From assembly GCA_013607635.1 (NCBI GenBank), contig VCAY01000005.1, positions 1-55,851 on the forward strand: a DNA stretch of 55,851 bases. The letters run 5' to 3'. This stretch comes from Campylobacterota bacterium. GTDB lineage: Bacteria; Campylobacterota; Campylobacteria; Campylobacterales; Sulfurimonadaceae. The position numbers were made by a program, and so were the translations under genes. Below are positions 1 through 55,851 of this stretch, piece after piece. Numbering within the stretch: the first letter of the stretch is position 1; each line of letters begins with the position of its first letter. The notes beneath the pieces are model-generated. The model saw nothing but the letters and a program-made list of their open reading frames with translations. It did no database searches and was not told the origin of the DNA.

Positions 1-22
1 GAATTTAGTTTTTCAGGACTGA

Positions 23-856
23 CTATTTATTTTTCACGATAAGATCGAGATACTTTTTCGGTGTCGCTTTTTTCATCTCCTCAGCCAGCCAGCGTATCTG
101 AAAATATGCCGCCCCACTGTCACGCAAAGCAAAATAGTTTTTGAGACTGCGAAGGTTGAAAGTTACCACCATATCAACTTTGACATTGTCTGTGATGATA
201 TGCTTAAACGCATCACCCACATTACGTTTTTTCTTGCCGTTTTGCAAGGCATCATAAAGCTCTTGCGGTTTGCCTGCAAACTCTTTGAGATAATCAAGTG
301 AGCTTTTTGCCACGGCGATAGCGTTAAAGTCTTCCACTTTTTTCATCTGAAACAGCAGTTTGTCATACATCGCACCAATCTCGAGGCGGTTATAATCCTC
401 ATCGGCAGTTACAAACATATCATAACCCAATACCGTTTTGATAAAAAACTCCCTATCCCCACCATTTTGTGATGCAACAAAAGCATTGATGATCCCACTC
501 ATCGTATAACGGGTACTTCGTACACTAATCGCTTGGAGTCTGTGGCGGGCATGCTCTTGCAACACTCCGCGACTCGTACCACGCACAAGGTAAGAGAGAT
601 TGGCATGTTCTAAAATGGAGTGATGAAAATATGTCCACGCAAGATCATCTAAGAGCTTAGAGTCTTCAATACCGTTAAGAGTATCTCTCATCCTCTTATC
701 AGGCAAAGAGTTTCTAATCGACTGAATCGCTTCATTTTCGCTGTTTTCAAAACTGTCATAACATGTGCGTGCTGCTGTTTCAGCTACACCTATGCCGGTA
801 TCTTGCAGTAACACCACCTGCGGTCTTGTGTATTTTATGCCGTAATGCTCTTCCAC
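23..856 (-). CDS. thyX: Flavin-dependent thymidylate synthase ThyX
   Basis: Makes dTMP from dUMP using FAD, NADPH and methylene-tetrahydrofolate, in the cytoplasm. The family signature RHR-x7-S is present at about residues 104-114 (ARHRLQAISVRSTRY), and the C-terminal NLRSLKNYFALR block matches the conserved dUMP/FAD-binding region. At 277 aa it is somewhat longer than many ThyX proteins, which run about 210-250 aa. The start is GTG (854-856), preceded by AGGAAG. It is the last gene of a minus-strand cluster nrdB-amidohydrolase-pcm-thyX, so two steps of deoxynucleotide supply (NrdB and ThyX) sit together. The family call is certain; the cluster's joint regulation is inferred. Confidence 0.96.
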   Translation of the reverse strand: MEEHYGIKYTRPQVVLLQDTGIGVAETAARTCYDSFENSENEAIQSIRNSLPDKRMRDTLNGIEDSKLLDDLAWTYFHHSILEHANLSYLVRGTSRGVLQEHARHRLQAISVRSTRYTMSGIINAFVASQNGGDREFFIKTVLGYDMFVTADEDYNRLEIGAMYDKLLFQMKKVEDFNAIAVAKSSLDYLKEFAGKPQELYDALQNGKKKRNVGDAFKHIITDNVKVDMVVTFNLRSLKNYFALRDSGAAYFQIRWLAEEMKKATPKKYLDLIVKNK

Positions 857-880
857 GCTTCTTCCTTTACATGTATTATA

Positions 881-1525
881 CTATTTTAATTCTACCCCAT
901 CAAGCACAGGAACAAAATCGCAATCTTCTAACTCCTCTTCGATGATGCGATCACCCCTTTTCATAAAGCGCACAATCACCTGCTTGGAGCCTTTTTGCAT
1001 CGGTGCAACCAAAATTCCATCATTGCTAAGCTGATCAAACAGTTTTTTCGGGATCTCTTTAGCTGTAGCAGAAAAAAGGATGCGATCGTAAGGAGCGTAC
1101 TGGATCCAGCCGTTTTGTCCATCATCTGTTCTGGCATGGATGTTGTTAAGTCCAAGATCACGAAACCTTTTTTTTGCCTCAAGTATCAACGCTTCAATCC
1201 GCTCAATCGTAAAAACACCGCGAAACAGGTGCGAAAGCACAGCAGCCTGATAACCGCTGCCACACCCAATCTCAAGGACCCTGTCAGCCTCTCTTGGTAC
1301 AAGATATTCACTCATTTTTGCAACTGTCAACGGTGAGCTGATGTATTGGTTGGCACCTATTGGCAAAGCATCGAGCTTATAAGCGTTATGGCGAAAACCG
1401 GCAGGAACAAACACCTCTCTGTCAGTAAGTGCGATCGCTTTTTTTACCGCATCACTCAAACCAAACACTTTGTCGCACTCCTCAGCTAGTCTTGCTGTTT
1501 TTGTTGCTTTGATTCTGTCTAACAT
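881..1525 (-). CDS. pcm: Protein-L-isoaspartate O-methyltransferase
   Basis: Repairs isoaspartyl damage in proteins by SAM-dependent methylation. The SAM-binding glycine motif VLEIGCGSGYQAA lies at about residues 83-95. The Pcm-specific block GANQYISSPLTVAKM lies just upstream, at the position of the usual GQTIS-P motif. Length (214 aa) is normal. The ATG start overlaps the end of the upstream amidohydrolase gene by 7 bases, which indicates translational coupling. It leaves about 24 bases before thyX. The call is firm; only the physiological substrate set is unknown. Confidence 0.95.
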   Translation of the reverse strand: MLDRIKATKTARLAEECDKVFGLSDAVKKAIALTDREVFVPAGFRHNAYKLDALPIGANQYISSPLTVAKMSEYLVPREADRVLEIGCGSGYQAAVLSHLFRGVFTIERIEALILEAKKRFRDLGLNNIHARTDDGQNGWIQYAPYDRILFSATAKEIPKKLFDQLSNDGILVAPMQKGSKQVIVRFMKRGDRIIEEELEDCDFVPVLDGVELK

Positions 1526-2268
1526 TTTATCCCTACATCAAGGTATCTGCGCATCAATACAACCTCTTTTTTGCTATACGGCTGCACTAAGCAAGAGCTA
1601 TTCCCGTTTCGCTGCACACTCCCTTGTGGTGTAATAACTCCACTTAGACCCGTACACTCCTCGTTCATACTGTCACTTGCTACCACATAACACTGATTCA
1701 TAATCGCTAACGCCTGTGTAAGTGAAGCAAAATGCTCACTTCTTGGTTTTCCCCACCACGCACTCACAGCAATCACATCAGCACCCTCACTCTTTTGCCA
1801 CAACTCTTTAAAACGCAGCTCATAACAAATAAACATCGCCAGCTTCACACCGTCAACCTCTATGATCTCAAACGCTTCATCGCTTCCCTCTTGCATATAT
1901 TTGTGCTCACCACCCAAGCGAAAAAGTCTGACTTTTGTTCTTTGGTGGATTATCTCACCGTTATGAAATACTTTGAGTCTGTTATGCACATCCCCCTGCT
2001 CATCCTTTTCCAACATCGTCAAGACAACAGTTTTTCCCATTGAGCTTTGTAGCAACTCTTTTGTCGCTACCAAAGAGAAATTTGCCGCAGCATCAAAATG
2101 ATCATAATCAAAAGAGGTTAAGCACACCTCGGGTGCAATAACAATGCTCTCTTTTGGAGCTTGATCGATCAGCTCTAAGAGAGTTTGAAGGTTTTTTTCA
2201 TAATTATTCGTCGTAGTAAATGAGAGCGTACAAAGTGTTTTAATGGTGTTTGTTTTAGAAATCATCAT
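1519..2268 (-). CDS. Carbon-nitrogen hydrolase (nitrilase superfamily)
   Basis: A 249-aa single-domain amidohydrolase. The Glu-Lys-Cys triad of the nitrilase superfamily is visible as E47 ([11 protein letters not shown]), K112 (RTKVRLF) and C148 (FICYELRF), so it should be catalytically competent. The real substrate cannot be read from the sequence; omega-amidase (NIT2-like) or another small-amide hydrolase are options. The ORF extends to a TTG at 2271, but the first ATG (2268) is preferred. It lies inside the nrdB tail that encodes Asp-Asp-Asp-Phe, so the two genes overlap by 14 bases. The 3' end overlaps pcm. Confidence 0.9.
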
Positions 2269-3277
2269 CAAAAGTAAGACTACCTTTAGAGTAGTTTGCT
2301 ACATTACCTTCGAAAAAGTTTGTTTTTTGATCGTTAAATTTTGAGAAATCATCTACCCATTTGATCGGGTTCGTGACATTGTAGAGTTTTTCAAATCCAA
2401 CTGACTGCAATCTGTCATCAGCAAGGTACTGAATATATTGCTCGACAATAGCATCTGTAAGACCTAAAATCTGCCCTTGAGTAATATATTTGCCCCATGC
2501 AACTTCTAATTCAACCGCTTTTTTAAACATCCCGATCACTTCTGCTTTGAGCTCATCGGTAAAAAGATCCGGTCGCTCTTTGCGAAGTGTATTGATAAGA
2601 TTTTTAAAAAGTACCAGGTGGGTCACCTCATCACGCTGAATAAAGCGGATCATCTGTGCTGAACCCAACATCTTACCTGAGCGTGCCAATGTGTAAAGGT
2701 ATGTAAAACCGCTGTAAAAGTAGATACCCTCAAGGATCTGGTTAGCAAAACACGCTTTGACAAAGTTTGTCTCTGTAGGATCTTTTGCCAGCTCCTCATA
2801 AACAGCCGCGATCGCATCATTTTTATGCTTGAGCATCATATCTTTACGCCACAGCGTATAGATCTCATCGGTATTTGTTGAGATACTATCTACCATTACG
2901 GCATAACTTTGTGAATGGAGTGCCTCTTCAAAACTTTGACGTACCAAAATAAGATTGATCTCCGGCGAAGTCACATAAGGGTTTACATTGTCAATAAGGT
3001 TGTTAGTTTGCAGTGAGTCCATAAAAATCAACTGTGAAAGCGCTTTATCATAAGCAGTTTTTTCTGCATCGGTAAGGTTTTTGTAATCAACAACATCACG
3101 TGTCATATCAACCTCTTTGGGAAACCATGTGTTATTGAGCATCACCTCCCAAAGATTATATGCCCACTGATATTTAATGTCATTAAGCTCAAAAATCCCT
3201 GTTGGATTACCACCAAAAATCTTTCTTTCGTTCGCACCCTCTTTTGAACTTGGGTTGTAGATCTTTTTTCTCTGCAT
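2255..3277 (-). CDS. nrdB: Ribonucleoside-diphosphate reductase subunit beta (class Ia type)
   Basis: The R2 subunit that carries the diiron-tyrosyl radical for ribonucleotide reduction. In the segment [12 protein letters not shown]118, H121 and Y125 align with E115, H118 and Y122 of E. coli NrdB, so the radical tyrosine is kept. It is 340 aa and lacks transit or membrane segments. Its partner nrdA lies about 12 kb away (15053-17419), not adjacent, so the pair is not co-transcribed. nrdB leads the overlapping cluster with the amidohydrolase, pcm and thyX. bipA ends 7 bases upstream and may be co-transcribed with it. Confidence 0.97.
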
Positions 3278-3284
3278 AATTTTA

Positions 3285-5099
3285 CTACTCCATTTTAGTT
3301 TTTCTAGCTTCGCGGCGACGATCTGATTCTTTGAGGAATTTTTTACGGATGCGGATATTTTGTGGCGTAATCTCTAACAGCTCATCATCTTCGATCCACT
3401 CTAGTGCACGCTCTAGCGACATATCGCGCGGTGGTACAAGTTTGATCGCCTCATCGGCACCGCTTGAGCGAACATTTGACTGTGCTTTTCCTTTGATCGC
3501 ATTCACTACAAGGTCGTTACCTCTTGCATGCTCCCCTACAATCATCCCCTCATACACTTTTGTCTGAGGTTTAATGAAAAGTACCCCTCTATCTTGCAGG
3601 TTAAAGAGTGAATAAGCTAACGCTTCGCCGTTTTCCATAGAGATAAGCGCGCCGTTTGCACGAGACTCAACACCACCACTGTATGGGCGGAACTCTAAGA
3701 AAGAGTGGTTCATCACACCCTCACCTTTGGTGTCTGTCAAAAACTGCCCACGAAAACCAATAAGTGCGCGTGCTGGGATCTCAAACTCAATTCTCTGAAA
3801 ACCAGAACCCATCGGCACCATCGATTTCATCTCAGCTTTACGCTTACCGAGTCTCTCAATAACTGTACCGCTAAGATCCTCTGGAACATCGATCACCAAA
3901 TGCTCAAACGGTTCACACTTCACACCCTCAATCTCTTTAACGATAACTTCCGGTCGTGAAATACTAAACTCATACCCTTCGCGGCGCATATTTTCAGCCA
4001 GTACCGTGATCTGAAGCTCTCCACGACCGCTTACTTTGAATTTCCCTTCACCGATCGTCTCTAGCTTCATCGCCACATTGGTACGCATCTCCGCTTCGAG
4101 TCTATCTTTAAGCTTGTTACTTGTTACATGTTTACCCTCTTGACCCGCTAGCGGTGAGTCATTAACCGCAAAGATAACCGTAAGTGTTGGCTCCTCAATG
4201 TGCATAGGATCAAGTGCAATAGGGTTTTCTACATCACAAACCGTATCACCTACATCAACCGTCTCCATCCCTGCAAATGCAACGATATCACCAGCTTCAG
4301 CCTCATCGATCTCCATACGGTTAAGCCCATGAAAACCGATCAGTTTTGTAATACGCCCTTTGACAATCTCACCATCTGCTTTGGCAAGGGCAACTTGATC
4401 ACCCTTTTTTACCCTACCGTTAAAGATGCGGCTAATACCGATCTTTCCTACATAGTTGTCATAATCAAGGGTGAAAACTTGCGCCTGAAAAGGGTTCTCA
4501 CTGCTACCTTCAGGTTCCGGCACCTCATTGATGATCGTCTCAAAGATACACTCAAAGTTGCCATCTTCATCATCCATATCGAGCTTTGCAATACCGTCAC
4601 GCGCTGCTGCATAGATGATAGGAAAATCAAGCTGATCATCTGTTGCATCCATATCACTAAAAAGGTCAAACATCTCATCAACAACACGATCCGGTTCAGC
4701 AGAAGGTTTATCGATCTTGTTGATCACAACGATCGGTTTCTTACCAAGTGCGAGCATCTTTTTAACAACAAATTTTGTCTGTGGCATAACACCCTCGTAA
4801 GCATCTACAAGTACTAAAACACCGTCAACCATCTTAAGTACACGCTCAACCTCACCACCAAAATCGGCATGTCCCGGAGTGTCGATAATGTTGATCTTGT
4901 GATCTTTATAGCGAATCGCTGTATTTTTAGAAAGGATTGTGATACCACGCTCTTTTTCAAGATCGTTACTATCCATCGCTCTTTCATCGTGTTGCTCATG
5001 TGAGCCAAATGTACCCGATTGCTCCAACAAACCATCAACCAAAGTAGTTTTTCCGTGGTCAACGTGGGCAATAACGGCAATATTTCTTATTTTTTGCAT
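3285..5099 (-). CDS. typA: Translational GTPase TypA/BipA
   Basis: A ribosome-associated GTPase of the EF-G superfamily implicated in stress adaptation and late 50S assembly. G-motifs are clear: [10 protein letters not shown] (residues 11-20), the RGITI switch, DTPGHADF and NKID. The C-terminal BipA-specific domain ends in an Arg/Lys-rich tail ([18 protein letters not shown]). Length 604 aa is standard. A minus-strand TATAAT box at 5131-5136, about 32 bases upstream of the start, is a plausible promoter. The gene is divergent from the CCA-adding enzyme. Confidence 0.97.
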
Positions 5100-5130
5100 T
5101 ATAAAGGAGTTCCTCTTAATATTTTCGCGA

Positions 5131-5136
5131 ATTATA
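5131..5136 (-). promoter_or_regulatory. Candidate -10 element for typA
   Basis: Read on the minus strand the sequence is TATAAT, about 32 bases upstream of the typA ATG, in a T-rich context as is usual for sigma-70 promoters in this phylum, which often lack a clear -35. No experimental support. Confidence 0.45.
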
Positions 5137-5281
5137 CTCTTTTTTTCATTGCAAAGCGATTAAAAGATGGTATACTTTGGCTTTATAACTCTCTGTAGGG
5201 TTGTTAAGAATTACAATAATCATACTAATTACTCTTTTTTCTTAAAAAAACCAAATACTTAACTTTATCAAGAAGGTGATC

Positions 5282-6457
5282 ATGCAGGATATTATCTATC
5301 CGATAGTTTTAGACGAAATCTTTGATAAATTAAAGAAAAATAATATAAAATCTTTAATAGTCGGTGGATATGTTCGAGATTTTCTTCTAAAAATAGACTC
5401 AAAAGATATAGATATAGAGCTGTACAATACAAAAGATTACCGACAAATCATCGAGATAGTGCAAGAGTTTGGTAAAGTTTTACAAGTTGGCAAAAGTTTT
5501 GGTGTTGTGAAACTGATTTTGGATGATCTTGATATCGATTTTACACTCCCAAGGGTTGAAAATAAAATTGCCGCCGGACATAAAGGGTTTGATATAAAGA
5601 TAGTGCCAAACCTAGACTATGCAAGTGCTGCAAAAAGAAGAGATTTTACCATCAATGCTATTGGATATGATGTAACAAAGCGATCTTACATCGATCCTTT
5701 TGACGGCATAAAAGATCTTCAAAACAAAATACTGCGCCAAATTGATACACAAACATTTAAAGAAGATCCCCTTCGTGTTTTTCGTGCTTTGCAATTTAGT
5801 GCAAGGTTTGATCTTAGTATAGATAAACAGCTTTTTGTTATATGTAGCGAGATGGTGCGAAAGGGTGAGATGCAAACTTTACCAAAAGAGCGCATCTATA
5901 CAGAGATCGAAAAGCTCCTCATCAAAGCAAGACACCCCTCTAAAGGTTTTGTTCTTCTAAAAGAAATGGGGCTTTTTCACTTATTTAAAGAGTTACAACA
6001 GATCGATACCAAACGTTACAACAACACCATCTACCTACTTGACAATCTAGAACTTAATGAAAAAAGATCTGATATAAAAGCCTCTGTGAGTGCGATGCTT
6101 GCAACTCTAATAGCACCCCTTGAAAACGATGCGAAAGTAAGTTTTTTAAAAAAATTAAGTGATGATAAAAAGCTGCTCAACAACATCATAACCTTACACA
6201 GCTATCTGCAACAACCCTCGTATGCTTTGGCAATGAAATTAGATATCGATACTTTTCGTCTTTACCTTAAAATCCATAAAGTCAAAAATATCACCTATCT
6301 TTGCAATGCTATTGCACCAAAAATAGATGGAAAATACCTTATAAAAATGGGAAAAAAACCCTCTAAAGAGTTTTCAAAGATACTAGATCAACACTACCAA
6401 CAACAGATCGAAAAGATCAAAAATCTCTTAAAGATCCAATCGCTGATGTATCTTTGA
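5282..6457 (+). CDS. cca: CCA-adding tRNA nucleotidyltransferase / poly(A) polymerase family
   Basis: Completes tRNA 3' ends by adding CCA, or part of it. The class II nucleotidyltransferase head is clear: GGYVRD (GG at residues 28-29) followed by the metal-binding D42-x-D44 pair, then RRDFTINAIGYDV and the EDPLRVFRALQFSARF neck motif. It is about 391 aa. An in-frame GTG lies at 5276, but AGAAGG at 5271-5276 is ideally spaced for the ATG at 5282, so that start was chosen. Its 3' end overlaps the convergent gene on the minus strand by 30 bases. It could add only A or only CC, as split enzymes do; the sequence alone does not say. Confidence 0.92.
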   Translation: MQDIIYPIVLDEIFDKLKKNNIKSLIVGGYVRDFLLKIDSKDIDIELYNTKDYRQIIEIVQEFGKVLQVGKSFGVVKLILDDLDIDFTLPRVENKIAAGHKGFDIKIVPNLDYASAAKRRDFTINAIGYDVTKRSYIDPFDGIKDLQNKILRQIDTQTFKEDPLRVFRALQFSARFDLSIDKQLFVICSEMVRKGEMQTLPKERIYTEIEKLLIKARHPSKGFVLLKEMGLFHLFKELQQIDTKRYNNTIYLLDNLELNEKRSDIKASVSAMLATLIAPLENDAKVSFLKKLSDDKKLLNNIITLHSYLQQPSYALAMKLDIDTFRLYLKIHKVKNITYLCNAIAPKIDGKYLIKMGKKPSKEFSKILDQHYQQQIEKIKNLLKIQSLMYL

Positions 6458-6877
6458 GAGTGTTTCTAGATTCACTACGGCTGTTTGTAAAGATTTGTGC
6501 AGGCGGTCTGTGTAGATCTCTTTATGTTCGTAATCGTACTCTTTGATAATCTCTTTGTGGATCTGTATAAATTTTTCTATACCTTCAAGGGTTTTAGCGC
6601 TGATCTTTTTTGATTTTGCAATGAGCAAAACAAGCTCAAACGCCTTTTTCTTTTTGGTATCCATATCGTCGGCTTTGAGATAGTACTCACCCTTGTCGTT
6701 GATGGGCTGTGTCAGTTTTTGCATAATGAGATAAAGCCCATCTATCTGAGCCTCCTCCGATTTCATATACAAACGCATGGAACCTAGATCCATCTTGAAA
6801 ATTTTTTGTGATAATTCTGGATCGATACTCTCTTCTTTATCAGCTTTATCTTTCTTTCCCAAAAGCTTTCTTAACAT
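6428..6877 (-). CDS. Conserved-looking hypothetical protein, charged helical
   Basis: A 149-aa protein I do not recognise. It starts with a basic stretch (MLRKLLGKKDKADKEE), then is predominantly Lys/Glu/Leu-rich and probably all helical, with no signal peptide or membrane segment. ATG 6877 is preferred over GTG 6880 because the AAGG upstream is then 7 bases away. It begins 3 bases after the queF stop, so it is likely the last gene of the gyrB-GGDEF/EAL-queF transcript. It converges on, and overlaps, the CCA-adding enzyme gene. Coding bias matches its neighbours, so it is very likely a real gene. Confidence 0.75.
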   Translation of the reverse strand: MLRKLLGKKDKADKEESIDPELSQKIFKMDLGSMRLYMKSEEAQIDGLYLIMQKLTQPINDKGEYYLKADDMDTKKKKAFELVLLIAKSKKISAKTLEGIEKFIQIHKEIIKEYDYEHKEIYTDRLHKSLQTAVVNLETLSKIHQRLDL

Positions 6878-6880
6878 CAC

Positions 6881-7264
6881 TCAGCCTTTTGTTATTTTGG
6901 AACTGTCAATCTCAATGACAGTATGCACATTACCCCTTGGATTAAAATCCGCTGTTAATTTGAGATACTTTGGTTTTATTTTATTGTATATTGTATCATA
7001 AATCTCATTCGCGACATTTTCGTGAGAGATATATTTGCCCATAAATGAGTTGATATAGAGTTTGAGCGCTTTTAACTCCACTACATATTTGTCTGGTGTA
7101 TATTCAAGGTATATCGTAGCAAAGTCAGGATATCCACTACGTGGACAAAGTGCCATAAACTCCGGCAGGGTTACTTTAATAAGATACTCCTTATCATGCT
7201 CATTTGGCCATATCTCCATATCATCGATATTAAACTCTTTTATCTCTTTTTCACCATATTTCAT
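6881..7264 (-). CDS. queF: NADPH-dependent 7-cyano-7-deazaguanine reductase QueF
   Basis: Reduces preQ0 to preQ1 in queuosine tRNA-modification biosynthesis. The short (127 aa) unimodular form is present. The thioimide-forming cysteine is C40 in LCPRSGYPDF, and the QueF signature ELKALKLYINSF is at 63-74, followed by SHEN with the conserved Glu. It follows the GGDEF/EAL gene by 11 bases and abuts the hypothetical gene downstream. The other queuosine genes are not in the window. Confidence 0.96.
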   Translation of the reverse strand: MKYGEKEIKEFNIDDMEIWPNEHDKEYLIKVTLPEFMALCPRSGYPDFATIYLEYTPDKYVVELKALKLYINSFMGKYISHENVANEIYDTIYNKIKPKYLKLTADFNPRGNVHTVIEIDSSKITKG

Positions 7265-7275
7265 CTGTTTTTCCT

Positions 7276-8663
7276 TTAGTTGATATTTTCTAGTTCTGAT
7301 AAATATTTTCCTTGCACAAAATCGATCTCAAGCTCTTTAGCAAGTTGATAACTCTGTGTATCTTCTATATTTTTCACCCAGCTTTTTACCCCTTTTTCAT
7401 GAGCAATAGTGTTAAATCCTTTGATAATATTGCGATTTTTATCCAATCTCTCGAAAGAGGAGTAGTAGCTGTCATAACGGATAAAATCGATATCAAGCTC
7501 ACGAAGATACAAAAAGCTGGTATGGATCGATCCTACACGATCGATCACTATGGAGATGTTATACCCCCTTAATAAACGCAATAGAGCATTATAACGGTCT
7601 GTATGTGCATAATACTCCATCTCAAAGAGTATAAAAACAAAGGAGATATCTTTGCTGCTTTGCATTAGCTCTTTTAATCTTGCAAGAAATGTTTCATCTC
7701 TTAGTGATGTTGGAAAGATGTTAAGTGCAATTTTTTTCCCAAAAGTATTACTGTTTTGTAAAATATACTCAAGCACCATCAAATCAAATGATACCCCAAG
7801 TCCTAGTTTGTTAATCACTTTAATATATTTTTTTGGGAAAATATATCTGTCACTACTATCTTTGAGTTTCACAAAACACTCTTCGATACACTCATCGCTG
7901 CCATACACTTTTTGTGTACTTACAGCAATGTTGTTGTTTTTAATCGCTGCAATCACTAACGATTCAAGCTCGTTAGGATCGATATTTTCACTACGACTCT
8001 CCTGTTTTTGGTATCGGATATTTTCTTGTTTTTCAAAAAGATGCTCAATAAGATAGTTGATCTCTTTGGAGTAGTTTGTATCGGTTATTGCTCCAGAGAT
8101 TTTAACCTCAATATTACCAACCTTAAAACTTTCCGCTTTTAGGCACATAATGTCCATAACTGCACGATATTTCCCCTTATCTCCCGGCAATCCAAGAACA
8201 AAATCTCCACCTTTTATATGCCCTATGGGATACCCCTCTATCCCTTCATCTTTTAAATATTTTGCAATCCAGTGAGCAACTTCCTGTAAAACCCTATCAC
8301 CGTTTTTAATCCCGTAAAGATTGTTAATATCGTTAAGGTTATCGATGCTGATAAGCAAAAGTGTGTACTCTTTTTTTTGTTGGATCCCTCTAAGAAGATA
8401 CTTGTAAAGATATTCTCTGGTAAATGTTTTTGTTACATCGTCTGTAATTTTAACATCTGAGCCCCGATAAATAAGGTAGAAAATAAAATAGATACTAAAA
8501 ACAACTAACAACAGAGCTTCAAGATAAAACGAAGGTTTGAGTGTAGAGTAGTTTGTTATAAGTGTATGAGAGATCAACGCAACAATAAGTGCAAAAATAG
8601 GAAGCCCCATCCTCAGCGCTAAGCGAAAACGGTATTCCCTCTCAATAGTTTGTGGTAAAAGCA

Positions 8664-8664
<1 letters not shown>
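7276..8664 (-). CDS. Membrane protein with degenerate GGDEF and EAL domains
   Basis: 462 aa with two membrane helices (about 17-37 and 45-66), then a GGDEF-fold domain (about 75-215) and an EAL-fold domain (about 235-460). The GGDEF signature is reduced to GGDF (152-155), although the nucleotide-fold segment SIDNLNDINNLYGIKNGD is intact. The EAL domain lacks the E-A-L/V-L motif, has DR where DD is expected (VIDRVG), and keeps only the shape of the later motifs (DFIRYD, DFVQGKYLS). Neither c-di-GMP synthesis nor hydrolysis looks likely; a c-di-GMP receptor or scaffold is a better guess. Its ATG overlaps the gyrB stop (TAATG), so it is coupled to gyrB. Confidence 0.85.
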
Positions 8665-11003
<2,339 letters not shown>

Positions 11004-11049
11004 CTAAATTAGCATAATTATAGACATTCTATCGAAAAAAATATAAAAG

Positions 11050-12117
11050 TTATATAACTATTGGCATCACTACGGTTATAAAGTTTTCATCATTGAGTAT
11101 GAACGGTAAATTCCCTTCATTAAGTTTCATAGTAAATTCTGAAGCGTTGATAGAGTTTAAAAAATCTAAAAGATATTTTGAGTTGATAGCAATAGTAAAT
11201 GTTTCTTGAAAACCTGTTGCTATAGATATCTCTGTTTTTGCTTCAATATTGTCATCACTGAGTGATTCAAAAGTGATAGTATCTGCTGTAAATGTGATCT
11301 TAACATCTGTAGAGATAGTTGTGATCTGTTTAATAGCATCGATCATATTTGCTTTTGGAAGTAAAAGATCGTAAGTGGTCTCTTTAGGGATGATTCTTGA
11401 GTATTCCGGAAAATTACCGTTAATAAGCTTAGTAAAGAAAGTGTAGTCTTTTGAATGGATGATAAGATTTGTTTCATCATAATAAAGTTCAATATCATCA
11501 AAAAAAAGTTTTTGGATCTCTACAATTGCTTTTTTAGGGATGATAAGTGAAAGTTGATTATCACTATTGTTTAGTATGGTTACAACTGCTAATCTTCGTG
11601 TATCAGTAGAAGTAAAATTGATAGCGTTGCTTTGGATATCTATAAGTGCACCGTTGAGTTCAAATTTTGGATTGTTTATATCGATTGCAGGAGTAATTTT
11701 TTTAAGTGATTCGATAAGTGTATGGGAATCGATCGAGATTCTTGGTTTGTTTTCGTAATTTGGAAACTCCGGAAAGTCATTATGTGAAAAAATAGGAAGT
11801 TTAAATTTTGAATGACTTTGTTGTATGTAGAGTGTATCATTGATAACTTCAAGATTAATATCTCCATCTTTGAGGATTCTGACAATATCTAAAAACTTTC
11901 TACCATTAGCCGTAACGCTACCCTCTTGCTCTATATTTACATTACTGACATTAACAACAAAACCTATCTCATAATCTGTAGCTTTTAATGTAAGTTGATT
12001 TTCTTTAACATTAAGATAGACATGAGAGGTTATTTGTGAAGTGTCTTTTTTTTCCAAAAAAGGACCTGCATGGATTAAGATGTTTTCTAGTACAGATTTT
12101 GCAATAGTGATCTTCAT
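11050..12117 (-). CDS. dnaN: DNA polymerase III sliding clamp, beta subunit
   Basis: The ring-shaped processivity clamp for DNA polymerase III. The 355-aa protein shows the three-fold clamp organisation, a central DTRRLAVV segment, and the conserved C-terminal VMPIVI tail, near the usual VMPMRL. It lies between the oriC2-like gap and gyrB, in the same direction as dnaA. It is AT-richer in codon use than its neighbours but otherwise ordinary. Confidence 0.96.
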   Translation of the reverse strand: MKITIAKSVLENILIHAGPFLEKKDTSQITSHVYLNVKENQLTLKATDYEIGFVVNVSNVNIEQEGSVTANGRKFLDIVRILKDGDINLEVINDTLYIQQSHSKFKLPIFSHNDFPEFPNYENKPRISIDSHTLIESLKKITPAIDINNPKFELNGALIDIQSNAINFTSTDTRRLAVVTILNNSDNQLSLIIPKKAIVEIQKLFFDDIELYYDETNLIIHSKDYTFFTKLINGNFPEYSRIIPKETTYDLLLPKANMIDAIKQITTISTDVKITFTADTITFESLSDDNIEAKTEISIATGFQETFTIAINSKYLLDFLNSINASEFTMKLNEGNLPFILNDENFITVVMPIVI

Positions 12118-12297
12118 TTGAACTTCCCTATATTATTTATAAATTTTAGTAGTTAGTAGTAGGTGTAGGTGAAAATGTGAAAACATGCTACAACTAACCA
12201 AATTACGGTACTATTTTGATGTGAGAAGATTTTTTTCTCTATTCACATCTGTTCACTTCTATAATTATATCTTTTTTTTTATGCTATTGTTAAAAAT
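12118..12297. other. oriC2-like region: DnaA boxes plus AT-rich unwinding stretch between dnaN and dnaA
   Basis: A 180-bp gap with four TTCAC cores: GTGAA at 12169-12173 and 12177-12181, and TTCAC at 12242-12246 and 12252-12256. The last two are closely spaced direct repeats (CTATTCACA, CTGTTCACT). They are followed by an almost pure A/T tract at 12258-12297, a candidate DNA unwinding element. Published work on Campylobacterota origins describes bipartite oriCs around ruvC-dnaA-dnaN, TTCAC-core boxes, and unwinding in the dnaA-downstream part; this gap fits that description. Function here is inferred. Confidence 0.7.
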
Positions 12298-13605
12298 CTA
12301 AGAACAAGAAGATATTTTATGCATCAATTCATCGATTTTTACTTTAAAATCCTCATCTTTTTCGATCAGATTATTGATCTTTTTGATCGTATGGGAGATT
12401 GCCGTGTGATCTTTCATACCAAAGTACTGTGCAAGTTGCGGCATGGTGCTTTGGGTAAGTTCACGACAGATATAGATACTTACTCTTCTGGCATAAACAA
12501 TATTTTTGCTTCTTCCTTTGCTTTTGATCTCACTTGGTTTGATGTTAAGATCTTTGGCAACAATGTTGGTGATCGTCTCCATAGTAAGGTTTTGGTGATT
12601 TTCTTTGAGTTGGTCTTTAAGAACATTTTTGGTAAATTCCAAATCGATCTCAACATGCATCAGTTGTGAATAGGCATGGAGTTTAGAAAGAATACCCTCA
12701 ATCTCACGCACATTACTCTCAATAACAGTTGCGATGTAGTTAACGATCTCATCGGAGAGTTTTACTTTGTTGATCTCACATTTTTTCTTGATGATGGCAA
12801 TTTTTGTCTCTAACTCAGGTGGCTGAATGTCAGCTACCAATCCCCACTCAAACCTGCTTTGTAGTCTTGCTTCAAGTCCACCTATTTTTTTAGGGTGTTT
12901 ATCGGCTGTGAGGATGATCTGTTTGCCTGCACCCTTGAGCGCTTCAAAAGTGTGAAAAAACTCCTCTTGGATCCCCTCTTTGTTAGAGAGAAACTGGATA
13001 TCATCGATCAGCAGTACATCACACTTGCGATATTTCTCCTGAAATCTCTCCATTGTTTTGTTCTTCACATGGCGGATAAAATCGTTTAAAAACTGCTCCA
13101 CGGTTGCATAGATCACAACTTTGCCTGCATTTTGCAAAAGATTGCCTGCTGCTTGCATCAGGTGGGTTTTTCCAAGCCCAACGCCACCGTAAATAAATAC
13201 AGGATTGTAAACAATACCCGGTTTTTCACTCACACTTTTTACTGCTGCATAAGCAAACTGGTTTGATCCTCCCACCATGAAGTTGTCAAAAAGGTAAGAG
13301 GGGTTTAAAAGTGAGCTTGTTTGTTTGTTTTCAACCACTTTTTTTGTTTTTGTTCTCTCTTTGATGTTTTTTAATGTAATTGTAACCGTGACTTTATTGC
13401 CTGTTTTAACTTCAAAAAGGTGGGTAAGTTTCTCTTTGTATTTGTTTTTGATCCAGTTAACCACTAAAGCGTTGGGAGCGTAAAAGATGGCATGATCACT
13501 GGTTGATTTTTTAATATCGTAAGTAAGGTGTTTGATGTACCTGTTGTATTCAACTTCAGTAATCTCGTTTTTTAACTCTTCTAGTACTTCTTGGCCAATA
13601 TTCAC
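12298..13605 (-). CDS. dnaA: Chromosomal replication initiator DnaA
   Basis: An AAA+ initiator that binds DnaA boxes and opens oriC. Walker A is GGVGLGKT (140-147) and Walker B is LLIDDIQF. The C-terminal helix-turn-helix reads [16 protein letters not shown]. That differs from the common GGRDHTTVLHA form, as reported for this phylum and its TTCAC-core boxes. 435 aa. The start is GTG (13603-13605), and a DnaA-box-like 9-mer (13598-13606) covers the start codon, which suggests autoregulation. It is flanked on both sides by box-containing gaps. Confidence 0.97.
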
Positions 13606-13694
13606 ATTTCACTCTTTAATTTTTTATGGTATGTGAATAATAACCTTTTCATCCATAAAACAGGGTTAAACAGATGTGAATATTCAGGTATAAT
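13598..13694. other. oriC1-like region: DnaA boxes between dnaA and ruvC
   Basis: Four TTCAC cores lie in about 80 bp: TTCAC at 13601-13605 and 13608-13612, GTGAA at 13633-13637 and 13676-13680. The third belongs to a perfect TTATTCACA box on the minus strand (TGTGAATAA at 13632-13640); the fourth reads TGTGAATAT (13675-13683). The first overlaps the dnaA start codon, and the last lies just upstream of the ruvC promoter, so this element probably also regulates both genes. Together with 12118-12297 it makes a bipartite arrangement around dnaA. Confidence 0.68.
13689..13694 (+). promoter_or_regulatory. Candidate -10 element for ruvC
   Basis: TATAAT seven bases before the ruvC ATG (13702). Transcription would start at or within a base or two of the start codon, and no ribosome binding site is visible. 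This would give a leaderless or near-leaderless ruvC mRNA unless another promoter lies farther upstream. Confidence 0.45.
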
Positions 13695-13701
13695 TGCACT
13701 T

Positions 13702-14181
13702 ATGAATCAAATTAATATTTTAGGGATCGATCCGGGAACTCGAAATATGGGGTATGCGATAATTGCTATGCAAAACTCCAAAATAACCCTTGTTGAAGCG
13801 GGTCTTATCAAGATGAAAGCAGAAAACTTGCAGTTTCAGATCCCGCAGATGGTTGAAGGGCTTGAGCAGTTGTTTCAAAAACACACTATCGATGAGGTAG
13901 CGATGGAAGATATCTTTTATGCACACAACCCATCCACTACCATCAAACTAGCGCAGTTTCGCGGTGCTATTATGCTTAAACTGCTGCAGGAATTTGGACA
14001 ATTTCACGAGTACACCGCTTTGCAGGTTAAAAAAGCACTCACAGGTAAAGCAAAAGCCTCCAAAGAGCAGGTTGCTTTTATGGTCAAGCGCCTTTTGGGG
14101 ATCAAAAAAGAGATCAAGCCTCTTGATATCTCCGATGCAATGGCGGTAGCGATCACTCACTCACAAAGGATCAAGCGTTAG
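13702..14181 (+). CDS. ruvC: Crossover junction endodeoxyribonuclease RuvC
   Basis: The Holliday-junction resolvase. The first acidic residue lies in [15 protein letters not shown], the second in [12 protein letters not shown], and the last pair in [14 protein letters not shown], so the active site is complete. The open frame begins at 13591, but the RuvC fold starts right at ATG 13702 and the upstream codons are the dnaA-ruvC gap, so 13702 is used (159 aa). It is divergent from dnaA across the oriC1-like boxes, in the conserved ruvC-dnaA-dnaN order. Confidence 0.95.
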
Positions 14182-14272
14182 TCGATATATTTTGAAGCCA
14201 GCATTGCTAACTGCTTGAAAAAATATTCTTTAGATGTAACGGTGCTATTATAGAAAAATATTGTTAGAGAGT

Positions 14273-14290
14273 GTGCAACAAAAGTTGCAC
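14273..14290 (-). terminator. Perfect hairpin at the 3' end of fliW
   Basis: GTGCAAC-aaaa-GTTGCAC, a perfect 7-bp stem touching the fliW stop codon. On the minus strand it is followed by TCTCTAACAATATTTTTC, which is only moderately T-rich. It probably ends the nrdA-unknown-fliW transcript and may also limit read-through from ruvC. Confidence 0.45.
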
Positions 14291-14673
14291 TACTGTTTAA
14301 AAGACTCGATTGTTTCAGCCATACCAAAATTTGGATATTTTTTTGGATCAAGAATCGCTTGGGCTAGATAGTTGTTATCATGGTTGATGATAATAGGTGC
14401 GAGAAAGTTGATCGTAGATCTCTCTAGCGGTTTTTGGATGATAAGGATATTATAAACACTAACTACAGAATCTTCGTTAATATCTAAGAGAGCTTTTACA
14501 TCCATAGGAAGATCAAAAGCATACTCCCTTAAAAGTTGTGGTTTTACAAGTGTGAATGAGATGTTTTCATTTGTATCATCACTCATGGTTGAAAAAAGCG
14601 CATCAATCTCGTTGATCGTTACGTTTTTTGTCTCTTCAAAACCAAAAAGCGTTCCCTTTACTGCATAACTCAT
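14290..14673 (-). CDS. fliW: Flagellar assembly factor FliW
   Basis: FliW binds flagellin and the post-transcriptional regulator CsrA; when flagellin is low, freed FliW sequesters CsrA and lets flagellin be translated. The 127-aa protein has the family layout: an N-terminal GTLFGFEETKNV, the central SFTLVKPQLLREY (the usual F-x-V-x-P segment) and DINEDSVVSVYNIL. The start ATG has a strong AAGGAG site. It follows the unknown 121-aa gene by 9 bases. The flagellin leader at 45.1 kb carries matching CsrA-type hairpins. Confidence 0.93.
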   Translation of the reverse strand: MSYAVKGTLFGFEETKNVTINEIDALFSTMSDDTNENISFTLVKPQLLREYAFDLPMDVKALLDINEDSVVSVYNILIIQKPLERSTINFLAPIIINHDNNYLAQAILDPKKYPNFGMAETIESFKQ

Positions 14674-14682
14674 AATTCTCCT

Positions 14683-15048
14683 TTAAAATGCACTCTCTTC
14701 ATACTTCAACGTCTTTGCAATGATGTAGAGTGAAGATCGTTCTATCGAAGAGATATTGTAGCACTCCCCTATCCCAAAAGCAAATTTGTTCTCTTTATAG
14801 ATGATCGAGATCCCATCCTCCATATCGATAAAATCAAGCTGATTTTCCTCTACTAAGTTCACAGCTTCCACTTCACTAAAAAGCAAACTTATACTGATCC
14901 AGTCATAGTCTCTTGCTTTATCTTGGGCTGCCAAAGTGATTTTGATCTCAAAAGGATTCATAACCTCTACAGATCGAAGCTCGGCAGAGCGAAAATGATC
15001 AAACCTTGCAACAAACGGATCAAGTGCTGTTTGTGTGAGTGGCTTCAT
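14683..15048 (-). CDS. Unknown 121-aa protein between nrdA and fliW
   Basis: I do not recognise this protein. It is soluble, acidic, with no signal peptide, membrane helix or cysteine cluster. The sequence alternates short strands (NPFEIKITLAAQ, WISISLLFSEVEAVNLV, ISIIYKENKFAFGIG), suggesting a small beta-rich fold. ATG 15048 is 4 bases after the nrdA stop, and 9 bases separate it from fliW, so all three are probably co-transcribed. Codon use matches its neighbours. A link to motility or to nucleotide metabolism is equally possible. Confidence 0.72.
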   Translation of the reverse strand: MKPLTQTALDPFVARFDHFRSAELRSVEVMNPFEIKITLAAQDKARDYDWISISLLFSEVEAVNLVEENQLDFIDMEDGISIIYKENKFAFGIGECYNISSIERSSLYIIAKTLKYEESAF

Positions 15049-15052
15049 ATTT

Positions 15053-17419
15053 TTACTGACACCCTACACATTCCATCGATCTGTCCTCAACATCGTTAGA
15101 GATTTCCGGAGACTGACTTCTTAGGTAGTAGGTTGATTTGAGCCCTAACTTCCAAGCTAACATATAAATCTCATTGAGGTAGCGTCCGCTTGCTTTATCA
15201 AGTGTGATAAAGATATTAAGCGATTGCCCTTGATCGATCCATTTTTGGCGGATCGCTGCAGCTTTGACAAGTATGGTCTGGTTTAGATCGTACGCCGGTG
15301 TGTAGTATGCCCAAGTATCTGGTGAGAGTTTTGGCACAACCACAGGGATAAGCCCACTGAGATTCTCTTCATACCATTTTCTTTTGTATACAGGCTCGAT
15401 CGCTTGTGTAGTTCCTGTGAGGATAGATATCGAACTTGTAGGTGCCACGGCCATTAAGTAGCCGTTTCGCATCCCCTGTTTTTTTACTTTTGCACGAAGT
15501 TTATCCCACTCATACGAAGAGGCAAAAAGTCCTCCACGATCTACTAGGTTGATCACCTCGGCATTGGCATGATCCTGCGGGAAGATCCCCTTACTCCACT
15601 TACTGCCTTCAAACTCAGGATAAACACCCTTTTCAACTGCCAGATCAGATGAAGCTGAGATAGCATTATAACAAACAGCTTCCATAACTTCATCGATCTT
15701 GTCAAAATGTTCCTGGCTTCCCCACTCTATGCCAGCTTCTGCTAACATCTGTGCTTCACCCATAACACCAAGACCGATCGAGCGGCTTCTCATGTTTGTG
15801 CGTTTTACTTTCTCAACAGGGTAAAAGTTCAGATCGATCACATTATCAAGTGCACGGATCGCAATAGGGACAATGCGGTCTATATCCTCTTTGGTATTGA
15901 TACGGGAGAGATTAACTGAAGCAAGATTACAAACAGCAGTGGCACCGTTTATTCTCTCTTTTTCTACCACAAAAATCTCTCTGCCTCCAAGGGTATCAAG
16001 TGCGGTAACTTTTTTTGCAGGTTTCTCTATGCCGCTGTCAACTTTGATGATTGCATCCTCTTCATAACTCTCCGAAGTTCCATCAGCAAAGATAAACTTG
16101 ATCTTGTAGTGGTTAGGCTCAGTGTTTTGAAAAATCTCGGTACAGAGGTTGGAGCTTCGTATAACACCGTAGTGATCGTTTGGATTTGCTTTGTTAGCGT
16201 TGTCTTTAAAACATAAAAACGGTGAGCCTGTTTCAAAATAGGATGTAAGGATCTTTTTCCACAGCTCTTTTGCTTTGATCTTCTCTTTGATAAGTGACTC
16301 ATCTTTTTCAAACTCAAGGTATCTTTTTTCAAACTCCTCGCCATGAAGCTCTGTAAGCTCTCTTGTATCGTAAGGATCAAAAAGTGTCCAGATACCATCC
16401 TCTTGTACACGCTTCATAAAGAGGTCGTTGATCCAAAGTGCTGGGAAAAGATCGTGCGCACGACGACGCTCTTCACCGGAGTTTTTCTTTAGATCCAAAA
16501 AGTCGTTGATGTCGATATGCCATGGCTCAAGATAAATAGCGATCGCCCCTTTTCTAGTTCCGAGTTGATCTACTGCAATTGCAATGTCGTTGGTGATCTT
16601 TAAAAATGGAACAGTTCCACCCGCAGCATTTTTATGCCCGTCAATGAAACTTCCCATAGAGCGAACCTGTGTCCAGTCCCAACCAATACCGCCACCAAAT
16701 TTTGAAAGCATTGCCATCTCTTGGTAGGCATCAAAGATCCCTTCAATATTATCAGGGGTTGAACCGATGTAACATGAGCTGAGTTGGTGTCTGGTTGTTC
16801 TGGCATTGGAGAGTGTCGGCGTTGCCATCATCACCTCAAATTTTGAGATCATATCGTAAAACTTGATCGCCCACTCTTCACGGTTTTCTTCCCTTTGTGC
16901 CAAGAACATAGCGATCGCCATAAACATGTGTTGCGGTAACTCGATCGGGTTGCCCTGTCTGTCTTTGATAAGGTAGCGGTCATAAAGTGTTTTAACACCA
17001 AGATAGTTAAACTGCAGATCACGTTCAGGTTTGATATGTCTGTCAAGTTTTTCAAGATCATACATATCTCTAAGACCTAAGAGAATCCGCCCCTCTTTTT
17101 CACCACGTTCAAAATATTTCTCTAACGAGCAATAACCTGTAAAGCTGTTCACTTCATGATAAAGGTTGTATAAAAAGAGTCTTGCTGCAACAAATGTCCA
17201 GTTGGGTGCGTCGATATCGATCTTATCAACCGCTGTTTTAATGAGTGTCTCTTGGATCTCTTTTGAAGTGATACCATCACGAAAGTGGATTTGCGCATCA
17301 ACCTCAAGTTCACTTTGACTTACACCCAAGAGATCTTTGACCGCAGCGGAAGTGTATTTTTGAATCTTTGTTACATCTAAAGGTTCTGTTCTACCGTTTC
17401 TTTTTATAACTGTTATCAT
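15053..17419 (-). CDS. nrdA: Ribonucleoside-diphosphate reductase subunit alpha (class Ia type)
   Basis: The catalytic R1 subunit. An ATP-cone occupies about residues 1-90 (VIKRNGRTEPLDVTKIQKY). Active-site residues are present: redox cysteine C216 in LSSCYIGS, the N-L-C-x-E loop with thiyl cysteine C426, the second redox cysteine C497 in AVCNLASVNLS, and a C-terminal CVGC shuttle pair. Between C426 and C497 there are 71 residues, against 23 between the equivalents in E. coli, so a loop of roughly 48 residues is inserted next to the active site. 788 aa. nrdB is far away at 2255-3277. Confidence 0.97.
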   Translation of the reverse strand: MITVIKRNGRTEPLDVTKIQKYTSAAVKDLLGVSQSELEVDAQIHFRDGITSKEIQETLIKTAVDKIDIDAPNWTFVAARLFLYNLYHEVNSFTGYCSLEKYFERGEKEGRILLGLRDMYDLEKLDRHIKPERDLQFNYLGVKTLYDRYLIKDRQGNPIELPQHMFMAIAMFLAQREENREEWAIKFYDMISKFEVMMATPTLSNARTTRHQLSSCYIGSTPDNIEGIFDAYQEMAMLSKFGGGIGWDWTQVRSMGSFIDGHKNAAGGTVPFLKITNDIAIAVDQLGTRKGAIAIYLEPWHIDINDFLDLKKNSGEERRRAHDLFPALWINDLFMKRVQEDGIWTLFDPYDTRELTELHGEEFEKRYLEFEKDESLIKEKIKAKELWKKILTSYFETGSPFLCFKDNANKANPNDHYGVIRSSNLCTEIFQNTEPNHYKIKFIFADGTSESYEEDAIIKVDSGIEKPAKKVTALDTLGGREIFVVEKERINGATAVCNLASVNLSRINTKEDIDRIVPIAIRALDNVIDLNFYPVEKVKRTNMRSRSIGLGVMGEAQMLAEAGIEWGSQEHFDKIDEVMEAVCYNAISASSDLAVEKGVYPEFEGSKWSKGIFPQDHANAEVINLVDRGGLFASSYEWDKLRAKVKKQGMRNGYLMAVAPTSSISILTGTTQAIEPVYKRKWYEENLSGLIPVVVPKLSPDTWAYYTPAYDLNQTILVKAAAIRQKWIDQGQSLNIFITLDKASGRYLNEIYMLAWKLGLKSTYYLRSQSPEISNDVEDRSMECVGCQ

Positions 17420-17570
17420 TAAATATCCTGATTGTCTAGTTAGTTTTCTATAAAAAACTGTTTGAAAATAACTTGGATTTTATCTATAGTTAACTTTAAA
17501 AATTATGAAATTTTGGGTAAATTTTTATATATAATTCGATGTAATATTCAGAATAATTATTTAGGGATAA

Positions 17571-17587
17571 GGCAGAAAATTTCTGCC
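17571..17587 (-). terminator. Perfect palindrome downstream of purB
   Basis: GGCAGAAAATTTCTGCC is an unbroken inverted repeat 13 bases after the purB stop. On the minus strand it is followed by TTATCCC rather than a T-run, so it is at best a weak terminator or transcript-end stabiliser. Confidence 0.35.
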
Positions 17588-17600
17588 TGTTTGAAGTGGG

Positions 17601-18929
17601 TTATTGAAACACTCTTTTAAAGATAGCATCAACATTTTTGGTGTAGTAATCGTAGTTAAAACACTCTCTTATCTGCTCTTCGCTAAGTTTACTTCTAAGC
17701 TCATCATCTTCTAGCAAGTGGTTAAGATAGAGTGACTCCCCTTTTTCATTGACAGTTGGTTTGCCCTGTTTGATCTCATCCCATACTTTCATCGCATTTC
17801 TTTGAACGATCCTATAAGCATCTTCACGACTCACACCCGCTTTTGGAAGCTCAAGTAAAACCCTTTGAGAGAAAACAAGCCCGCCTGTGAGGTTGAGATT
17901 TTTCATCATATTTTCTGGCATCACTGTAAGGTTAGCAATAACACTGTTCATTCTATGGAGCATAAAATCAGCCGTGATAAAAGCATCCGGCAGCCAAAAA
18001 CGCTCAGTTGAAGAGTGAGAGATATCGCGCTCATGCCAAAGGGCGACATTTTCCATAGCAGGGATCACATACGCACGGATCATTCGACAAAGCCCTGTGA
18101 TGTTCTCAGTCAAGATTGGGTTTCTTTTGTGTGGCATAGCTGATGAGCCTTTTTGCCCTTTTGCAAAATACTCCTCTGCTTCATACACCTCTGTTCTTTG
18201 TAGGTGTCTTATCTGCACGGCAAATTTTTCGATCGATGATGCCATGAGTGCGAGTGCTGAAGCGAGTCTTGCGTATCTGTCACGGTGTACCACTTGGTTG
18301 GAACACGGTTCAGGTTTTAGACCAAGCTCTGCCATAGCATACTCTTCAAGCTCTAGCGGAGCGTGAGCGAAGTTACCCATCGCACCACTGATCTGTCCAA
18401 CAGCGATCACTTCCATCGTCTCTTCAAGGTTTTTAAGGTGTCTTGCCATCTCATCGTACCAAACTGCAAGGGTCAAACCAAAAGTGATCGGCTCACCGTG
18501 GATACCGTGACTTCTTCCAACCATAAGAGTATATTTATGCTCTTGGGCTCTTTTTTTGATCGACTCCATCAACATCTTCACATCATCGATAATGATTTTA
18601 AGTGAGTCTCTCATCTGTAGTGCCACACCGGTATCAACAGCATCTGAAGAGGTCATACCGTAGTGGAACCATCGTGACTCTTCTCCGAGTGATTCAGCGA
18701 CACTTGTGTTAAAAGCGATAAGGTCATGTTTGGTTACTGCTTCGATCTTTTCAATCCTCTCAACCGAAAAAGTTGCATTCTCTACAATCTTCTTACAATC
18801 CTCATCAGGGATAAGTCCAAGTTTGTTCCATGCTTTTACAGCTGCCTTTTCAACCTCTAGCCATGCTGCGTAGCGTGCATGTTGTGTCCAATGTTTTGCC
18901 ATCTCTTTGCGAGCGTATCTTTCTACCAT
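17601..18929 (-). CDS. purB: Adenylosuccinate lyase
   Basis: Catalyses two fumarate-releasing steps of purine synthesis, SAICAR to AICAR and adenylosuccinate to AMP. The signature loop GSSAMPHKRNP is present, with the catalytic serine at S262/S263, and upstream TSSDAVDTG and GRSHGIHGEPITFG match the substrate-binding segments. 442 aa. It stands alone between nrdA (182-base gap) and the divergent RluA-type gene. Confidence 0.97.
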   Translation of the reverse strand: MVERYARKEMAKHWTQHARYAAWLEVEKAAVKAWNKLGLIPDEDCKKIVENATFSVERIEKIEAVTKHDLIAFNTSVAESLGEESRWFHYGMTSSDAVDTGVALQMRDSLKIIIDDVKMLMESIKKRAQEHKYTLMVGRSHGIHGEPITFGLTLAVWYDEMARHLKNLEETMEVIAVGQISGAMGNFAHAPLELEEYAMAELGLKPEPCSNQVVHRDRYARLASALALMASSIEKFAVQIRHLQRTEVYEAEEYFAKGQKGSSAMPHKRNPILTENITGLCRMIRAYVIPAMENVALWHERDISHSSTERFWLPDAFITADFMLHRMNSVIANLTVMPENMMKNLNLTGGLVFSQRVLLELPKAGVSREDAYRIVQRNAMKVWDEIKQGKPTVNEKGESLYLNHLLEDDELRSKLSEEQIRECFNYDYYTKNVDAIFKRVFQ

Positions 18930-19004
18930 CTATAACCTTTAATCTATTTATCAGTATAATTTCAATGTAGAATTTTACTCTATAGTTGATGAAAAAGGGA
19001 TTAA

Positions 19005-19916
19005 GTGCCATTTGTAAAAGAAACGTTACATATAATACCAAAGCAACGATTATTTCTCTTTTTAATCAAAGAGCTAGGCTGTCCACAAAAAGAGGCGCAA
19101 AGGATCATTGCCAAAGGACGAGTTTTACAAAATGGCATACCAATCATTAAAGCTTCGCAAGAGGTTGAGGGTGAGATTGAGTTTATCTATTTTAAACCGA
19201 TTTCACGAGGACTTAAGCCGCTATGTGTAGAGGAGCAGTTTGTCGTGTTTGACAAACCAAGTGGTGTGCTTATCCATCCTCAAAACAGAAATACCCCCTA
19301 CTCTTTAGTTGATGAGCTTAAAGCGCAGTTTGGTATGGATGCTAACATTACCCACCGTATCGATCAAGAGACAAGCGGGCTCGTTTTGTGTGCGAGAAAT
19401 AAAAAAAGTGAGCGAGATATCAAGATGATGTTTCAAGAGCGAGATATGCAAAAAACCTATTTGGCTATGGTGCATGGAAAGTTTGAAAAAGAGCTCACTG
19501 TTGAAGCGCCTCTACTCCGCAGGGAGGATAACTCTGCTATTGTAAGGATGGTGATAAAAGTTGATCCTCAAGGTAAACCCTCTAAGACACATTTCAAACC
19601 GTTAAAATATTTTGACGATCTCAATATGACTTTAGTAGAGTGTAAGCCATACACAGGCAGACAGCATCAGATACGTGTGCATTTGTTTCACGTGAAACAT
19701 CCAATCGTTGGTGATCCAATCTATGGTCAAAAAGCTGAAGATATTATAAAGTTTTTAGATAAAAAGATAACACCTAAGGAAAGGGAGGTATTAAGTGGAG
19801 CATCAAGATTATTATTGCATGCTTCTGAATTGTGCTTCACGCTTTATAATAGAGAGTATCACATCAAAAGTAAAGAAGATTTTGAAAATACGGTACGAAA
19901 TTTTGTTGCAATGTGA
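19005..19916 (+). CDS. RluA-family RNA pseudouridine synthase
   Basis: Isomerises specific uridines in rRNA or tRNA. It has an N-terminal S4-like RNA-binding region (about 16-55) and the catalytic HRxD motif THRIDQETSGL with D120, followed by YTGRQHQIRVHLFHVKHPIVGDPIYG. Which uridine it modifies (RluC, RluD or RluA type) cannot be told. The start is GTG (19005) with AAGGGA upstream. Codons 227-232 (Leu-Phe-His-Val-Lys-His) contain a perfect parS 16-mer at 19684-19699. The TGA stop lies inside a TTATTCACA-type DnaA box (19912-19920). Confidence 0.92.
   Translation: MPFVKETLHIIPKQRLFLFLIKELGCPQKEAQRIIAKGRVLQNGIPIIKASQEVEGEIEFIYFKPISRGLKPLCVEEQFVVFDKPSGVLIHPQNRNTPYSLVDELKAQFGMDANITHRIDQETSGLVLCARNKKSERDIKMMFQERDMQKTYLAMVHGKFEKELTVEAPLLRREDNSAIVRMVIKVDPQGKPSKTHFKPLKYFDDLNMTLVECKPYTGRQHQIRVHLFHVKHPIVGDPIYGQKAEDIIKFLDKKITPKEREVLSGASRLLLHASELCFTLYNREYHIKSKEDFENTVRNFVAM
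19684..19699. other. parS centromere site, perfect consensus
   Basis: TGTTTCACGTGAAACA, a 16-bp perfect palindrome identical to the widely conserved bacterial parS bound by ParB/Spo0J. It lies inside the RluA-type gene, about 6 kb from dnaA, and origin-proximal placement is typical. ParA and ParB are not encoded in this window. The family of sites is well established; binding here is inferred. Confidence 0.85.
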
Positions 19917-20250
19917 ATAACTTTTATGTTATAGAATCTATATCTATAGAATATATTTATAATGATTATCAAATTTCTAAAGAAGCCCTATTTTTAGGAA
20001 CTTAAGCTTTATTTTATTTATTTTGATTAAGTCAATATTTATATAAATAAATTCTTAAATTTTGAAGAAATTTGAAAAGTTTTTCTGAATCTCTTTTATT
20101 TTTATTCACACTTTAGAACAACGTGTGAATAATACACACACAATAAAAAATGATGAGTTTTTTTGAGTATATAAAATTGATTTAAGGGATAAAGCAGAGG
20201 TTTACTAAAAAACTAGAATTAAGAAAAGTAAGGTATGATTACATTCACAG
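19912..20250. other. Cluster of DnaA-box 9-mers in an AT-rich intergenic region
   Basis: This 367-bp gap between the RluA-type gene and the small membrane-peptide gene has no gene I can support. It holds three perfect TTATTCACA boxes: 19912-19920 (minus, over the rluA stop), 20102-20110 (plus) and 20124-20132 (minus). The last two form an inverted pair 13 bp apart. A fourth core (ATTCACA, 20243-20249) abuts a terminator hairpin. Between them lie long A/T tracts (about 19921-20100). Density of perfect boxes is higher than around dnaA itself. It may be a DnaA titration/reactivation site or an additional origin element. Confidence 0.6.
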
Positions 20251-20285
20251 ATGACCTCCCTGGTGTGTTGGTCATCTGCTTTTTT
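20248..20285 (+). terminator. Rho-independent terminator, plus strand
   Basis: CAGATGACC (20248-20256), a 13-base loop, then GGTCATCTG (20270-20278) form a perfect 9-bp stem followed by CTTTTTT. It points in the plus direction and lies 330 bases after the RluA-type gene, so it ends either a long rluA 3' tail or an unannotated short transcript. A TATGAT box (20234-20239) directly precedes it. It also sits immediately past the stop of the minus-strand small ORF, where it lacks a T-tract. Confidence 0.7.
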
Positions 20286-20388
20286 AATCCTCTTTTGTAG
20301 CAGCGTAGATAAACCCGCCGGCACCCACAGCAAATACTATAACGAGTAAAATAACTTCCGCTATATCAACACCTGAAAAATCACCCAT
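20284..20388 (-). CDS. Small single-pass membrane peptide (34 aa) downstream of rlmN
   Basis: A short gene starting with MGDFSGVDIAEVILL, followed by a hydrophobic helix (about residues 10-30, ending GGFIYAA) and a charged TKED tail, so a single-span membrane peptide. The start ATG (20386-20388) lies 2 bases past the rlmN stop, and AAGGA inside the last rlmN codons is well placed as its ribosome binding site, which argues for coupled translation. No known function is recognisable. Small oxidase or transporter accessory peptides look similar in outline. Confidence 0.65.
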   Translation of the reverse strand: MGDFSGVDIAEVILLVIVFAVGAGGFIYAATKED

Positions 20389-20390
20389 AT

Positions 20391-21437
20391 CTAATCCTTT
20401 AATTTGTTTTTTGTTTTTTCTTTGAGCTGGCCACACGCAGCGCTAATGTCAATCCCTTTAGAGTCCCTTATGGTGGCAAGTAAACCGTGCTGAATAAGAT
20501 ACTCCTGAAAATTGCGCATATCTTCATAGCTTGGACGCTGATATGCAGTTCCTGGATAAGGGTTAAAATATATGAGGTTGACCTTTGCTTTGATACCTGA
20601 GAGAAGCTTGATAAGTTTTTTTGCACTGCCCAGATCATCGTTTTTGTTTTTGATCACAAGGTACTCAAACATCACCCGTTTTCTTGTATCTATGGGAAAG
20701 CGTTTGACCGCTTCGATGATTGAGTGGATATTATGCGCTTTGTTCATGGGGATCAGTTCTGTTCGTAGTTCATCATCCACAGCATGAAGCGATATAGCGA
20801 TATGCACACCTAGATCCATCTTCCCTAAAGCGTCTATCTTATTGCTAAGACCGCTTGTGCTCACTGTTTGGCGTTTACCACCGATCGCCAATCCATCTTT
20901 TTCTTGAAATATCTCTATCGCTTTAGTGAGGTTATCTAAGTTATCAAGCGGTTCACCCATCCCCATATAGACAATATTGATCTTTTTGTTGTGTGGATGG
21001 TTGTTGTCGTGTTTGAGGCTAACTACTTGTGCAACGATCTCTCCAGCTGTTAAATCTCTTGTAAAACCACCCTTTGCCGTTAGACAAAATGCGCACCCTA
21101 CTTTGCATCCAACTTGTGTAGAGACACAGATGGTGTACTTATCCTCTTTCATCTTTAGCCAGACAGCTTCAACAGTTTTACCATCTTGCAGCTCAAAAAG
21201 GTATTTTATGGTGCCATCAGAGGACTCCTCTTTGCGTACAATTTTAAGTGGATTGATAATATATGTTTGTATGAGCTGTTCTTTAAGGGTTTTTGGGATA
21301 TTTTTCATCGCATTAAAATCTTGCGCATATTGGTGATACAACCATCCATAGATCTGTTTAGTACGAAAAGATGGAGTAACGATCCGGCTTAGTTCTTGAA
21401 GTGTATAGTCATAAAGTGAGGGTTTGGTGTTAGTCAT
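20391..21437 (-). CDS. rlmN: Dual-specificity RNA methyltransferase RlmN
   Basis: A radical SAM enzyme that methylates C2 of A2503 in 23S rRNA and A37 in some tRNAs. The 4Fe-4S motif C-x3-C-x2-C is at C111, C115 and C118 (GCKVGCAFCLTAKGG), and the C-terminal methyl-carrying cysteine is C335 in ISAACGQL. 348 aa, normal. Its ATG overlaps the stop of the nucleoside-phosphorylase-like gene by 4 bases. It is followed directly by the 34-codon membrane-peptide gene. Confidence 0.97.
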   Translation of the reverse strand: MTNTKPSLYDYTLQELSRIVTPSFRTKQIYGWLYHQYAQDFNAMKNIPKTLKEQLIQTYIINPLKIVRKEESSDGTIKYLFELQDGKTVEAVWLKMKEDKYTICVSTQVGCKVGCAFCLTAKGGFTRDLTAGEIVAQVVSLKHDNNHPHNKKINIVYMGMGEPLDNLDNLTKAIEIFQEKDGLAIGGKRQTVSTSGLSNKIDALGKMDLGVHIAISLHAVDDELRTELIPMNKAHNIHSIIEAVKRFPIDTRKRVMFEYLVIKNKNDDLGSAKKLIKLLSGIKAKVNLIYFNPYPGTAYQRPSYEDMRNFQEYLIQHGLLATIRDSKGIDISAACGQLKEKTKNKLKD

Positions 21438-21976
21438 CTTTGTGTTAGCTCCTTGATCCTTTTTTTTACATGGAGTGCTAACAACGCTTTTGCCTTCTCA
21501 TGGTTTTTCAAAAAATCTTGATGTGCGTTAGTGTTAGTGTAGTTTGTCACGCAAAAAACACCGCCGGCAGGTATTTCAAACTCTTTGGCAACTTGTAGTA
21601 CAGAGAAAAACTCCATATTCTCTATCCCAATGCCATACTTTAAAAACTTCTTTGCTTTGTCACCGCATGTAGTGATGTAGTTGGAGCTGTTTACAATAAC
21701 ATCTTTAATGTTTTGTGCGTTAGTTGAAACTACATTGTCTAGCGGAGTGTACGCACAGTTATCCAAAAATCCAAGCTCGATGTTAGCAGCGGTTTTACTC
21801 TCAATAATGTCAAATATTTTTGCATCGCCGTAACTTCCGGCAGTCCCCACAAAGAGTAAAAATTCCGGCTTGTCAAACAAACAAAGGCGTGTTATGTTCA
21901 TAGCAGACTCAATCAACCCTACTCCCATGGGGGTTGCAAAATCAAAAGTTTCGTTATTGCCCGCACAGATGATCAT
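21434..21976 (-). CDS. Nucleoside phosphorylase superfamily protein
   Basis: A 180-aa protein of the PNP/UDP phosphorylase fold. Visible features are an early GVGLIESAM segment, LLFVGTAGSYGDAKIFDI (the phosphate/ribose-binding G-(T/S)-A-G-x-G region) and GIENMEFFSVLQVAKEF (the purine/ribose-binding ENMEFF block, matching EMEA-type motifs). It is shorter than typical PNP or MTA/SAH nucleosidase (about 230 aa), mainly at the N-terminus, so it may have a specialised or reduced activity. It overlaps both neighbours by 4 bases in a four-gene minus-strand operon. Confidence 0.8.
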   Translation of the reverse strand: MIICAGNNETFDFATPMGVGLIESAMNITRLCLFDKPEFLLFVGTAGSYGDAKIFDIIESKTAANIELGFLDNCAYTPLDNVVSTNAQNIKDVIVNSSNYITTCGDKAKKFLKYGIGIENMEFFSVLQVAKEFEIPAGGVFCVTNYTNTNAHQDFLKNHEKAKALLALHVKKRIKELTQR

Positions 21977-22602
21977 CGGATAAACTCACACATCTCACTG
22001 AGTGCCATTCTCTGTTTTTTTGGTTGCGGGTTGACTCTGTAGCCAAACGCGCATACCAACGCAATCTCCTCTTGAGTTGTATCTATATTGAAAAAACTTT
22101 CAAGTTTCTCTTTTTCAAAACCCTCTATTGGGCAGGAGTCTATTCCTATCACGGCAGCGGAAGTGATCATGGAACTTAGCATAATGTAAGTCTGTCTTGC
22201 TCCCCACTCATAGATATCTTGAGATTTTAGTGTTTGATGAAAATTGGCATACACCTGCATATATTGCTCTTGGGCTTCTTTTGGCAGACCCCTTTTGGCA
22301 AACTGTTGCTCTACCCAAGGTGAATGGGGCTTGAGATCTTTTGTTTTGGTTTTAAAGATCACAAGGTGTGAGCAGGTATCGATCTGATTTTGGTTCCAAC
22401 AAAGTGGTTTGATCTGCTTTTGTAACTCTTTGTTTGTAATGACTGTTAAGCGCACACCCTCCATGCCAAACGATGTAGGAGAGAGTCTTGCAGTCTCTAG
22501 AATGAACTCAAAATCATCATCGTTTATGGTTTTGCTTGTGTCAAAAATTTTACACGCATGGCGAAAATTGTAGGCTTTTAAAAGGGTTTGTTTGTTTTGC
22601 AT
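21973..22602 (-). CDS. NAD(P)H-dependent nitroreductase-family FMN oxidoreductase
   Basis: A 209-aa flavoprotein of the NfsB/frp type. The N-terminal YNFRHACKIFDTSKTI resembles the R-R-S-x-R-x-F FMN phosphate-binding motif, LSPTSFGMEG carries the isoalloxazine contact region, and near the end are SCPIEGFEKEKLE and FGYRV, which match the family. The physiological substrate is unknown. It lies 1 base after hisF and overlaps the next gene by 4 bases, so it is co-transcribed. Confidence 0.88.
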   Translation of the reverse strand: MQNKQTLLKAYNFRHACKIFDTSKTINDDDFEFILETARLSPTSFGMEGVRLTVITNKELQKQIKPLCWNQNQIDTCSHLVIFKTKTKDLKPHSPWVEQQFAKRGLPKEAQEQYMQVYANFHQTLKSQDIYEWGARQTYIMLSSMITSAAVIGIDSCPIEGFEKEKLESFFNIDTTQEEIALVCAFGYRVNPQPKKQRMALSEMCEFIR

Positions 22603-22603
22603 T

Positions 22604-23362
22604 TTAGAGTCTCACAGGTATGTTATTGTTATGAAGGTAATGTTTTAGCTCCATAATGTCGATCTCTTTGTAGTGAAAGATCGAAGCAGCGAGTGCTGCG
22701 TCAGCCCCTACATCAAACGCCTCTTTGATATGCCCCATCGTTCCAGCTCCTCCACTTGCGATCACCGGTACATTGACAGCTTCAGAAATTTGGCGGGTAA
22801 TGTTAAGCTCAAAACCCGCTTTAGTGCCATCGGCATCCATCGAGGTGAGCAGTATCTCCCCACTTCCTCGATCAACTGCCTCTTTGGCCCACTCGATTGC
22901 ATCGATCCCAGTATCGACACGACCACCGTTAAGGTAAACATTATAACGATCGCCTGTTTTTTTCACATCGATCGCAGTAACGATACATTGACTGCCAAAT
23001 CTTTTAGCACCCTCGTCGATAAGCTCAGGGCGTTTAATGGCGGCAGAATTGACACTCACTTTATCACATCCAACATTTAAGAGTTTATAAATGTCATCAA
23101 GCTTTCTAATCCCACCACCTACTGTAAGGGGGATAAATATCTCACGAGCAACTTCGGCAACAATATCCACAATAGTGTCACGGTTGTCAGATGAGGCGGT
23201 GATATCCAAGAAAGTGATCTCATCAGCACCCTCTTCGTTGTATCTTTTTGCCACTTCTACAGGATCACCTGCATCTTTTAGCCCTACAAAGTTTACACCC
23301 TTAACAACACGACCGTCTTTTACATCCAAACAAGGGATGATTCTTTTTGCAAAGTAATTCAT
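22604..23362 (-). CDS. hisF: Imidazole glycerol phosphate synthase subunit HisF
   Basis: The cyclase subunit that, with HisH, makes imidazole-glycerol phosphate and AICAR. The catalytic aspartates are present in [13 protein letters not shown] (D13) and TAIDVKK (about D131), and the phosphate-binding glycines are in VIASGGAG. 252 aa. It is the first gene of the hisF-nitroreductase-phosphorylase-rlmN cluster. No other his gene lies in the window, in keeping with dispersed histidine genes. It is divergent from rsmA across a 104-base gap that holds a parS-like site. Confidence 0.97.
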
Positions 23363-23399
23363 AAAGAAATTATATCTTTTTTAGCTGTAAAGATGTTTA

Positions 23400-23415
23400 T
23401 GTTTCACATGAAACA
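23400..23415. other. parS-like site, one mismatch
   Basis: TGTTTCACATGAAACA differs from the parS consensus at a single central position (A for G). It sits in the non-coding gap between hisF and rsmA, about 3.7 kb from the perfect parS at 19684. A second site so close strongly supports a real centromere region. Confidence 0.72.
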
Positions 23416-23466
23416 ATAAAAGATTTTCTTACCTTCTTGTAAGCTAAATTATTATAAACTCTCGCT

Positions 23467-24243
23467 ATGAATAAGCCAAAAGTAGTGGCAAAGAAGAGAT
23501 ATGGACAAAATTTTCTTCAAGACCAGGCAGTTTTACGCAAGATCATCGAATCGATGCCCAAAAATAACCATAAAGTTGTTGAGATTGGGCCTGGGTTAGG
23601 TGATTTAACTAAATTTTTAGTTAATGTCAAAAGTGTAGAAGCTTTTGAGGTAGATACCGAATTATGTGAACTGTTACGAAGTAGATTCAAAGAGGAGATC
23701 GCTACCGACCTGTTGCATCTTCATTGTGGAGATGTTTTAGAGGTATGGAAGAGTAGTCTTATGGATGAGCCGTACGATCTAGTGGCAAACTTGCCCTATT
23801 ATATAGCGACAAACATCATACTCAAAGCACTCGAAGATCCAATGTGTAAGAACATACTCGTGATGGTGCAGCTCGAAGTTGCAGAGAAGTTTTGTGCAAA
23901 AGAGGGTGAGAAAGTTTTTAACTCTTTGGGTGTGATTACCCAAAGTGTGGGATCGGCGCGAATTATCGTCAAGGTACCACCAACTGCTTTTGATCCTCAG
24001 CCAAAAGTTGACTCTGCTGTTTTTTTGATCGAAAAGCAAAGAGATAGAGCAGATAAAGAGTTTGAAACGATGCTGCGAGTTGCATTTAGTCAGCCGCGTA
24101 AGACTCTTATGAAAAATCTCTCCGCCAAGTATGATAAAAAGATGCTTCAAGAAATTTTTGAAACACTAGAGTTATCAAACACAATTCGACCTCATCAAGT
24201 TGCTACACAGGACTATCACCAACTCTATACAAAAATAAGATAA
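23467..24243 (+). CDS. rsmA: 16S rRNA dimethyladenosine transferase RsmA (KsgA)
   Basis: Dimethylates two adjacent adenosines near the 3' end of 16S rRNA, a late 30S checkpoint. The N-terminal RYGQNFLQDQ, the SAM motif VVEIGPGLGDLT (about 38-49) and the catalytic NLPYYIAT are all present. 258 aa. It is 16 bases upstream of the RNase J gene, a likely two-gene rRNA-processing operon. A parS-like site lies in its upstream region. Confidence 0.96.
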   Translation: MNKPKVVAKKRYGQNFLQDQAVLRKIIESMPKNNHKVVEIGPGLGDLTKFLVNVKSVEAFEVDTELCELLRSRFKEEIATDLLHLHCGDVLEVWKSSLMDEPYDLVANLPYYIATNIILKALEDPMCKNILVMVQLEVAEKFCAKEGEKVFNSLGVITQSVGSARIIVKVPPTAFDPQPKVDSAVFLIEKQRDRADKEFETMLRVAFSQPRKTLMKNLSAKYDKKMLQEIFETLELSNTIRPHQVATQDYHQLYTKIR

Positions 24244-24259
24244 TATATAAGGAGTTTGG

Positions 24260-26179
24260 ATGGCAGAGGAAACTCAAGAGCTTCAACAGCAGCCTAAACA
24301 GGAAAAAAGACAAAACAGAAGAGCAAATAACCGCAACAACAGAGGTTCTAACACAGATCACAACAGAAAAAACGGTGGTTCAAACAACAAATCCAAAAAC
24401 TCAAGATATAAAGGGCGTAAGCAGTCCCTAGCACCAGATGAAAATCTCAAATCTTTCGTTGTAAAAAACCAAGAGATCCATAAACAAAGACTTAACCCAC
24501 ATTATAAGCTCGATCTTAACTCAAAAGCAAAAGTGCGCATCACGCCACTAGGTGGACTTGGTGAGATTGGTGGAAATATTGCAGTTTTTGAGACTGAAAA
24601 CGAGGCAATTTTGATCGATGTTGGGATGAGTTTTCCAGATGAAGAGATGCACGGCGTTGATATTTTAATCCCGGATTTTTCTTACCTTCGTGAGATCAAG
24701 CATAAAATTGTAGCGGTTATCATTACCCATGCACACGAAGACCACATCGGGGCGATGCCGTATCTTTACAAAGAGATGCAGTTCCCTATCTACGGTACTT
24801 CATTGCCACTTGCGATGATTGCCAACAAGTTTGATGAGCACCATCTTAAAGATTGTAAAAAATATTTTAACCCGATCGAAAAACGTAAGCCGTATAAAAT
24901 CGGCAACGACTTTGAGATCGAGTGGATGCATATCACACACTCTATCATAGACTCCTCTTTATTGGCGATCACAACAGAAGCGGGAACGGTTATCCACACA
25001 GGTGACTTTAAGATTGACCACACTCCGGTTGATGGTTATCCGACAGATTTGCACCGTTTGGCGTACTATGGCGAGAAGGGTGTCTTATGTTTGCTGAGTG
25101 ATTCGACAAACTCACACAACCCAACTCCGACACCATCAGAGCTTACCGTTGCACCGGCACTTGATAGAATGTTTTACAAAGCTGAGGGTAGGGTAATCCT
25201 CTCAACATTTAGCTCAAATATTCACCGTGTTTATCAGGCTATTCAGTACGGTATCAAGTATAACCGTAAAGTGTGTGTGATCGGTAGAAGTATGGAGCGC
25301 AACCTAGAGACAGCGATGGCGTATGACTATATTAAGTTTCCAAAAGGGATCTTTGTCGATGCTGAAGAGGTTTCTCGCATGAACGACAAAGATGTGTTGA
25401 TCATAACAACAGGCTCACAAGGGGAGGCTAATTCAGCACTCTTTCGTATGAGTATCGGTGAGCATAGACACATAAAGATCAAGCCAACCGACACAATCGT
25501 GCTTTCATCCCGTGCAATTCCAGGGAATGAGGGAAGTATCTCAAATATGCTCAACTATATCCAAAGATGTGGTGCAAAAGTAGCAACAGACAGAGACTTA
25601 CATGTATCGGGTCACGCATCGATCGAAGAGCAAAAATTGATGTTAAGGCTGGTCAACCCTAAATTCTTCTTGCCGGTGCATGGTGAGTACAACCATGTTA
25701 TGAAGCATAAAGAAACGGCGATGATGTGTGGGATCCCTGAGAGAAATATTTTACTGATGACAGATGGTGAACAGATCGAAGTGGCACCAAAATATATGAG
25801 AAAAGTTAAAACGGTCAAAACCGGTAAAACATATATCGACAACCAAAACAACCACCAGATCGAAGACGATATTGTGCTTGATCGTCAAAAACTTGCCAAC
25901 GAAGGTATTGTGATGATTGTTGTTGAGGTGAGTGAGCAAACAGGTAAGATGCTTGATAAGCCAAAAGTAACATCGTTTGGACTTATTGCTGATAAAAAAG
26001 ACAGAGCCTTTGCCAAAGAGATCGATGAGGTGCTTGAGCAGTTTATGATCAACATGAAACCGGGTCTTGTAAATAATCACAAAGCTTTTGAAGCCGATCT
26101 TAGACAAACAGTACGCAAACATATCTATCGCAGAATGAAAAAATACCCGCTTATCGTTCCATATATCTTTATCCACTAA
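24260..26179 (+). CDS. rnj: Ribonuclease J
   Basis: A metallo-beta-lactamase/beta-CASP nuclease with 5' exo- and endonuclease activity in RNA decay and rRNA maturation. The zinc motif H-x-H-x-D-H is at residues 157-162 (THAHEDHIGAMPYL); beta-CASP blocks follow (SGHASIEEQ, PVHGEYNH). The first 60 or so residues are a low-complexity, basic, Asn/Gln/Arg-rich extension absent from Gram-positive RNase J. In H. pylori, RNase J also has an N-terminal extension and pairs with the helicase RhpA. 639 aa. The start ATG has a good AAGGAG site. Confidence 0.95.
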   Translation: MAEETQELQQQPKQEKRQNRRANNRNNRGSNTDHNRKNGGSNNKSKNSRYKGRKQSLAPDENLKSFVVKNQEIHKQRLNPHYKLDLNSKAKVRITPLGGLGEIGGNIAVFETENEAILIDVGMSFPDEEMHGVDILIPDFSYLREIKHKIVAVIITHAHEDHIGAMPYLYKEMQFPIYGTSLPLAMIANKFDEHHLKDCKKYFNPIEKRKPYKIGNDFEIEWMHITHSIIDSSLLAITTEAGTVIHTGDFKIDHTPVDGYPTDLHRLAYYGEKGVLCLLSDSTNSHNPTPTPSELTVAPALDRMFYKAEGRVILSTFSSNIHRVYQAIQYGIKYNRKVCVIGRSMERNLETAMAYDYIKFPKGIFVDAEEVSRMNDKDVLIITTGSQGEANSALFRMSIGEHRHIKIKPTDTIVLSSRAIPGNEGSISNMLNYIQRCGAKVATDRDLHVSGHASIEEQKLMLRLVNPKFFLPVHGEYNHVMKHKETAMMCGIPERNILLMTDGEQIEVAPKYMRKVKTVKTGKTYIDNQNNHQIEDDIVLDRQKLANEGIVMIVVEVSEQTGKMLDKPKVTSFGLIADKKDRAFAKEIDEVLEQFMINMKPGLVNNHKAFEADLRQTVRKHIYRRMKKYPLIVPYIFIH

Positions 26180-26183
26180 TTTT

Positions 26184-26207
26184 ATAAGTGCATTTTTATG
26201 CACTTAT
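26184..26207 (+). terminator. Strong hairpin after the RNase J gene
   Basis: ATAAGTGCAT-TTTT-ATGCACTTAT is a perfect 10-bp stem with a 4-base loop, starting 5 bases after the stop codon. No clear T-run follows, so it may terminate weakly or protect the mRNA end. Confidence 0.5.
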
Positions 26208-26247
26208 TGCTACTCTACTATAATTAAAAACTTTTAAAGGGATAATC

Positions 26248-26829
26248 TTGTCCGAGAAAAACAAACAATTTGAAGATGCCGTAAAGATGATGATGCAACA
26301 TGTCGGTGAAGACCCATCGCGTGAAGGGCTTTTAGATACTCCAAAAAGGGTGCGAAAAGCGTATGAGTTTATTTATGGAGGGTATAAAGAGGATCCAAAA
26401 GAGATACTCTCCTCAGCCCTTTTTAGCACAACTAACGATGAGATGGTGCTTGTGAAAGATATTGAGTTTTACTCAACTTGTGAGCATCATCTTTTGCCGA
26501 TCATTGGTAAAGTGCATGTAGCGTATATCCCTGATGGCAAAGTGGTAGGGCTATCCAAGATCCCTCACGTTGTTAATGTTTTTGCACGCCGTATGCAGAT
26601 CCAAGAGCAGCTCACAGAGCAGATTGCTGATGCGATCATGGACACAATCAAACCAAAGGGCGTTGCCGTTGTTGTGCAGGCGCGACACATGTGTATGGAG
26701 ATGCGCGGGGTTGAGAAGATCAACTCCACAACAACATCCTCAGCACTTCGGGGGTTGTTTAAAAGAGATGATAAAACAAGAGCAGAGTTTTTCTCTTTGA
26801 TCAATTCACCAGTAGGTAGCAGATATTAA
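26248..26829 (+). CDS. folE: GTP cyclohydrolase I
   Basis: The first step of folate (and pterin) synthesis, converting GTP to dihydroneopterin triphosphate. The zinc ligands are in STCEHHLLP (C78, H81) and [10 protein letters not shown], and the GTP-binding end [17 protein letters not shown] is complete. 193 aa. The start is TTG (26248) with AAAGGGA 6 bases upstream; the next ATG would cut into the conserved N-terminal helix. fliI begins 2 bases after its stop, so the two are co-transcribed. Confidence 0.96.
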
Positions 26830-26831
26830 AG

Positions 26832-28133
26832 ATGCCCCTAAATTCGCTGAAAGATAAACTTGCTTCAAAAAACTATTCGGTTCGTTTTGGAGAGGTTGTC
26901 AAGATCAATGCCACTGTAATTATTGCAAAAGGCTTAAACGTAAGTATCAGTGATATGGTCAAGATCATCTCTAATGAAACAGCGCAAGAGACGATCGGGA
27001 TGGTTACAGAGATCGATGGGAGTGAGTTTTACATCACCCCTTTTAGTTTTGTTGAAGGGTTTCGAGCGGGTGATAAGGTATTTTTGGACTCTACAGGGCT
27101 AAATATCCCGGTAAGTGATGCACTCCTTGGCAGAGTGGTCGATCCGTTTATGCAACCAATCGATGGCAAAGGGGCGATAAATGGTAGAATGACCCCCATT
27201 ATCAAGCCACCGATTGCAGCGATGAAACGGGGAATGATCGATGAGGTTTTTGGTGTTGGAGTTAAGAGTATCGATGGGCTTTTAACCTGTGGCAAAGGGC
27301 AAAAACTAGGGATCTTTGCAGGGAGTGGTGTTGGTAAGTCGACGTTAATGGGGATGATCGTGCGGGGGTGTGATGCTCCCATTAAAGTGGTGGCACTCAT
27401 TGGAGAGCGTGGTCGTGAGGTGCCGGAGTTTATCGAAAAAAATCTCGGTGGTGACCTTCCTAACACCGTCATTGTAGTTGCTACAAGTGATGACAGTCCA
27501 CTCATGCGAAAGTATGGTGCTTTTGCAGCGATGAGTGTGGCGGAGTATTTTAAAGATCAGGGCAGGGATGTGCTTTTTATCATGGACTCCGTTACCCGTT
27601 TTGCAATGGCGCAGCGTGAAATTGGACTAGCACTCGGTGAGCCGCCCACCTCCAAAGGGTACCCGCCAAGCTCACTCACGCTTTTGCCGCAACTGATGGA
27701 GCGTGCAGGAAAAGAGGAGGGCAAAGGGAGTATTACCGCCTTTTTTACAGTGCTGAACGAGGGGGATGATATGAGCGATCCCATCGCCGATCAATCTCGC
27801 TCGATCCTTGATGGACACATTGTACTTTCCCGTGAGATGACCGACTTTGGTATCTATCCGCCAGTGCATATTCTCAACTCCGCTTCACGGGTGATGCATG
27901 ATATCATCTCACAAGAGCATCTCAAGGCAGTTATGAAGTTTCGCCGCCTCTACACACTGCTAAAAGAGAATGAAACACTTATTCGTATTGGAGCCTACAC
28001 CAAAGGAACCGATCCCGAACTTGATGAGGCGATCGAGAAAAAGGATGCGATGCAGCGTTTTATCTCTCAGGGTGCGATGTTCAAGGTGAGTTTTGATGAA
28101 GCGTTCAGTGAGCTGTTGGAGATTATGCAATAA
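26832..28133 (+). CDS. fliI: Flagellar type III export ATPase FliI
   Basis: The ATPase that helps energise flagellar protein export at the inner membrane. Walker A is GSGVGKST (164-171); Walker B and the F1-beta-like blocks VLFIMDSVTRFAMAQREI and GEPPTSKGYPPSSLTLLPQL follow. 433 aa, standard. It lies in a folE-fliI pair, away from other export genes. Its 3' end overlaps the convergent beta-propeller gene by 11 bases. Confidence 0.96.
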   Translation: MPLNSLKDKLASKNYSVRFGEVVKINATVIIAKGLNVSISDMVKIISNETAQETIGMVTEIDGSEFYITPFSFVEGFRAGDKVFLDSTGLNIPVSDALLGRVVDPFMQPIDGKGAINGRMTPIIKPPIAAMKRGMIDEVFGVGVKSIDGLLTCGKGQKLGIFAGSGVGKSTLMGMIVRGCDAPIKVVALIGERGREVPEFIEKNLGGDLPNTVIVVATSDDSPLMRKYGAFAAMSVAEYFKDQGRDVLFIMDSVTRFAMAQREIGLALGEPPTSKGYPPSSLTLLPQLMERAGKEEGKGSITAFFTVLNEGDDMSDPIADQSRSILDGHIVLSREMTDFGIYPPVHILNSASRVMHDIISQEHLKAVMKFRRLYTLLKENETLIRIGAYTKGTDPELDEAIEKKDAMQRFISQGAMFKVSFDEAFSELLEIMQ

Positions 28134-30132
28134 CCTGATACTCTCCCATAATAAACTCTGAGTCAAGCCACGCATCTCTTGGACTGAAAAGTTTTTGGTT
28201 GTGTGTGATGGCGAGCTTTTTATCGGTAAGTTTTTCATAAGTATCCATCAGTGTCTTTAGTTCTGTATCTGCTCCAAAGATATCAATGTAAGAGTAGATG
28301 ATCTGTTCACACTGTTTGAGACTTTTTTTTGCCAAAAGTTGCTCGATTTTTGTACGAAAGCTCAGGCGTAATATATCACCTATTTTGGAGCTTCTGCTTT
28401 TGATCCCTATCAGCTCTCCGAGTACCTCTTTGATACCTTTGAGGTCTCCTTGTAGTGCCATGTGTTCACACCGCTGCATCAATTTAGACCAATGTTGTTC
28501 CAAGAGTATGGCAAGATTCAGCCTCTCAAGTTCATCACCATAACGATCCAAAAGGGTGTAACATGCGGCAAATTTCTCTTGCTCATAGAGGATTGTAAGC
28601 TCCTGTGCGTGTAGCGCCAAAGAGTAAAGCTCTTGAAGTTGCTCTTTGATGATTGTTGCATGCTGCAGCTTCTTGATCATATCTATGGCTGTTTCAATCT
28701 TTGCATCATAGATACTTTCTTGGATTGTGATAAGTTTTGTCTCTATCTTTTGCATCATCTCTTGGTAGTTTTGCATCTCTTGCAAAACAGGATACTCTTT
28801 TGTAAGAGATGCAATCGTTTTATAATCTTTCTCCTGCAATGCTCTTAAAAATTGTAAAAAAGGATCGTTTTGGTGTAAAAGAAGTTTAATGAGCGCGCGT
28901 TTTGAGCTAATCGTGATGTAAGGGTGCAAAATATCACGCGCGACATCTCTTTTGCCACGTTGTATATGTTTGCGTGCAAGTGAAAAGTTTTTTTTAAATC
29001 TCTTCTCCATCTGTTTATACTCAAAGGTGTGTTTAAGTGCAGGGTATTTCTCACAAAGTGAGTAGGCAAGGGTGTATTTTTGTTCGATAAATGCGGTATT
29101 GAATTTATGAAAGAACTCAAAAGCTTTGAGCAGTTTTTGTGCATCATCCTGTTTGGTTGGTATTTCACCAAGCGATTGAATGAATGACAATACCTCTTTG
29201 TTGTTAGATGTTTTAAAGGCAGCGATAGTTTTATTATATAAAATATTATATAACTCCTCTAAACGTTGATGCTCTTGTGTATTGCGTAAAATGGGGTTTT
29301 TCTCTATAAGGTTATAGCCATCAGCAAGTTTGCCGGCATCGATGAGCTCTTGTAATTGCTTTGGAGTAGAGAGTTCAACTTTGGCAATGGAGTTGTCTTG
29401 TAGTGCAGCAACAACAGTTTTTCCACCAACAATCTCTACAAAGTTGGCAGGGGCATCAAAACAGATAAAATTGGTTGCTATAAATTTTTGTTCATGCAGA
29501 TCAAGAAGTGCAAGTTTATTGGATCTGCCAGCTACTAAAGCAAAGTGGGTATGCTCAATGGGAAGAATCTGCGATATTTGATCGATAGGGCTACTGAGCG
29601 TTTTTGTAGTGTGGTTGTTTTTGAGGTTGTAAAAGTGTACGTTGTTGTCTGCACTGGCGACAATGAGCAGATGCTTGGAAATAAACCGCATTGCATTGAT
29701 GCGAACCCTTGTTTTTTGGAGTCTTTTGTTTTCTCTTTGTGCATAAAGTTTAATGATAGTTATCTCCCCACCATAACCACTTGAAGCGATGATCTCTTCA
29801 TAGGAATCGATGGCACTTACAGGCTTGTTAGCGGTAAAAGAGCAAAGTCGCGAGAGGGTTGATCTGCTGTCGTATCTATATTGCATCACTCTGCCTTGCT
29901 GTGTTCCTGCTATAAGGTAGGGAGAATTTTGCACAAAATGAAGCAGGGTGATACTGCCATCATGACTGATGATGCGTTGTAGCGTCATCTTTGTTCGTAA
30001 ATCAATAATATAGATTGTTTTATCATTGGCTATAGCAACAATCTGTAGCGCTTTATGAAAGTCGATTGGTGTAGTTTTACAAGAGATTATCCCTAGATCA
30101 TTCTTAATGCGAAAATACTCTTCCACCTGCAA
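28123..30132 (-). CDS. Large protein with WD40-like beta-propeller and helical-repeat C-terminus
   Basis: 669 aa, not assignable to a named family. Residues about 15-270 consist of repeated short strands of WD40 type (IVAIANDKTIYIIDL, YLIAGTQQGRVMQYRY, LIVASADNNVHFYNL, FALVAGRSNKLALLDL), i.e. a beta-propeller. Residues about 275-640 are helical, with repeated tetratricopeptide-like units (AGKLADGYNLIEKNPIL, YTLAYSLCEKYPALKHTFEYK, YKTIASLTKEYPVLQEMQNYQ). There is no signal peptide or membrane helix, so it is a cytoplasmic scaffold. The frame opens at TTG 30132; GTG 30126 is an alternative. It lies 10 bases after recJ, convergent with fliI. Confidence 0.8.
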   Translation of the reverse strand: MQVEEYFRIKNDLGIISCKTTPIDFHKALQIVAIANDKTIYIIDLRTKMTLQRIISHDGSITLLHFVQNSPYLIAGTQQGRVMQYRYDSRSTLSRLCSFTANKPVSAIDSYEEIIASSGYGGEITIIKLYAQRENKRLQKTRVRINAMRFISKHLLIVASADNNVHFYNLKNNHTTKTLSSPIDQISQILPIEHTHFALVAGRSNKLALLDLHEQKFIATNFICFDAPANFVEIVGGKTVVAALQDNSIAKVELSTPKQLQELIDAGKLADGYNLIEKNPILRNTQEHQRLEELYNILYNKTIAAFKTSNNKEVLSFIQSLGEIPTKQDDAQKLLKAFEFFHKFNTAFIEQKYTLAYSLCEKYPALKHTFEYKQMEKRFKKNFSLARKHIQRGKRDVARDILHPYITISSKRALIKLLLHQNDPFLQFLRALQEKDYKTIASLTKEYPVLQEMQNYQEMMQKIETKLITIQESIYDAKIETAIDMIKKLQHATIIKEQLQELYSLALHAQELTILYEQEKFAACYTLLDRYGDELERLNLAILLEQHWSKLMQRCEHMALQGDLKGIKEVLGELIGIKSRSSKIGDILRLSFRTKIEQLLAKKSLKQCEQIIYSYIDIFGADTELKTLMDTYEKLTDKKLAITHNQKLFSPRDAWLDSEFIMGEYQVIA

Positions 30133-30142
30133 AACCTACACC

Positions 30143-31738
30143 TCAGTAGATCTTTTTAAGTAATAGTTGAGGTGTAATTTTGTTGTTAAACTCATTTTTA
30201 CTTATTGAGTAGCTACATGTAATGCGTCTGTTTGGCGGCATCTCAAAAACGGTACGAAAAGCGATAAGCTCAACCGTTTGTCGCTGATGGGCAAACTGTC
30301 TGACTTCGATTTTGGAGTGTGCTTTGTCTGCACCAAGGAGCTTGATGCTTACCACCTCCGCATCCTCAAGTAAAAAAGAGGGGCGCTGATTTGCCTCACC
30401 AAAAGGCTCAAAACTCTCTAAAATATCAAGTAGCTCCATATCGATTGCATCAACAGCTAAAACACCGGTGAGCTTCTCTTTGGGGGTGTAATCCTCTTTT
30501 GGGATCTTTTTGGCACTTTGGTTGATAGCATCTCTAAAAGCATCGATATTGGCACGCTTAAGTGCAAGACCCGCTGCCATTTTATGCCCGCCAAACTTAG
30601 TTAACAACTGTTCATCTTCCTTGATAAGCTCGTAAATATCGATGTTTCCGATACTTCTGGCACTTCCTTTGGCATCATCACCGTTGATGCTTAAAACGAT
30701 TGATGGCTTGCCAAATTTATCTACTAAACGCGATGCAACAATCCCCACAACACCCTCATGCCAACCTTCACCTGCTACTACGATCACATTATCTTCAGAC
30801 GTTACATGTAACAAAGCCTCTTTGGTGGTTTGTGCTTCTGTCTCTTTGCGAAGATCATTGAGTTTGCCAAGGAGTTCAAACTGCTTGTATGCTTTGTGTG
30901 TTGTTGGTGCTGTGTAAAACTCTAGTGCGATCTTAGCATCTTCAAGCCGACCTGCAGAGTTTAGACGCGGTGCGATCATAAAACCGATATCTTCGGCATT
31001 GATGCTCGATTTGTTTAAAAAGTCTCGGATGATGATTGAAGCGGGGCGAGGGGATCGCATCAGATAAGCTAGCCCCTCTTTAACAAGGGTTCTGTTGATG
31101 TCAACAAGGGGCATCACATCGGCGATAATCGCAATGGCTAAAATATCCAAAAACTGACCCATATCTATGTTAAGTTTTAGCTCCTTTTTTACTAACGCTA
31201 ACACTAACCAAGCCACCTGTGCACCACAGATCTCTTTAAAAGGGTAGGTGCAATCTGGCAGTTTTGGATCAACGATCGCATAAGCATCGGGAAGATTCTC
31301 GCTTGGTGTGTGGTGATCGGTGATGATAAGATCGATCTCGCGATCTTTACAGATTTGTGCCGCTTCTATGGCAGTGATGCCGTTATCAACAGTGATGATA
31401 AGATCAGCATCGACTCGCTCTAGTATCTTTGGACTTACCCCATACCCGTCGTTAAATCTGTTTGGGATGATCACCTCAAGGGGGTAGGGGATCTGGCGAA
31501 AAAAATCAACCATGATTGCAGTGGAGCTGACACCATCAACATCATAATCCCCCACAAGGGTGATGCGCTGGTTTTGTTGGATCGCTTCGGCTATACGCTT
31601 GGCAGCTTTGGTGCCACCAAGTAAAAGTTCGGGGTTTGGGATTTGTGAGAGTTTTTTCTCCCCATCAAATCTGCATGAGAGCAGATCGATGAGATCTTGT
31701 TTGGTCAGCAGTTTGTTATTCGGCACTGAGTGCTGCAT
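30143..31738 (-). CDS. recJ: Single-stranded-DNA-specific exonuclease RecJ
   Basis: A 5'-3' ssDNA exonuclease of recombination and mismatch repair. The DHH-family metal sites are visible: [11 protein letters not shown] (D64, D66, D68), the hallmark ITDHHTPSE, then VDPK, and the DHHA1 region with [21 protein letters not shown] and [12 protein letters not shown]. About 531 aa from ATG 31738; the open frame reaches a TTG at 31744. It overlaps pyrG by 23 bases, so the two are translationally coupled. Confidence 0.96.
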
Positions 31739-33335
31739 CGACAAACGCCAAGATGGAAGGGTTTGGAGTTTGGAGTCTTGATGTAAATTCAGGATGGAAT
31801 TGCACCCCTAAAAACCATGGGTGATCTTTGACCTCCACTGCTTCGATAAGCCCGTTGGATTCACCTGTAACAATCATCCCCGCTTTTTCCAGTGCTTCTC
31901 TATGGGCTGGATTCGCTTCATATCGGTGGCGGTGTCGCTCATAAATCGTTTTAGCTCCACCGTACGCTTTTTGGATCAGTGAGCCATCTTTAGTGTCGCA
32001 CGGGTATTCACCAAGGCGTAGTGTTCCACCCATTGGGGATTCGTGGGTGCGAAGCTGCATCCCGCCGCTTTGATCGAGGAAATTATCGATGAGGTAGATC
32101 ATCGGATGTGTGGTGTTTTCTTCAAACTCCACCGAGTTGGCATCTTCATACCCAAGCACATTGCGCGCATACTCCACAAGGGTAAGCTGCATACCAAGGC
32201 AGATACCAAGATACGGCACCTTATTGACACGTGCATACTCAATGGCCTGAATTTTTCCTTCCACGCCACGGCTACCAAATCCACCGGCAACAAGCACGCC
32301 GTCACAATCAGCCAAGAGTGCTTTAGCCCCTTGCTCTTCGATCTCTTCAGAATTAACCCAACAGATCTCTACGCGGCTGTCAAGATGCGCTCCAGCATGG
32401 ATGAGTGCTTCGATGAGAGATTTGTATGACTCTTTAAGGGCGAGGTATTTGCCCACAAAGCCGATCACCACTTTCCCTTTTGGCTGGACAATCTTTTTCA
32501 CAAGGCTGTCCCACTCTTGCATATCAGGCTCAAGCTCACCGAGTTCAAGCTCTTTGGCGATTGGTTTGAGGATATTTTGACGTAAAAAGCTCATCGGTAC
32601 ATCGTAGATGCTTGCTGCATCGAGCGCTTCGATTACGCTGTCGCTGCTGACATCACAACTCATCGCAAGTTTTTTCTTGAATGTTTTTGGCAAAGCGTTT
32701 TCACTTCTGGCAATAATCATCTGCGGTGTGATACCGATGCGACGAAGCTCTTGGACGGAGTGTTGTGTCGGTTTAGACTTGAGCTCACCAGCAGCTTTGA
32801 TGTAAGGGATCAGTGTTACATGGACAAAAAATGTACCTGCGACTTCATCATCATGTTTCATCTGACGGATCGCTTCCATAAACGGCAACCCTTCGATATC
32901 TCCAACAGTACCACCTAGCTCAACCACCAAGATATCATGCCCCTCTCCAGCAGCTTTGATGCGGCTGACAATCTCACCGACAATGTGTGGAATAACCTGG
33001 ATTGTTTGCCCAAGGTATCCACCGGCACGCTCCCGCTCAATGACACTTGAGTAAACCTGTCCCGTTGTGAAGTTGGCAGTTTTTAAAAACGAAGTGTCTA
33101 AAAATCGCTCATAGTTTCCGATATCAAGATCGGTTTCAGCTCCATCTTTGGTGACAAAAACCTCTCCGTGTTCAAGTGGAGACATGGTACCGGGATCGAC
33201 ATTGATGTATGGATCGATCTTGAGCATACCCACTTTCTTACCGGAATGTTTTAAAAGCGTACCAATACTCGCTGCTGTAATCCCTTTTCCAAGAGAGCTT
33301 AAAACACCACCGGTAACAAAGATATATTTCGTCAT
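31716..33335 (-). CDS. pyrG: CTP synthase
   Basis: Aminates UTP to CTP. The N-terminal synthetase begins [18 protein letters not shown], and the C-terminal glutaminase has the nucleophile in LGICLGMQL and the His-Glu pair in [10 protein letters not shown]. 539 aa from ATG 33335, which has GGAG 7 bases upstream; a TTG at 33338 extends the frame by one codon. It shares a 76-base divergent promoter region with the Kef-type antiporter. Confidence 0.98.
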
Positions 33336-33411
33336 CAAAAATCTCCACTAAGTTATAATTAATTGCGCGATTATAGTATATAATCACTTATTCAATTATG
33401 AAAGAGGTGCT

Positions 33412-35037
33412 ATGGAAAATATTCTTTTGTATGTTGTAGCCGCCCTTGGGGTATCAACTGTTTTAAACATAGCACTCAAGCGTGCGAAGATCTCACCCAT
33501 TATCGGCTACATATTTACGGGGGTATTACTCACCTATATTTTTGATCTTTCCGATGTGGCTCATTCACATGAGCTTGAGTATATCGGCGAATTTGGAATT
33601 GTATTTTTGATGTTTACGATTGGGCTTGAGATATCACTGAGCAAGATGCGAACAATGAAGATGCTGATCTTTGGCAACGGAATAGCTCAGGTGAGTTTAA
33701 CGGCACTAGCGGTTTATGCTATGGCTCATTATATCTTTGATGTTGCATCGCTTGCAGCTTTGATGATCTCTCTTGCGTTTGCTTTGTCTTCTACGGCAGT
33801 AGTACTGACTCATCTTAAGCAGTCCAAAGAGATTTACGCCTCTTACGGGCAAAGAGCAACAGGGATACTGATCTTTCAAGATATTGCAGTGATCCCCATT
33901 TTGATCCTTATCGGTTTTTTATCAAATGAAGGGCAGGAAGATATTACGACAATCCTTTTGCATACTTTTATGAGTGCCTTTGTTATTTTGTTAGTGATGT
34001 TTACTATTGGGCGTAAGCTTATCGAGTGGCTTTTACATTTCTCTGCCAATAGTGAGCTTGATGAGCTTTTTATGGCTTCGGTGCTTTTTATTGTGACGGC
34101 TGCATCATTGATGGCTGATTTTATGGGTTTTACCTACTCCCTTGGTGCATTTGTTGCAGGGATGATCATTGCAGAGACAAAGTACTTTCATAAAGTTGAA
34201 GCGGATATCGCTCCGTTTAAAGATATTTTGCTTGGAACATTCTTTGTTGTTGTGGGGATGAAGATCGATGCGTTAATGTTTGTTGAGAATTTTGGCACTA
34301 TTATGAGTGTTTTTTTGATGGTGTTTATTTTAAAAACGATCATCACTTTTGGTGTAGTGGCAATCACTTACAAACCACTAACAGGACTTAAAACAGGTCT
34401 TGCCATAGCACAGGTTGGAGAGTTCTCGTTTGTGATATTTGCCGTCGCAAGTGCCGGAAATCTTTTAGAGGAGCAACTAGCCTCTTTGTTAGTGTTAGTT
34501 GTTATCTTTTCGATGATCCTTACACCGTTTTTTATCCCCCATGTCAAAAAAATAGCTGAATTTATTCTCCATGCCAAATCCTCCATACCCGAAGTTATCG
34601 ATATGGTGCACAGAAAAGATCATGTGATCGTCTGTGGATACGGCGTTGTAGGGAAGTTTGTAACGCAATATCTCGATGAGTACGGCGTTGAGTATATCAT
34701 CATCGACAACTCTCCAAAGCATGTTCGTGAAGCGTTAGAGCAAAATCTCGAAGTGTATCTTGGCGATATGTCCAAACGCTCCATTGTTGAAGCATTACAT
34801 GTTAAAGACTCCGCTGCGGTGATAGTCACACTCGATAACCCCGATAAAAAACAACTTATCTGTGAAGCGGTTTTAAAACAAACCAAAGATGCCAACCTGA
34901 TCGTCAAAGCGGTTTCAAAAGAGGAAAAAGAGCGACTTAAAAATTTGCAAGCACCAATTGTTATTGATGGTAAGGTTGAAGTAGCAAGGGTGCTAGTAGA
35001 GCGTGTAATGAGTTGCCAGCTTCAATCTTTTAAGTAG
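33412..35037 (+). CDS. Kef-type monovalent cation:proton antiporter with TrkA-N domain
   Basis: An inner-membrane CPA2-family transporter of 541 aa. About 12 hydrophobic helices occupy residues 1-385. A cytosolic Rossmann domain follows, with the NAD-binding motif VIVCGYGVVGKFV at about 405-417 and IIIDNSP shortly after; it ends with a partial RCK segment. This architecture is that of KefB/KefC and related K+ or Na+/H+ antiporters. The ion cannot be assigned. It is monocistronic, divergent from pyrG; AGAGG precedes the ATG. Confidence 0.92.
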   Translation: MENILLYVVAALGVSTVLNIALKRAKISPIIGYIFTGVLLTYIFDLSDVAHSHELEYIGEFGIVFLMFTIGLEISLSKMRTMKMLIFGNGIAQVSLTALAVYAMAHYIFDVASLAALMISLAFALSSTAVVLTHLKQSKEIYASYGQRATGILIFQDIAVIPILILIGFLSNEGQEDITTILLHTFMSAFVILLVMFTIGRKLIEWLLHFSANSELDELFMASVLFIVTAASLMADFMGFTYSLGAFVAGMIIAETKYFHKVEADIAPFKDILLGTFFVVVGMKIDALMFVENFGTIMSVFLMVFILKTIITFGVVAITYKPLTGLKTGLAIAQVGEFSFVIFAVASAGNLLEEQLASLLVLVVIFSMILTPFFIPHVKKIAEFILHAKSSIPEVIDMVHRKDHVIVCGYGVVGKFVTQYLDEYGVEYIIIDNSPKHVREALEQNLEVYLGDMSKRSIVEALHVKDSAAVIVTLDNPDKKQLICEAVLKQTKDANLIVKAVSKEEKERLKNLQAPIVIDGKVEVARVLVERVMSCQLQSFK

Positions 35038-35045
35038 GATGAGAT

Positions 35046-35375
35046 ATGATATGCTGGTTTATTTCACTAAAATATTTGTCATTGGAAAGATGTGTGTCAA
35101 ACGAAGTCCAAAAGTTTGCACTAAAAACTAAAAAAGAGTTGGGTTTTATGTGCGAAAGTTGAGGTGATGATGAATACTTAAGAAGTATTGATGGAATGGT
35201 TTAAAACTAAAAGTAATGAAATTAATCAAAATTTATAGAATGTGGAAGTACGATGAGTAGCTAAATGCTAATAAATCCCTGCACCGAACATGGTAAACCT
35301 GTCGATGAAAGTCAGTCGATAGCACTTATGTGGCTTATGATTACAGGTGAGAGATATATAAAAACTCACAAGTAG
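35046..35375 (+). pseudogene. Possible decayed coding remnants downstream of the antiporter gene
   Basis: The gap 35038-35379 contains no intact gene. Two plus-strand pieces look protein-like: 35046-35162 (38 codons, ending ELGFMCES then TGA) and, in another frame, 35265-35375 (36 codons, containing CTEHGKPVDESQSIALMW). Stops and frame changes separate them, as in an old pseudogene. I cannot name the ancestral family; the resemblance to coding sequence is by eye only. Confidence 0.3.
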
Positions 35376-35379
35376 CTAC

Positions 35380-35439
35380 TCAGCTGGGGTTTTGCTCCAG
35401 CTCTTTCAAATTCTCAATATAATCCCTAAGTATTTTCAT
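35380..35439 (-). CDS. Possible 19-codon leader-like ORF after the flavoprotein gene
   Basis: It encodes MKILRDYIENLKELEQNPS. Its ATG overlaps the flavoprotein TGA stop (ATGA), suggesting coupled translation, and its 3' half forms the hairpin at 35382-35402. The peptide is amphipathic and helical. It is too short to be sure it is a gene; it could be the tail of a formerly longer neighbour. Confidence 0.3.
   Translation of the reverse strand: MKILRDYIENLKELEQNPS
35382..35402. terminator. Hairpin between antiporter and flavoprotein genes
   Basis: AGCTGGGG-TTTTG-CTCCAGCT forms an 8-bp stem with one G-T pair. A GAGTAGCTACTTGTGAGTTTTT tail follows on the minus strand, so it more plausibly ends the minus-strand flavoprotein transcript. 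Confidence 0.45.
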
Positions 35440-36617
35440 ATCCCAGGAATTCTTGGAATCTTGCCCAGCTTGGAGTTGCGGCAATAAAATCCCCACCCTT
35501 TTTTAAGCCAATGACCAACAAAAGGCATAGGCAACATAAAAGCGCGTTTTGCATCCCTGTAAACAAACGCAGCTCCATCGCCGCTGTCCATCACACACAA
35601 GATGTTGAGATGCTCTTTGTACCCTTTAAAATCAAAGCCGCCGTTGTCTCGCTGCTCAATGTTGTGTGCGACATTTCTTGCCATCACTTCAGCAATGTGT
35701 CCTTGTTTGGCTCGCCACTCATACCCCTCGAGTGCCGCGGAGTCACCGATGGCGTAAACATTTGTCATATTGCCATACCCATCAAGTACGCAGGAGAAAT
35801 CATCGGTTTTGACAAACCCCGCCTCATTTTGCGGCAGGTCAGAGTTTTTAATAACAGGGTGCCCATCCCCAGCCGGGATAAACATGATAAAATCGGACTC
35901 AAGTTTAGAATCATCTTCAAATACGACCCCATCTTGCTCAAAGAGTTTGATCTTTTTACCAAAATGTTTGTTGATGTGAAGGCGTGCAAAGAAGGTGTCC
36001 ATCATCTTGAGTGCCTGTGGACCCATCCGTTTACCAGGTTGCTGCATCGGTGCAAAGAAAGTAAGCTCAAAATTATCTCGAATCCCTTTTTTCTTGAGTG
36101 CATTGTGAACATTAAACAGCAGTTCAAATCCGGGACCGCCGCGAACTGCTGAGGTGTCTTTTGGATTGCCGCCAAAACCAAAGGTGATTTTTCCACTTCC
36201 TTTGGCGATGAGTGCATCGAGTTTTTCTTTGATAAGCACAGACTGCTCGGGCGCACCACAGATCGAGAGGGTATGCTCCACCCCTTTTGGTTGCATCTTG
36301 CCTGCTCCCATCGCTACAATGAGATAATCGTAATCATCGATTATCTTACCACTTGTGAGGGTGACGCTGTTTTTTTTATACTCTATTGTAGAGACACTAT
36401 CAACAAGCACTTCAAAACAGTGTGCTTTTTGAAGATCTTGTAGTGGTACACAGATATCTTCAAACTTTTTCTCCCCTGTTGGGATCCAGATCGATGTGGG
36501 GTAGATGTAGAAATAGTCACGATCGCTTACAAGCGTAACATCATACCCCATCTTTTTAAGGTGTGTAGCAGCATCCACACCGGCAAATCCACCACCAAGA
36601 ATCAAAACTTTTTTCAT
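35436..36617 (-). CDS. FAD-dependent pyridine nucleotide-disulfide family oxidoreductase (SQR/NDH-2-like)
   Basis: 393 aa with an N-terminal FAD-binding ILGGGFAGVDAATHL (residues 5-19), a central YLIVAMGAG motif and a late NVYAIGDSAAL FAD motif. The overall pattern and the C-terminal hydrophobic/basic membrane-anchoring segment (WLKKGWGFYCRNSKLGKIP) match sulfide:quinone oxidoreductases and type II NADH dehydrogenases. Only some SQR cysteine positions can be matched (SICGAPE, ILCVMDSG). I infer a membrane-bound quinone reductase, perhaps for sulfide, but classic SQR activity is uncertain. A single gene. Confidence 0.82.
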   Translation of the reverse strand: MKKVLILGGGFAGVDAATHLKKMGYDVTLVSDRDYFYIYPTSIWIPTGEKKFEDICVPLQDLQKAHCFEVLVDSVSTIEYKKNSVTLTSGKIIDDYDYLIVAMGAGKMQPKGVEHTLSICGAPEQSVLIKEKLDALIAKGSGKITFGFGGNPKDTSAVRGGPGFELLFNVHNALKKKGIRDNFELTFFAPMQQPGKRMGPQALKMMDTFFARLHINKHFGKKIKLFEQDGVVFEDDSKLESDFIMFIPAGDGHPVIKNSDLPQNEAGFVKTDDFSCVLDGYGNMTNVYAIGDSAALEGYEWRAKQGHIAEVMARNVAHNIEQRDNGGFDFKGYKEHLNILCVMDSGDGAAFVYRDAKRAFMLPMPFVGHWLKKGWGFYCRNSKLGKIPRIPGI

Positions 36618-36713
36618 TTTTTTACCTCGTTATATATTGCGGGTATTATAGGTGATGGTATGTAAAACTAACATTAGAAGTGCCCATAATGCACTCCAAA
36701 ATCATCCATCTAA

Positions 36714-38519
36714 TCACAGCAGCTCCTTTTTGATAAAATAGCTCAAAACATACAGACCCCAGATATGTTGTTTGAATGTCCCTTTTTTGGCGGTTTGGAT
36801 GTAGCGCTTAAGTACCTCTTTTTTAAACATACCGGTTTGTTCGTTCACCTCCTCAATGAGCCCCAGTCTGCCACTATCGATAAGATACTCCATGTAGGGG
36901 TTGGAAAACCCTTTTTTCTTGCGGTTGATGATGGTTGGGGGGAGTTTGTTGTGCATCACTTTTTTAAGCAACGATTTTGTCACCTTGTCGCGGTAGCGAA
37001 GCTCTGGGGCGATGCTAAAGATGAGTGAGACAAATTTGTGATCTAAAAACGGAGTGCGTGACTCGATTGAGTGGTGCATCGAGATGCGATCAAGCTTTGC
37101 CAAAAAATGCTCACTTTGAAAATGGTGAAGATCGATATAGCTAAACCAGATCGATTCATCGGTATGGTTTGAAGCCTCAAAACGATCGCGGTAGCTTTGG
37201 ATATAGCCCATACTCTCCCCATCGCGGATATTGCGACGCAGGAGTTGGTTTTTTTGCATATCGGTAAATTTCTCACTGGAGCAGCGAAAGATCACCTCAT
37301 GCTCAAAGGCGCGTTTGTACCACTCCCACTCACGGTTCATTGAGAAGTTGGATCGGAAATATTTTTTAAGCCAATTGGCATGGTAGAGCTCTTTGGCTTT
37401 TTCTAGCTCAATATACTCAAAATATTGTCTGTATCCCAAAAACAGCTCATCGCTCCCCTCACCGCTCAGTACTACTTTGTGCCCATCTTTTTTCACCTCT
37501 GCAAGCAAGATATACAGCGGTATGGCAGCGGGATCGTTGATCGGTTCATCCAAAGCATCAAAAACCGCATCAAAACTCTCGATAAATTTTTCTTTGGTGG
37601 CGATAACGGGTTTGTTCGCAATTCCTAAAAGTTTGGCACTCTCTTTGGCTGCATCAAGCTCATCGTATTTTCGGTACTCCTCAAACCCAAGGGAGTAGCT
37701 CAGTAGCTCATGACCCGCATTTTTGGCGTAGTAGTTGATCGTGGCACTATCGATCCCGCCACTAAGCAGGGTTGCCATCGCCACATTGCTGTTGTTGAGC
37801 CGCAACTCGATCGCCTCTTGGAGATGCTGTGTAATCGCTTGAAGTGCCTCGGATTCGCTGGTGATGATGTTTGGGGTGGTATCAAGCAGATCGAAGTAGC
37901 GACTCACCGTAACCTTGCCATCTTTGTAGATAAGGTACTCACTAGGAGCGAGTTTTTTCATACCATCAAAAAAGGTGTGAGGGGAGGTTGGAGCAAGGTA
38001 GCTAAGATAACTGAGCATCGCATCGGTGTTAAGCTCTTTGTGGTTTAGTAGTGGTTTTAAGGCGCGAAGCTCAGAGGCAAAGGCAAAAGTGGCGTTTTGT
38101 TGCATGTAAAAGAGTGGTTTTTTTCCAAGGCGATCGCGAAAAAGATAGAGGGTATCACCATCTTTAAGGGCAATAGCAAACATCCCTCGAAGGTGACTGA
38201 CAAAATCAACCCCCCACTGAAGATACGCCGCGATGATAACTTCTGTGTCCCCCTCAGTTTGAAAATCAAAATCAAGTTCATTTTTGAGCTCTTGGTAGTT
38301 GTAGATCTCACCGTTAAAAGAGAGTAGGATGTTGCTATATCGCAAGGGTTGGTTGCTTCGGTGGTGGGTGTCGTTGATGCTTAGGCGGCTATGGGCAAAA
38401 AAGAGGTTTGACTCTTCGATAATTCCACAAGCATCGGGACCGCGGTGCTGCATCAAAGAAAGGGCGTATCTTGCCTGTTGTGGTTCGTAGTTGCCGAGTA
38501 TACCAAAGATTGCGCACAT
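36714..38519 (-). CDS. asnB: Asparagine synthetase (glutamine-hydrolysing)
   Basis: Makes asparagine from aspartate, ATP and glutamine. It has an N-terminal class II glutaminase with nucleophile Cys2 (MCAIFGILG) and the QHRGPDACGI segment, then a synthetase domain with the PP-loop SGGIDS at 253-258 and SGEGSDELFLGY. 601 aa, normal. It stands alone; the 190-base gap to the divergent msrA contains a DnaA-box 9-mer and a long inverted repeat. AsnB paralogues can act in surface-sugar or peptide pathways, but nothing nearby suggests this. Confidence 0.94.
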   Translation of the reverse strand: MCAIFGILGNYEPQQARYALSLMQHRGPDACGIIEESNLFFAHSRLSINDTHHRSNQPLRYSNILLSFNGEIYNYQELKNELDFDFQTEGDTEVIIAAYLQWGVDFVSHLRGMFAIALKDGDTLYLFRDRLGKKPLFYMQQNATFAFASELRALKPLLNHKELNTDAMLSYLSYLAPTSPHTFFDGMKKLAPSEYLIYKDGKVTVSRYFDLLDTTPNIITSESEALQAITQHLQEAIELRLNNSNVAMATLLSGGIDSATINYYAKNAGHELLSYSLGFEEYRKYDELDAAKESAKLLGIANKPVIATKEKFIESFDAVFDALDEPINDPAAIPLYILLAEVKKDGHKVVLSGEGSDELFLGYRQYFEYIELEKAKELYHANWLKKYFRSNFSMNREWEWYKRAFEHEVIFRCSSEKFTDMQKNQLLRRNIRDGESMGYIQSYRDRFEASNHTDESIWFSYIDLHHFQSEHFLAKLDRISMHHSIESRTPFLDHKFVSLIFSIAPELRYRDKVTKSLLKKVMHNKLPPTIINRKKKGFSNPYMEYLIDSGRLGLIEEVNEQTGMFKKEVLKRYIQTAKKGTFKQHIWGLYVLSYFIKKELL

Positions 38520-38560
38520 GAAAGTTCCTTAAAAACCCTATCTAATTTGAAAGATTTGCG

Positions 38561-38569
38561 TGTGAATAA
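38561..38569 (-). promoter_or_regulatory. Isolated DnaA-box 9-mer between asnB and msrA
   Basis: TGTGAATAA (TTATTCACA on the minus strand), identical to the boxes near dnaA and rluA. It lies 42 bases upstream of asnB. A single box may be chance or a DnaA-responsive promoter element. Confidence 0.35.
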
Positions 38570-38609
38570 CTTCTAATATGCAATAATAACTAAAAATTGG
38601 CAGAAAATT

Positions 38610-38683
38610 ACTACTTCACCAAGAAGAGTTTGATTTTTTCCCGCGGATCGATTGAGTAAAATCAAAATTCTTGTTTCAGTAGT
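38610..38683 (+). promoter_or_regulatory. Long imperfect inverted repeat upstream of msrA
   Basis: Arms ACTACT (38610-38615) and AGTAGT (38678-38683), and inside them TTTGATTTT (38629-38637) and AAAATCAAA (38658-38666), are mutually complementary. They can fold into one extended stem with a 20-base loop, ending 26 bases before the msrA ATG. It could be a 5' UTR regulatory structure, or an operator or terminator. Confidence 0.45.
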
Positions 38684-38709
38684 AGTTTTCTTTTACAAAG
38701 GAAGCGTAA

Positions 38710-39234
38710 ATGGAAAAAAGGATAGTACTTGGTGGTGGATGTTTTTGGTGTATTGAGGCGGTGTATCGCAATGTAAAGGGTGTGATCTCGGCTGTGAGTG
38801 GTTACACGGGAGGTGTAAGAGCCAATCCCGCTTATGAAAATGTGTGTAGTGGTGCGACGGGGCATGCTGAGGTGGTGGATATCACTTACAATGATGAGGT
38901 GATCTCGTTAGAGGAGATTTTAGATATCTTTTTTGCGATCCACGATCCGACAACACTCAATGCTCAAGGCGCAGACAAAGGCACGCAGTACCGCTCAGTT
39001 ATCTACTACGGCGATGAGGATGAGAAAAAGATCATTGAAAATTCGATGGCAAAACATCAGCAAAACTTTGCAGACAAGATCGTCACGGAAGTTAGCCCAC
39101 TAGGGGAGGTGTATCCAGCTGAAGCGTATCATCAAAACTACTACAACCTTAACCCGATGCAGGGGTATTGCCAGGTGGTGATCGCTCCTAAGTTGCAAAA
39201 ATTTATGACAAAATTTCCTGAGTATCTTGAATAA
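38710..39234 (+). CDS. msrA: Peptide methionine sulfoxide reductase MsrA
   Basis: Reduces methionine-S-sulfoxide in damaged proteins. The signature GGGCFWCIEA carries the catalytic C11; substrate-binding residues follow in SAVSGYTGG and GATGHAEVV. 174 aa with no signal peptide, so cytoplasmic. The ATG has AAGGAAG upstream. Its last 32 bases overlap the tail of the convergent AMMECR1 pseudogene. Confidence 0.96.
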   Translation: MEKRIVLGGGCFWCIEAVYRNVKGVISAVSGYTGGVRANPAYENVCSGATGHAEVVDITYNDEVISLEEILDIFFAIHDPTTLNAQGADKGTQYRSVIYYGDEDEKKIIENSMAKHQQNFADKIVTEVSPLGEVYPAEAYHQNYYNLNPMQGYCQVVIAPKLQKFMTKFPEYLE

Positions 39235-39558
39235 GCGGTTCATCTTGATGTGAAATCGCCCCATCAGGAGTCTGGAGGGTAATTTTTAGTGTTGCGTGAA
39301 GATACTCTGTGACTCCAAGGGGTTGAAAATTCTCATCTTCAAAGGCGGCTTTTTTTGCTCCGATGGTGATCGCATCGTAGAGATCTAGCTGTGTTGCACT
39401 AAAAATTCATTTTCTAAAAACAGCTCAATTGTTGTTGGGAGCTTTTGGGCAAGCGCAGGGTGGGCTATTAGGAGTTTTTGTTTGTTGAGGAGATTTTGCA
39501 TCTGCAACACTTCATTGATCGAATCGCGTGCGAGTTGGAGTAAAACTGAGCGAGCCAT
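39203..39558 (-). pseudogene. Frameshifted AMMECR1-domain gene
   Basis: ATG 39556-39558 opens a 57-codon frame (MARSVLLQLARDSINEVLQ...) that stops at a TAG at 39385-39387. The homologous sequence resumes in another frame and runs to a TAA at 39203, with the diagnostic AMMECR1 segment IGAKKAAFEDENFQPLGVTE. The part expected between (the R-G-C-x-G segment) is missing, so a deletion plus frameshift at about 39385-39400 seems to have broken it. The start abuts the antiporter stop with no gap, as a formerly coupled last gene of the topA-bioB-antiporter cluster. A sequencing error alone would not restore the lost motif. Confidence 0.72.
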
Positions 39559-40740
39559 CTAGTTTGCCTGAAGTGTTTTTTCTCTTTTGAGTTTGTAAAG
39601 ATTGATCAGTTTGATCATCACCATGACAAAGATCACCTCAAAGAGTGCAGCTAAGATGAAGGCGTAGTAGTGAAGTTGATCGATCGATCGTGCCTGAAAG
39701 GCCAGTGTCGCCATTGCAATAAGAAGTGTGAGAGGCATAGCGTGTGAAAGACCCATTAGCACAGAATCGATAAAACCAAGGTTCTTGATATACACCAACG
39801 AAGCAAGAACGCGCATGAGGATCATAACTGCGGTTATAATAAGCGCTTTTTGAATCAGTCCAGGCATAAAGATAGCATCAAGATGAAAAATACTGCCGAT
39901 ATGGATAAAGAAGATTGGTATCAAAAATCCAAAACCATAAGAAGCGAGCTTTTCCGGCAACTTCTCTTTGTGCTCAAAAAATGTGGGTAAAAATATTCCA
40001 GCCAAAAATGCTCCAAAAGCAAGTTCAAGATCAAGGTAGAGCATCGCACCAAGAAGCAAAAAGAAGATCCCCATAGAGAGACGGATATCTTGCTCTTTGT
40101 TGTCTTGGTGAGGCATAAGTGCTGTTGCTACTGCTGGGTACCACCAAAAGATAAGCTGCATAACACGAAAGATGATAAACATAATAAGTATGAAGGTCAA
40201 AAGGGCAAAGATCGTTTGAAAAAGCCCAAGCCCTATGCCTGATTGCAGTGTAGCGGAAGTGATAGTAAGGATAAAAATAGAAGCGACTTCACCAATGCCC
40301 CCTGCGGTCATCGAGAGTTCCAGCCATGGGGTTTTGCCATACTCTTTTGCCAGTGAAGCAACGAGCCCTACCGAGATAAGCGGCAGCAGCACCATAAAGA
40401 TTTTTCCAAGATCAAATTGTAGGGTAAAGAGGATCGAAAAGGCATAAAGAAATATCAGATAAAGTGCAGTTTTTTTGATGATACCCGCAGGAGTTTTAAG
40501 AACATTTTTGAGGTTAATCTCTGTGCCGGCGATAAACATCAGGTATAAAAAGCCAAACTCTGCAACAAGTGCAAAAAGGTGTTCATCGTGGATAAAACCG
40601 AAGTATGCGAAGAGTGAACCAAAGAGAATTTCGATCGGTGTGGTTGGCAGTCTAAGCGCTTTGGCGATAAAAGGGGAAAAGATGATGATAAGTGAGATGG
40701 TGATGATTAAAGTAATATTATCACCCACACTGTGATGCAT
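39559..40740 (-). CDS. Kef-type cation:proton antiporter (membrane domain only)
   Basis: 393 aa, almost wholly hydrophobic with 11-12 predicted helices (for example ITLIITISLIIIFSPFIAKAL and FAFGAFLAGIFLPTF), CPA2 family. Unlike the antiporter at 33412-35037 it lacks the cytosolic TrkA-N domain. The conserved acidic and Gly-rich helix segments suggest Na+(K+)/H+ exchange; the ion is unknown. It begins 1 base after bioB and is followed without gap by the AMMECR1 pseudogene. Confidence 0.88.
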   Translation of the reverse strand: MHHSVGDNITLIITISLIIIFSPFIAKALRLPTTPIEILFGSLFAYFGFIHDEHLFALVAEFGFLYLMFIAGTEINLKNVLKTPAGIIKKTALYLIFLYAFSILFTLQFDLGKIFMVLLPLISVGLVASLAKEYGKTPWLELSMTAGGIGEVASIFILTITSATLQSGIGLGLFQTIFALLTFILIMFIIFRVMQLIFWWYPAVATALMPHQDNKEQDIRLSMGIFFLLLGAMLYLDLELAFGAFLAGIFLPTFFEHKEKLPEKLASYGFGFLIPIFFIHIGSIFHLDAIFMPGLIQKALIITAVMILMRVLASLVYIKNLGFIDSVLMGLSHAMPLTLLIAMATLAFQARSIDQLHYYAFILAALFEVIFVMVMIKLINLYKLKREKTLQAN

Positions 40741-40741
40741 C

Positions 40742-41590
40742 TTAAGCCCCTACTTCTGTAGCGCGCTCAAGTCCAAGAGCATGGAGCATTTCAAGATCTT
40801 TGTGCATTGCTCGACCGGTGGTTGTGAGATAGTTACCAATTACGATCGCATTGGCACCGTAGTCAAAGATCTCCTCTTGACGCTTGCCAAACATCAGCTC
40901 TCGCCCACCTGCAACCATAATACGCTGGGCATCAGGCAGAGTTTGCCTTGTGAGTTTGATAAGCTGCAGTGCTTCATCGATGCTTAAAGGGTTTGGATTA
41001 AGTTGCAAGGCTGGATTGTGGTGGTAGAAGTTGATCGGCACACTTGTTGGTTTTAGACGGGTAAGTGAGGCTAGCATACTCTCCCGATCTGCTTGGCTCT
41101 CACCTAGACCAAAGATCCCTCCAGAGATGAGCACTAGCCCAACCCCATTAACATTTTCGCATGTCTCATAACGTTCACTCCACGGGTGGGTGGTGCAGAT
41201 CTGTGGGTAAAACGCTTCGCTGGTCTCAAGGTTGTGGTTATACGCTTTGATCCCCGCTTTTTTGATCTCTTTGAGTTGCTCAACGCTTGCTGTACCGTTA
41301 CAGGCAATAAGGCGCAGTTTTGGAGCAACACGCTGCACCTCTTTAGCAGTGGAGCAGACAAACTCTAAAGTTTTATCGTTTAGCCCCTTATCGGCAGTCA
41401 CCAAACAAAACCCAAGTGCACCGTTTGACTCTGCAGCAATTGCTTCTTGTTTGATCTGCTCAATCGGTTTTTGTTTGTAGCGCTCGATGTCAGCTTTGTA
41501 GCGTACACTTTGTGAGCAAAATTTGCAATCTTCGTTACATGTACCGCTGTTGATGTTGCAGATAGAGCATAAAAATATCTTTTTACCCAC
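40742..41590 (-). CDS. bioB: Biotin synthase
   Basis: A radical SAM enzyme that inserts sulfur into dethiobiotin. The 4Fe-4S motif is C18-x3-C22-x2-C25 (TCNEDCKFCSQS); other conserved blocks are YNHNLETSEAFYP and the late VAGGRELMFG. At 282 aa it is shorter than the E. coli enzyme (346 aa), as is common in this phylum. The start is GTG at 41588-41590; an overlapping ATG at 41592 is out of frame. It follows the phosphoesterase by 1 base. Confidence 0.93.
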   Translation of the reverse strand: MGKKIFLCSICNINSGTCNEDCKFCSQSVRYKADIERYKQKPIEQIKQEAIAAESNGALGFCLVTADKGLNDKTLEFVCSTAKEVQRVAPKLRLIACNGTASVEQLKEIKKAGIKAYNHNLETSEAFYPQICTTHPWSERYETCENVNGVGLVLISGGIFGLGESQADRESMLASLTRLKPTSVPINFYHHNPALQLNPNPLSIDEALQLIKLTRQTLPDAQRIMVAGGRELMFGKRQEEIFDYGANAIVIGNYLTTTGRAMHKDLEMLHALGLERATEVGA

Positions 41591-41591
41591 A

Positions 41592-42107
41592 TTATTGCCT
41601 TGTAAAAGAGAACTCTTTTTTAAGTGTAAAATCCTCTTTGGGTTTTCTAGTGTAGTAGTTTACCAAAAACTGCTTTTTCTTTACCTCTAAAAGTGCACAT
41701 TCGCTAAAATTTTTGTTTCTTGCACACACTTCACCGGGATTCAGATACAAGGTTTTACCTTTGTATTCTAACTCAAATTTGTGGGTGTGCCCAAATATTA
41801 CTACTTCTGTATCGCCTGTCATATAAAACGGCAGGTGCATCAGTTTGCATGTTGTGTCGGCAAGTTTGAAGTAGTGAGGCTCTTGCACAAGGTTGTAGTT
41901 GTTATGCACAGAGACAAGGTGGGCATCGTTGTTACCATAAACTGCGACATAACGAACGCCGCAGTTTTGAAGGTATTCTAACACCTCCACTGCAACAATA
42001 TCTCCCGCATGGATAAAAAACTCCACACCCTGTTCAATGAGCATATCGATCGCTTTTTTGGTTTTGCCAACCTTTGTGTGTGAGTCTGAGATGATACCTA
42101 TTTTCAT
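41592..42107 (-). CDS. Metallophosphoesterase, YfcE/MJ0936 family
   Basis: A 171-aa single-domain calcineurin-like phosphodiesterase. The metal-binding motifs are complete and in order: GIISDSHTK, IHAGDIV, YGNNDAH, and GHTHKFE near the end. Family members hydrolyse model phosphodiesters; the natural substrate is unknown. It lies 6 bases after topA and 1 base before bioB. Confidence 0.93.
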   Translation of the reverse strand: MKIGIISDSHTKVGKTKKAIDMLIEQGVEFFIHAGDIVAVEVLEYLQNCGVRYVAVYGNNDAHLVSVHNNYNLVQEPHYFKLADTTCKLMHLPFYMTGDTEVVIFGHTHKFELEYKGKTLYLNPGEVCARNKNFSECALLEVKKKQFLVNYYTRKPKEDFTLKKEFSFTRQ

Positions 42108-42113
42108 AATATT

Positions 42114-44342
42114 TTATGAGTTTTCAATCTCTTCTTTAGGTGTTCTAGCTTTACACTTGACACACTCATACACCTCTTTGTTTCTGTAGGTTCGAGGAGC
42201 TAGCACACCGTTGCACCCTTTCTCTTTACATTTGATGGTGGTTGGTTCAAACTTGGAGATAAATTTACATTTTGGATAGTTTTTACACCCCCAAAATGGA
42301 CCCCTGCGGGAGTTTTTAAGACTCAGCTTGCCGCCACAATCAGGACATGGAGTCTTACTTACTTTCTCTTCAACCTGTATGCTTTTGGTGTTTTTACACT
42401 CAGGGTAGTTGCCACATGCCAAAAATTGACCGTTGCGACCGTTTTTGATGATCATATCTCCGCCACATTTTTCACACTTCTCATCGGCAAATTGCTCTTT
42501 TTTCTCCACTTTGTTGCCATCGGCATCGACTTGTTCAGTGTATTTACATTTTGGAAAACCGCTACATGCAACAAACTCACCATAGCGACCACTGCGAAGC
42601 AGCAACTCACTGCCACATTTTGGACAGTTACGACCGAGTGGTTTTGCCATCTTGAGTGATTGTATCTTCTCTTTACCCTCAGAGATCTGCTGCATAAAGC
42701 TTTCATAAAACTCTATAAGCAGTTTTTCCCAGTCCTCATGCCCCTCTGCGATTGCATCGAGTTTCTCTTCCATTGTTGCGGTAAAGTTGATATCTACAAT
42801 ATTGGCAAAATGTTTCTCAAGGATCTCTGTAACGGTAAAAGCAACCTCCGTTGGGACAATCTGTTTTTTTTCTATGTTGACATAGGTTCGGTTGGTGAGT
42901 GTTGCGATAGTTGGTGCGTAGGTTGATGGGCGTCCAACTCCTTCAGCTTCAAGTTTTTTAATGAGGCTTGCTTCAGAGTAGCGAGATGGTGGCTCGGTAA
43001 AGTGTTGTGTCGGTTTGACAGACTCGATCTCGGCTTTCTCACCCTCTTTGAGTGTTGGGAGCAATTTGTCTTTGTCCTCATTACCCATCACTTTGTAAAA
43101 ACCATCAAAGACTAGCTTGCGACCACTTGCACGAAACTCATTTTCATTGCCTTGAAAGATGATAGACTGCTGCTCAAACAAAGCATCTGCCATCTGACAC
43201 GCCATAAAACGCTTATAGATAAGGCGGTAGAGTTTCAGCTCATCGGTTTTGAGGTATTTGCTCGCAACTTCAGGAGTGAACTGCAACATCGTTGGGCGGA
43301 TCGCTTCGTGCGCCTCTTGTGCCCCTTTGGCTTTTTTGGTGTAAAACTTCGGTTTTGGTGGTAAATATTTCTCACCGTAGCGACTCTTGATGATGCCGCG
43401 AACCGCACTTACTGCTTCAGTCGCTAGGTTGAGTGAGTCTGTTCTCATATAGGTGATAACCCCACTTGTACCATCAGGTGTTTTAACACCTTCATAAAGT
43501 GTCTGTGCGAGCATCATCGTTTTTTTCGGAGAAAAACCAAGTTTGCTTGAGGCAGTCTGTTGCAGTGTTGAGGTCATAAACGGTGGTGGTGTAGCACTCT
43601 TTCGTTGTTTGGTTTCTATCTTGGCGATGGTGTAGCTGTCGTTTTTGACACTTTGTGTGATAGCTTCAGCCTGTTCTTTATTCTCAATACTCAGCTTTTC
43701 GATCTTTTTGCCACCATGTTTGATGAGGTTTGCTTCGATGTTTGTTTGAAATTTTGTATCGATACTCCAATACTCTTGCGGGATAAACGCTTTGATCTCA
43801 CGCTCACGATCAACTACGAGTTTGAGAGTTGAGCTTTGTACCCGTCCACCTGAGAGCCCTTTTTGGATCTTTGAGCTAAGAAGTGGGGAGAGTTTGTAAC
43901 CCACGATGCGATCAAGTAAACGGCGCGCCTGTTGTGCATTGACCATATTGATGTCGATATGGCGAGCCGATTCTAGTGCATGCTCTATCGCGCTTTTGGT
44001 GATCTCATGAAATACGATACGCGGTAACTCGGCAGGATCTTTTTTGATCGCATGAGCAATGTGCCAGCCGATCGCTTCCCCTTCGCGGTCCTCATCGGTC
44101 GCGATATAGATGGTGTCTGCTTTTTTTGCTTTGTCTTTGATCTCTTTGACTGTTGGGGCGTTCTCTTTGGCAACGGAGTATTTCGGAGCAATTTTATGGT
44201 GCTCTTCATCGATCTCGATCCCAAAACGAGACTTTGGTAGATCACGAATATGCCCTTTAGAGGCGATAACATCGTAACCTTTTCCTAGAAAATTTTTAAT
44301 GGTTCTGGCTTTTGCAGGTGATTCGACAATAATTAAATTCAA
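42114..44342 (-). CDS. topA: DNA topoisomerase I
   Basis: A type IA topoisomerase that relaxes negative supercoils, opposing gyrase. The TOPRIM segment begins LIIVESPAKARTI; the active-site tyrosine is Y298 in ITYMRTDSLNL. The C-terminus carries three complete tetra-cysteine zinc fingers (CPKCGSELLL, CEKCGGDMII, CPDCGGKLSL) and a fourth, cysteine-rich one. 742 aa. The start is TTG (44340-44342), preceded by AGGAAAA at suitable spacing, and matches the usual N-terminus. It heads the topA-phosphoesterase-bioB-antiporter cluster. Confidence 0.97.
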   Translation of the reverse strand: MNLIIVESPAKARTIKNFLGKGYDVIASKGHIRDLPKSRFGIEIDEEHHKIAPKYSVAKENAPTVKEIKDKAKKADTIYIATDEDREGEAIGWHIAHAIKKDPAELPRIVFHEITKSAIEHALESARHIDINMVNAQQARRLLDRIVGYKLSPLLSSKIQKGLSGGRVQSSTLKLVVDREREIKAFIPQEYWSIDTKFQTNIEANLIKHGGKKIEKLSIENKEQAEAITQSVKNDSYTIAKIETKQRKSATPPPFMTSTLQQTASSKLGFSPKKTMMLAQTLYEGVKTPDGTSGVITYMRTDSLNLATEAVSAVRGIIKSRYGEKYLPPKPKFYTKKAKGAQEAHEAIRPTMLQFTPEVASKYLKTDELKLYRLIYKRFMACQMADALFEQQSIIFQGNENEFRASGRKLVFDGFYKVMGNEDKDKLLPTLKEGEKAEIESVKPTQHFTEPPSRYSEASLIKKLEAEGVGRPSTYAPTIATLTNRTYVNIEKKQIVPTEVAFTVTEILEKHFANIVDINFTATMEEKLDAIAEGHEDWEKLLIEFYESFMQQISEGKEKIQSLKMAKPLGRNCPKCGSELLLRSGRYGEFVACSGFPKCKYTEQVDADGNKVEKKEQFADEKCEKCGGDMIIKNGRNGQFLACGNYPECKNTKSIQVEEKVSKTPCPDCGGKLSLKNSRRGPFWGCKNYPKCKFISKFEPTTIKCKEKGCNGVLAPRTYRNKEVYECVKCKARTPKEEIENS

Positions 44343-44418
44343 ACGATTTTCCTAGTTTTTGAGTGCGAAAGTTTAACACAAAAACTTTAAAATTGAAAAA
44401 TTAGGGTATTAAACTCTC

Positions 44419-44739
44419 TTAACATCCAAGAGCTTCACAAAGTTTTTTCTTTAGACCTAAAAAGCTTTTTTGTTTGAGTGAAGCGATAAATTTGGAACCT
44501 TTTATCAAAGAGCTGTCTACGGCAGTGAGTTTTGGAACGATAATGACGGAATCTTTTTTTAAAGAACCATCTGCAATATCCTTGGTACTAATTTTGAATC
44601 CCTCTCTTGTAAGGTTGCTTGTAAGCGGTAAAACGAGAACATCATCTTTGGAGATATTTTGATAAACCAAAACAGGACGTCCTTTACTTTTTGTAAAGTT
44701 AGAGTAGGGCATATTGATATAGTAGATATCTCCTACCAT
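44419..44739 (-). CDS. MazF/PemK-type toxin endoribonuclease
   Basis: 106 aa with the PemK/MazF fold: MVGDIYYINMPYSNFTKSKGRPVLVYQN at the start, then LVLPLTSN and VIIVPKLTAVDSSLI. This family cuts mRNA when its antitoxin is lost. The start overlaps the antitoxin gene by 7 bases. The usual MazF Arg and Thr/Ser active-site residues appear to be present in GRPVLVY and PLTSN. Toxicity is inferred. Confidence 0.86.
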   Translation of the reverse strand: MVGDIYYINMPYSNFTKSKGRPVLVYQNISKDDVLVLPLTSNLTREGFKISTKDIADGSLKKDSVIIVPKLTAVDSSLIKGSKFIASLKQKSFLGLKKKLCEALGC

Positions 44740-44990
44740 TGTGAATAGTCCTCATCTTCATCATCAAAGTCGTTTTTACTTAGACCAATGGCAATTTTTC
44801 CAAAATTATCTAGCTCTTGATCGCTCCAATAGCTCCATGCATCATCGACATGCTCAAGCTTTTTGTATTTTTCATAATCCATCACGACTACAAAAGGTTT
44901 GTCTCTTTTGGTGATGAGCAGATCATTACGCAGGGCTTCTTGTAGTTTTGTGGAGTTTTGTTTGAGCTCGGAAGCAGATATAGAGTGCAT
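44733..44990 (-). CDS. Phd/YefM-type antitoxin
   Basis: 85 aa. The N-terminal half is a Phd/YefM DNA-binding and dimer domain (MHSISASELKQNSTKLQEAL, PFVVVMDYEKYKKL); the acidic C-terminal tail (FDDEDEDYSQW) would wrap the toxin. It precedes and overlaps the MazF-type gene, the standard antitoxin-first order. Phd-type antitoxins more often pair with Doc or RelE toxins, so a MazF-type partner is a less common combination. Confidence 0.85.
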   Translation of the reverse strand: MHSISASELKQNSTKLQEALRNDLLITKRDKPFVVVMDYEKYKKLEHVDDAWSYWSDQELDNFGKIAIGLSKNDFDDEDEDYSQW

Positions 44991-45017
44991 CAGATCCCCT
45001 TTTTATCTATTTTGTAC

Positions 45018-45039
45018 ATTATAGCTATTTTAACTATAA
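45018..45039 (-). promoter_or_regulatory. Promoter and putative operator of the toxin-antitoxin pair
   Basis: A minus-strand TATAAT (45018-45023) lies about 28 bases upstream of the antitoxin ATG and overlaps the inverted repeat TTATAG-N9-CTATAA (45019-45039). Such a repeat at the promoter is what autoregulating Phd antitoxins bind. Confidence 0.5.
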
Positions 45040-45072
45040 AATGTCAATTTGTAAAAAAATTTGCAAATTTTC

Positions 45073-45099
45073 TAAAGTAATTTTTTTCACTGCCGATTT
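45073..45099 (+). promoter_or_regulatory. Sigma-28 (FliA) promoter of flagellin
   Basis: TAAA (45073-45076), 15 bases, then GCCGATTT (45092-45099), close to the FliA consensus TAAA-N15-GCCGATAA. Transcription would begin near 45106, about 70 bases before the flagellin ATG. Confidence 0.88.
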
Positions 45100-45111
45100 A
45101 GTTTGCATCTA

Positions 45112-45125
45112 GGGCAAGGAAGCCC
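45112..45125 (+). promoter_or_regulatory. Predicted CsrA-binding hairpin in the flagellin leader
   Basis: GGGC-AAGGAA-GCCC: a 4-bp stem presenting AAGGA in a six-base loop, the classic CsrA target. A second hairpin, AGAGC-GCAAG-GCTCT, is at 45143-45157, and another AAGGA overlaps the Shine-Dalgarno (AAAAGGATTT). In C. jejuni, CsrA-FliW controls flagellin translation through such leader sites. fliW is at 14290-14673. Confidence 0.72.
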
Positions 45126-45177
45126 CAAGATAAAAATCAAAAAGAGCGCAAGGCTCTACCATAGAAAAGGATTTATT

Positions 45178-46020
45178 ATGGGATTTAGAATTAATACGAA
45201 CGTTAGTGCAATGAATGCGTGGAGAAACTCCACAATGAACAATTTTCACCTTGATAGAAGTTTGACTTCACTTAGTTCAGGTTTAAGAATTAACCGTGCT
45301 TCTGATGACGCTGCCGGTCTTGCAATCGCTGATAAACTTTCAGCACAGTCTCAAGGTCTTGGTCAAGCGATCAGAAATGCAAATGATGGTATCGGTCTTA
45401 TCCAAACTGCTGATGGTGCACTTGAAGAGTACACAAACATCTTAAAAAGGGTTCGTGTTCTTGCAGATCAAGCAGCCAATGATACGCAAGATGCTACATC
45501 TCGTGGGCATATCCAAAAAGAGGTTACAGCACTATTGCAAGGAGCAAGCGATATCGCTGCTACTACAAAATTTAATGGTGTAAAACTGCTAGATGGAACA
45601 GGTGGTAGCAGTAGTGATGGTAATTTTGTTTTCCATATTGGTGCTTATGCTAATGAAACACAAACTGCTGCGATTGGTACGAATACTGTTGCAGCTATTG
45701 TTAGTGGCTCAATTGCATCGATCGATGTTACAAGTAGAGCAGCTGCAGAAGCTACTATATCAAAAATGGATACAGCTCTTGATAATATCAATACAAAAAG
45801 AGCAGTTCTTGGTGCGGCTCAAAACAAACTTGAATCAACTGTTAGAAACATCTCAGTTACTCAGGTAAATGTTACTGCTGCAGAGAGTCAAATTCGTGAT
45901 GTTGATTTTGCTGCTGAGTCTGCAAACTTCAACAAAAGAAATATCTTGGCACAATCTGGTTCTTATGCGATGAGTCAAGCGAACGCCGTACAACAAAACG
46001 TGCTTAGACTACTTCAGTAG
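45178..46020 (+). CDS. Flagellin
   Basis: The filament subunit, 280 aa. The N-terminal D0/D1 signature GFRINTNVSAMNAWRNS and the C-terminal DVDFAAESANFNKRNILAQSGSYAMSQANAVQQNVLRLLQ region are conserved in type. The variable middle is very short (about residues 140-180, Ser/Gly/Thr-rich), where O-glycans would attach. An in-frame start at 45103 exists, but the true start is 45178: the leader upstream is structured RNA, AAGGATT is spaced correctly, and the protein begins with the conserved motif. It is driven by a sigma-28 promoter and faces the glycosylation operon. Confidence 0.96.
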   Translation: MGFRINTNVSAMNAWRNSTMNNFHLDRSLTSLSSGLRINRASDDAAGLAIADKLSAQSQGLGQAIRNANDGIGLIQTADGALEEYTNILKRVRVLADQAANDTQDATSRGHIQKEVTALLQGASDIAATTKFNGVKLLDGTGGSSSDGNFVFHIGAYANETQTAAIGTNTVAAIVSGSIASIDVTSRAAAEATISKMDTALDNINTKRAVLGAAQNKLESTVRNISVTQVNVTAAESQIRDVDFAAESANFNKRNILAQSGSYAMSQANAVQQNVLRLLQ

Positions 46021-46050
46021 ATAAAGCATGTTTCTTTAGAAGCGGTATTA

Positions 46051-46091
46051 AAGTGGGGGTTTGGGCTTTTTTAAAAGTTGCATCCCCGCTT
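46051..46091. terminator. Bidirectional terminator-like hairpin between flagellin and maf genes
   Basis: AAGTGGGG (46051-46058) pairs with CCCCGCTT (46084-46091) around a long, T-rich loop. It is followed by ATTCTTT on plus. It probably ends the convergent flagellin and glycosylation-operon transcripts. Confidence 0.45.
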
Positions 46092-46096
46092 ATTCT

Positions 46097-48115
46097 TTAG
46101 CTTGCTCTCTTTGTTTTTTGCAGAAATGTTCCAATCTTTTTGGTATAGGTGTTAATAATATTGTTTAATGCTTCTACTACAAGTGTATCCACTCTTTTGA
46201 TATCCTCATGCAACTGTTTTAAGTCTTTCTCTTTTGTGTTGCACATATCGTAGATTATAGGCACCACATATTGGAAAAACATATCAAAAACTTTTGTAAT
46301 ATTACGATTCTCTCTTGTTTGAGCCGGATAAAGTTCGATAATAAGACCATAAAGATTATAAAGATATTTGTTTATATCTGTGTATGTGACTCTCTTTTGA
46401 TATTTTTTAATAATCTTGTTGGTTTTTTTTGCATAGCTTAATCGTTGCCTCATTGATTCTAAATCTTCTTCGCTAAGCTTTGTTTGACTGAGTTGAAGTA
46501 TCTCGTTATAGAAATTGTTAAAAACATCTTTTTTGTTATGCATACTATGGATGGTTATATCTTTTGCATGTATTGCTATTGTATTGCGAAAGTGTGCACC
46601 CTCATTGAGGTTGTAGATGGTTTGTTGTTCAGTTTTAAGGTGGGTTACTATATTGTTAATTGCTACAATAGAGTTATTAAATAGAGGTGTTGTCTTGACG
46701 GCTTCAGTAAAGTTTCCTTGCACTGTAAAAAGATCATCCCTTAAAGAGATTTCATTAGTTAAATTGCTGTCAAGGTGTTCTAAGTCATATTTTCCACTTG
46801 TTATATGTGCACCTGCATGTGTTGCACCATCTTTTCCAAGAGCTAAGTCGATACCAAGCAAATAGATCTCTTTAAATCCCAGAAGTATAGCATTTGCAAC
46901 ACTTGTTGAACCTATACACGGAGCTTCAACAGATCCAAAGTTGTTAAAATAAAATGTATCTTCTTCAAATATAAAGGTTTGTTCTTTGTTGAAAAGTTCA
47001 ATAACTCTTTTTTCGACAAAAGAGCCAAGTATAGCGATTGAGTCTTTGACAAACTCTTTAATGGGAAAAGTTTCAAAGTTTTTATATCCATATTTGAAAC
47101 CATCAATATGACTGACAATATCAGGTTTGATATTGTGTTTATGAAGTGTCCTTAATGAAGTTGCAACCGCAAAGATAATAAGATCCTCTTGATGTTGCGC
47201 TAGCCATTGAATGTTTTTATCGAGCGATGGTCCTGCACCCACGACGACTACCGGTTTTTCAGTAATACTTTTGAGTTGTAGGTGTTTTGCAAGATTCAAA
47301 AAATGGTAGCTGTTGAGTGCTTGTAGAGGTCTTAAGAACTTGTCTAAAACAGTATTGTAACCAAAAGTTAAAAAGTTTTGCGAGGCTAAAATACTTTTCA
47401 TAAGTTGGATTTTATTTTTGGAGTGCGCAGGAAAATAGGAGTATTTTAATAAGCGATTGAGATAAAAACTGTTCTCTAAAAACTGTCTAAAATCTCTACT
47501 AAAGTCTGTTTCGTTAGATGCAATAGAAAAGATAACCATCTTATCTGAAAATAGCTTATAATAAGGTGTTGTAAAGAGTGAAAGTCTAAAAAGCTCAAGG
47601 TCATCTTCGACAATAAAAATAATTTCCGATTTGGTCTTTTGAAGAACTTTTTCTATATGTGTTCCAAGTCCAGTACCGATAAACATGAATTTTTCAATTT
47701 TTTTCATTGTTGTTTCGTAAGGGTAGCGTTCAAGGTAGTAGCTCATTATTGGATAGATATCTTTGTGTGAAGATGCCATATCATCAAGTTCCCTATCTTC
47801 AAAGCCATAGACAAGTCTAAAACCCTGGAAACTAAAATGATCCTTTTTAAAGTTGATTTGATCGCAAAGGCTTTGTGAAATCTTTTCGCTATTATCACTA
47901 TAAAGAAACTCTTTAGTTTGAAGATTTTGAACATCGAAATAACCTTCATTTTTGTATTCAAGGGTATATTTTTCAAATGTGTAACCAGATTCAAGACCAT
48001 TTTGAAAAATATCAACCTTGTGGAAGAGTTCATTATGATGCTTTTTGAGATAGTCCATATTGTTATGGAAGTTTTCGATCGCTTGAGTTTCGATACTTTG
48101 CATTGTTTGCTCCAT
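46097..48115 (-). CDS. Motility accessory factor (Maf, DUF115 family) 1
   Basis: 672 aa. A central DUF115/MptE-like domain is marked by VVVVGAGPSLDKNIQWL (about 290-306) and KPDIVSHIDGFKYG, preceded by a less conserved N-terminal region and followed by a helical C-terminus. In Campylobacter and relatives, and in Aeromonas (Maf1), these proteins are needed to glycosylate flagellin. It shares sequence pattern with the adjacent Maf 2, so it is likely a tandem duplicate. The longest start (48115) overlaps maf 2 by 53 bases; ATG 48103 aligns better with the paralogue's N-terminus. Last gene of the operon, facing the flagellin gene. Confidence 0.88.
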   Translation of the reverse strand: MEQTMQSIETQAIENFHNNMDYLKKHHNELFHKVDIFQNGLESGYTFEKYTLEYKNEGYFDVQNLQTKEFLYSDNSEKISQSLCDQINFKKDHFSFQGFRLVYGFEDRELDDMASSHKDIYPIMSYYLERYPYETTMKKIEKFMFIGTGLGTHIEKVLQKTKSEIIFIVEDDLELFRLSLFTTPYYKLFSDKMVIFSIASNETDFSRDFRQFLENSFYLNRLLKYSYFPAHSKNKIQLMKSILASQNFLTFGYNTVLDKFLRPLQALNSYHFLNLAKHLQLKSITEKPVVVVGAGPSLDKNIQWLAQHQEDLIIFAVATSLRTLHKHNIKPDIVSHIDGFKYGYKNFETFPIKEFVKDSIAILGSFVEKRVIELFNKEQTFIFEEDTFYFNNFGSVEAPCIGSTSVANAILLGFKEIYLLGIDLALGKDGATHAGAHITSGKYDLEHLDSNLTNEISLRDDLFTVQGNFTEAVKTTPLFNNSIVAINNIVTHLKTEQQTIYNLNEGAHFRNTIAIHAKDITIHSMHNKKDVFNNFYNEILQLSQTKLSEEDLESMRQRLSYAKKTNKIIKKYQKRVTYTDINKYLYNLYGLIIELYPAQTRENRNITKVFDMFFQYVVPIIYDMCNTKEKDLKQLHEDIKRVDTLVVEALNNIINTYTKKIGTFLQKTKRAS

Positions 48116-50021
48116 TTTGGTTGTAATCTAATAGGTGTGCAAATCTTTGAAGAATCTCCAAAAGATTATTGACAAGATCTTTTTGTATGGTACGGATATC
48201 TGGTTGTAAGCCTTGTGAGTTACATGTATCAAAAATATATCCATAAACAAAACGGGTGTAATTCTCCAACAAAATCAAGAGCACTTCGCACGATTTTTCT
48301 TGACATAAGCAAAGATCGTTCTTAAATTGTATGAGGGCTTGTAAAAACTCTGTTTTGTTGTGAAAGGTTTGTGTTGCAAAGCTTTTGACAAGCAAGATCT
48401 TTTGTTGTGTTTTTTGTTGTATCTCTTGAATAAATTGGGTCTCTTCTGTTGAGAGTGTTGCGGCACTGTTGTTGTGCATGACAGTCTTAAGATCGTGATG
48501 TGATTTTTTGGAATGACTGGTTGTGTGAAAGAGTGTTGCATCTGCAGGTGTGGTGTTTTTGAGTTTTGCGCCGTCATTGAGATTGTAAATTTGTTGATAG
48601 TCTTGTTTGAGCCCCAAGCTGATCTCATCGATCGCTTTAATGGAGGTTGCAAAATTTGGAGTAGATTTTACTTTTGGCTGTAAGTTACCTGCTACTTCTA
48701 TGATCGAATCACGAAAACTTTTTGTTTGTGCATTTTCATTGGCTGTGAGTGTATAGCTGTAACCATGGGCATGTGTTTGGAGTGTTTGTTGGTTCAGTGC
48801 CAAATCAAGACCCACGAGCAGTATCTCTTTAAAACCCAGTGCTACTAAGATAAGGTAAGTGGCAGATCCGGCACAAAAAGCACTCAGCTCTCCAAAGCCC
48901 TGTTTGAAGTTGGTACCACTTTCAAAGAAAAAGATCTGCTCTTTGGCAAACATCGAGACAATGGTGAGGGGCGTTTTAGCGCTTAGTAGTAAAAGGGAGT
49001 CTTGTAAGAAAGTTTTGTCTTGAAGCTTTTGAAAATGGATGGCACTCCTTGCAAAGCCATCAAAGTGTGTAACGATGTCAGGTTTGATTTGTGCGTTTTC
49101 AAGTATGCTTAGTGTTGCTGAGAGTGCTACGATAAAGTACTCATCTTGTTTGTCTTGGAGAAATGTAATATGTTTGTCTAAAGATGGTCCCGGAGCTACG
49201 AGGATCACCTTTTTATCTTGAGCAAACTGTTGTAGCTCTTTTGATGTAAGGTTAACAAACGGGTAGTTGTTTTGCAGATAATAAAGAGGCCTTGTGTATT
49301 GCTCAAGTATCGAGCTGTAAAAAAAGTTAAGATGTGATTGGCTTACAATGATGGTGTGGAGCCAATTGAGTTTTTCTTCGGAGTGAAAAATAGATTCAAA
49401 AAACTTGATGTAGTGGTTGTAGTAAAACGCTTCGTTGAAAAATTGTTGCGCTATCTTGCCAAAGCTTTCATTGTCAGATCCAACAGCAAAAAAGAGTTTG
49501 GCTTTTTTTGCGATTTCAAAATAGGGTGTCGTCAAGAGAGAAAGGCGGAAAAGCTCAATATTGTCTTCAATGATGAGGTAGTATTTTGCATCTATTTTGT
49601 TAGCGATTGGATCGAGATGTAAGCCTGAACCAAAAAAAATGAACTTGAAGATTTGCTGCATCTCTTTATCTTTACTTTGAACAAACAGATCATCTACAAA
49701 GTTGTAATCTTTGGTTGTGTCGTTTTTTCCAAGCAGCTTAAAAGTTTCAAAAACATTCTCATTTTTGCGGTGATTCACACTTTGTTGCATTACATTTACA
49801 TAATGCTTACTTTGTTGGTTGTAGAGGTATTTATTGCTTTGTGTGTTGAAGATATCAAACCCGCCATCTTCATAGGTGAGTATAAAGTTTTCTACCAGCT
49901 TGCCTTGATCAACCATCATCTCAAACTGTTCTATGAGTCGATAAAGATCAGGATGCTCTTTTTGAAAGTAAGTGATATTGTTACGATAATTTTGTGCAAT
50001 ATGGGTTTGCGGGTTGTGCAT
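48063..50021 (-). CDS. Motility accessory factor (Maf, DUF115 family) 2
   Basis: 652 aa, a paralogue of the neighbouring gene. The signature appears as VILVAPGPSLDKHITFL (about 272-288) and KPDIVTHFDGFARS, with SATYLILVALGFKEILLVGLDLALN later. It is the presumed glycosyltransferase-like factor that transfers a nonulosonate or related sugar to flagellin; the enzymatic role is inferred. It starts directly against the stop of the Gfo/Idh-family gene. The two Mafs diverge enough that they may act on different donors or sites. Confidence 0.88.
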   Translation of the reverse strand: MHNPQTHIAQNYRNNITYFQKEHPDLYRLIEQFEMMVDQGKLVENFILTYEDGGFDIFNTQSNKYLYNQQSKHYVNVMQQSVNHRKNENVFETFKLLGKNDTTKDYNFVDDLFVQSKDKEMQQIFKFIFFGSGLHLDPIANKIDAKYYLIIEDNIELFRLSLLTTPYFEIAKKAKLFFAVGSDNESFGKIAQQFFNEAFYYNHYIKFFESIFHSEEKLNWLHTIIVSQSHLNFFYSSILEQYTRPLYYLQNNYPFVNLTSKELQQFAQDKKVILVAPGPSLDKHITFLQDKQDEYFIVALSATLSILENAQIKPDIVTHFDGFARSAIHFQKLQDKTFLQDSLLLLSAKTPLTIVSMFAKEQIFFFESGTNFKQGFGELSAFCAGSATYLILVALGFKEILLVGLDLALNQQTLQTHAHGYSYTLTANENAQTKSFRDSIIEVAGNLQPKVKSTPNFATSIKAIDEISLGLKQDYQQIYNLNDGAKLKNTTPADATLFHTTSHSKKSHHDLKTVMHNNSAATLSTEETQFIQEIQQKTQQKILLVKSFATQTFHNKTEFLQALIQFKNDLCLCQEKSCEVLLILLENYTRFVYGYIFDTCNSQGLQPDIRTIQKDLVNNLLEILQRFAHLLDYNQNGANNAKYRNSSDRKLP

Positions 50022-51140
50022 TTAGTGAGTGTCTCCATTGGCTATGGTCACAAACGTTGATTGTTGATTGGCTACAGAAGCGCTATGGAGTAGTTTTAAG
50101 CCAAAGTGTGCATGATCGATACCATAGATATATTCACTAAGGTATGGCTGTTTTTTGTGAAACTTATCGAGCGCCGTAGCGATATCGTTGTAGATATTTG
50201 CAAAACTCTCTATAAATCCCGCAGGATGCCCGGGTGTCATTCTGTTGTAAAAGGTGTTTGGCGGTATCTCTATATCGCTTCCTCGATCGATGATCGTTTT
50301 TTCTCCTGTATTGTATGAAAACTCTAAAAGCTCCGGTGTCTCTTGGTGCCATGACGCACTAGCTTTTGTGCCATAAACCTCTATATGTAACCCGTTGCGA
50401 TTGCCAAGTGCTGTTTTGCTAAGCCATAGATTCCCACTGATGCCACTTTTGTAGTGTAGTAGCATATTGACATCGTCAATAACATCGTACTTTGAAAAGC
50501 TACTGTAGTGTGCCATAACGCTTGTTGGCTCTTCATGGAGTAAAAAATATGCCAGATGGTGCAGGTGTGAGCCAAGATCTAAATTGATCATAGGGATAAA
50601 TGCATCTTGAAGTCGCCACTTTTGTGGGTATTTGACACTTTTTGGAGGTCGTAAAAAGCTCTCTTGGGGCATCTTGAGACGAATAGAGAGTATCTCTCCG
50701 AGTTCATTAGATGCGATTTTGCGACGCAACTCCCGCAACATAGGGTAGCCACTATAGTTGTTTGTCACAACCAAGAAATGTTTTGAAGGATCGTAGATTT
50801 TTTTGATCTTGGCAACCTCTTCAAGGGAACCAACTAAAGGCTTTTCACAGATTATGGGGATATTTGCTTGCAGCAAGTCGATAATCATCTGCGAATGTAG
50901 AGGTGTCGGTGTAAGTATAACAACAGCATCAATTCGATCTTTTTCGTGGGCAATCAAGCTTTGATAATCATCATAACAGCGCTCTATCTTCCACTGTTTT
51001 GCCGTTGCTTTGTTAATGGCAGCATCTGTACTGAAAGTGCCACTAAGTACTTCAAACTTTTTGTCCATTTGTGATGCTATAAAATGGGGGTATCCTGCTA
51101 TTGAGTCAATACTCCCTCCGATAAAAGCCAACTTATACAT
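50022..51140 (-). CDS. Gfo/Idh/MocA-family sugar oxidoreductase
   Basis: 372 aa with an N-terminal Rossmann fold (LAFIGGSIDSIAGYPHF), the strongly conserved EKP motif at 99-101 (PIICEKPLVG), and the MINLDLGSHLHHLAYFL segment carrying the usual catalytic His. This family oxidises or epimerises sugar and nucleotide-sugar ring carbons with NAD(P). It begins 4 bases after the FkbM gene and abuts maf 2. It probably acts in making the flagellin sugar donor; the substrate is unknown. Confidence 0.88.
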   Translation of the reverse strand: MYKLAFIGGSIDSIAGYPHFIASQMDKKFEVLSGTFSTDAAINKATAKQWKIERCYDDYQSLIAHEKDRIDAVVILTPTPLHSQMIIDLLQANIPIICEKPLVGSLEEVAKIKKIYDPSKHFLVVTNNYSGYPMLRELRRKIASNELGEILSIRLKMPQESFLRPPKSVKYPQKWRLQDAFIPMINLDLGSHLHHLAYFLLHEEPTSVMAHYSSFSKYDVIDDVNMLLHYKSGISGNLWLSKTALGNRNGLHIEVYGTKASASWHQETPELLEFSYNTGEKTIIDRGSDIEIPPNTFYNRMTPGHPAGFIESFANIYNDIATALDKFHKKQPYLSEYIYGIDHAHFGLKLLHSASVANQQSTFVTIANGDTH

Positions 51141-51144
51141 TTTA

Positions 51145-52197
51145 CTACCTCTGTGTACTTATGCAGTACAAAACCGTACTTAAGCACATATCTTCATGTA
51201 CCCGTAGATACATATCGTACGATGGCTCTATTTGTTTAATAAGAAGAGGAAGCTCCCATAGATCTTCAGGTTTGTGATAAAGACAAATTGCTAAGTTTGG
51301 TTTGTATTTTTGTAGAGTTTTTGTTGCTCCTAAAAGAGCCTGTTTCTCAGCCCCTTCTATATCCATCTTGATGTAGTCTGCAGCAACATTGCACAACACA
51401 TCATCAGGTGAGACGACTTGTATCGATACGGATGCATCGTCACTGATCGATGCACTGGAGTCAATACCGTCATTTGCAAAGCGAAGTGTTGTAGATCGAT
51501 CATACACTCCGGCAGGATATACAAAAAATTCGGTATGTTCAAATAGCTCTTTTTGTCTGTGAAGTTCAAGGTTTAGCTTTTGGAGGTTTGATAGATCTGG
51601 TTCAAAAGAGATGGTTGTTTTGACACTTGAGGTGTGTTGCATCAAATCTTTGATCATATCTCCCGTATACGCTCCGCAATCTACAAAGTTAATGTTGTGA
51701 AGTTGCTCCAAGATGGGAACATCCGAGGGAAAGTACTCCTTATCGTAAGGTTTTATGTAGTGTTTGATATCGAGTGTTTTTCTTAAAAGCACCATCTGAT
51801 CCAAAAGTTTTTTACTCTTTTGATCTTTGAGCAGTTCTCTTAGTGTCGCTATCTTGGCATCATCTACCATTTTTGTATTGTCAGCAACAAGCCATAGATA
51901 ATTTGTTTTTGCAACAAGGCGTAAAATCTCTGGCATATCGCTGATCGATTCTGTAAAACCAAGTACATTGGTATAGCCTAATTTCAATAGTTTTTGTTTG
52001 ATCATACCTGAAGACTGCATGACGGAGATATATATTTTGGTATGTTTGGCTACTTCGTTTAAATGTTTGATCTTTTTATCTTCATAGTGGGAACTATCTG
52101 CAAAGTCATCGATAAAAAAGTCTATCTTTTTATCTAACGCTTGAAAAAAAAGTTTTCCAAACGCTCCTGCACCGTATATCGCCGTTTTATGCAACAT
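51145..52197 (-). CDS. FkbM-family methyltransferase with N-terminal Rossmann-like domain
   Basis: 350 aa. Residues about 173-179 (FVDCGAYTG) form the SAM-binding motif and DYIKMDIEGAEKQALLGA is the FkbM signature, so an O-methyltransferase is likely. Residues 1-80 form an extra Rossmann-like unit (KTAIYGAGAFGKLFFQALD) as in UDP-sugar modifying fusions, not part of the core FkbM domain. The start is ATG 52197 with AGGAG 4 bases upstream; a TTG at 52200 is less likely. It overlaps the radical SAM gene by 1 base (TGATG). It probably methylates the flagellin sugar. Confidence 0.86.
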   Translation of the reverse strand: MLHKTAIYGAGAFGKLFFQALDKKIDFFIDDFADSSHYEDKKIKHLNEVAKHTKIYISVMQSSGMIKQKLLKLGYTNVLGFTESISDMPEILRLVAKTNYLWLVADNTKMVDDAKIATLRELLKDQKSKKLLDQMVLLRKTLDIKHYIKPYDKEYFPSDVPILEQLHNINFVDCGAYTGDMIKDLMQHTSSVKTTISFEPDLSNLQKLNLELHRQKELFEHTEFFVYPAGVYDRSTTLRFANDGIDSSASISDDASVSIQVVSPDDVLCNVAADYIKMDIEGAEKQALLGATKTLQKYKPNLAICLYHKPEDLWELPLLIKQIEPSYDMYLRVHEDMCLSTVLYCISTQR

Positions 52198-53657
52198 CAA
52201 TCTCCTAAAATCTTTCTTTTAAGTCTTGTTTTTGTAACACTTTGCATGTGCTCTCTTACCTCTTTGCCAAATTTTGCCTCTAGCATATCAAGATATTTCG
52301 GATTTTCAAAATACTCATGAAAAGCATCATCCCTAAACTTCACAATCTCTTTTGTGCTGAGATGTTTTGAGGGTAGTGGTTGCATATTGTAAGAGTGTTG
52401 AGAATACCCTGTCCACTCTTTTGGCAATTCCCAGCCTCTCTCTAAAGCTATTGTGTAGAGTTGCGAACCGGGATACGCCATGGCACAATAAAAATTGGCA
52501 AATTCACAGTTTAACTCTTTTGCCATCTCGAGTGTCTCTTGCATAGATTCTATCGTGTCATCAGGCAGACCAAATATGTAATTGCCTATCACTCTGATTC
52601 CGGCATTTTGGATCTTGTTGACGATGCTTTGTATATCTTTTACCCGCATCTTCTTAGATGCACCATCACGCACATCCGCATTTGCAGACTCTATGCCAAG
52701 TGCGAGCCAGTTAAAACCTGCTTTTTTGAGTTTTTTGAGAGTGTGCTCTTTTACAGTGTCAACCCTTGCATAAGCCCAAATATTCAAATCGAAATCTTTT
52801 GCTATTAGCAAGTCAACGATCTTCATATAGTGTCGTTCATCCAAAACAAACATCTCATCTATGATTTTTAAATTTTTTATGCCATATTTTTTATAAAGCA
52901 ACTCTATCTCTTTGACAACCAACTCCGGGCTTCTGTATCTGATACCATTGCCGCCAAATGGAGCATTGATACAACAAAATGTACATTTATACGGACAACC
53001 AAGAGATGTATAGATGGCACCATAAGGGATCCGATCTTCTATGGCATCAAAGCAGTGCCAGTTGTGCGCTCTGTATTCCTCCATCGGGAGCAGATCCCAA
53101 GCTGCGATGGGTAAGTACTTATCTAAATTATCGATCAATTTGGGTTTTGGGTTGTTTTTTATTTCATTGTTTTGTTTATACCAAAGTCCACGAACTTTTG
53201 AGAGATCCTTATCTGTCTTCAAGCACTTTATTAACTCTTTTAAAGGGATCTGCTCTTCACCCTCTATAACAAAATCAACAGACTCCTCTTTGAGTGTTCT
53301 TTTTGGCAATGCCGATGGATGAAGCCCACCCATAACAACTTGAGTGTCGGTAAGGTTTTTGATTGCTTTGGCTATACGACCCGATATTGTCATATTTTGT
53401 GTAGATGCTGATGGCTGGTTCCCATAAACAATTACGGCTGTTACAAGAGGATTGAGTGTTTTTACCTGCTGTGCTGTTTCTTGTGGCGTGAGGTTCTCAG
53501 CATTTGCATCAATAATAGCAACCTTAAACCCTTCATCTCTTAAAAAACTTGCATAAGAAGCGATCTGAAACGGTGGTTCTAATGCTGTTAGATCTTTGCC
53601 TAAGTCTTGAAATATTATTTTTCTGTCCCCAGGATTTACAAATACAATATCTATCAC
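52197..53657 (-). CDS. B12-binding-type radical SAM protein
   Basis: 486 aa. Residues 1-140 have the cobalamin-binding fold seen in BchE/P-methylase-type proteins (DIVFVNPGD, QIASYASFLRDEGFKVAIID, VVMGGLHPSALP, VIEGEEQ). The radical SAM cluster motif is C221-x3-C225-x2-C228 (SLGCPYKCTFCCIN). Members catalyse C-methylation or other difficult carbon chemistry; the lack of an obvious D-x-H-x-x-G B12 motif means cobalamin binding is uncertain. The start is GTG, overlapping the transketolase stop (GTGA). Confidence 0.85.
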   Translation of the reverse strand: MIDIVFVNPGDRKIIFQDLGKDLTALEPPFQIASYASFLRDEGFKVAIIDANAENLTPQETAQQVKTLNPLVTAVIVYGNQPSASTQNMTISGRIAKAIKNLTDTQVVMGGLHPSALPKRTLKEESVDFVIEGEEQIPLKELIKCLKTDKDLSKVRGLWYKQNNEIKNNPKPKLIDNLDKYLPIAAWDLLPMEEYRAHNWHCFDAIEDRIPYGAIYTSLGCPYKCTFCCINAPFGGNGIRYRSPELVVKEIELLYKKYGIKNLKIIDEMFVLDERHYMKIVDLLIAKDFDLNIWAYARVDTVKEHTLKKLKKAGFNWLALGIESANADVRDGASKKMRVKDIQSIVNKIQNAGIRVIGNYIFGLPDDTIESMQETLEMAKELNCEFANFYCAMAYPGSQLYTIALERGWELPKEWTGYSQHSYNMQPLPSKHLSTKEIVKFRDDAFHEYFENPKYLDMLEAKFGKEVREHMQSVTKTRLKRKILGD

Positions 53658-54571
53658 ATCAAAGCCTTTTGAATCTCATCAATAATATCATTTTTTCCTA
53701 ATTTGTGTCTTTTATGAACAAACTCGCGATCACCAATTTCAAATGTATATTGTTTCTCAAACCCTAAGTTGATTATCTTTTTGCTTTTGAAGTTAAAGTT
53801 TATTTCTGCATCCAAGCCACCGGTATTTTTAAAAGCCTCTTCGATGGTTATGAGAGTCTCTACATCTTTTAAAGTTTGTTCAAGTTTGTTTTTATCGTAG
53901 TGGTTGATCAGATATATATCTATAAGTGTGATGTCAAAATCTTGTATTATCTCCATAGCTTTTTGACTCATATACCCAGTAGAGATCACAGCGAGTTTTT
54001 TACCCTTTTTTAAAACTCTAAATCCATCCTCAAAATTATGGACAGTACTTTGTAAAGCGCTCATTGGCTTAGCATCAAACCTTAAATATTTTGGTTGGCA
54101 AAGGTTGAGTGTTCGATCCACATAAGTTTCTGCCAACATAAAGTCACTTGGGGAAAACACCTCCATATTTGGTAGTGTTTTCATAATAGACAAATCCTCT
54201 AAACAATGGTGTGTATGCCCACTCATAGTATAGCTTACCCCTGCACCAACTCCGATAAAGTTGATATTCATCTGCCTTACATGTGAAAGTACAGAAACAT
54301 TGACCCTTATTTGTTCGTAACATCTCATAGTGATAAAAGGGGCAATAGCATAGGCATAAACTGTAAAACCTTCCAACGCTAAACCTGTAGCTACATTGAC
54401 AAGGTTCTGCTCAGCGATGCCGACATTGATAAACCTCTGTGGGAAATCCTCTCTGATTTTATCCAATAAAGGAGCTCCAAAATCTGCTACAACAAAAAAT
54501 ATTGTTTCATCATCTTTCATCTTTTCATATAAAGAGGCTAAAAACACATCTCTCATAGCTTTAGTCTGCAT
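53654..54571 (-). CDS. Transketolase-like protein, C-terminal half (pyrimidine-binding and transketolase C domains)
   Basis: 305 aa. It corresponds to the second half of transketolase/DXS-type enzymes: FVVADFGAPLLDKIREDFPQRFINVGIAEQN (the pyrimidine-binding domain with the conserved E in GIAEQN), SGHTHHCLEDLSIMKTLPNM, then a C-terminal domain. It acts with the adjacent N-terminal half as a two-subunit TPP enzyme. Split transketolases are common in surface-sugar clusters. It overlaps its partner by 11 bases. Confidence 0.9.
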   Translation of the reverse strand: MQTKAMRDVFLASLYEKMKDDETIFFVVADFGAPLLDKIREDFPQRFINVGIAEQNLVNVATGLALEGFTVYAYAIAPFITMRCYEQIRVNVSVLSHVRQMNINFIGVGAGVSYTMSGHTHHCLEDLSIMKTLPNMEVFSPSDFMLAETYVDRTLNLCQPKYLRFDAKPMSALQSTVHNFEDGFRVLKKGKKLAVISTGYMSQKAMEIIQDFDITLIDIYLINHYDKNKLEQTLKDVETLITIEEAFKNTGGLDAEINFNFKSKKIINLGFEKQYTFEIGDREFVHKRHKLGKNDIIDEIQKALM

Positions 54572-55388
54572 TTTTTATCTCCTCTATGAGATTGTCAATA
54601 TCTTCTGGTTTTACTGATAAGATATGACTTAAAGAGTGTGTTTCTAAAAAAGGCACACCTTTGCCTTTGATGGTGTTTGCAATCACAACTTTTGGTTTGT
54701 TGTCTCTTTTGTTGATAGCCTCTTGCAATGTAGTGTACACCTCTTTTACATCATGTGCATCTGCTATTTCGTACACCTCCCAGCAAAAAGATGCAAACTT
54801 TTGATTGAGGGAACTCATATCAATAATGTTTCTACTAAAATCTAACATTGAGACTTTGTTGTAGTCAACAATCAGGGTTAAATTATCTAGCTTGTGTTGA
54901 GGAGCAAACATAATAGCTTCCCAGTTTGAGCCCTCATTGAGTTCACCATCACCACAAAGCACTACAACATTTTGTTTTTCTCTTTTTGCCTTCAAAGCCA
55001 GTGCCATTCCAGATCCAACACCAAGACCATGTCCGAGTGATCCATTGACTGTTTCATAGCCAGGGATGATTGGATCGGGAATACCCCCTAAAAATGTTCC
55101 ATTTTGGCATACTTTTTTTAGCTCTGATTTATCGAAAAAACCCAAATCTGCCAGTAGCGGATACATGGAGATCGAACCATGCCCTTTTGAGATGATAAAC
55201 CTGTCTCTGTTTTCATCTTTCGGGTTTTTTGGATTAAAGCTTAAGATGTTGCCGTAATATAAACAGACAAATATCTCAATGGGAGATAAAGAGGAGGCAA
55301 CTCTCGTTTCGGGAGCTTGCTTATGAATCTGCAAAGTTTCACATCGTACAAACTTTGCTTTCTCCTTTAATAGTTGAAAATTACTCAT
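54561..55388 (-). CDS. Transketolase-like protein, N-terminal half (TPP pyrophosphate-binding domain)
   Basis: 275 aa. The TPP/Mg motif GDGELNEGSNWEAIMFAPQHKLDN is present, with early residues RFIISKGHGSISMYPLLADLG typical of transketolase. With the following gene it completes a TPP enzyme that moves a two-carbon ketol unit. Its ATG overlaps the fucose-synthase-like gene by 8 bases. A housekeeping transketolase would usually be a single chain and not sit in a glycosylation operon, so a dedicated role is likely. Confidence 0.9.
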   Translation of the reverse strand: MSNFQLLKEKAKFVRCETLQIHKQAPETRVASSLSPIEIFVCLYYGNILSFNPKNPKDENRDRFIISKGHGSISMYPLLADLGFFDKSELKKVCQNGTFLGGIPDPIIPGYETVNGSLGHGLGVGSGMALALKAKREKQNVVVLCGDGELNEGSNWEAIMFAPQHKLDNLTLIVDYNKVSMLDFSRNIIDMSSLNQKFASFCWEVYEIADAHDVKEVYTTLQEAINKRDNKPKVVIANTIKGKGVPFLETHSLSHILSVKPEDIDNLIEEIKNAD

Positions 55389-55851
55389 AGTGTTCCTTGT
55401 ACCATTGGTAAGTTCTCTGAAGCCCCTCTTGAAATGTCACTTTTGGCCTCCATCCAAGCTCTAAAAACTTGTTACTATCAAGCAGTTTTTGCGGTGTTCC
55501 GTCAGGTTTTGTCTCATCCCACAGTATCTTTCCATCAAAGCCGACAACTTTTGCAATAGCTTGAGCCAACTCTTTAATAGAGTAGTCTACACCTGTTCCA
55601 AGGTTGTAAAACTGATTTTTGAGTTTATGGGTGTTTTGCATCAAAAATATTGAAGCACTCGCAACATCACCACTATAGATAAACTCTCTTCGTGGTTTGC
55701 CACTTCCCCACAATGTTATCGATCTCTTGCCATTTTGTTTCGCCTCATGAAATCGTCTTATAAGGGCAGAAAAAACATGGGAGTTTTCCAAGTCAAAGTT
55801 GTCATTTTCCCCATACATAGAGTTTGGTATGACACATATAAATCTGTTGTT
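55381..55851 (-). CDS. GDP-L-fucose synthase homologue (C-terminal part, cut by window end)
   Basis: The gene runs off the right edge; its 3' 157 codons are visible. It shows the epimerase/reductase pattern of GDP-4-keto-6-deoxymannose epimerase-reductases: VIPNSMYGENDNFDLENSHV, ITLWGSGKPRREFIYSGDVA and the conserved NLGTGVDYSIKELA, then GWRPKVTFQEGL. The catalytic Ser-Tyr-Lys lies outside the window. It implies that a GDP-linked 6-deoxyhexose is made here. First visible gene of the operon, overlapping the split transketolase gene by 8 bases. Confidence 0.9.
   Translation of the reverse strand, partial: NNRFICVIPNSMYGENDNFDLENSHVFSALIRRFHEAKQNGKRSITLWGSGKPRREFIYSGDVASASIFLMQNTHKLKNQFYNLGTGVDYSIKELAQAIAKVVGFDGKILWDETKPDGTPQKLLDSNKFLELGWRPKVTFQEGLQRTYQWYKEHYE

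Follow-up and report, generated by a model that had tools for sequence, protein, structure and literature searches.

The convergent genes rluA and rlmN enclose a cluster of DnaA boxes in the window, by which we mean the whole stretch of 55,851 nucleotides that was analysed (Table 1). Three perfect copies of TTATTCACA, here called boxes D, A and B, lie where an earlier note on this DNA had placed them, and the inverted pair it described is present: A and B converge across a 13-bp spacer. The cluster had been assigned to a gene-free gap. This does not strictly hold, since box D overlaps the stop codon of rluA. The dnaA gene (12298-13605) lies 6.3 kb from the cluster, between ruvC and the genes dnaN and gyrB.

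Table 1. Features of the rluA-rlmN region and of the dnaA region (positions in the window)
Feature	Position	Strand	Remark
dnaA with flanking boxes at 12239, 13598, 13632 and 13675	12239-13683		likely bipartite oriC; layout as described in PMC5043019
rluA	19005-19916	+	
parS-like site, perfect TGTTTCACGTGAAACA	19684-19699	+	inside rluA
DnaA box D, TTATTCACA	19912-19920	-	193 bp from the A/B pair
A+T-rich stretch 5' of the pair	20010-20100		recurring A/T tracts and a TTCTTAAA block (column profile)
DnaA box A, TTATTCACA	20102-20110	+	
Spacer between A and B	20111-20123		conserved; consensus nnTTAgAACAaTG
DnaA box B, TTATTCACA	20124-20132	-	
Degenerate extra box TAATACACA	20130-20138	+	overlaps box B; TANTTCACA in some relatives
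-10-like hexamer TATGAT of the predicted hairpin transcript	20234-20239	+	from the alignment
Hairpin CAGATGACC-TCCCTGGTGTGTT-GGTCATCTG with T-run	20248-20285	+	near-invariant loop; probable very short RNA
34-aa single-span peptide beside rlmN	20284-20388	-	conserved
rlmN	20391-21437	-	
Second parS-like site, 1 mismatch	23400-23415	+	between hisF and the next divergent gene

A chance origin of the cluster is ruled out by shuffles of the window and of the gaps. TTATTCACA occurs six times in the whole window, while shuffled windows hold 1.13 copies on average and five at most, and at the shuffle rate the Poisson probability of three copies in 221 bp is about 1.5e-8 per position. In the assembly as a whole (1.41 Mb in 72 contigs), 23 such boxes were counted, compared to 11 matches of a reversed control. 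The gap had also been called denser in boxes than the flanks of dnaA, which is correct for perfect 9-mers; when HHATTCACA is counted, the gap has four in 500 bp, the dnaA-upstream region three, and the surroundings of the dnaA-dnaN gap two. A fourth core listed with the cluster (TTCACA, 20244-20249) is private to this genome: it is missing at the same place in the 67 other gaps that hold the hairpin (1 of 68) and is therefore accidental.

Inspection of the rluA-rlmN junction in relatives was the check proposed by the earlier note, and it revealed a conserved cluster. Relatives were fetched via RlmN, which yielded 110 loci (with overlap, as some of L002-L030 represent the same contigs as other loci in the set); together with the window these gave 75 convergent rluA-rlmN gaps shorter than 4 kb, 69 of them distinct. 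The pair TTCACA-N13-TGTGAA was found exactly in 63 of the 69 distinct gaps and in none of 3,400 dinucleotide shuffles. Among the six inexact gaps, L030, which stems from another family, is without the element, and L066 has Ns beside box A. In the remaining four (L024, L042, L049, L069) position 9 of box A is the only place where the pair is altered, and the TTCAC core is kept; the same position also varies in the boxes of other species (PMC5043019).

The alignment and the counts of third boxes, parS sites and box forms are based on 66 loci, leaving aside L030, L066 and L085 (3.6-kb gap). The spacer is nearly as constant as the boxes, and the consensus of the 66 loci reads TA-TTCACA-nn-TTAgAACAaTG-TGTGAATA-n-TACACA. 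In 55 of 66 loci a third, minus-strand box precedes the pair, at a distance of either 186-194 or 140-152 bp; counting gap sequence alone gives 43 of 66, compared to a shuffle mean of 0.19. Of the boxes located 165-215 bp upstream of the pair, 59 of 63 are perfect TTATTCACA.

Within the genus, the pair was detected in 117 of 135 genomes, and in 70 of the 79 good ones. We also searched 298 genomes of the phylum for the pair with three fixed spacer bases and obtained matches in 17 of 18 genomes of the same genus, in three of nine other genomes of the family and in two of 271 others, while the reversed control of this pattern matched in three of the 298. The exact pattern is thus missing in six of the nine other family genomes; one of the nine (G262) carries an N12 version of the pair, and another (G179) a partial element at a contig end. 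Our own genome contains a second, unrelated match to a looser pair pattern.

The DnaA boxes of S. denitrificans have been footprinted as HHATTCACA (Jaworski et al. 2016, PMC5043019), and TTCAC was proposed in the same work as the class-wide core. Boxes A, B and D all keep this core and largely fit the footprinted form. TTCAC is present at A and TGTGAA at B in 66 of 66 loci each, and a base outside HHA occurs in box A of 12 and in box B of 19 loci. When HHATTCACA was counted in 500-bp windows over 200 kb, the two richest windows were the dnaA region and the element gap in all six complete genomes, and in G344 the element gap, with four, was the richest. Judged by these motifs, DnaA is predicted to bind at the gap. 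A predicted third region of S. denitrificans, 'oriC3', did not bind DnaA in EMSA as described in PMC5043019; if oriC3 corresponds to the rluA-rlmN gap, a role of DnaA at this locus becomes less convincing. The objection is tempered by the topology-dependent DnaA binding in H. pylori that the same paper recalls.

The earlier note recognized a cluster that indeed turned out to be conserved, but missed the parS sites that flank it. The two sites listed in Table 1 are the only ones within one mismatch in the whole assembly. A parS site (up to two mismatches) is found on the rluA side at a distance of up to 700 bp in all 46 loci whose upstream sequence extends for 1.2 kb or more, and a second one (up to one mismatch) on the rlmN side, 1.8-3.5 kb away, in 27 of the 35 loci with at least 4.5 kb of sequence. 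Each of the 18 genomes examined has one to three parS sites within one mismatch, and in these genomes parS is near the element wherever the place of the element is known. The rluA-rlmN gap is the centromere. Rearranged genomes were also inspected. In G063 the block rluA-parS-element-hairpin-rlmN-hisF-parS is whole, and dnaA is on the hisF side of it. In G262 rlmN is no longer part of the locus, and the element is flanked by ruvC-dnaA and rluA/parS. G179 carries the hairpin and an incomplete element next to ruvC-dnaA at the contig end; no parS within one mismatch was found in this genome. Six genomes yielded one ParB each; in the five of them that are single contigs (G344, G175, G031, G011, G163) parB is about 700-800 kb away from parS.

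Besides the boxes, the gap contains a hairpin that follows a promoter-like block (TAAGAA...GGTATTAT) in 68 of 69 gaps. Its loop TCCCTGGTGTGTT is identical in 62 of these 68, and the stem is maintained by compensatory changes, one of them in our own window. With up to three mismatches allowed, the hairpin was detected in 18 of 18 genomes of the same genus, in five of nine other family genomes and in two of 271 others. It is located 62-264 bp from the pair (most commonly 126 bp) in all gaps but one (781 bp). Two genomes have the pair without the hairpin (G163, G209), and two have the hairpin without nearby boxes (G237, G330); in the latter two the match has three mismatches and lies away from parS and rluA. 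A search of Rfam gave nothing at gathering scores and one chance microRNA match (E = 1.4). A generic promoter and terminator scan, whose loop limit of 8 is below the hairpin loop of 13, reported no terminator. The conserved hairpin with its CU-rich loop is probably a so far undescribed small RNA of the Sulfurimonadaceae, and the loop seems to resemble an anti-Shine-Dalgarno sequence. The 34-aa peptide encoded next to it had no match in Pfam or NCBIfam.

Our best explanation, to which we give about an even chance, is that this is a conserved cis-element of the Sulfurimonadaceae at which DnaA would bind inside the centromere and thereby couple its own state to segregation. The fixed arrangement of boxes within a centromere suggests that, in Sulfurimonas and related bacteria, replication start and chromosome separation are wired together. 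Box D, followed by the convergent boxes A and B with their 13-bp spacer, has the parS of rluA on one side and the second parS, about 3 kb further on, on the other. DnaA would probably occupy A and B as a dimer or a short array and contact D by looping out the roughly 190 bp of A+T-rich DNA in between. Its occupancy, together with spreading of ParB from parS, could link the state of DnaA to release of the centromere or to segregation. In favour of DnaA acting at the centromere we count the conservation of the pair, the parS sites beside it, the likeness of the boxes to the footprinted form, and that the element stays with rluA and parS in the rearranged genomes G063 and G262. Against it we count the oriC3 result, the lack of the exact pattern in six of nine other family genomes, the bases outside HHA in boxes A and B, that the spacer is conserved beyond the need of two independent DnaA boxes, that parB is far from the locus in the single-contig genomes, and that the element of G179 lies beside ruvC-dnaA with no parS found.

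Direct contact between initiator and centromere is described for two systems in a review (PMC6399470), Caulobacter and chromosome II of V. cholerae, and the proposed coupling would probably resemble that by DnaA at Caulobacter parS and by RctB at V. cholerae rctA/parS2. For Caulobacter crescentus the review describes DnaA sites at parS (Mera et al. 2014), in a region roughly 8 kb away from the origin. DnaA boxes within a parS region near the origin are also what we find here, with the element 6-14 kb from dnaA. In contrast to Caulobacter, the element has three boxes with strict spacing and a conserved spacer, is flanked by parS on both sides and lies beside a hairpin, and binding is predicted. 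The rctA locus of V. cholerae (PMC3141006) is a precedent for an initiator-centromere locus and likewise combines a centromere site, initiator sites and a transcribed stretch near an origin; however, RctB is unrelated to DnaA, and rctA adjoins parAB2, while parB is remote from our element.

Several alternatives have to be weighed against binding of DnaA inside the centromere. The gap could be the working origin, as considered in the earlier note, or a third part of oriC. It is A+T-rich, its box number matches that of the dnaA-upstream region, and in four of six complete genomes the raw GC-skew minimum (searched from -30 to +20 kb of dnaA) lies no further than about 150 bp from the distal parS. 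Gene orientation also switches at the distal parS, at the same place as the raw skew minima, and can mislead origin prediction here. At third codon positions, genes of either orientation have a negative skew on the left arm and a positive one on the right in all six genomes. This skew is negative in six of six for the genes from the distal parS to the element, and also for the minus-strand genes from the element to dnaA, which resemble the left arm and not the right; the plus-strand genes of this stretch range between -0.12 and +0.04, closer to the values of the left arm. This puts the stretch from the element to dnaA on one arm in every genome, and the replication arms therefore switch near dnaA-dnaN-gyrB, in line with the DNA unwinding at dnaA-dnaN shown for S. 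denitrificans (PMC5043019). The GC-skew analysis recommended by the earlier note thus depends on the measure, the raw minimum pointing to the distal parS in four of six genomes and the third-codon-position skew to dnaA, and the latter contradicts the idea of a working origin in all six. The locus adjoins the origin but is not the arm switch itself, and we consider an origin in the gap very improbable. The element shares the box core and A+T-rich intergenic DNA with oriC1 and oriC2 of Campylobacterota, but it does not flank dnaA and, by codon-position skew, is located on the left arm.

The main rival is a DARS- or datA-like site that merely happens to be near parS, where DnaA bound head-to-head on A and B would exchange its nucleotide or be stored and so set the timing of initiation. 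The earlier note had raised this idea, and the convergent pair supports it: DARS1 and DARS2 of E. coli also have a convergent pair of boxes at fixed spacing with a third box beside it, as described in PMC5742627. Moreover, the distance between element and dnaA is 5.7-13.7 kb in the genomes measured, so the dosage of the element closely tracks initiation. The spacing and the third box differ, however. The E. coli boxes start at 0/14/26, with box I opposite to II and III, while A and B are 22 bp apart from start to start, compared to 14 bp in DARS, and the further box has the orientation of A. The essential boxes of datA point in one direction and are accompanied by an IHF site, whereas A and B converge. 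DARS-like control would also leave the pairing with parS, a neighbourhood that sets the element apart from DARS1 and DARS2, without a reason, and we regard it as unlikely. We assign a similarly low probability to the view that the boxes serve a regulator other than DnaA, or DnaA solely as a transcription factor, in controlling the promoter of the hairpin RNA. The nearly constant presence of the hairpin and its -10 region near the pair and the conservation of the spacer beyond the two boxes fit such a role. Nevertheless, the distance to the promoter varies widely, unlike that between A and B and mostly also that between D and A, the box variants keep the DnaA core, and pair and hairpin are separable, as each occurs alone in two genomes.

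Binding of DnaA inside the centromere could also be one part of a composite switch, a model that we rate as improbable. DnaA on A, B and D, ParB from parS and the hairpin RNA would together license segregation, with the RNA reporting or tuning the state, and the switch would have been built in the Sulfurimonadaceae onto a place of parS at rluA/rlmN that is common across the order. Our searches of openly licensed papers listed no description of a DnaA-box site between rluA and rlmN. If DnaA does act at the centromere, this would be a third lineage with initiator-centromere contact, and coupling of replication and segregation could be tested comparatively. The DnaA protein of S. denitrificans was purified in the 2016 work (PMC5043019), and the element provides a sharp sequence definition for searching other genomes.

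An order-wide search gave a parS match in 64 of 80 genomes. Thirty parS loci were sampled from the order, of which 21 lie no more than 1.5 kb from rluA or rlmN. Next to parS in its other families no element was found, with the exception of a single TTCAC pair, similarly spaced, close to the end of L201; the location of parS in or beside rluA/rlmN is therefore older than the boxes. In other families, boxes near parS are not clearly enriched (eight TT[AT]TTCACA in 87 kb). Sites in rluA or beside rlmN were seen in many families of the order (L195-L224), which suggests a widespread centromere position.

Follow-up and report, generated by a model that had tools for sequence, protein, structure and literature searches.

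A flagellin-linked operon of a Campylobacterota bacterium and its split transketolase, a candidate for C4-branching of a GDP-heptose

Which sugar is made by an operon that faces a flagellin gene and carries a transketolase of its own, and does that sugar end up on flagellin? The question is raised by a window of 55,851 nucleotides that is the whole of contig C55 (VCAY01000005.1) of a Campylobacterota MAG (G000, GCA_013607635.1; 1.4 Mb, 72 contigs). At positions 46097-55851 of its minus strand, open reading frames and profile searches confirmed eight co-directed, mostly overlapping genes in the order and with the domains that an earlier note on this DNA had listed, together with the face-to-face flagellin gene it had described, which lies on the plus strand with its stop 76 bases from the last maf gene:

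45178-46020, plus strand: flagellin, the presumed acceptor protein (Flagellin_N and Flagellin_C; start at MGFRINTN), convergent with the operon
46097-48115, minus strand: Maf-type flagellin glycosyltransferase of 672 aa (PF01973, 6e-34; PF20157, 2e-8)
48063-50021, minus strand: second Maf-type flagellin glycosyltransferase, of 652 aa (PF01973, 1e-26; PF20157, 7e-7)
50022-51140, minus strand: Gfo/Idh/MocA oxidoreductase (Gfo), a predicted accessory sugar or nucleotide-sugar dehydrogenase (PF01408, PF22725, PF02894)
51145-52200, minus strand: FkbM-type methyltransferase with an extra N-terminal region (PF05050, 2e-11; TIGR01444 above cut-off)
52197-53657, minus strand: cobalamin-binding radical SAM protein (rSAM) with CxxxCxxC at residues 221-228 (PF02310 and PF04055)
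53654-54571, minus strand: TktC, the pyrimidine-binding and C-terminal domains of a split transketolase (PF02779, PF02780)
54561-55388, minus strand: TktN, the diphosphate-binding domain of the split transketolase, GDG motif kept (PF00456)
55381-55851, minus strand: Fcl (GDP-fucose synthase)-like epimerase/reductase, C-terminal half only, the 5′ end being cut by the contig end (NF047922, 2e-59)

Read from Fcl towards Maf, the first four gene pairs overlap by 8, 11, 4 and 4 bases, the next two leave 4 and 0 bases between the genes, and the two maf genes as called share 53 bases, or fewer should translation begin at an internal ATG. With seven co-directed junctions that overlap or lie no more than 4 bases apart, chance is excluded as the origin of this arrangement, and the TktN/TktC module was seen again in dozens of genomes. 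We see about an even chance, judging from sequence, that the operon represents the downstream half of an island for flagellin glycosylation, which makes a GDP-activated C4-branched 3-deoxy-heptose, and that this sugar or a derivative is placed on flagellin. Between topA and the flagellin gene, a 106-aa ORF (window 44419-44739, minus strand) was recognized by eye as PemK/MazF-like.

Because the window is a whole contig, the operon is truncated upstream and its upstream half lies on another contig. In an Arcobacter MAG (L004), whose TktC is 78% identical to the window copy, the gene order is GmhA, HddC, GmhB, HddA, ColD-like, a TIM-barrel protein, Cj1427-like, Fcl, TktN, TktC and rSAM. The end of contig C7 of our own MAG carries fliS, fliD, pseB, pseC, pseF, pseI, pseG, an ATP-grasp gene, two further genes, HddC, and an HddA N-terminus with a ColD fragment; at this right end, HddC and the HddA N-terminus are 55% and 75% identical, respectively, to the L004 copies. 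The right end of C7 and the end of C55 most likely flank a gap of a few kb in a single island, because a genome of the same genus (G161) has fliS/fliD, pse genes, ATP-grasp, HddC, HddA, ColD, Cj1427-like, Fcl, TktN, TktC and rSAM on one contig. A comparison of the C7 and C55 ends found no exact overlap, so their adjacency rests on synteny. On C7, the HddA N-terminus is fused in frame to ColD residues about 214-258 (C7:27277 end; L079 about 12150-12278), skipping ~1.3 kb of G161, and this junction may be an assembly fault or a true deletion. Searches of the 1.4-Mb MAG, which is broken exactly at the expected place, did not recover the Cj1427-like gene and recovered only a fragment of ColD; thus, we infer the middle of the pathway in this organism from its relatives. 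GmhA did not turn up either; the MAG has 1.4 Mb, as against 2.0-2.4 Mb in most of the relatives listed. The stretch between the pse genes and HddC has conserved genes for the ATP-grasp-like protein and for two uncharacterized proteins of ~270 and ~410 aa (L079 7903-11124; L092 14451-17646).

TktN/TktC has its diphosphate-binding domain on one chain and its pyrimidine and C-terminal domains on the other. A housekeeping role for the pair was rejected, since the genome encodes a complete canonical transketolase with all canonical residues on C30; DXS is on C3. Neither chain reached a curated NCBIfam equivalog cut-off. We aligned the pair with 46 close relatives and with other split transketolases, using the residue numbering of E. 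coli TktA. Three substitutions at donor-binding positions, H26 to R, H100 to I and D469 to S, are present in the window pair and in all 46 relatives, and S385, a phosphate/funnel residue like H461 and R520, is replaced by P in all sequences but one. R520 is lost as well, being A in the window and A, S, G or V across the clade. Sequence alignment placed the residues clearly but for H461, which appears absent or replaced by Gly or Ala in a gapped region and is the least certain residue. The ThDP-binding or activating residues D155 (of the GDG motif), N185, E411, H66 and H473 are kept in the window pair and the 46 relatives, H261 is kept in all but one, and the clade also keeps R358. Among the other split transketolases, H26 is kept in nine of nine and H100 in eight of nine.

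The TktN/TktC relatives form a distinct clade (47 rows, support 100/100). Copies from Methylococcaceae/Methylococcales (L005-L007) nest inside its Campylobacterota part, indicating horizontal transfer between phyla. The clade is rare in the family of the window, where three of 200 sampled genomes, our own included, gave matches above 50% identity. A search of the phylum added seven genomes with the same signature (R26, I100, S469, R520 lost), among which G393 appears to be the same contig as L008. A search of a plasmid collection gave only matches of ~30% identity, with uninformative context. Two of the copies from the phylum search, in G220 and G374, have Asn in place of D155 of the GDG motif, and the reading frame of the G220 TktC contains an in-frame TAG, so that alteration or decay of both copies is possible. 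A different split transketolase with canonical H26 and H100 lies beside ColD- and Fcl-like genes in a genome of the same genus (G053:C1 about 1476001-1496000, L095) and represents a second, separate type of sugar-cluster transketolase. We know of no assayed enzyme of the TktN/TktC clade.

The substituted positions have been the subject of transketolase engineering. In the E. coli enzyme, S385Y/D469T/R520Q moved acceptor preference off phosphorylated aldehydes, and H26 contacts the acceptor aldehyde in docking (PMC5073344). H100L combined with D469T and changes at S385 and R520 led to acceptance of pyruvate as donor (PMC10787763), replacement of H100 by Leu or Phe gives pyruvate use in engineered enzymes (PMC10787763; PMC7661550), and H100L in another transketolase is cited, in a passage of PMC7661550, as reaching one-third of the pyruvate activity of DXPS. 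The engineered H100L/D469T/R520Q/S385X enzymes are thus altered at the same positions as the natural clade (H100I, D469S, R520A, S385P), but they are laboratory-made, and the assays paired pyruvate with aromatic aldehydes rather than ketones (PMC10787763). Given I, S, P and A at the engineered positions, the clade would be expected to use a pyruvate-type donor and an acceptor other than a phosphosugar. By analogy, the predicted donor step is an acetyl transfer from pyruvate, the heptose counterpart of yersiniose synthesis. Pyruvate and hydroxypyruvate differ only by a hydroxyl group. As a matter of speculation, a ketone acceptor would be one reason for R26 throughout the clade.

An enzyme acting on the same acceptor might instead transfer a ketol (hydroxyacetyl) group from a ketose or hydroxypyruvate, as the earlier note had supposed and as has been suggested in miharamycin and amipurimycin synthesis. 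Membership of the transketolase superfamily, retention of R358, H66, H261 and H473, and the split-gene Streptomyces transketolases proposed to add hydroxyacetyl to keto sugars (PMC12247030) all speak for such a transfer. However, donor-binding H100 is Ile and H26 is Arg in every member, and replacement of H100 by Leu or Phe is the very change that enables pyruvate use, so we regard a ketol donor as unlikely and favor acetyl transfer.

Two lines of evidence support use of the sugar on flagellin: searches of the MAG turned up two Maf genes and no more, both of them inside the operon, and a closed genome (G314) carries, all in one direction, two flagellins, a 1219-aa Maf, GmhA, HddC, HddA, ColD, Cj1427-like, Fcl, TktN, TktC, sulfate-activation genes and rSAM. 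In two further genomes the module lies near flagellar and pseudaminic acid genes, adjoining fliD-pse genes in G086 and close to fliD and pse genes in G161. In common with known Maf-dependent flagellin glycosylation, our MAG has Maf domains, a convergent flagellin gene and, on C7, pse genes. Counting against the proposal, the characterized Maf enzymes in the literature known to us use CMP-nonulosonates, and C7 carries pseudaminic acid genes; here, the maf operon contains an additional GDP-sugar module.

In this organism, too, the sugar could be destined for LPS, capsule or some other polysaccharide, the maf genes being mere neighbors. Many relatives have glycosyltransferase, flippase-like or ABC-transporter genes beside the module, and in most of those outside Campylobacterota the module accompanies polysaccharide genes rather than flagellar ones. 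We nevertheless consider a polysaccharide destination improbable here, given that both maf genes belong to the same overlapping gene run, that we saw neither a transporter nor a polymerase gene in the operon, and that G314, G161 and G086 place the module in flagellar company. The occurrence of the module among polysaccharide genes elsewhere implies that its product is probably a general surface-glycan sugar that has apparently been wired to flagellin in some Campylobacterota. In L092 (7324-10673) and in G314 (L119/L120, around 18577-21854 of the joined stretch), the sugar cluster includes genes for an APS kinase-like protein, ATP sulfurylase, an inositol-monophosphatase-family (CysQ-like) protein and a single-domain pyruvate-kinase-like protein (PF00224), which suggests a sulfated variant of the sugar, alongside an odd pyruvate-kinase relative.

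The identity of the acceptor is indicated by the recurrent partners of the module. We compared 34 relative loci of at least 15 kb with eight loci of other split transketolases. A Cj1427-like GDP-heptose C4-dehydrogenase was present in all 34 (none of the eight), HddA and HddC were each present in 32 (one of the eight), and a ColD-like gene of the C3-dehydratase type was present in 32 (two of the eight). GmhA was found in 22 of the 34 and an L-2-hydroxyglutarate oxidase-like gene in nine. An enzyme forming a 4-keto group together with a ColD-like dehydratase, the context for a 3-deoxy-4-keto nucleotide sugar, thus occurs in 32 of the 34. Both identifications are strong (6vo6, E 4e-113, for Cj1427-like; 2gms, E 1e-137, for ColD-like), and the ColD-like proteins have the His-His motif of the dehydratase but not the aminotransferase Lys. 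An aminotransferase function for the ColD-like gene of proteobacterial loci was rejected because the His-His motif is kept. Cj1427 oxidizes GDP-heptose while converting alpha-ketoglutarate to L-2-hydroxyglutarate (PMC10680097), with which the L-2-hydroxyglutarate oxidase gene of some clusters fits. In a laboratory enzyme combination, Cj1427 and a C. jejuni C3-dehydratase yield GDP-D-glycero-3-deoxy-4-keto-heptose in vitro (PMC10680097). Given the frequency of these partners, the sequences point to GDP-3-deoxy-4-keto-heptose as the most likely acceptor, rather than GDP-4-keto-6-deoxymannose.

GDP-4-keto-6-deoxymannose or another GDP-hexose would accord with the Fcl-like gene of the operon and with two closed genomes of another family (G220 and G374), in which the clade occurs with a true GDP-mannose 4,6-dehydratase gene (gmd), a second gmd-like gene, ColD and several Fcl-like genes. 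A hexose acceptor is nonetheless quite unlikely in our view: searches for gmd gave no match above cut-off in the MAG or in closed G314 and G422, both of which carry the module, Cj1427-like genes accompany every long locus, and G220 and G374 also have HddA, GmhA and HddC, so that a 6-deoxy-heptose is possible there. A GDP-3-deoxy-4-keto sugar, as judged from gene content, is the denominator shared with G220 and G374 as well. Lastly, the notion that the pair is a dedicated transketolase supplying sedoheptulose-7-phosphate, the precursor of the GDP-heptose whose genes are nearly always nearby, is very improbable: nearly all members lack the phosphate-contacting residues S385 and R520, none retains D469 or H100, the genome has a canonical transketolase as well, and in most loci tktN/tktC abut Fcl or Cj1427-like genes, not gmhA.

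The earlier note had seen here a flagellin-linked sugar operon whose two-chain transketolase adds a ketol group to GDP-4-keto-6-deoxymannose, with a putative C- or O-methylation of the product to follow. Its first half stands: the pair is not the cell's only transketolase, and the same module lies by flagellin and maf genes elsewhere, in closed G314. The proposed acceptor did not find support, the partners being GDP-heptose enzymes and gmd being absent, and the ketol has become doubtful with the loss of His100.

The remaining enzymes are less constant. The window Fcl is 73% identical to the L004 copy over residues 161-315 and keeps H179, R187, W202 and R209 (E. coli Fcl numbering). Since all C4-reductase residues are kept, it could reduce C4 and so compete with branching. 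Assignment as a plain GDP-fucose synthase was rejected, as the full-length L004 copy scores 391 bits against a cut-off of 500 and gmd is lacking. Fcl is missing from ten of the 34 long loci (present in 24) and an rSAM relative from nine (present in 25), indicating that the reduction and rSAM steps are not universal. The best PDB sequence match of the rSAM protein is AprD4 (6fd2, 4e-20), a diol-dehydratase, which makes dehydration or deoxygenation as possible as methylation. FkbM and Gfo were not found by the module in the other 34 long loci and were rejected as core parts of it; G161 (L101) likewise has a Gfo-like gene ahead of two maf genes.

Gene content and order, the residue signature, the clade, the recurrent partners and the flagellar context are direct observations, and from them we infer catalytic steps, donor, product and transfer as follows. 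HddA, HddC and a phosphatase would make GDP-D-glycero-D-manno-heptose, the Cj1427-like dehydrogenase would oxidize its C4, and the ColD-like PLP enzyme would remove the C3 hydroxyl to give GDP-3-deoxy-4-keto-heptose. TktN/TktC would then add a two-carbon unit, most likely acetyl from pyruvate, to the C4 ketone, generating a tertiary alcohol. The Fcl-like enzyme might reduce the new branch ketone and/or epimerize C5, the B12 radical SAM protein, FkbM and Gfo might decorate the sugar, and Maf would transfer it to flagellin.

This predicted logic is shared with the yersiniose A pathway of Yersinia pseudotuberculosis (YerE; relatives ErwE and MMAR_2332), in which a ThDP enzyme attaches a branch to C4 of a 3-deoxy-4-keto nucleotide sugar and the branch is then reduced. 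YerE, however, belongs to the decarboxylase superfamily and acts on a CDP-hexose (PMC12247030), whereas the present enzyme has transketolase domains on two chains and presumably acts on a GDP-heptose. The miharamycin and amipurimycin transketolases of Streptomyces are likewise two-chain and likewise proposed to C-branch a keto sugar. A 2025 review describes the transketolases thought to take ketone acceptors as uncharacterized in vitro, and its 13 split-gene candidates are all from Streptomyces (PMC12247030), while ours come from Gram-negative surface-glycan clusters. GDP-heptose modification for the C. jejuni capsule (Cj1427; HS:5 C3-dehydratase) has HddA/HddC, Cj1427-like and ColD-like homologues in common with the module, but there the 4-keto group is reduced, and a transketolase is not mentioned in PMC10680097. 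The closest solved structure by sequence for both chains is the split transketolase of Carboxydothermus hydrogenoformans (6yak/6yaj); its split point is identical, but that enzyme carries out ordinary ketol transfer and has His at both H26 and H100 (PMC7661550). Searches of open-access papers for a transketolase connected with GDP-heptose or flagellin glycosylation found nothing relevant, and a natural route to branched sugars through an altered transketolase would, as far as searchable open-access papers go, be so far undescribed.

We tentatively propose that a natural transketolase-superfamily enzyme has become a pyruvate-dependent brancher of ketones, convergent with YerE, that would place acetyl on C4 of GDP-3-deoxy-4-keto-heptose; the resulting C9 branched sugar would be destined for flagellin in some Campylobacterota, and many other phyla would build it into surface polysaccharides. 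Given the signature of the clade and an acceptor that has already been made enzymatically (PMC10680097), the question of ketone acceptors is directly testable. If the proposal is true, the clade supplies Gram-negative candidates by the dozen, recognizable by a clear sequence signature, and nature uses the residue positions that engineers changed to obtain pyruvate donors and non-phosphorylated acceptors. A heptose-derived branched sugar would then also join the possible flagellin glycans.
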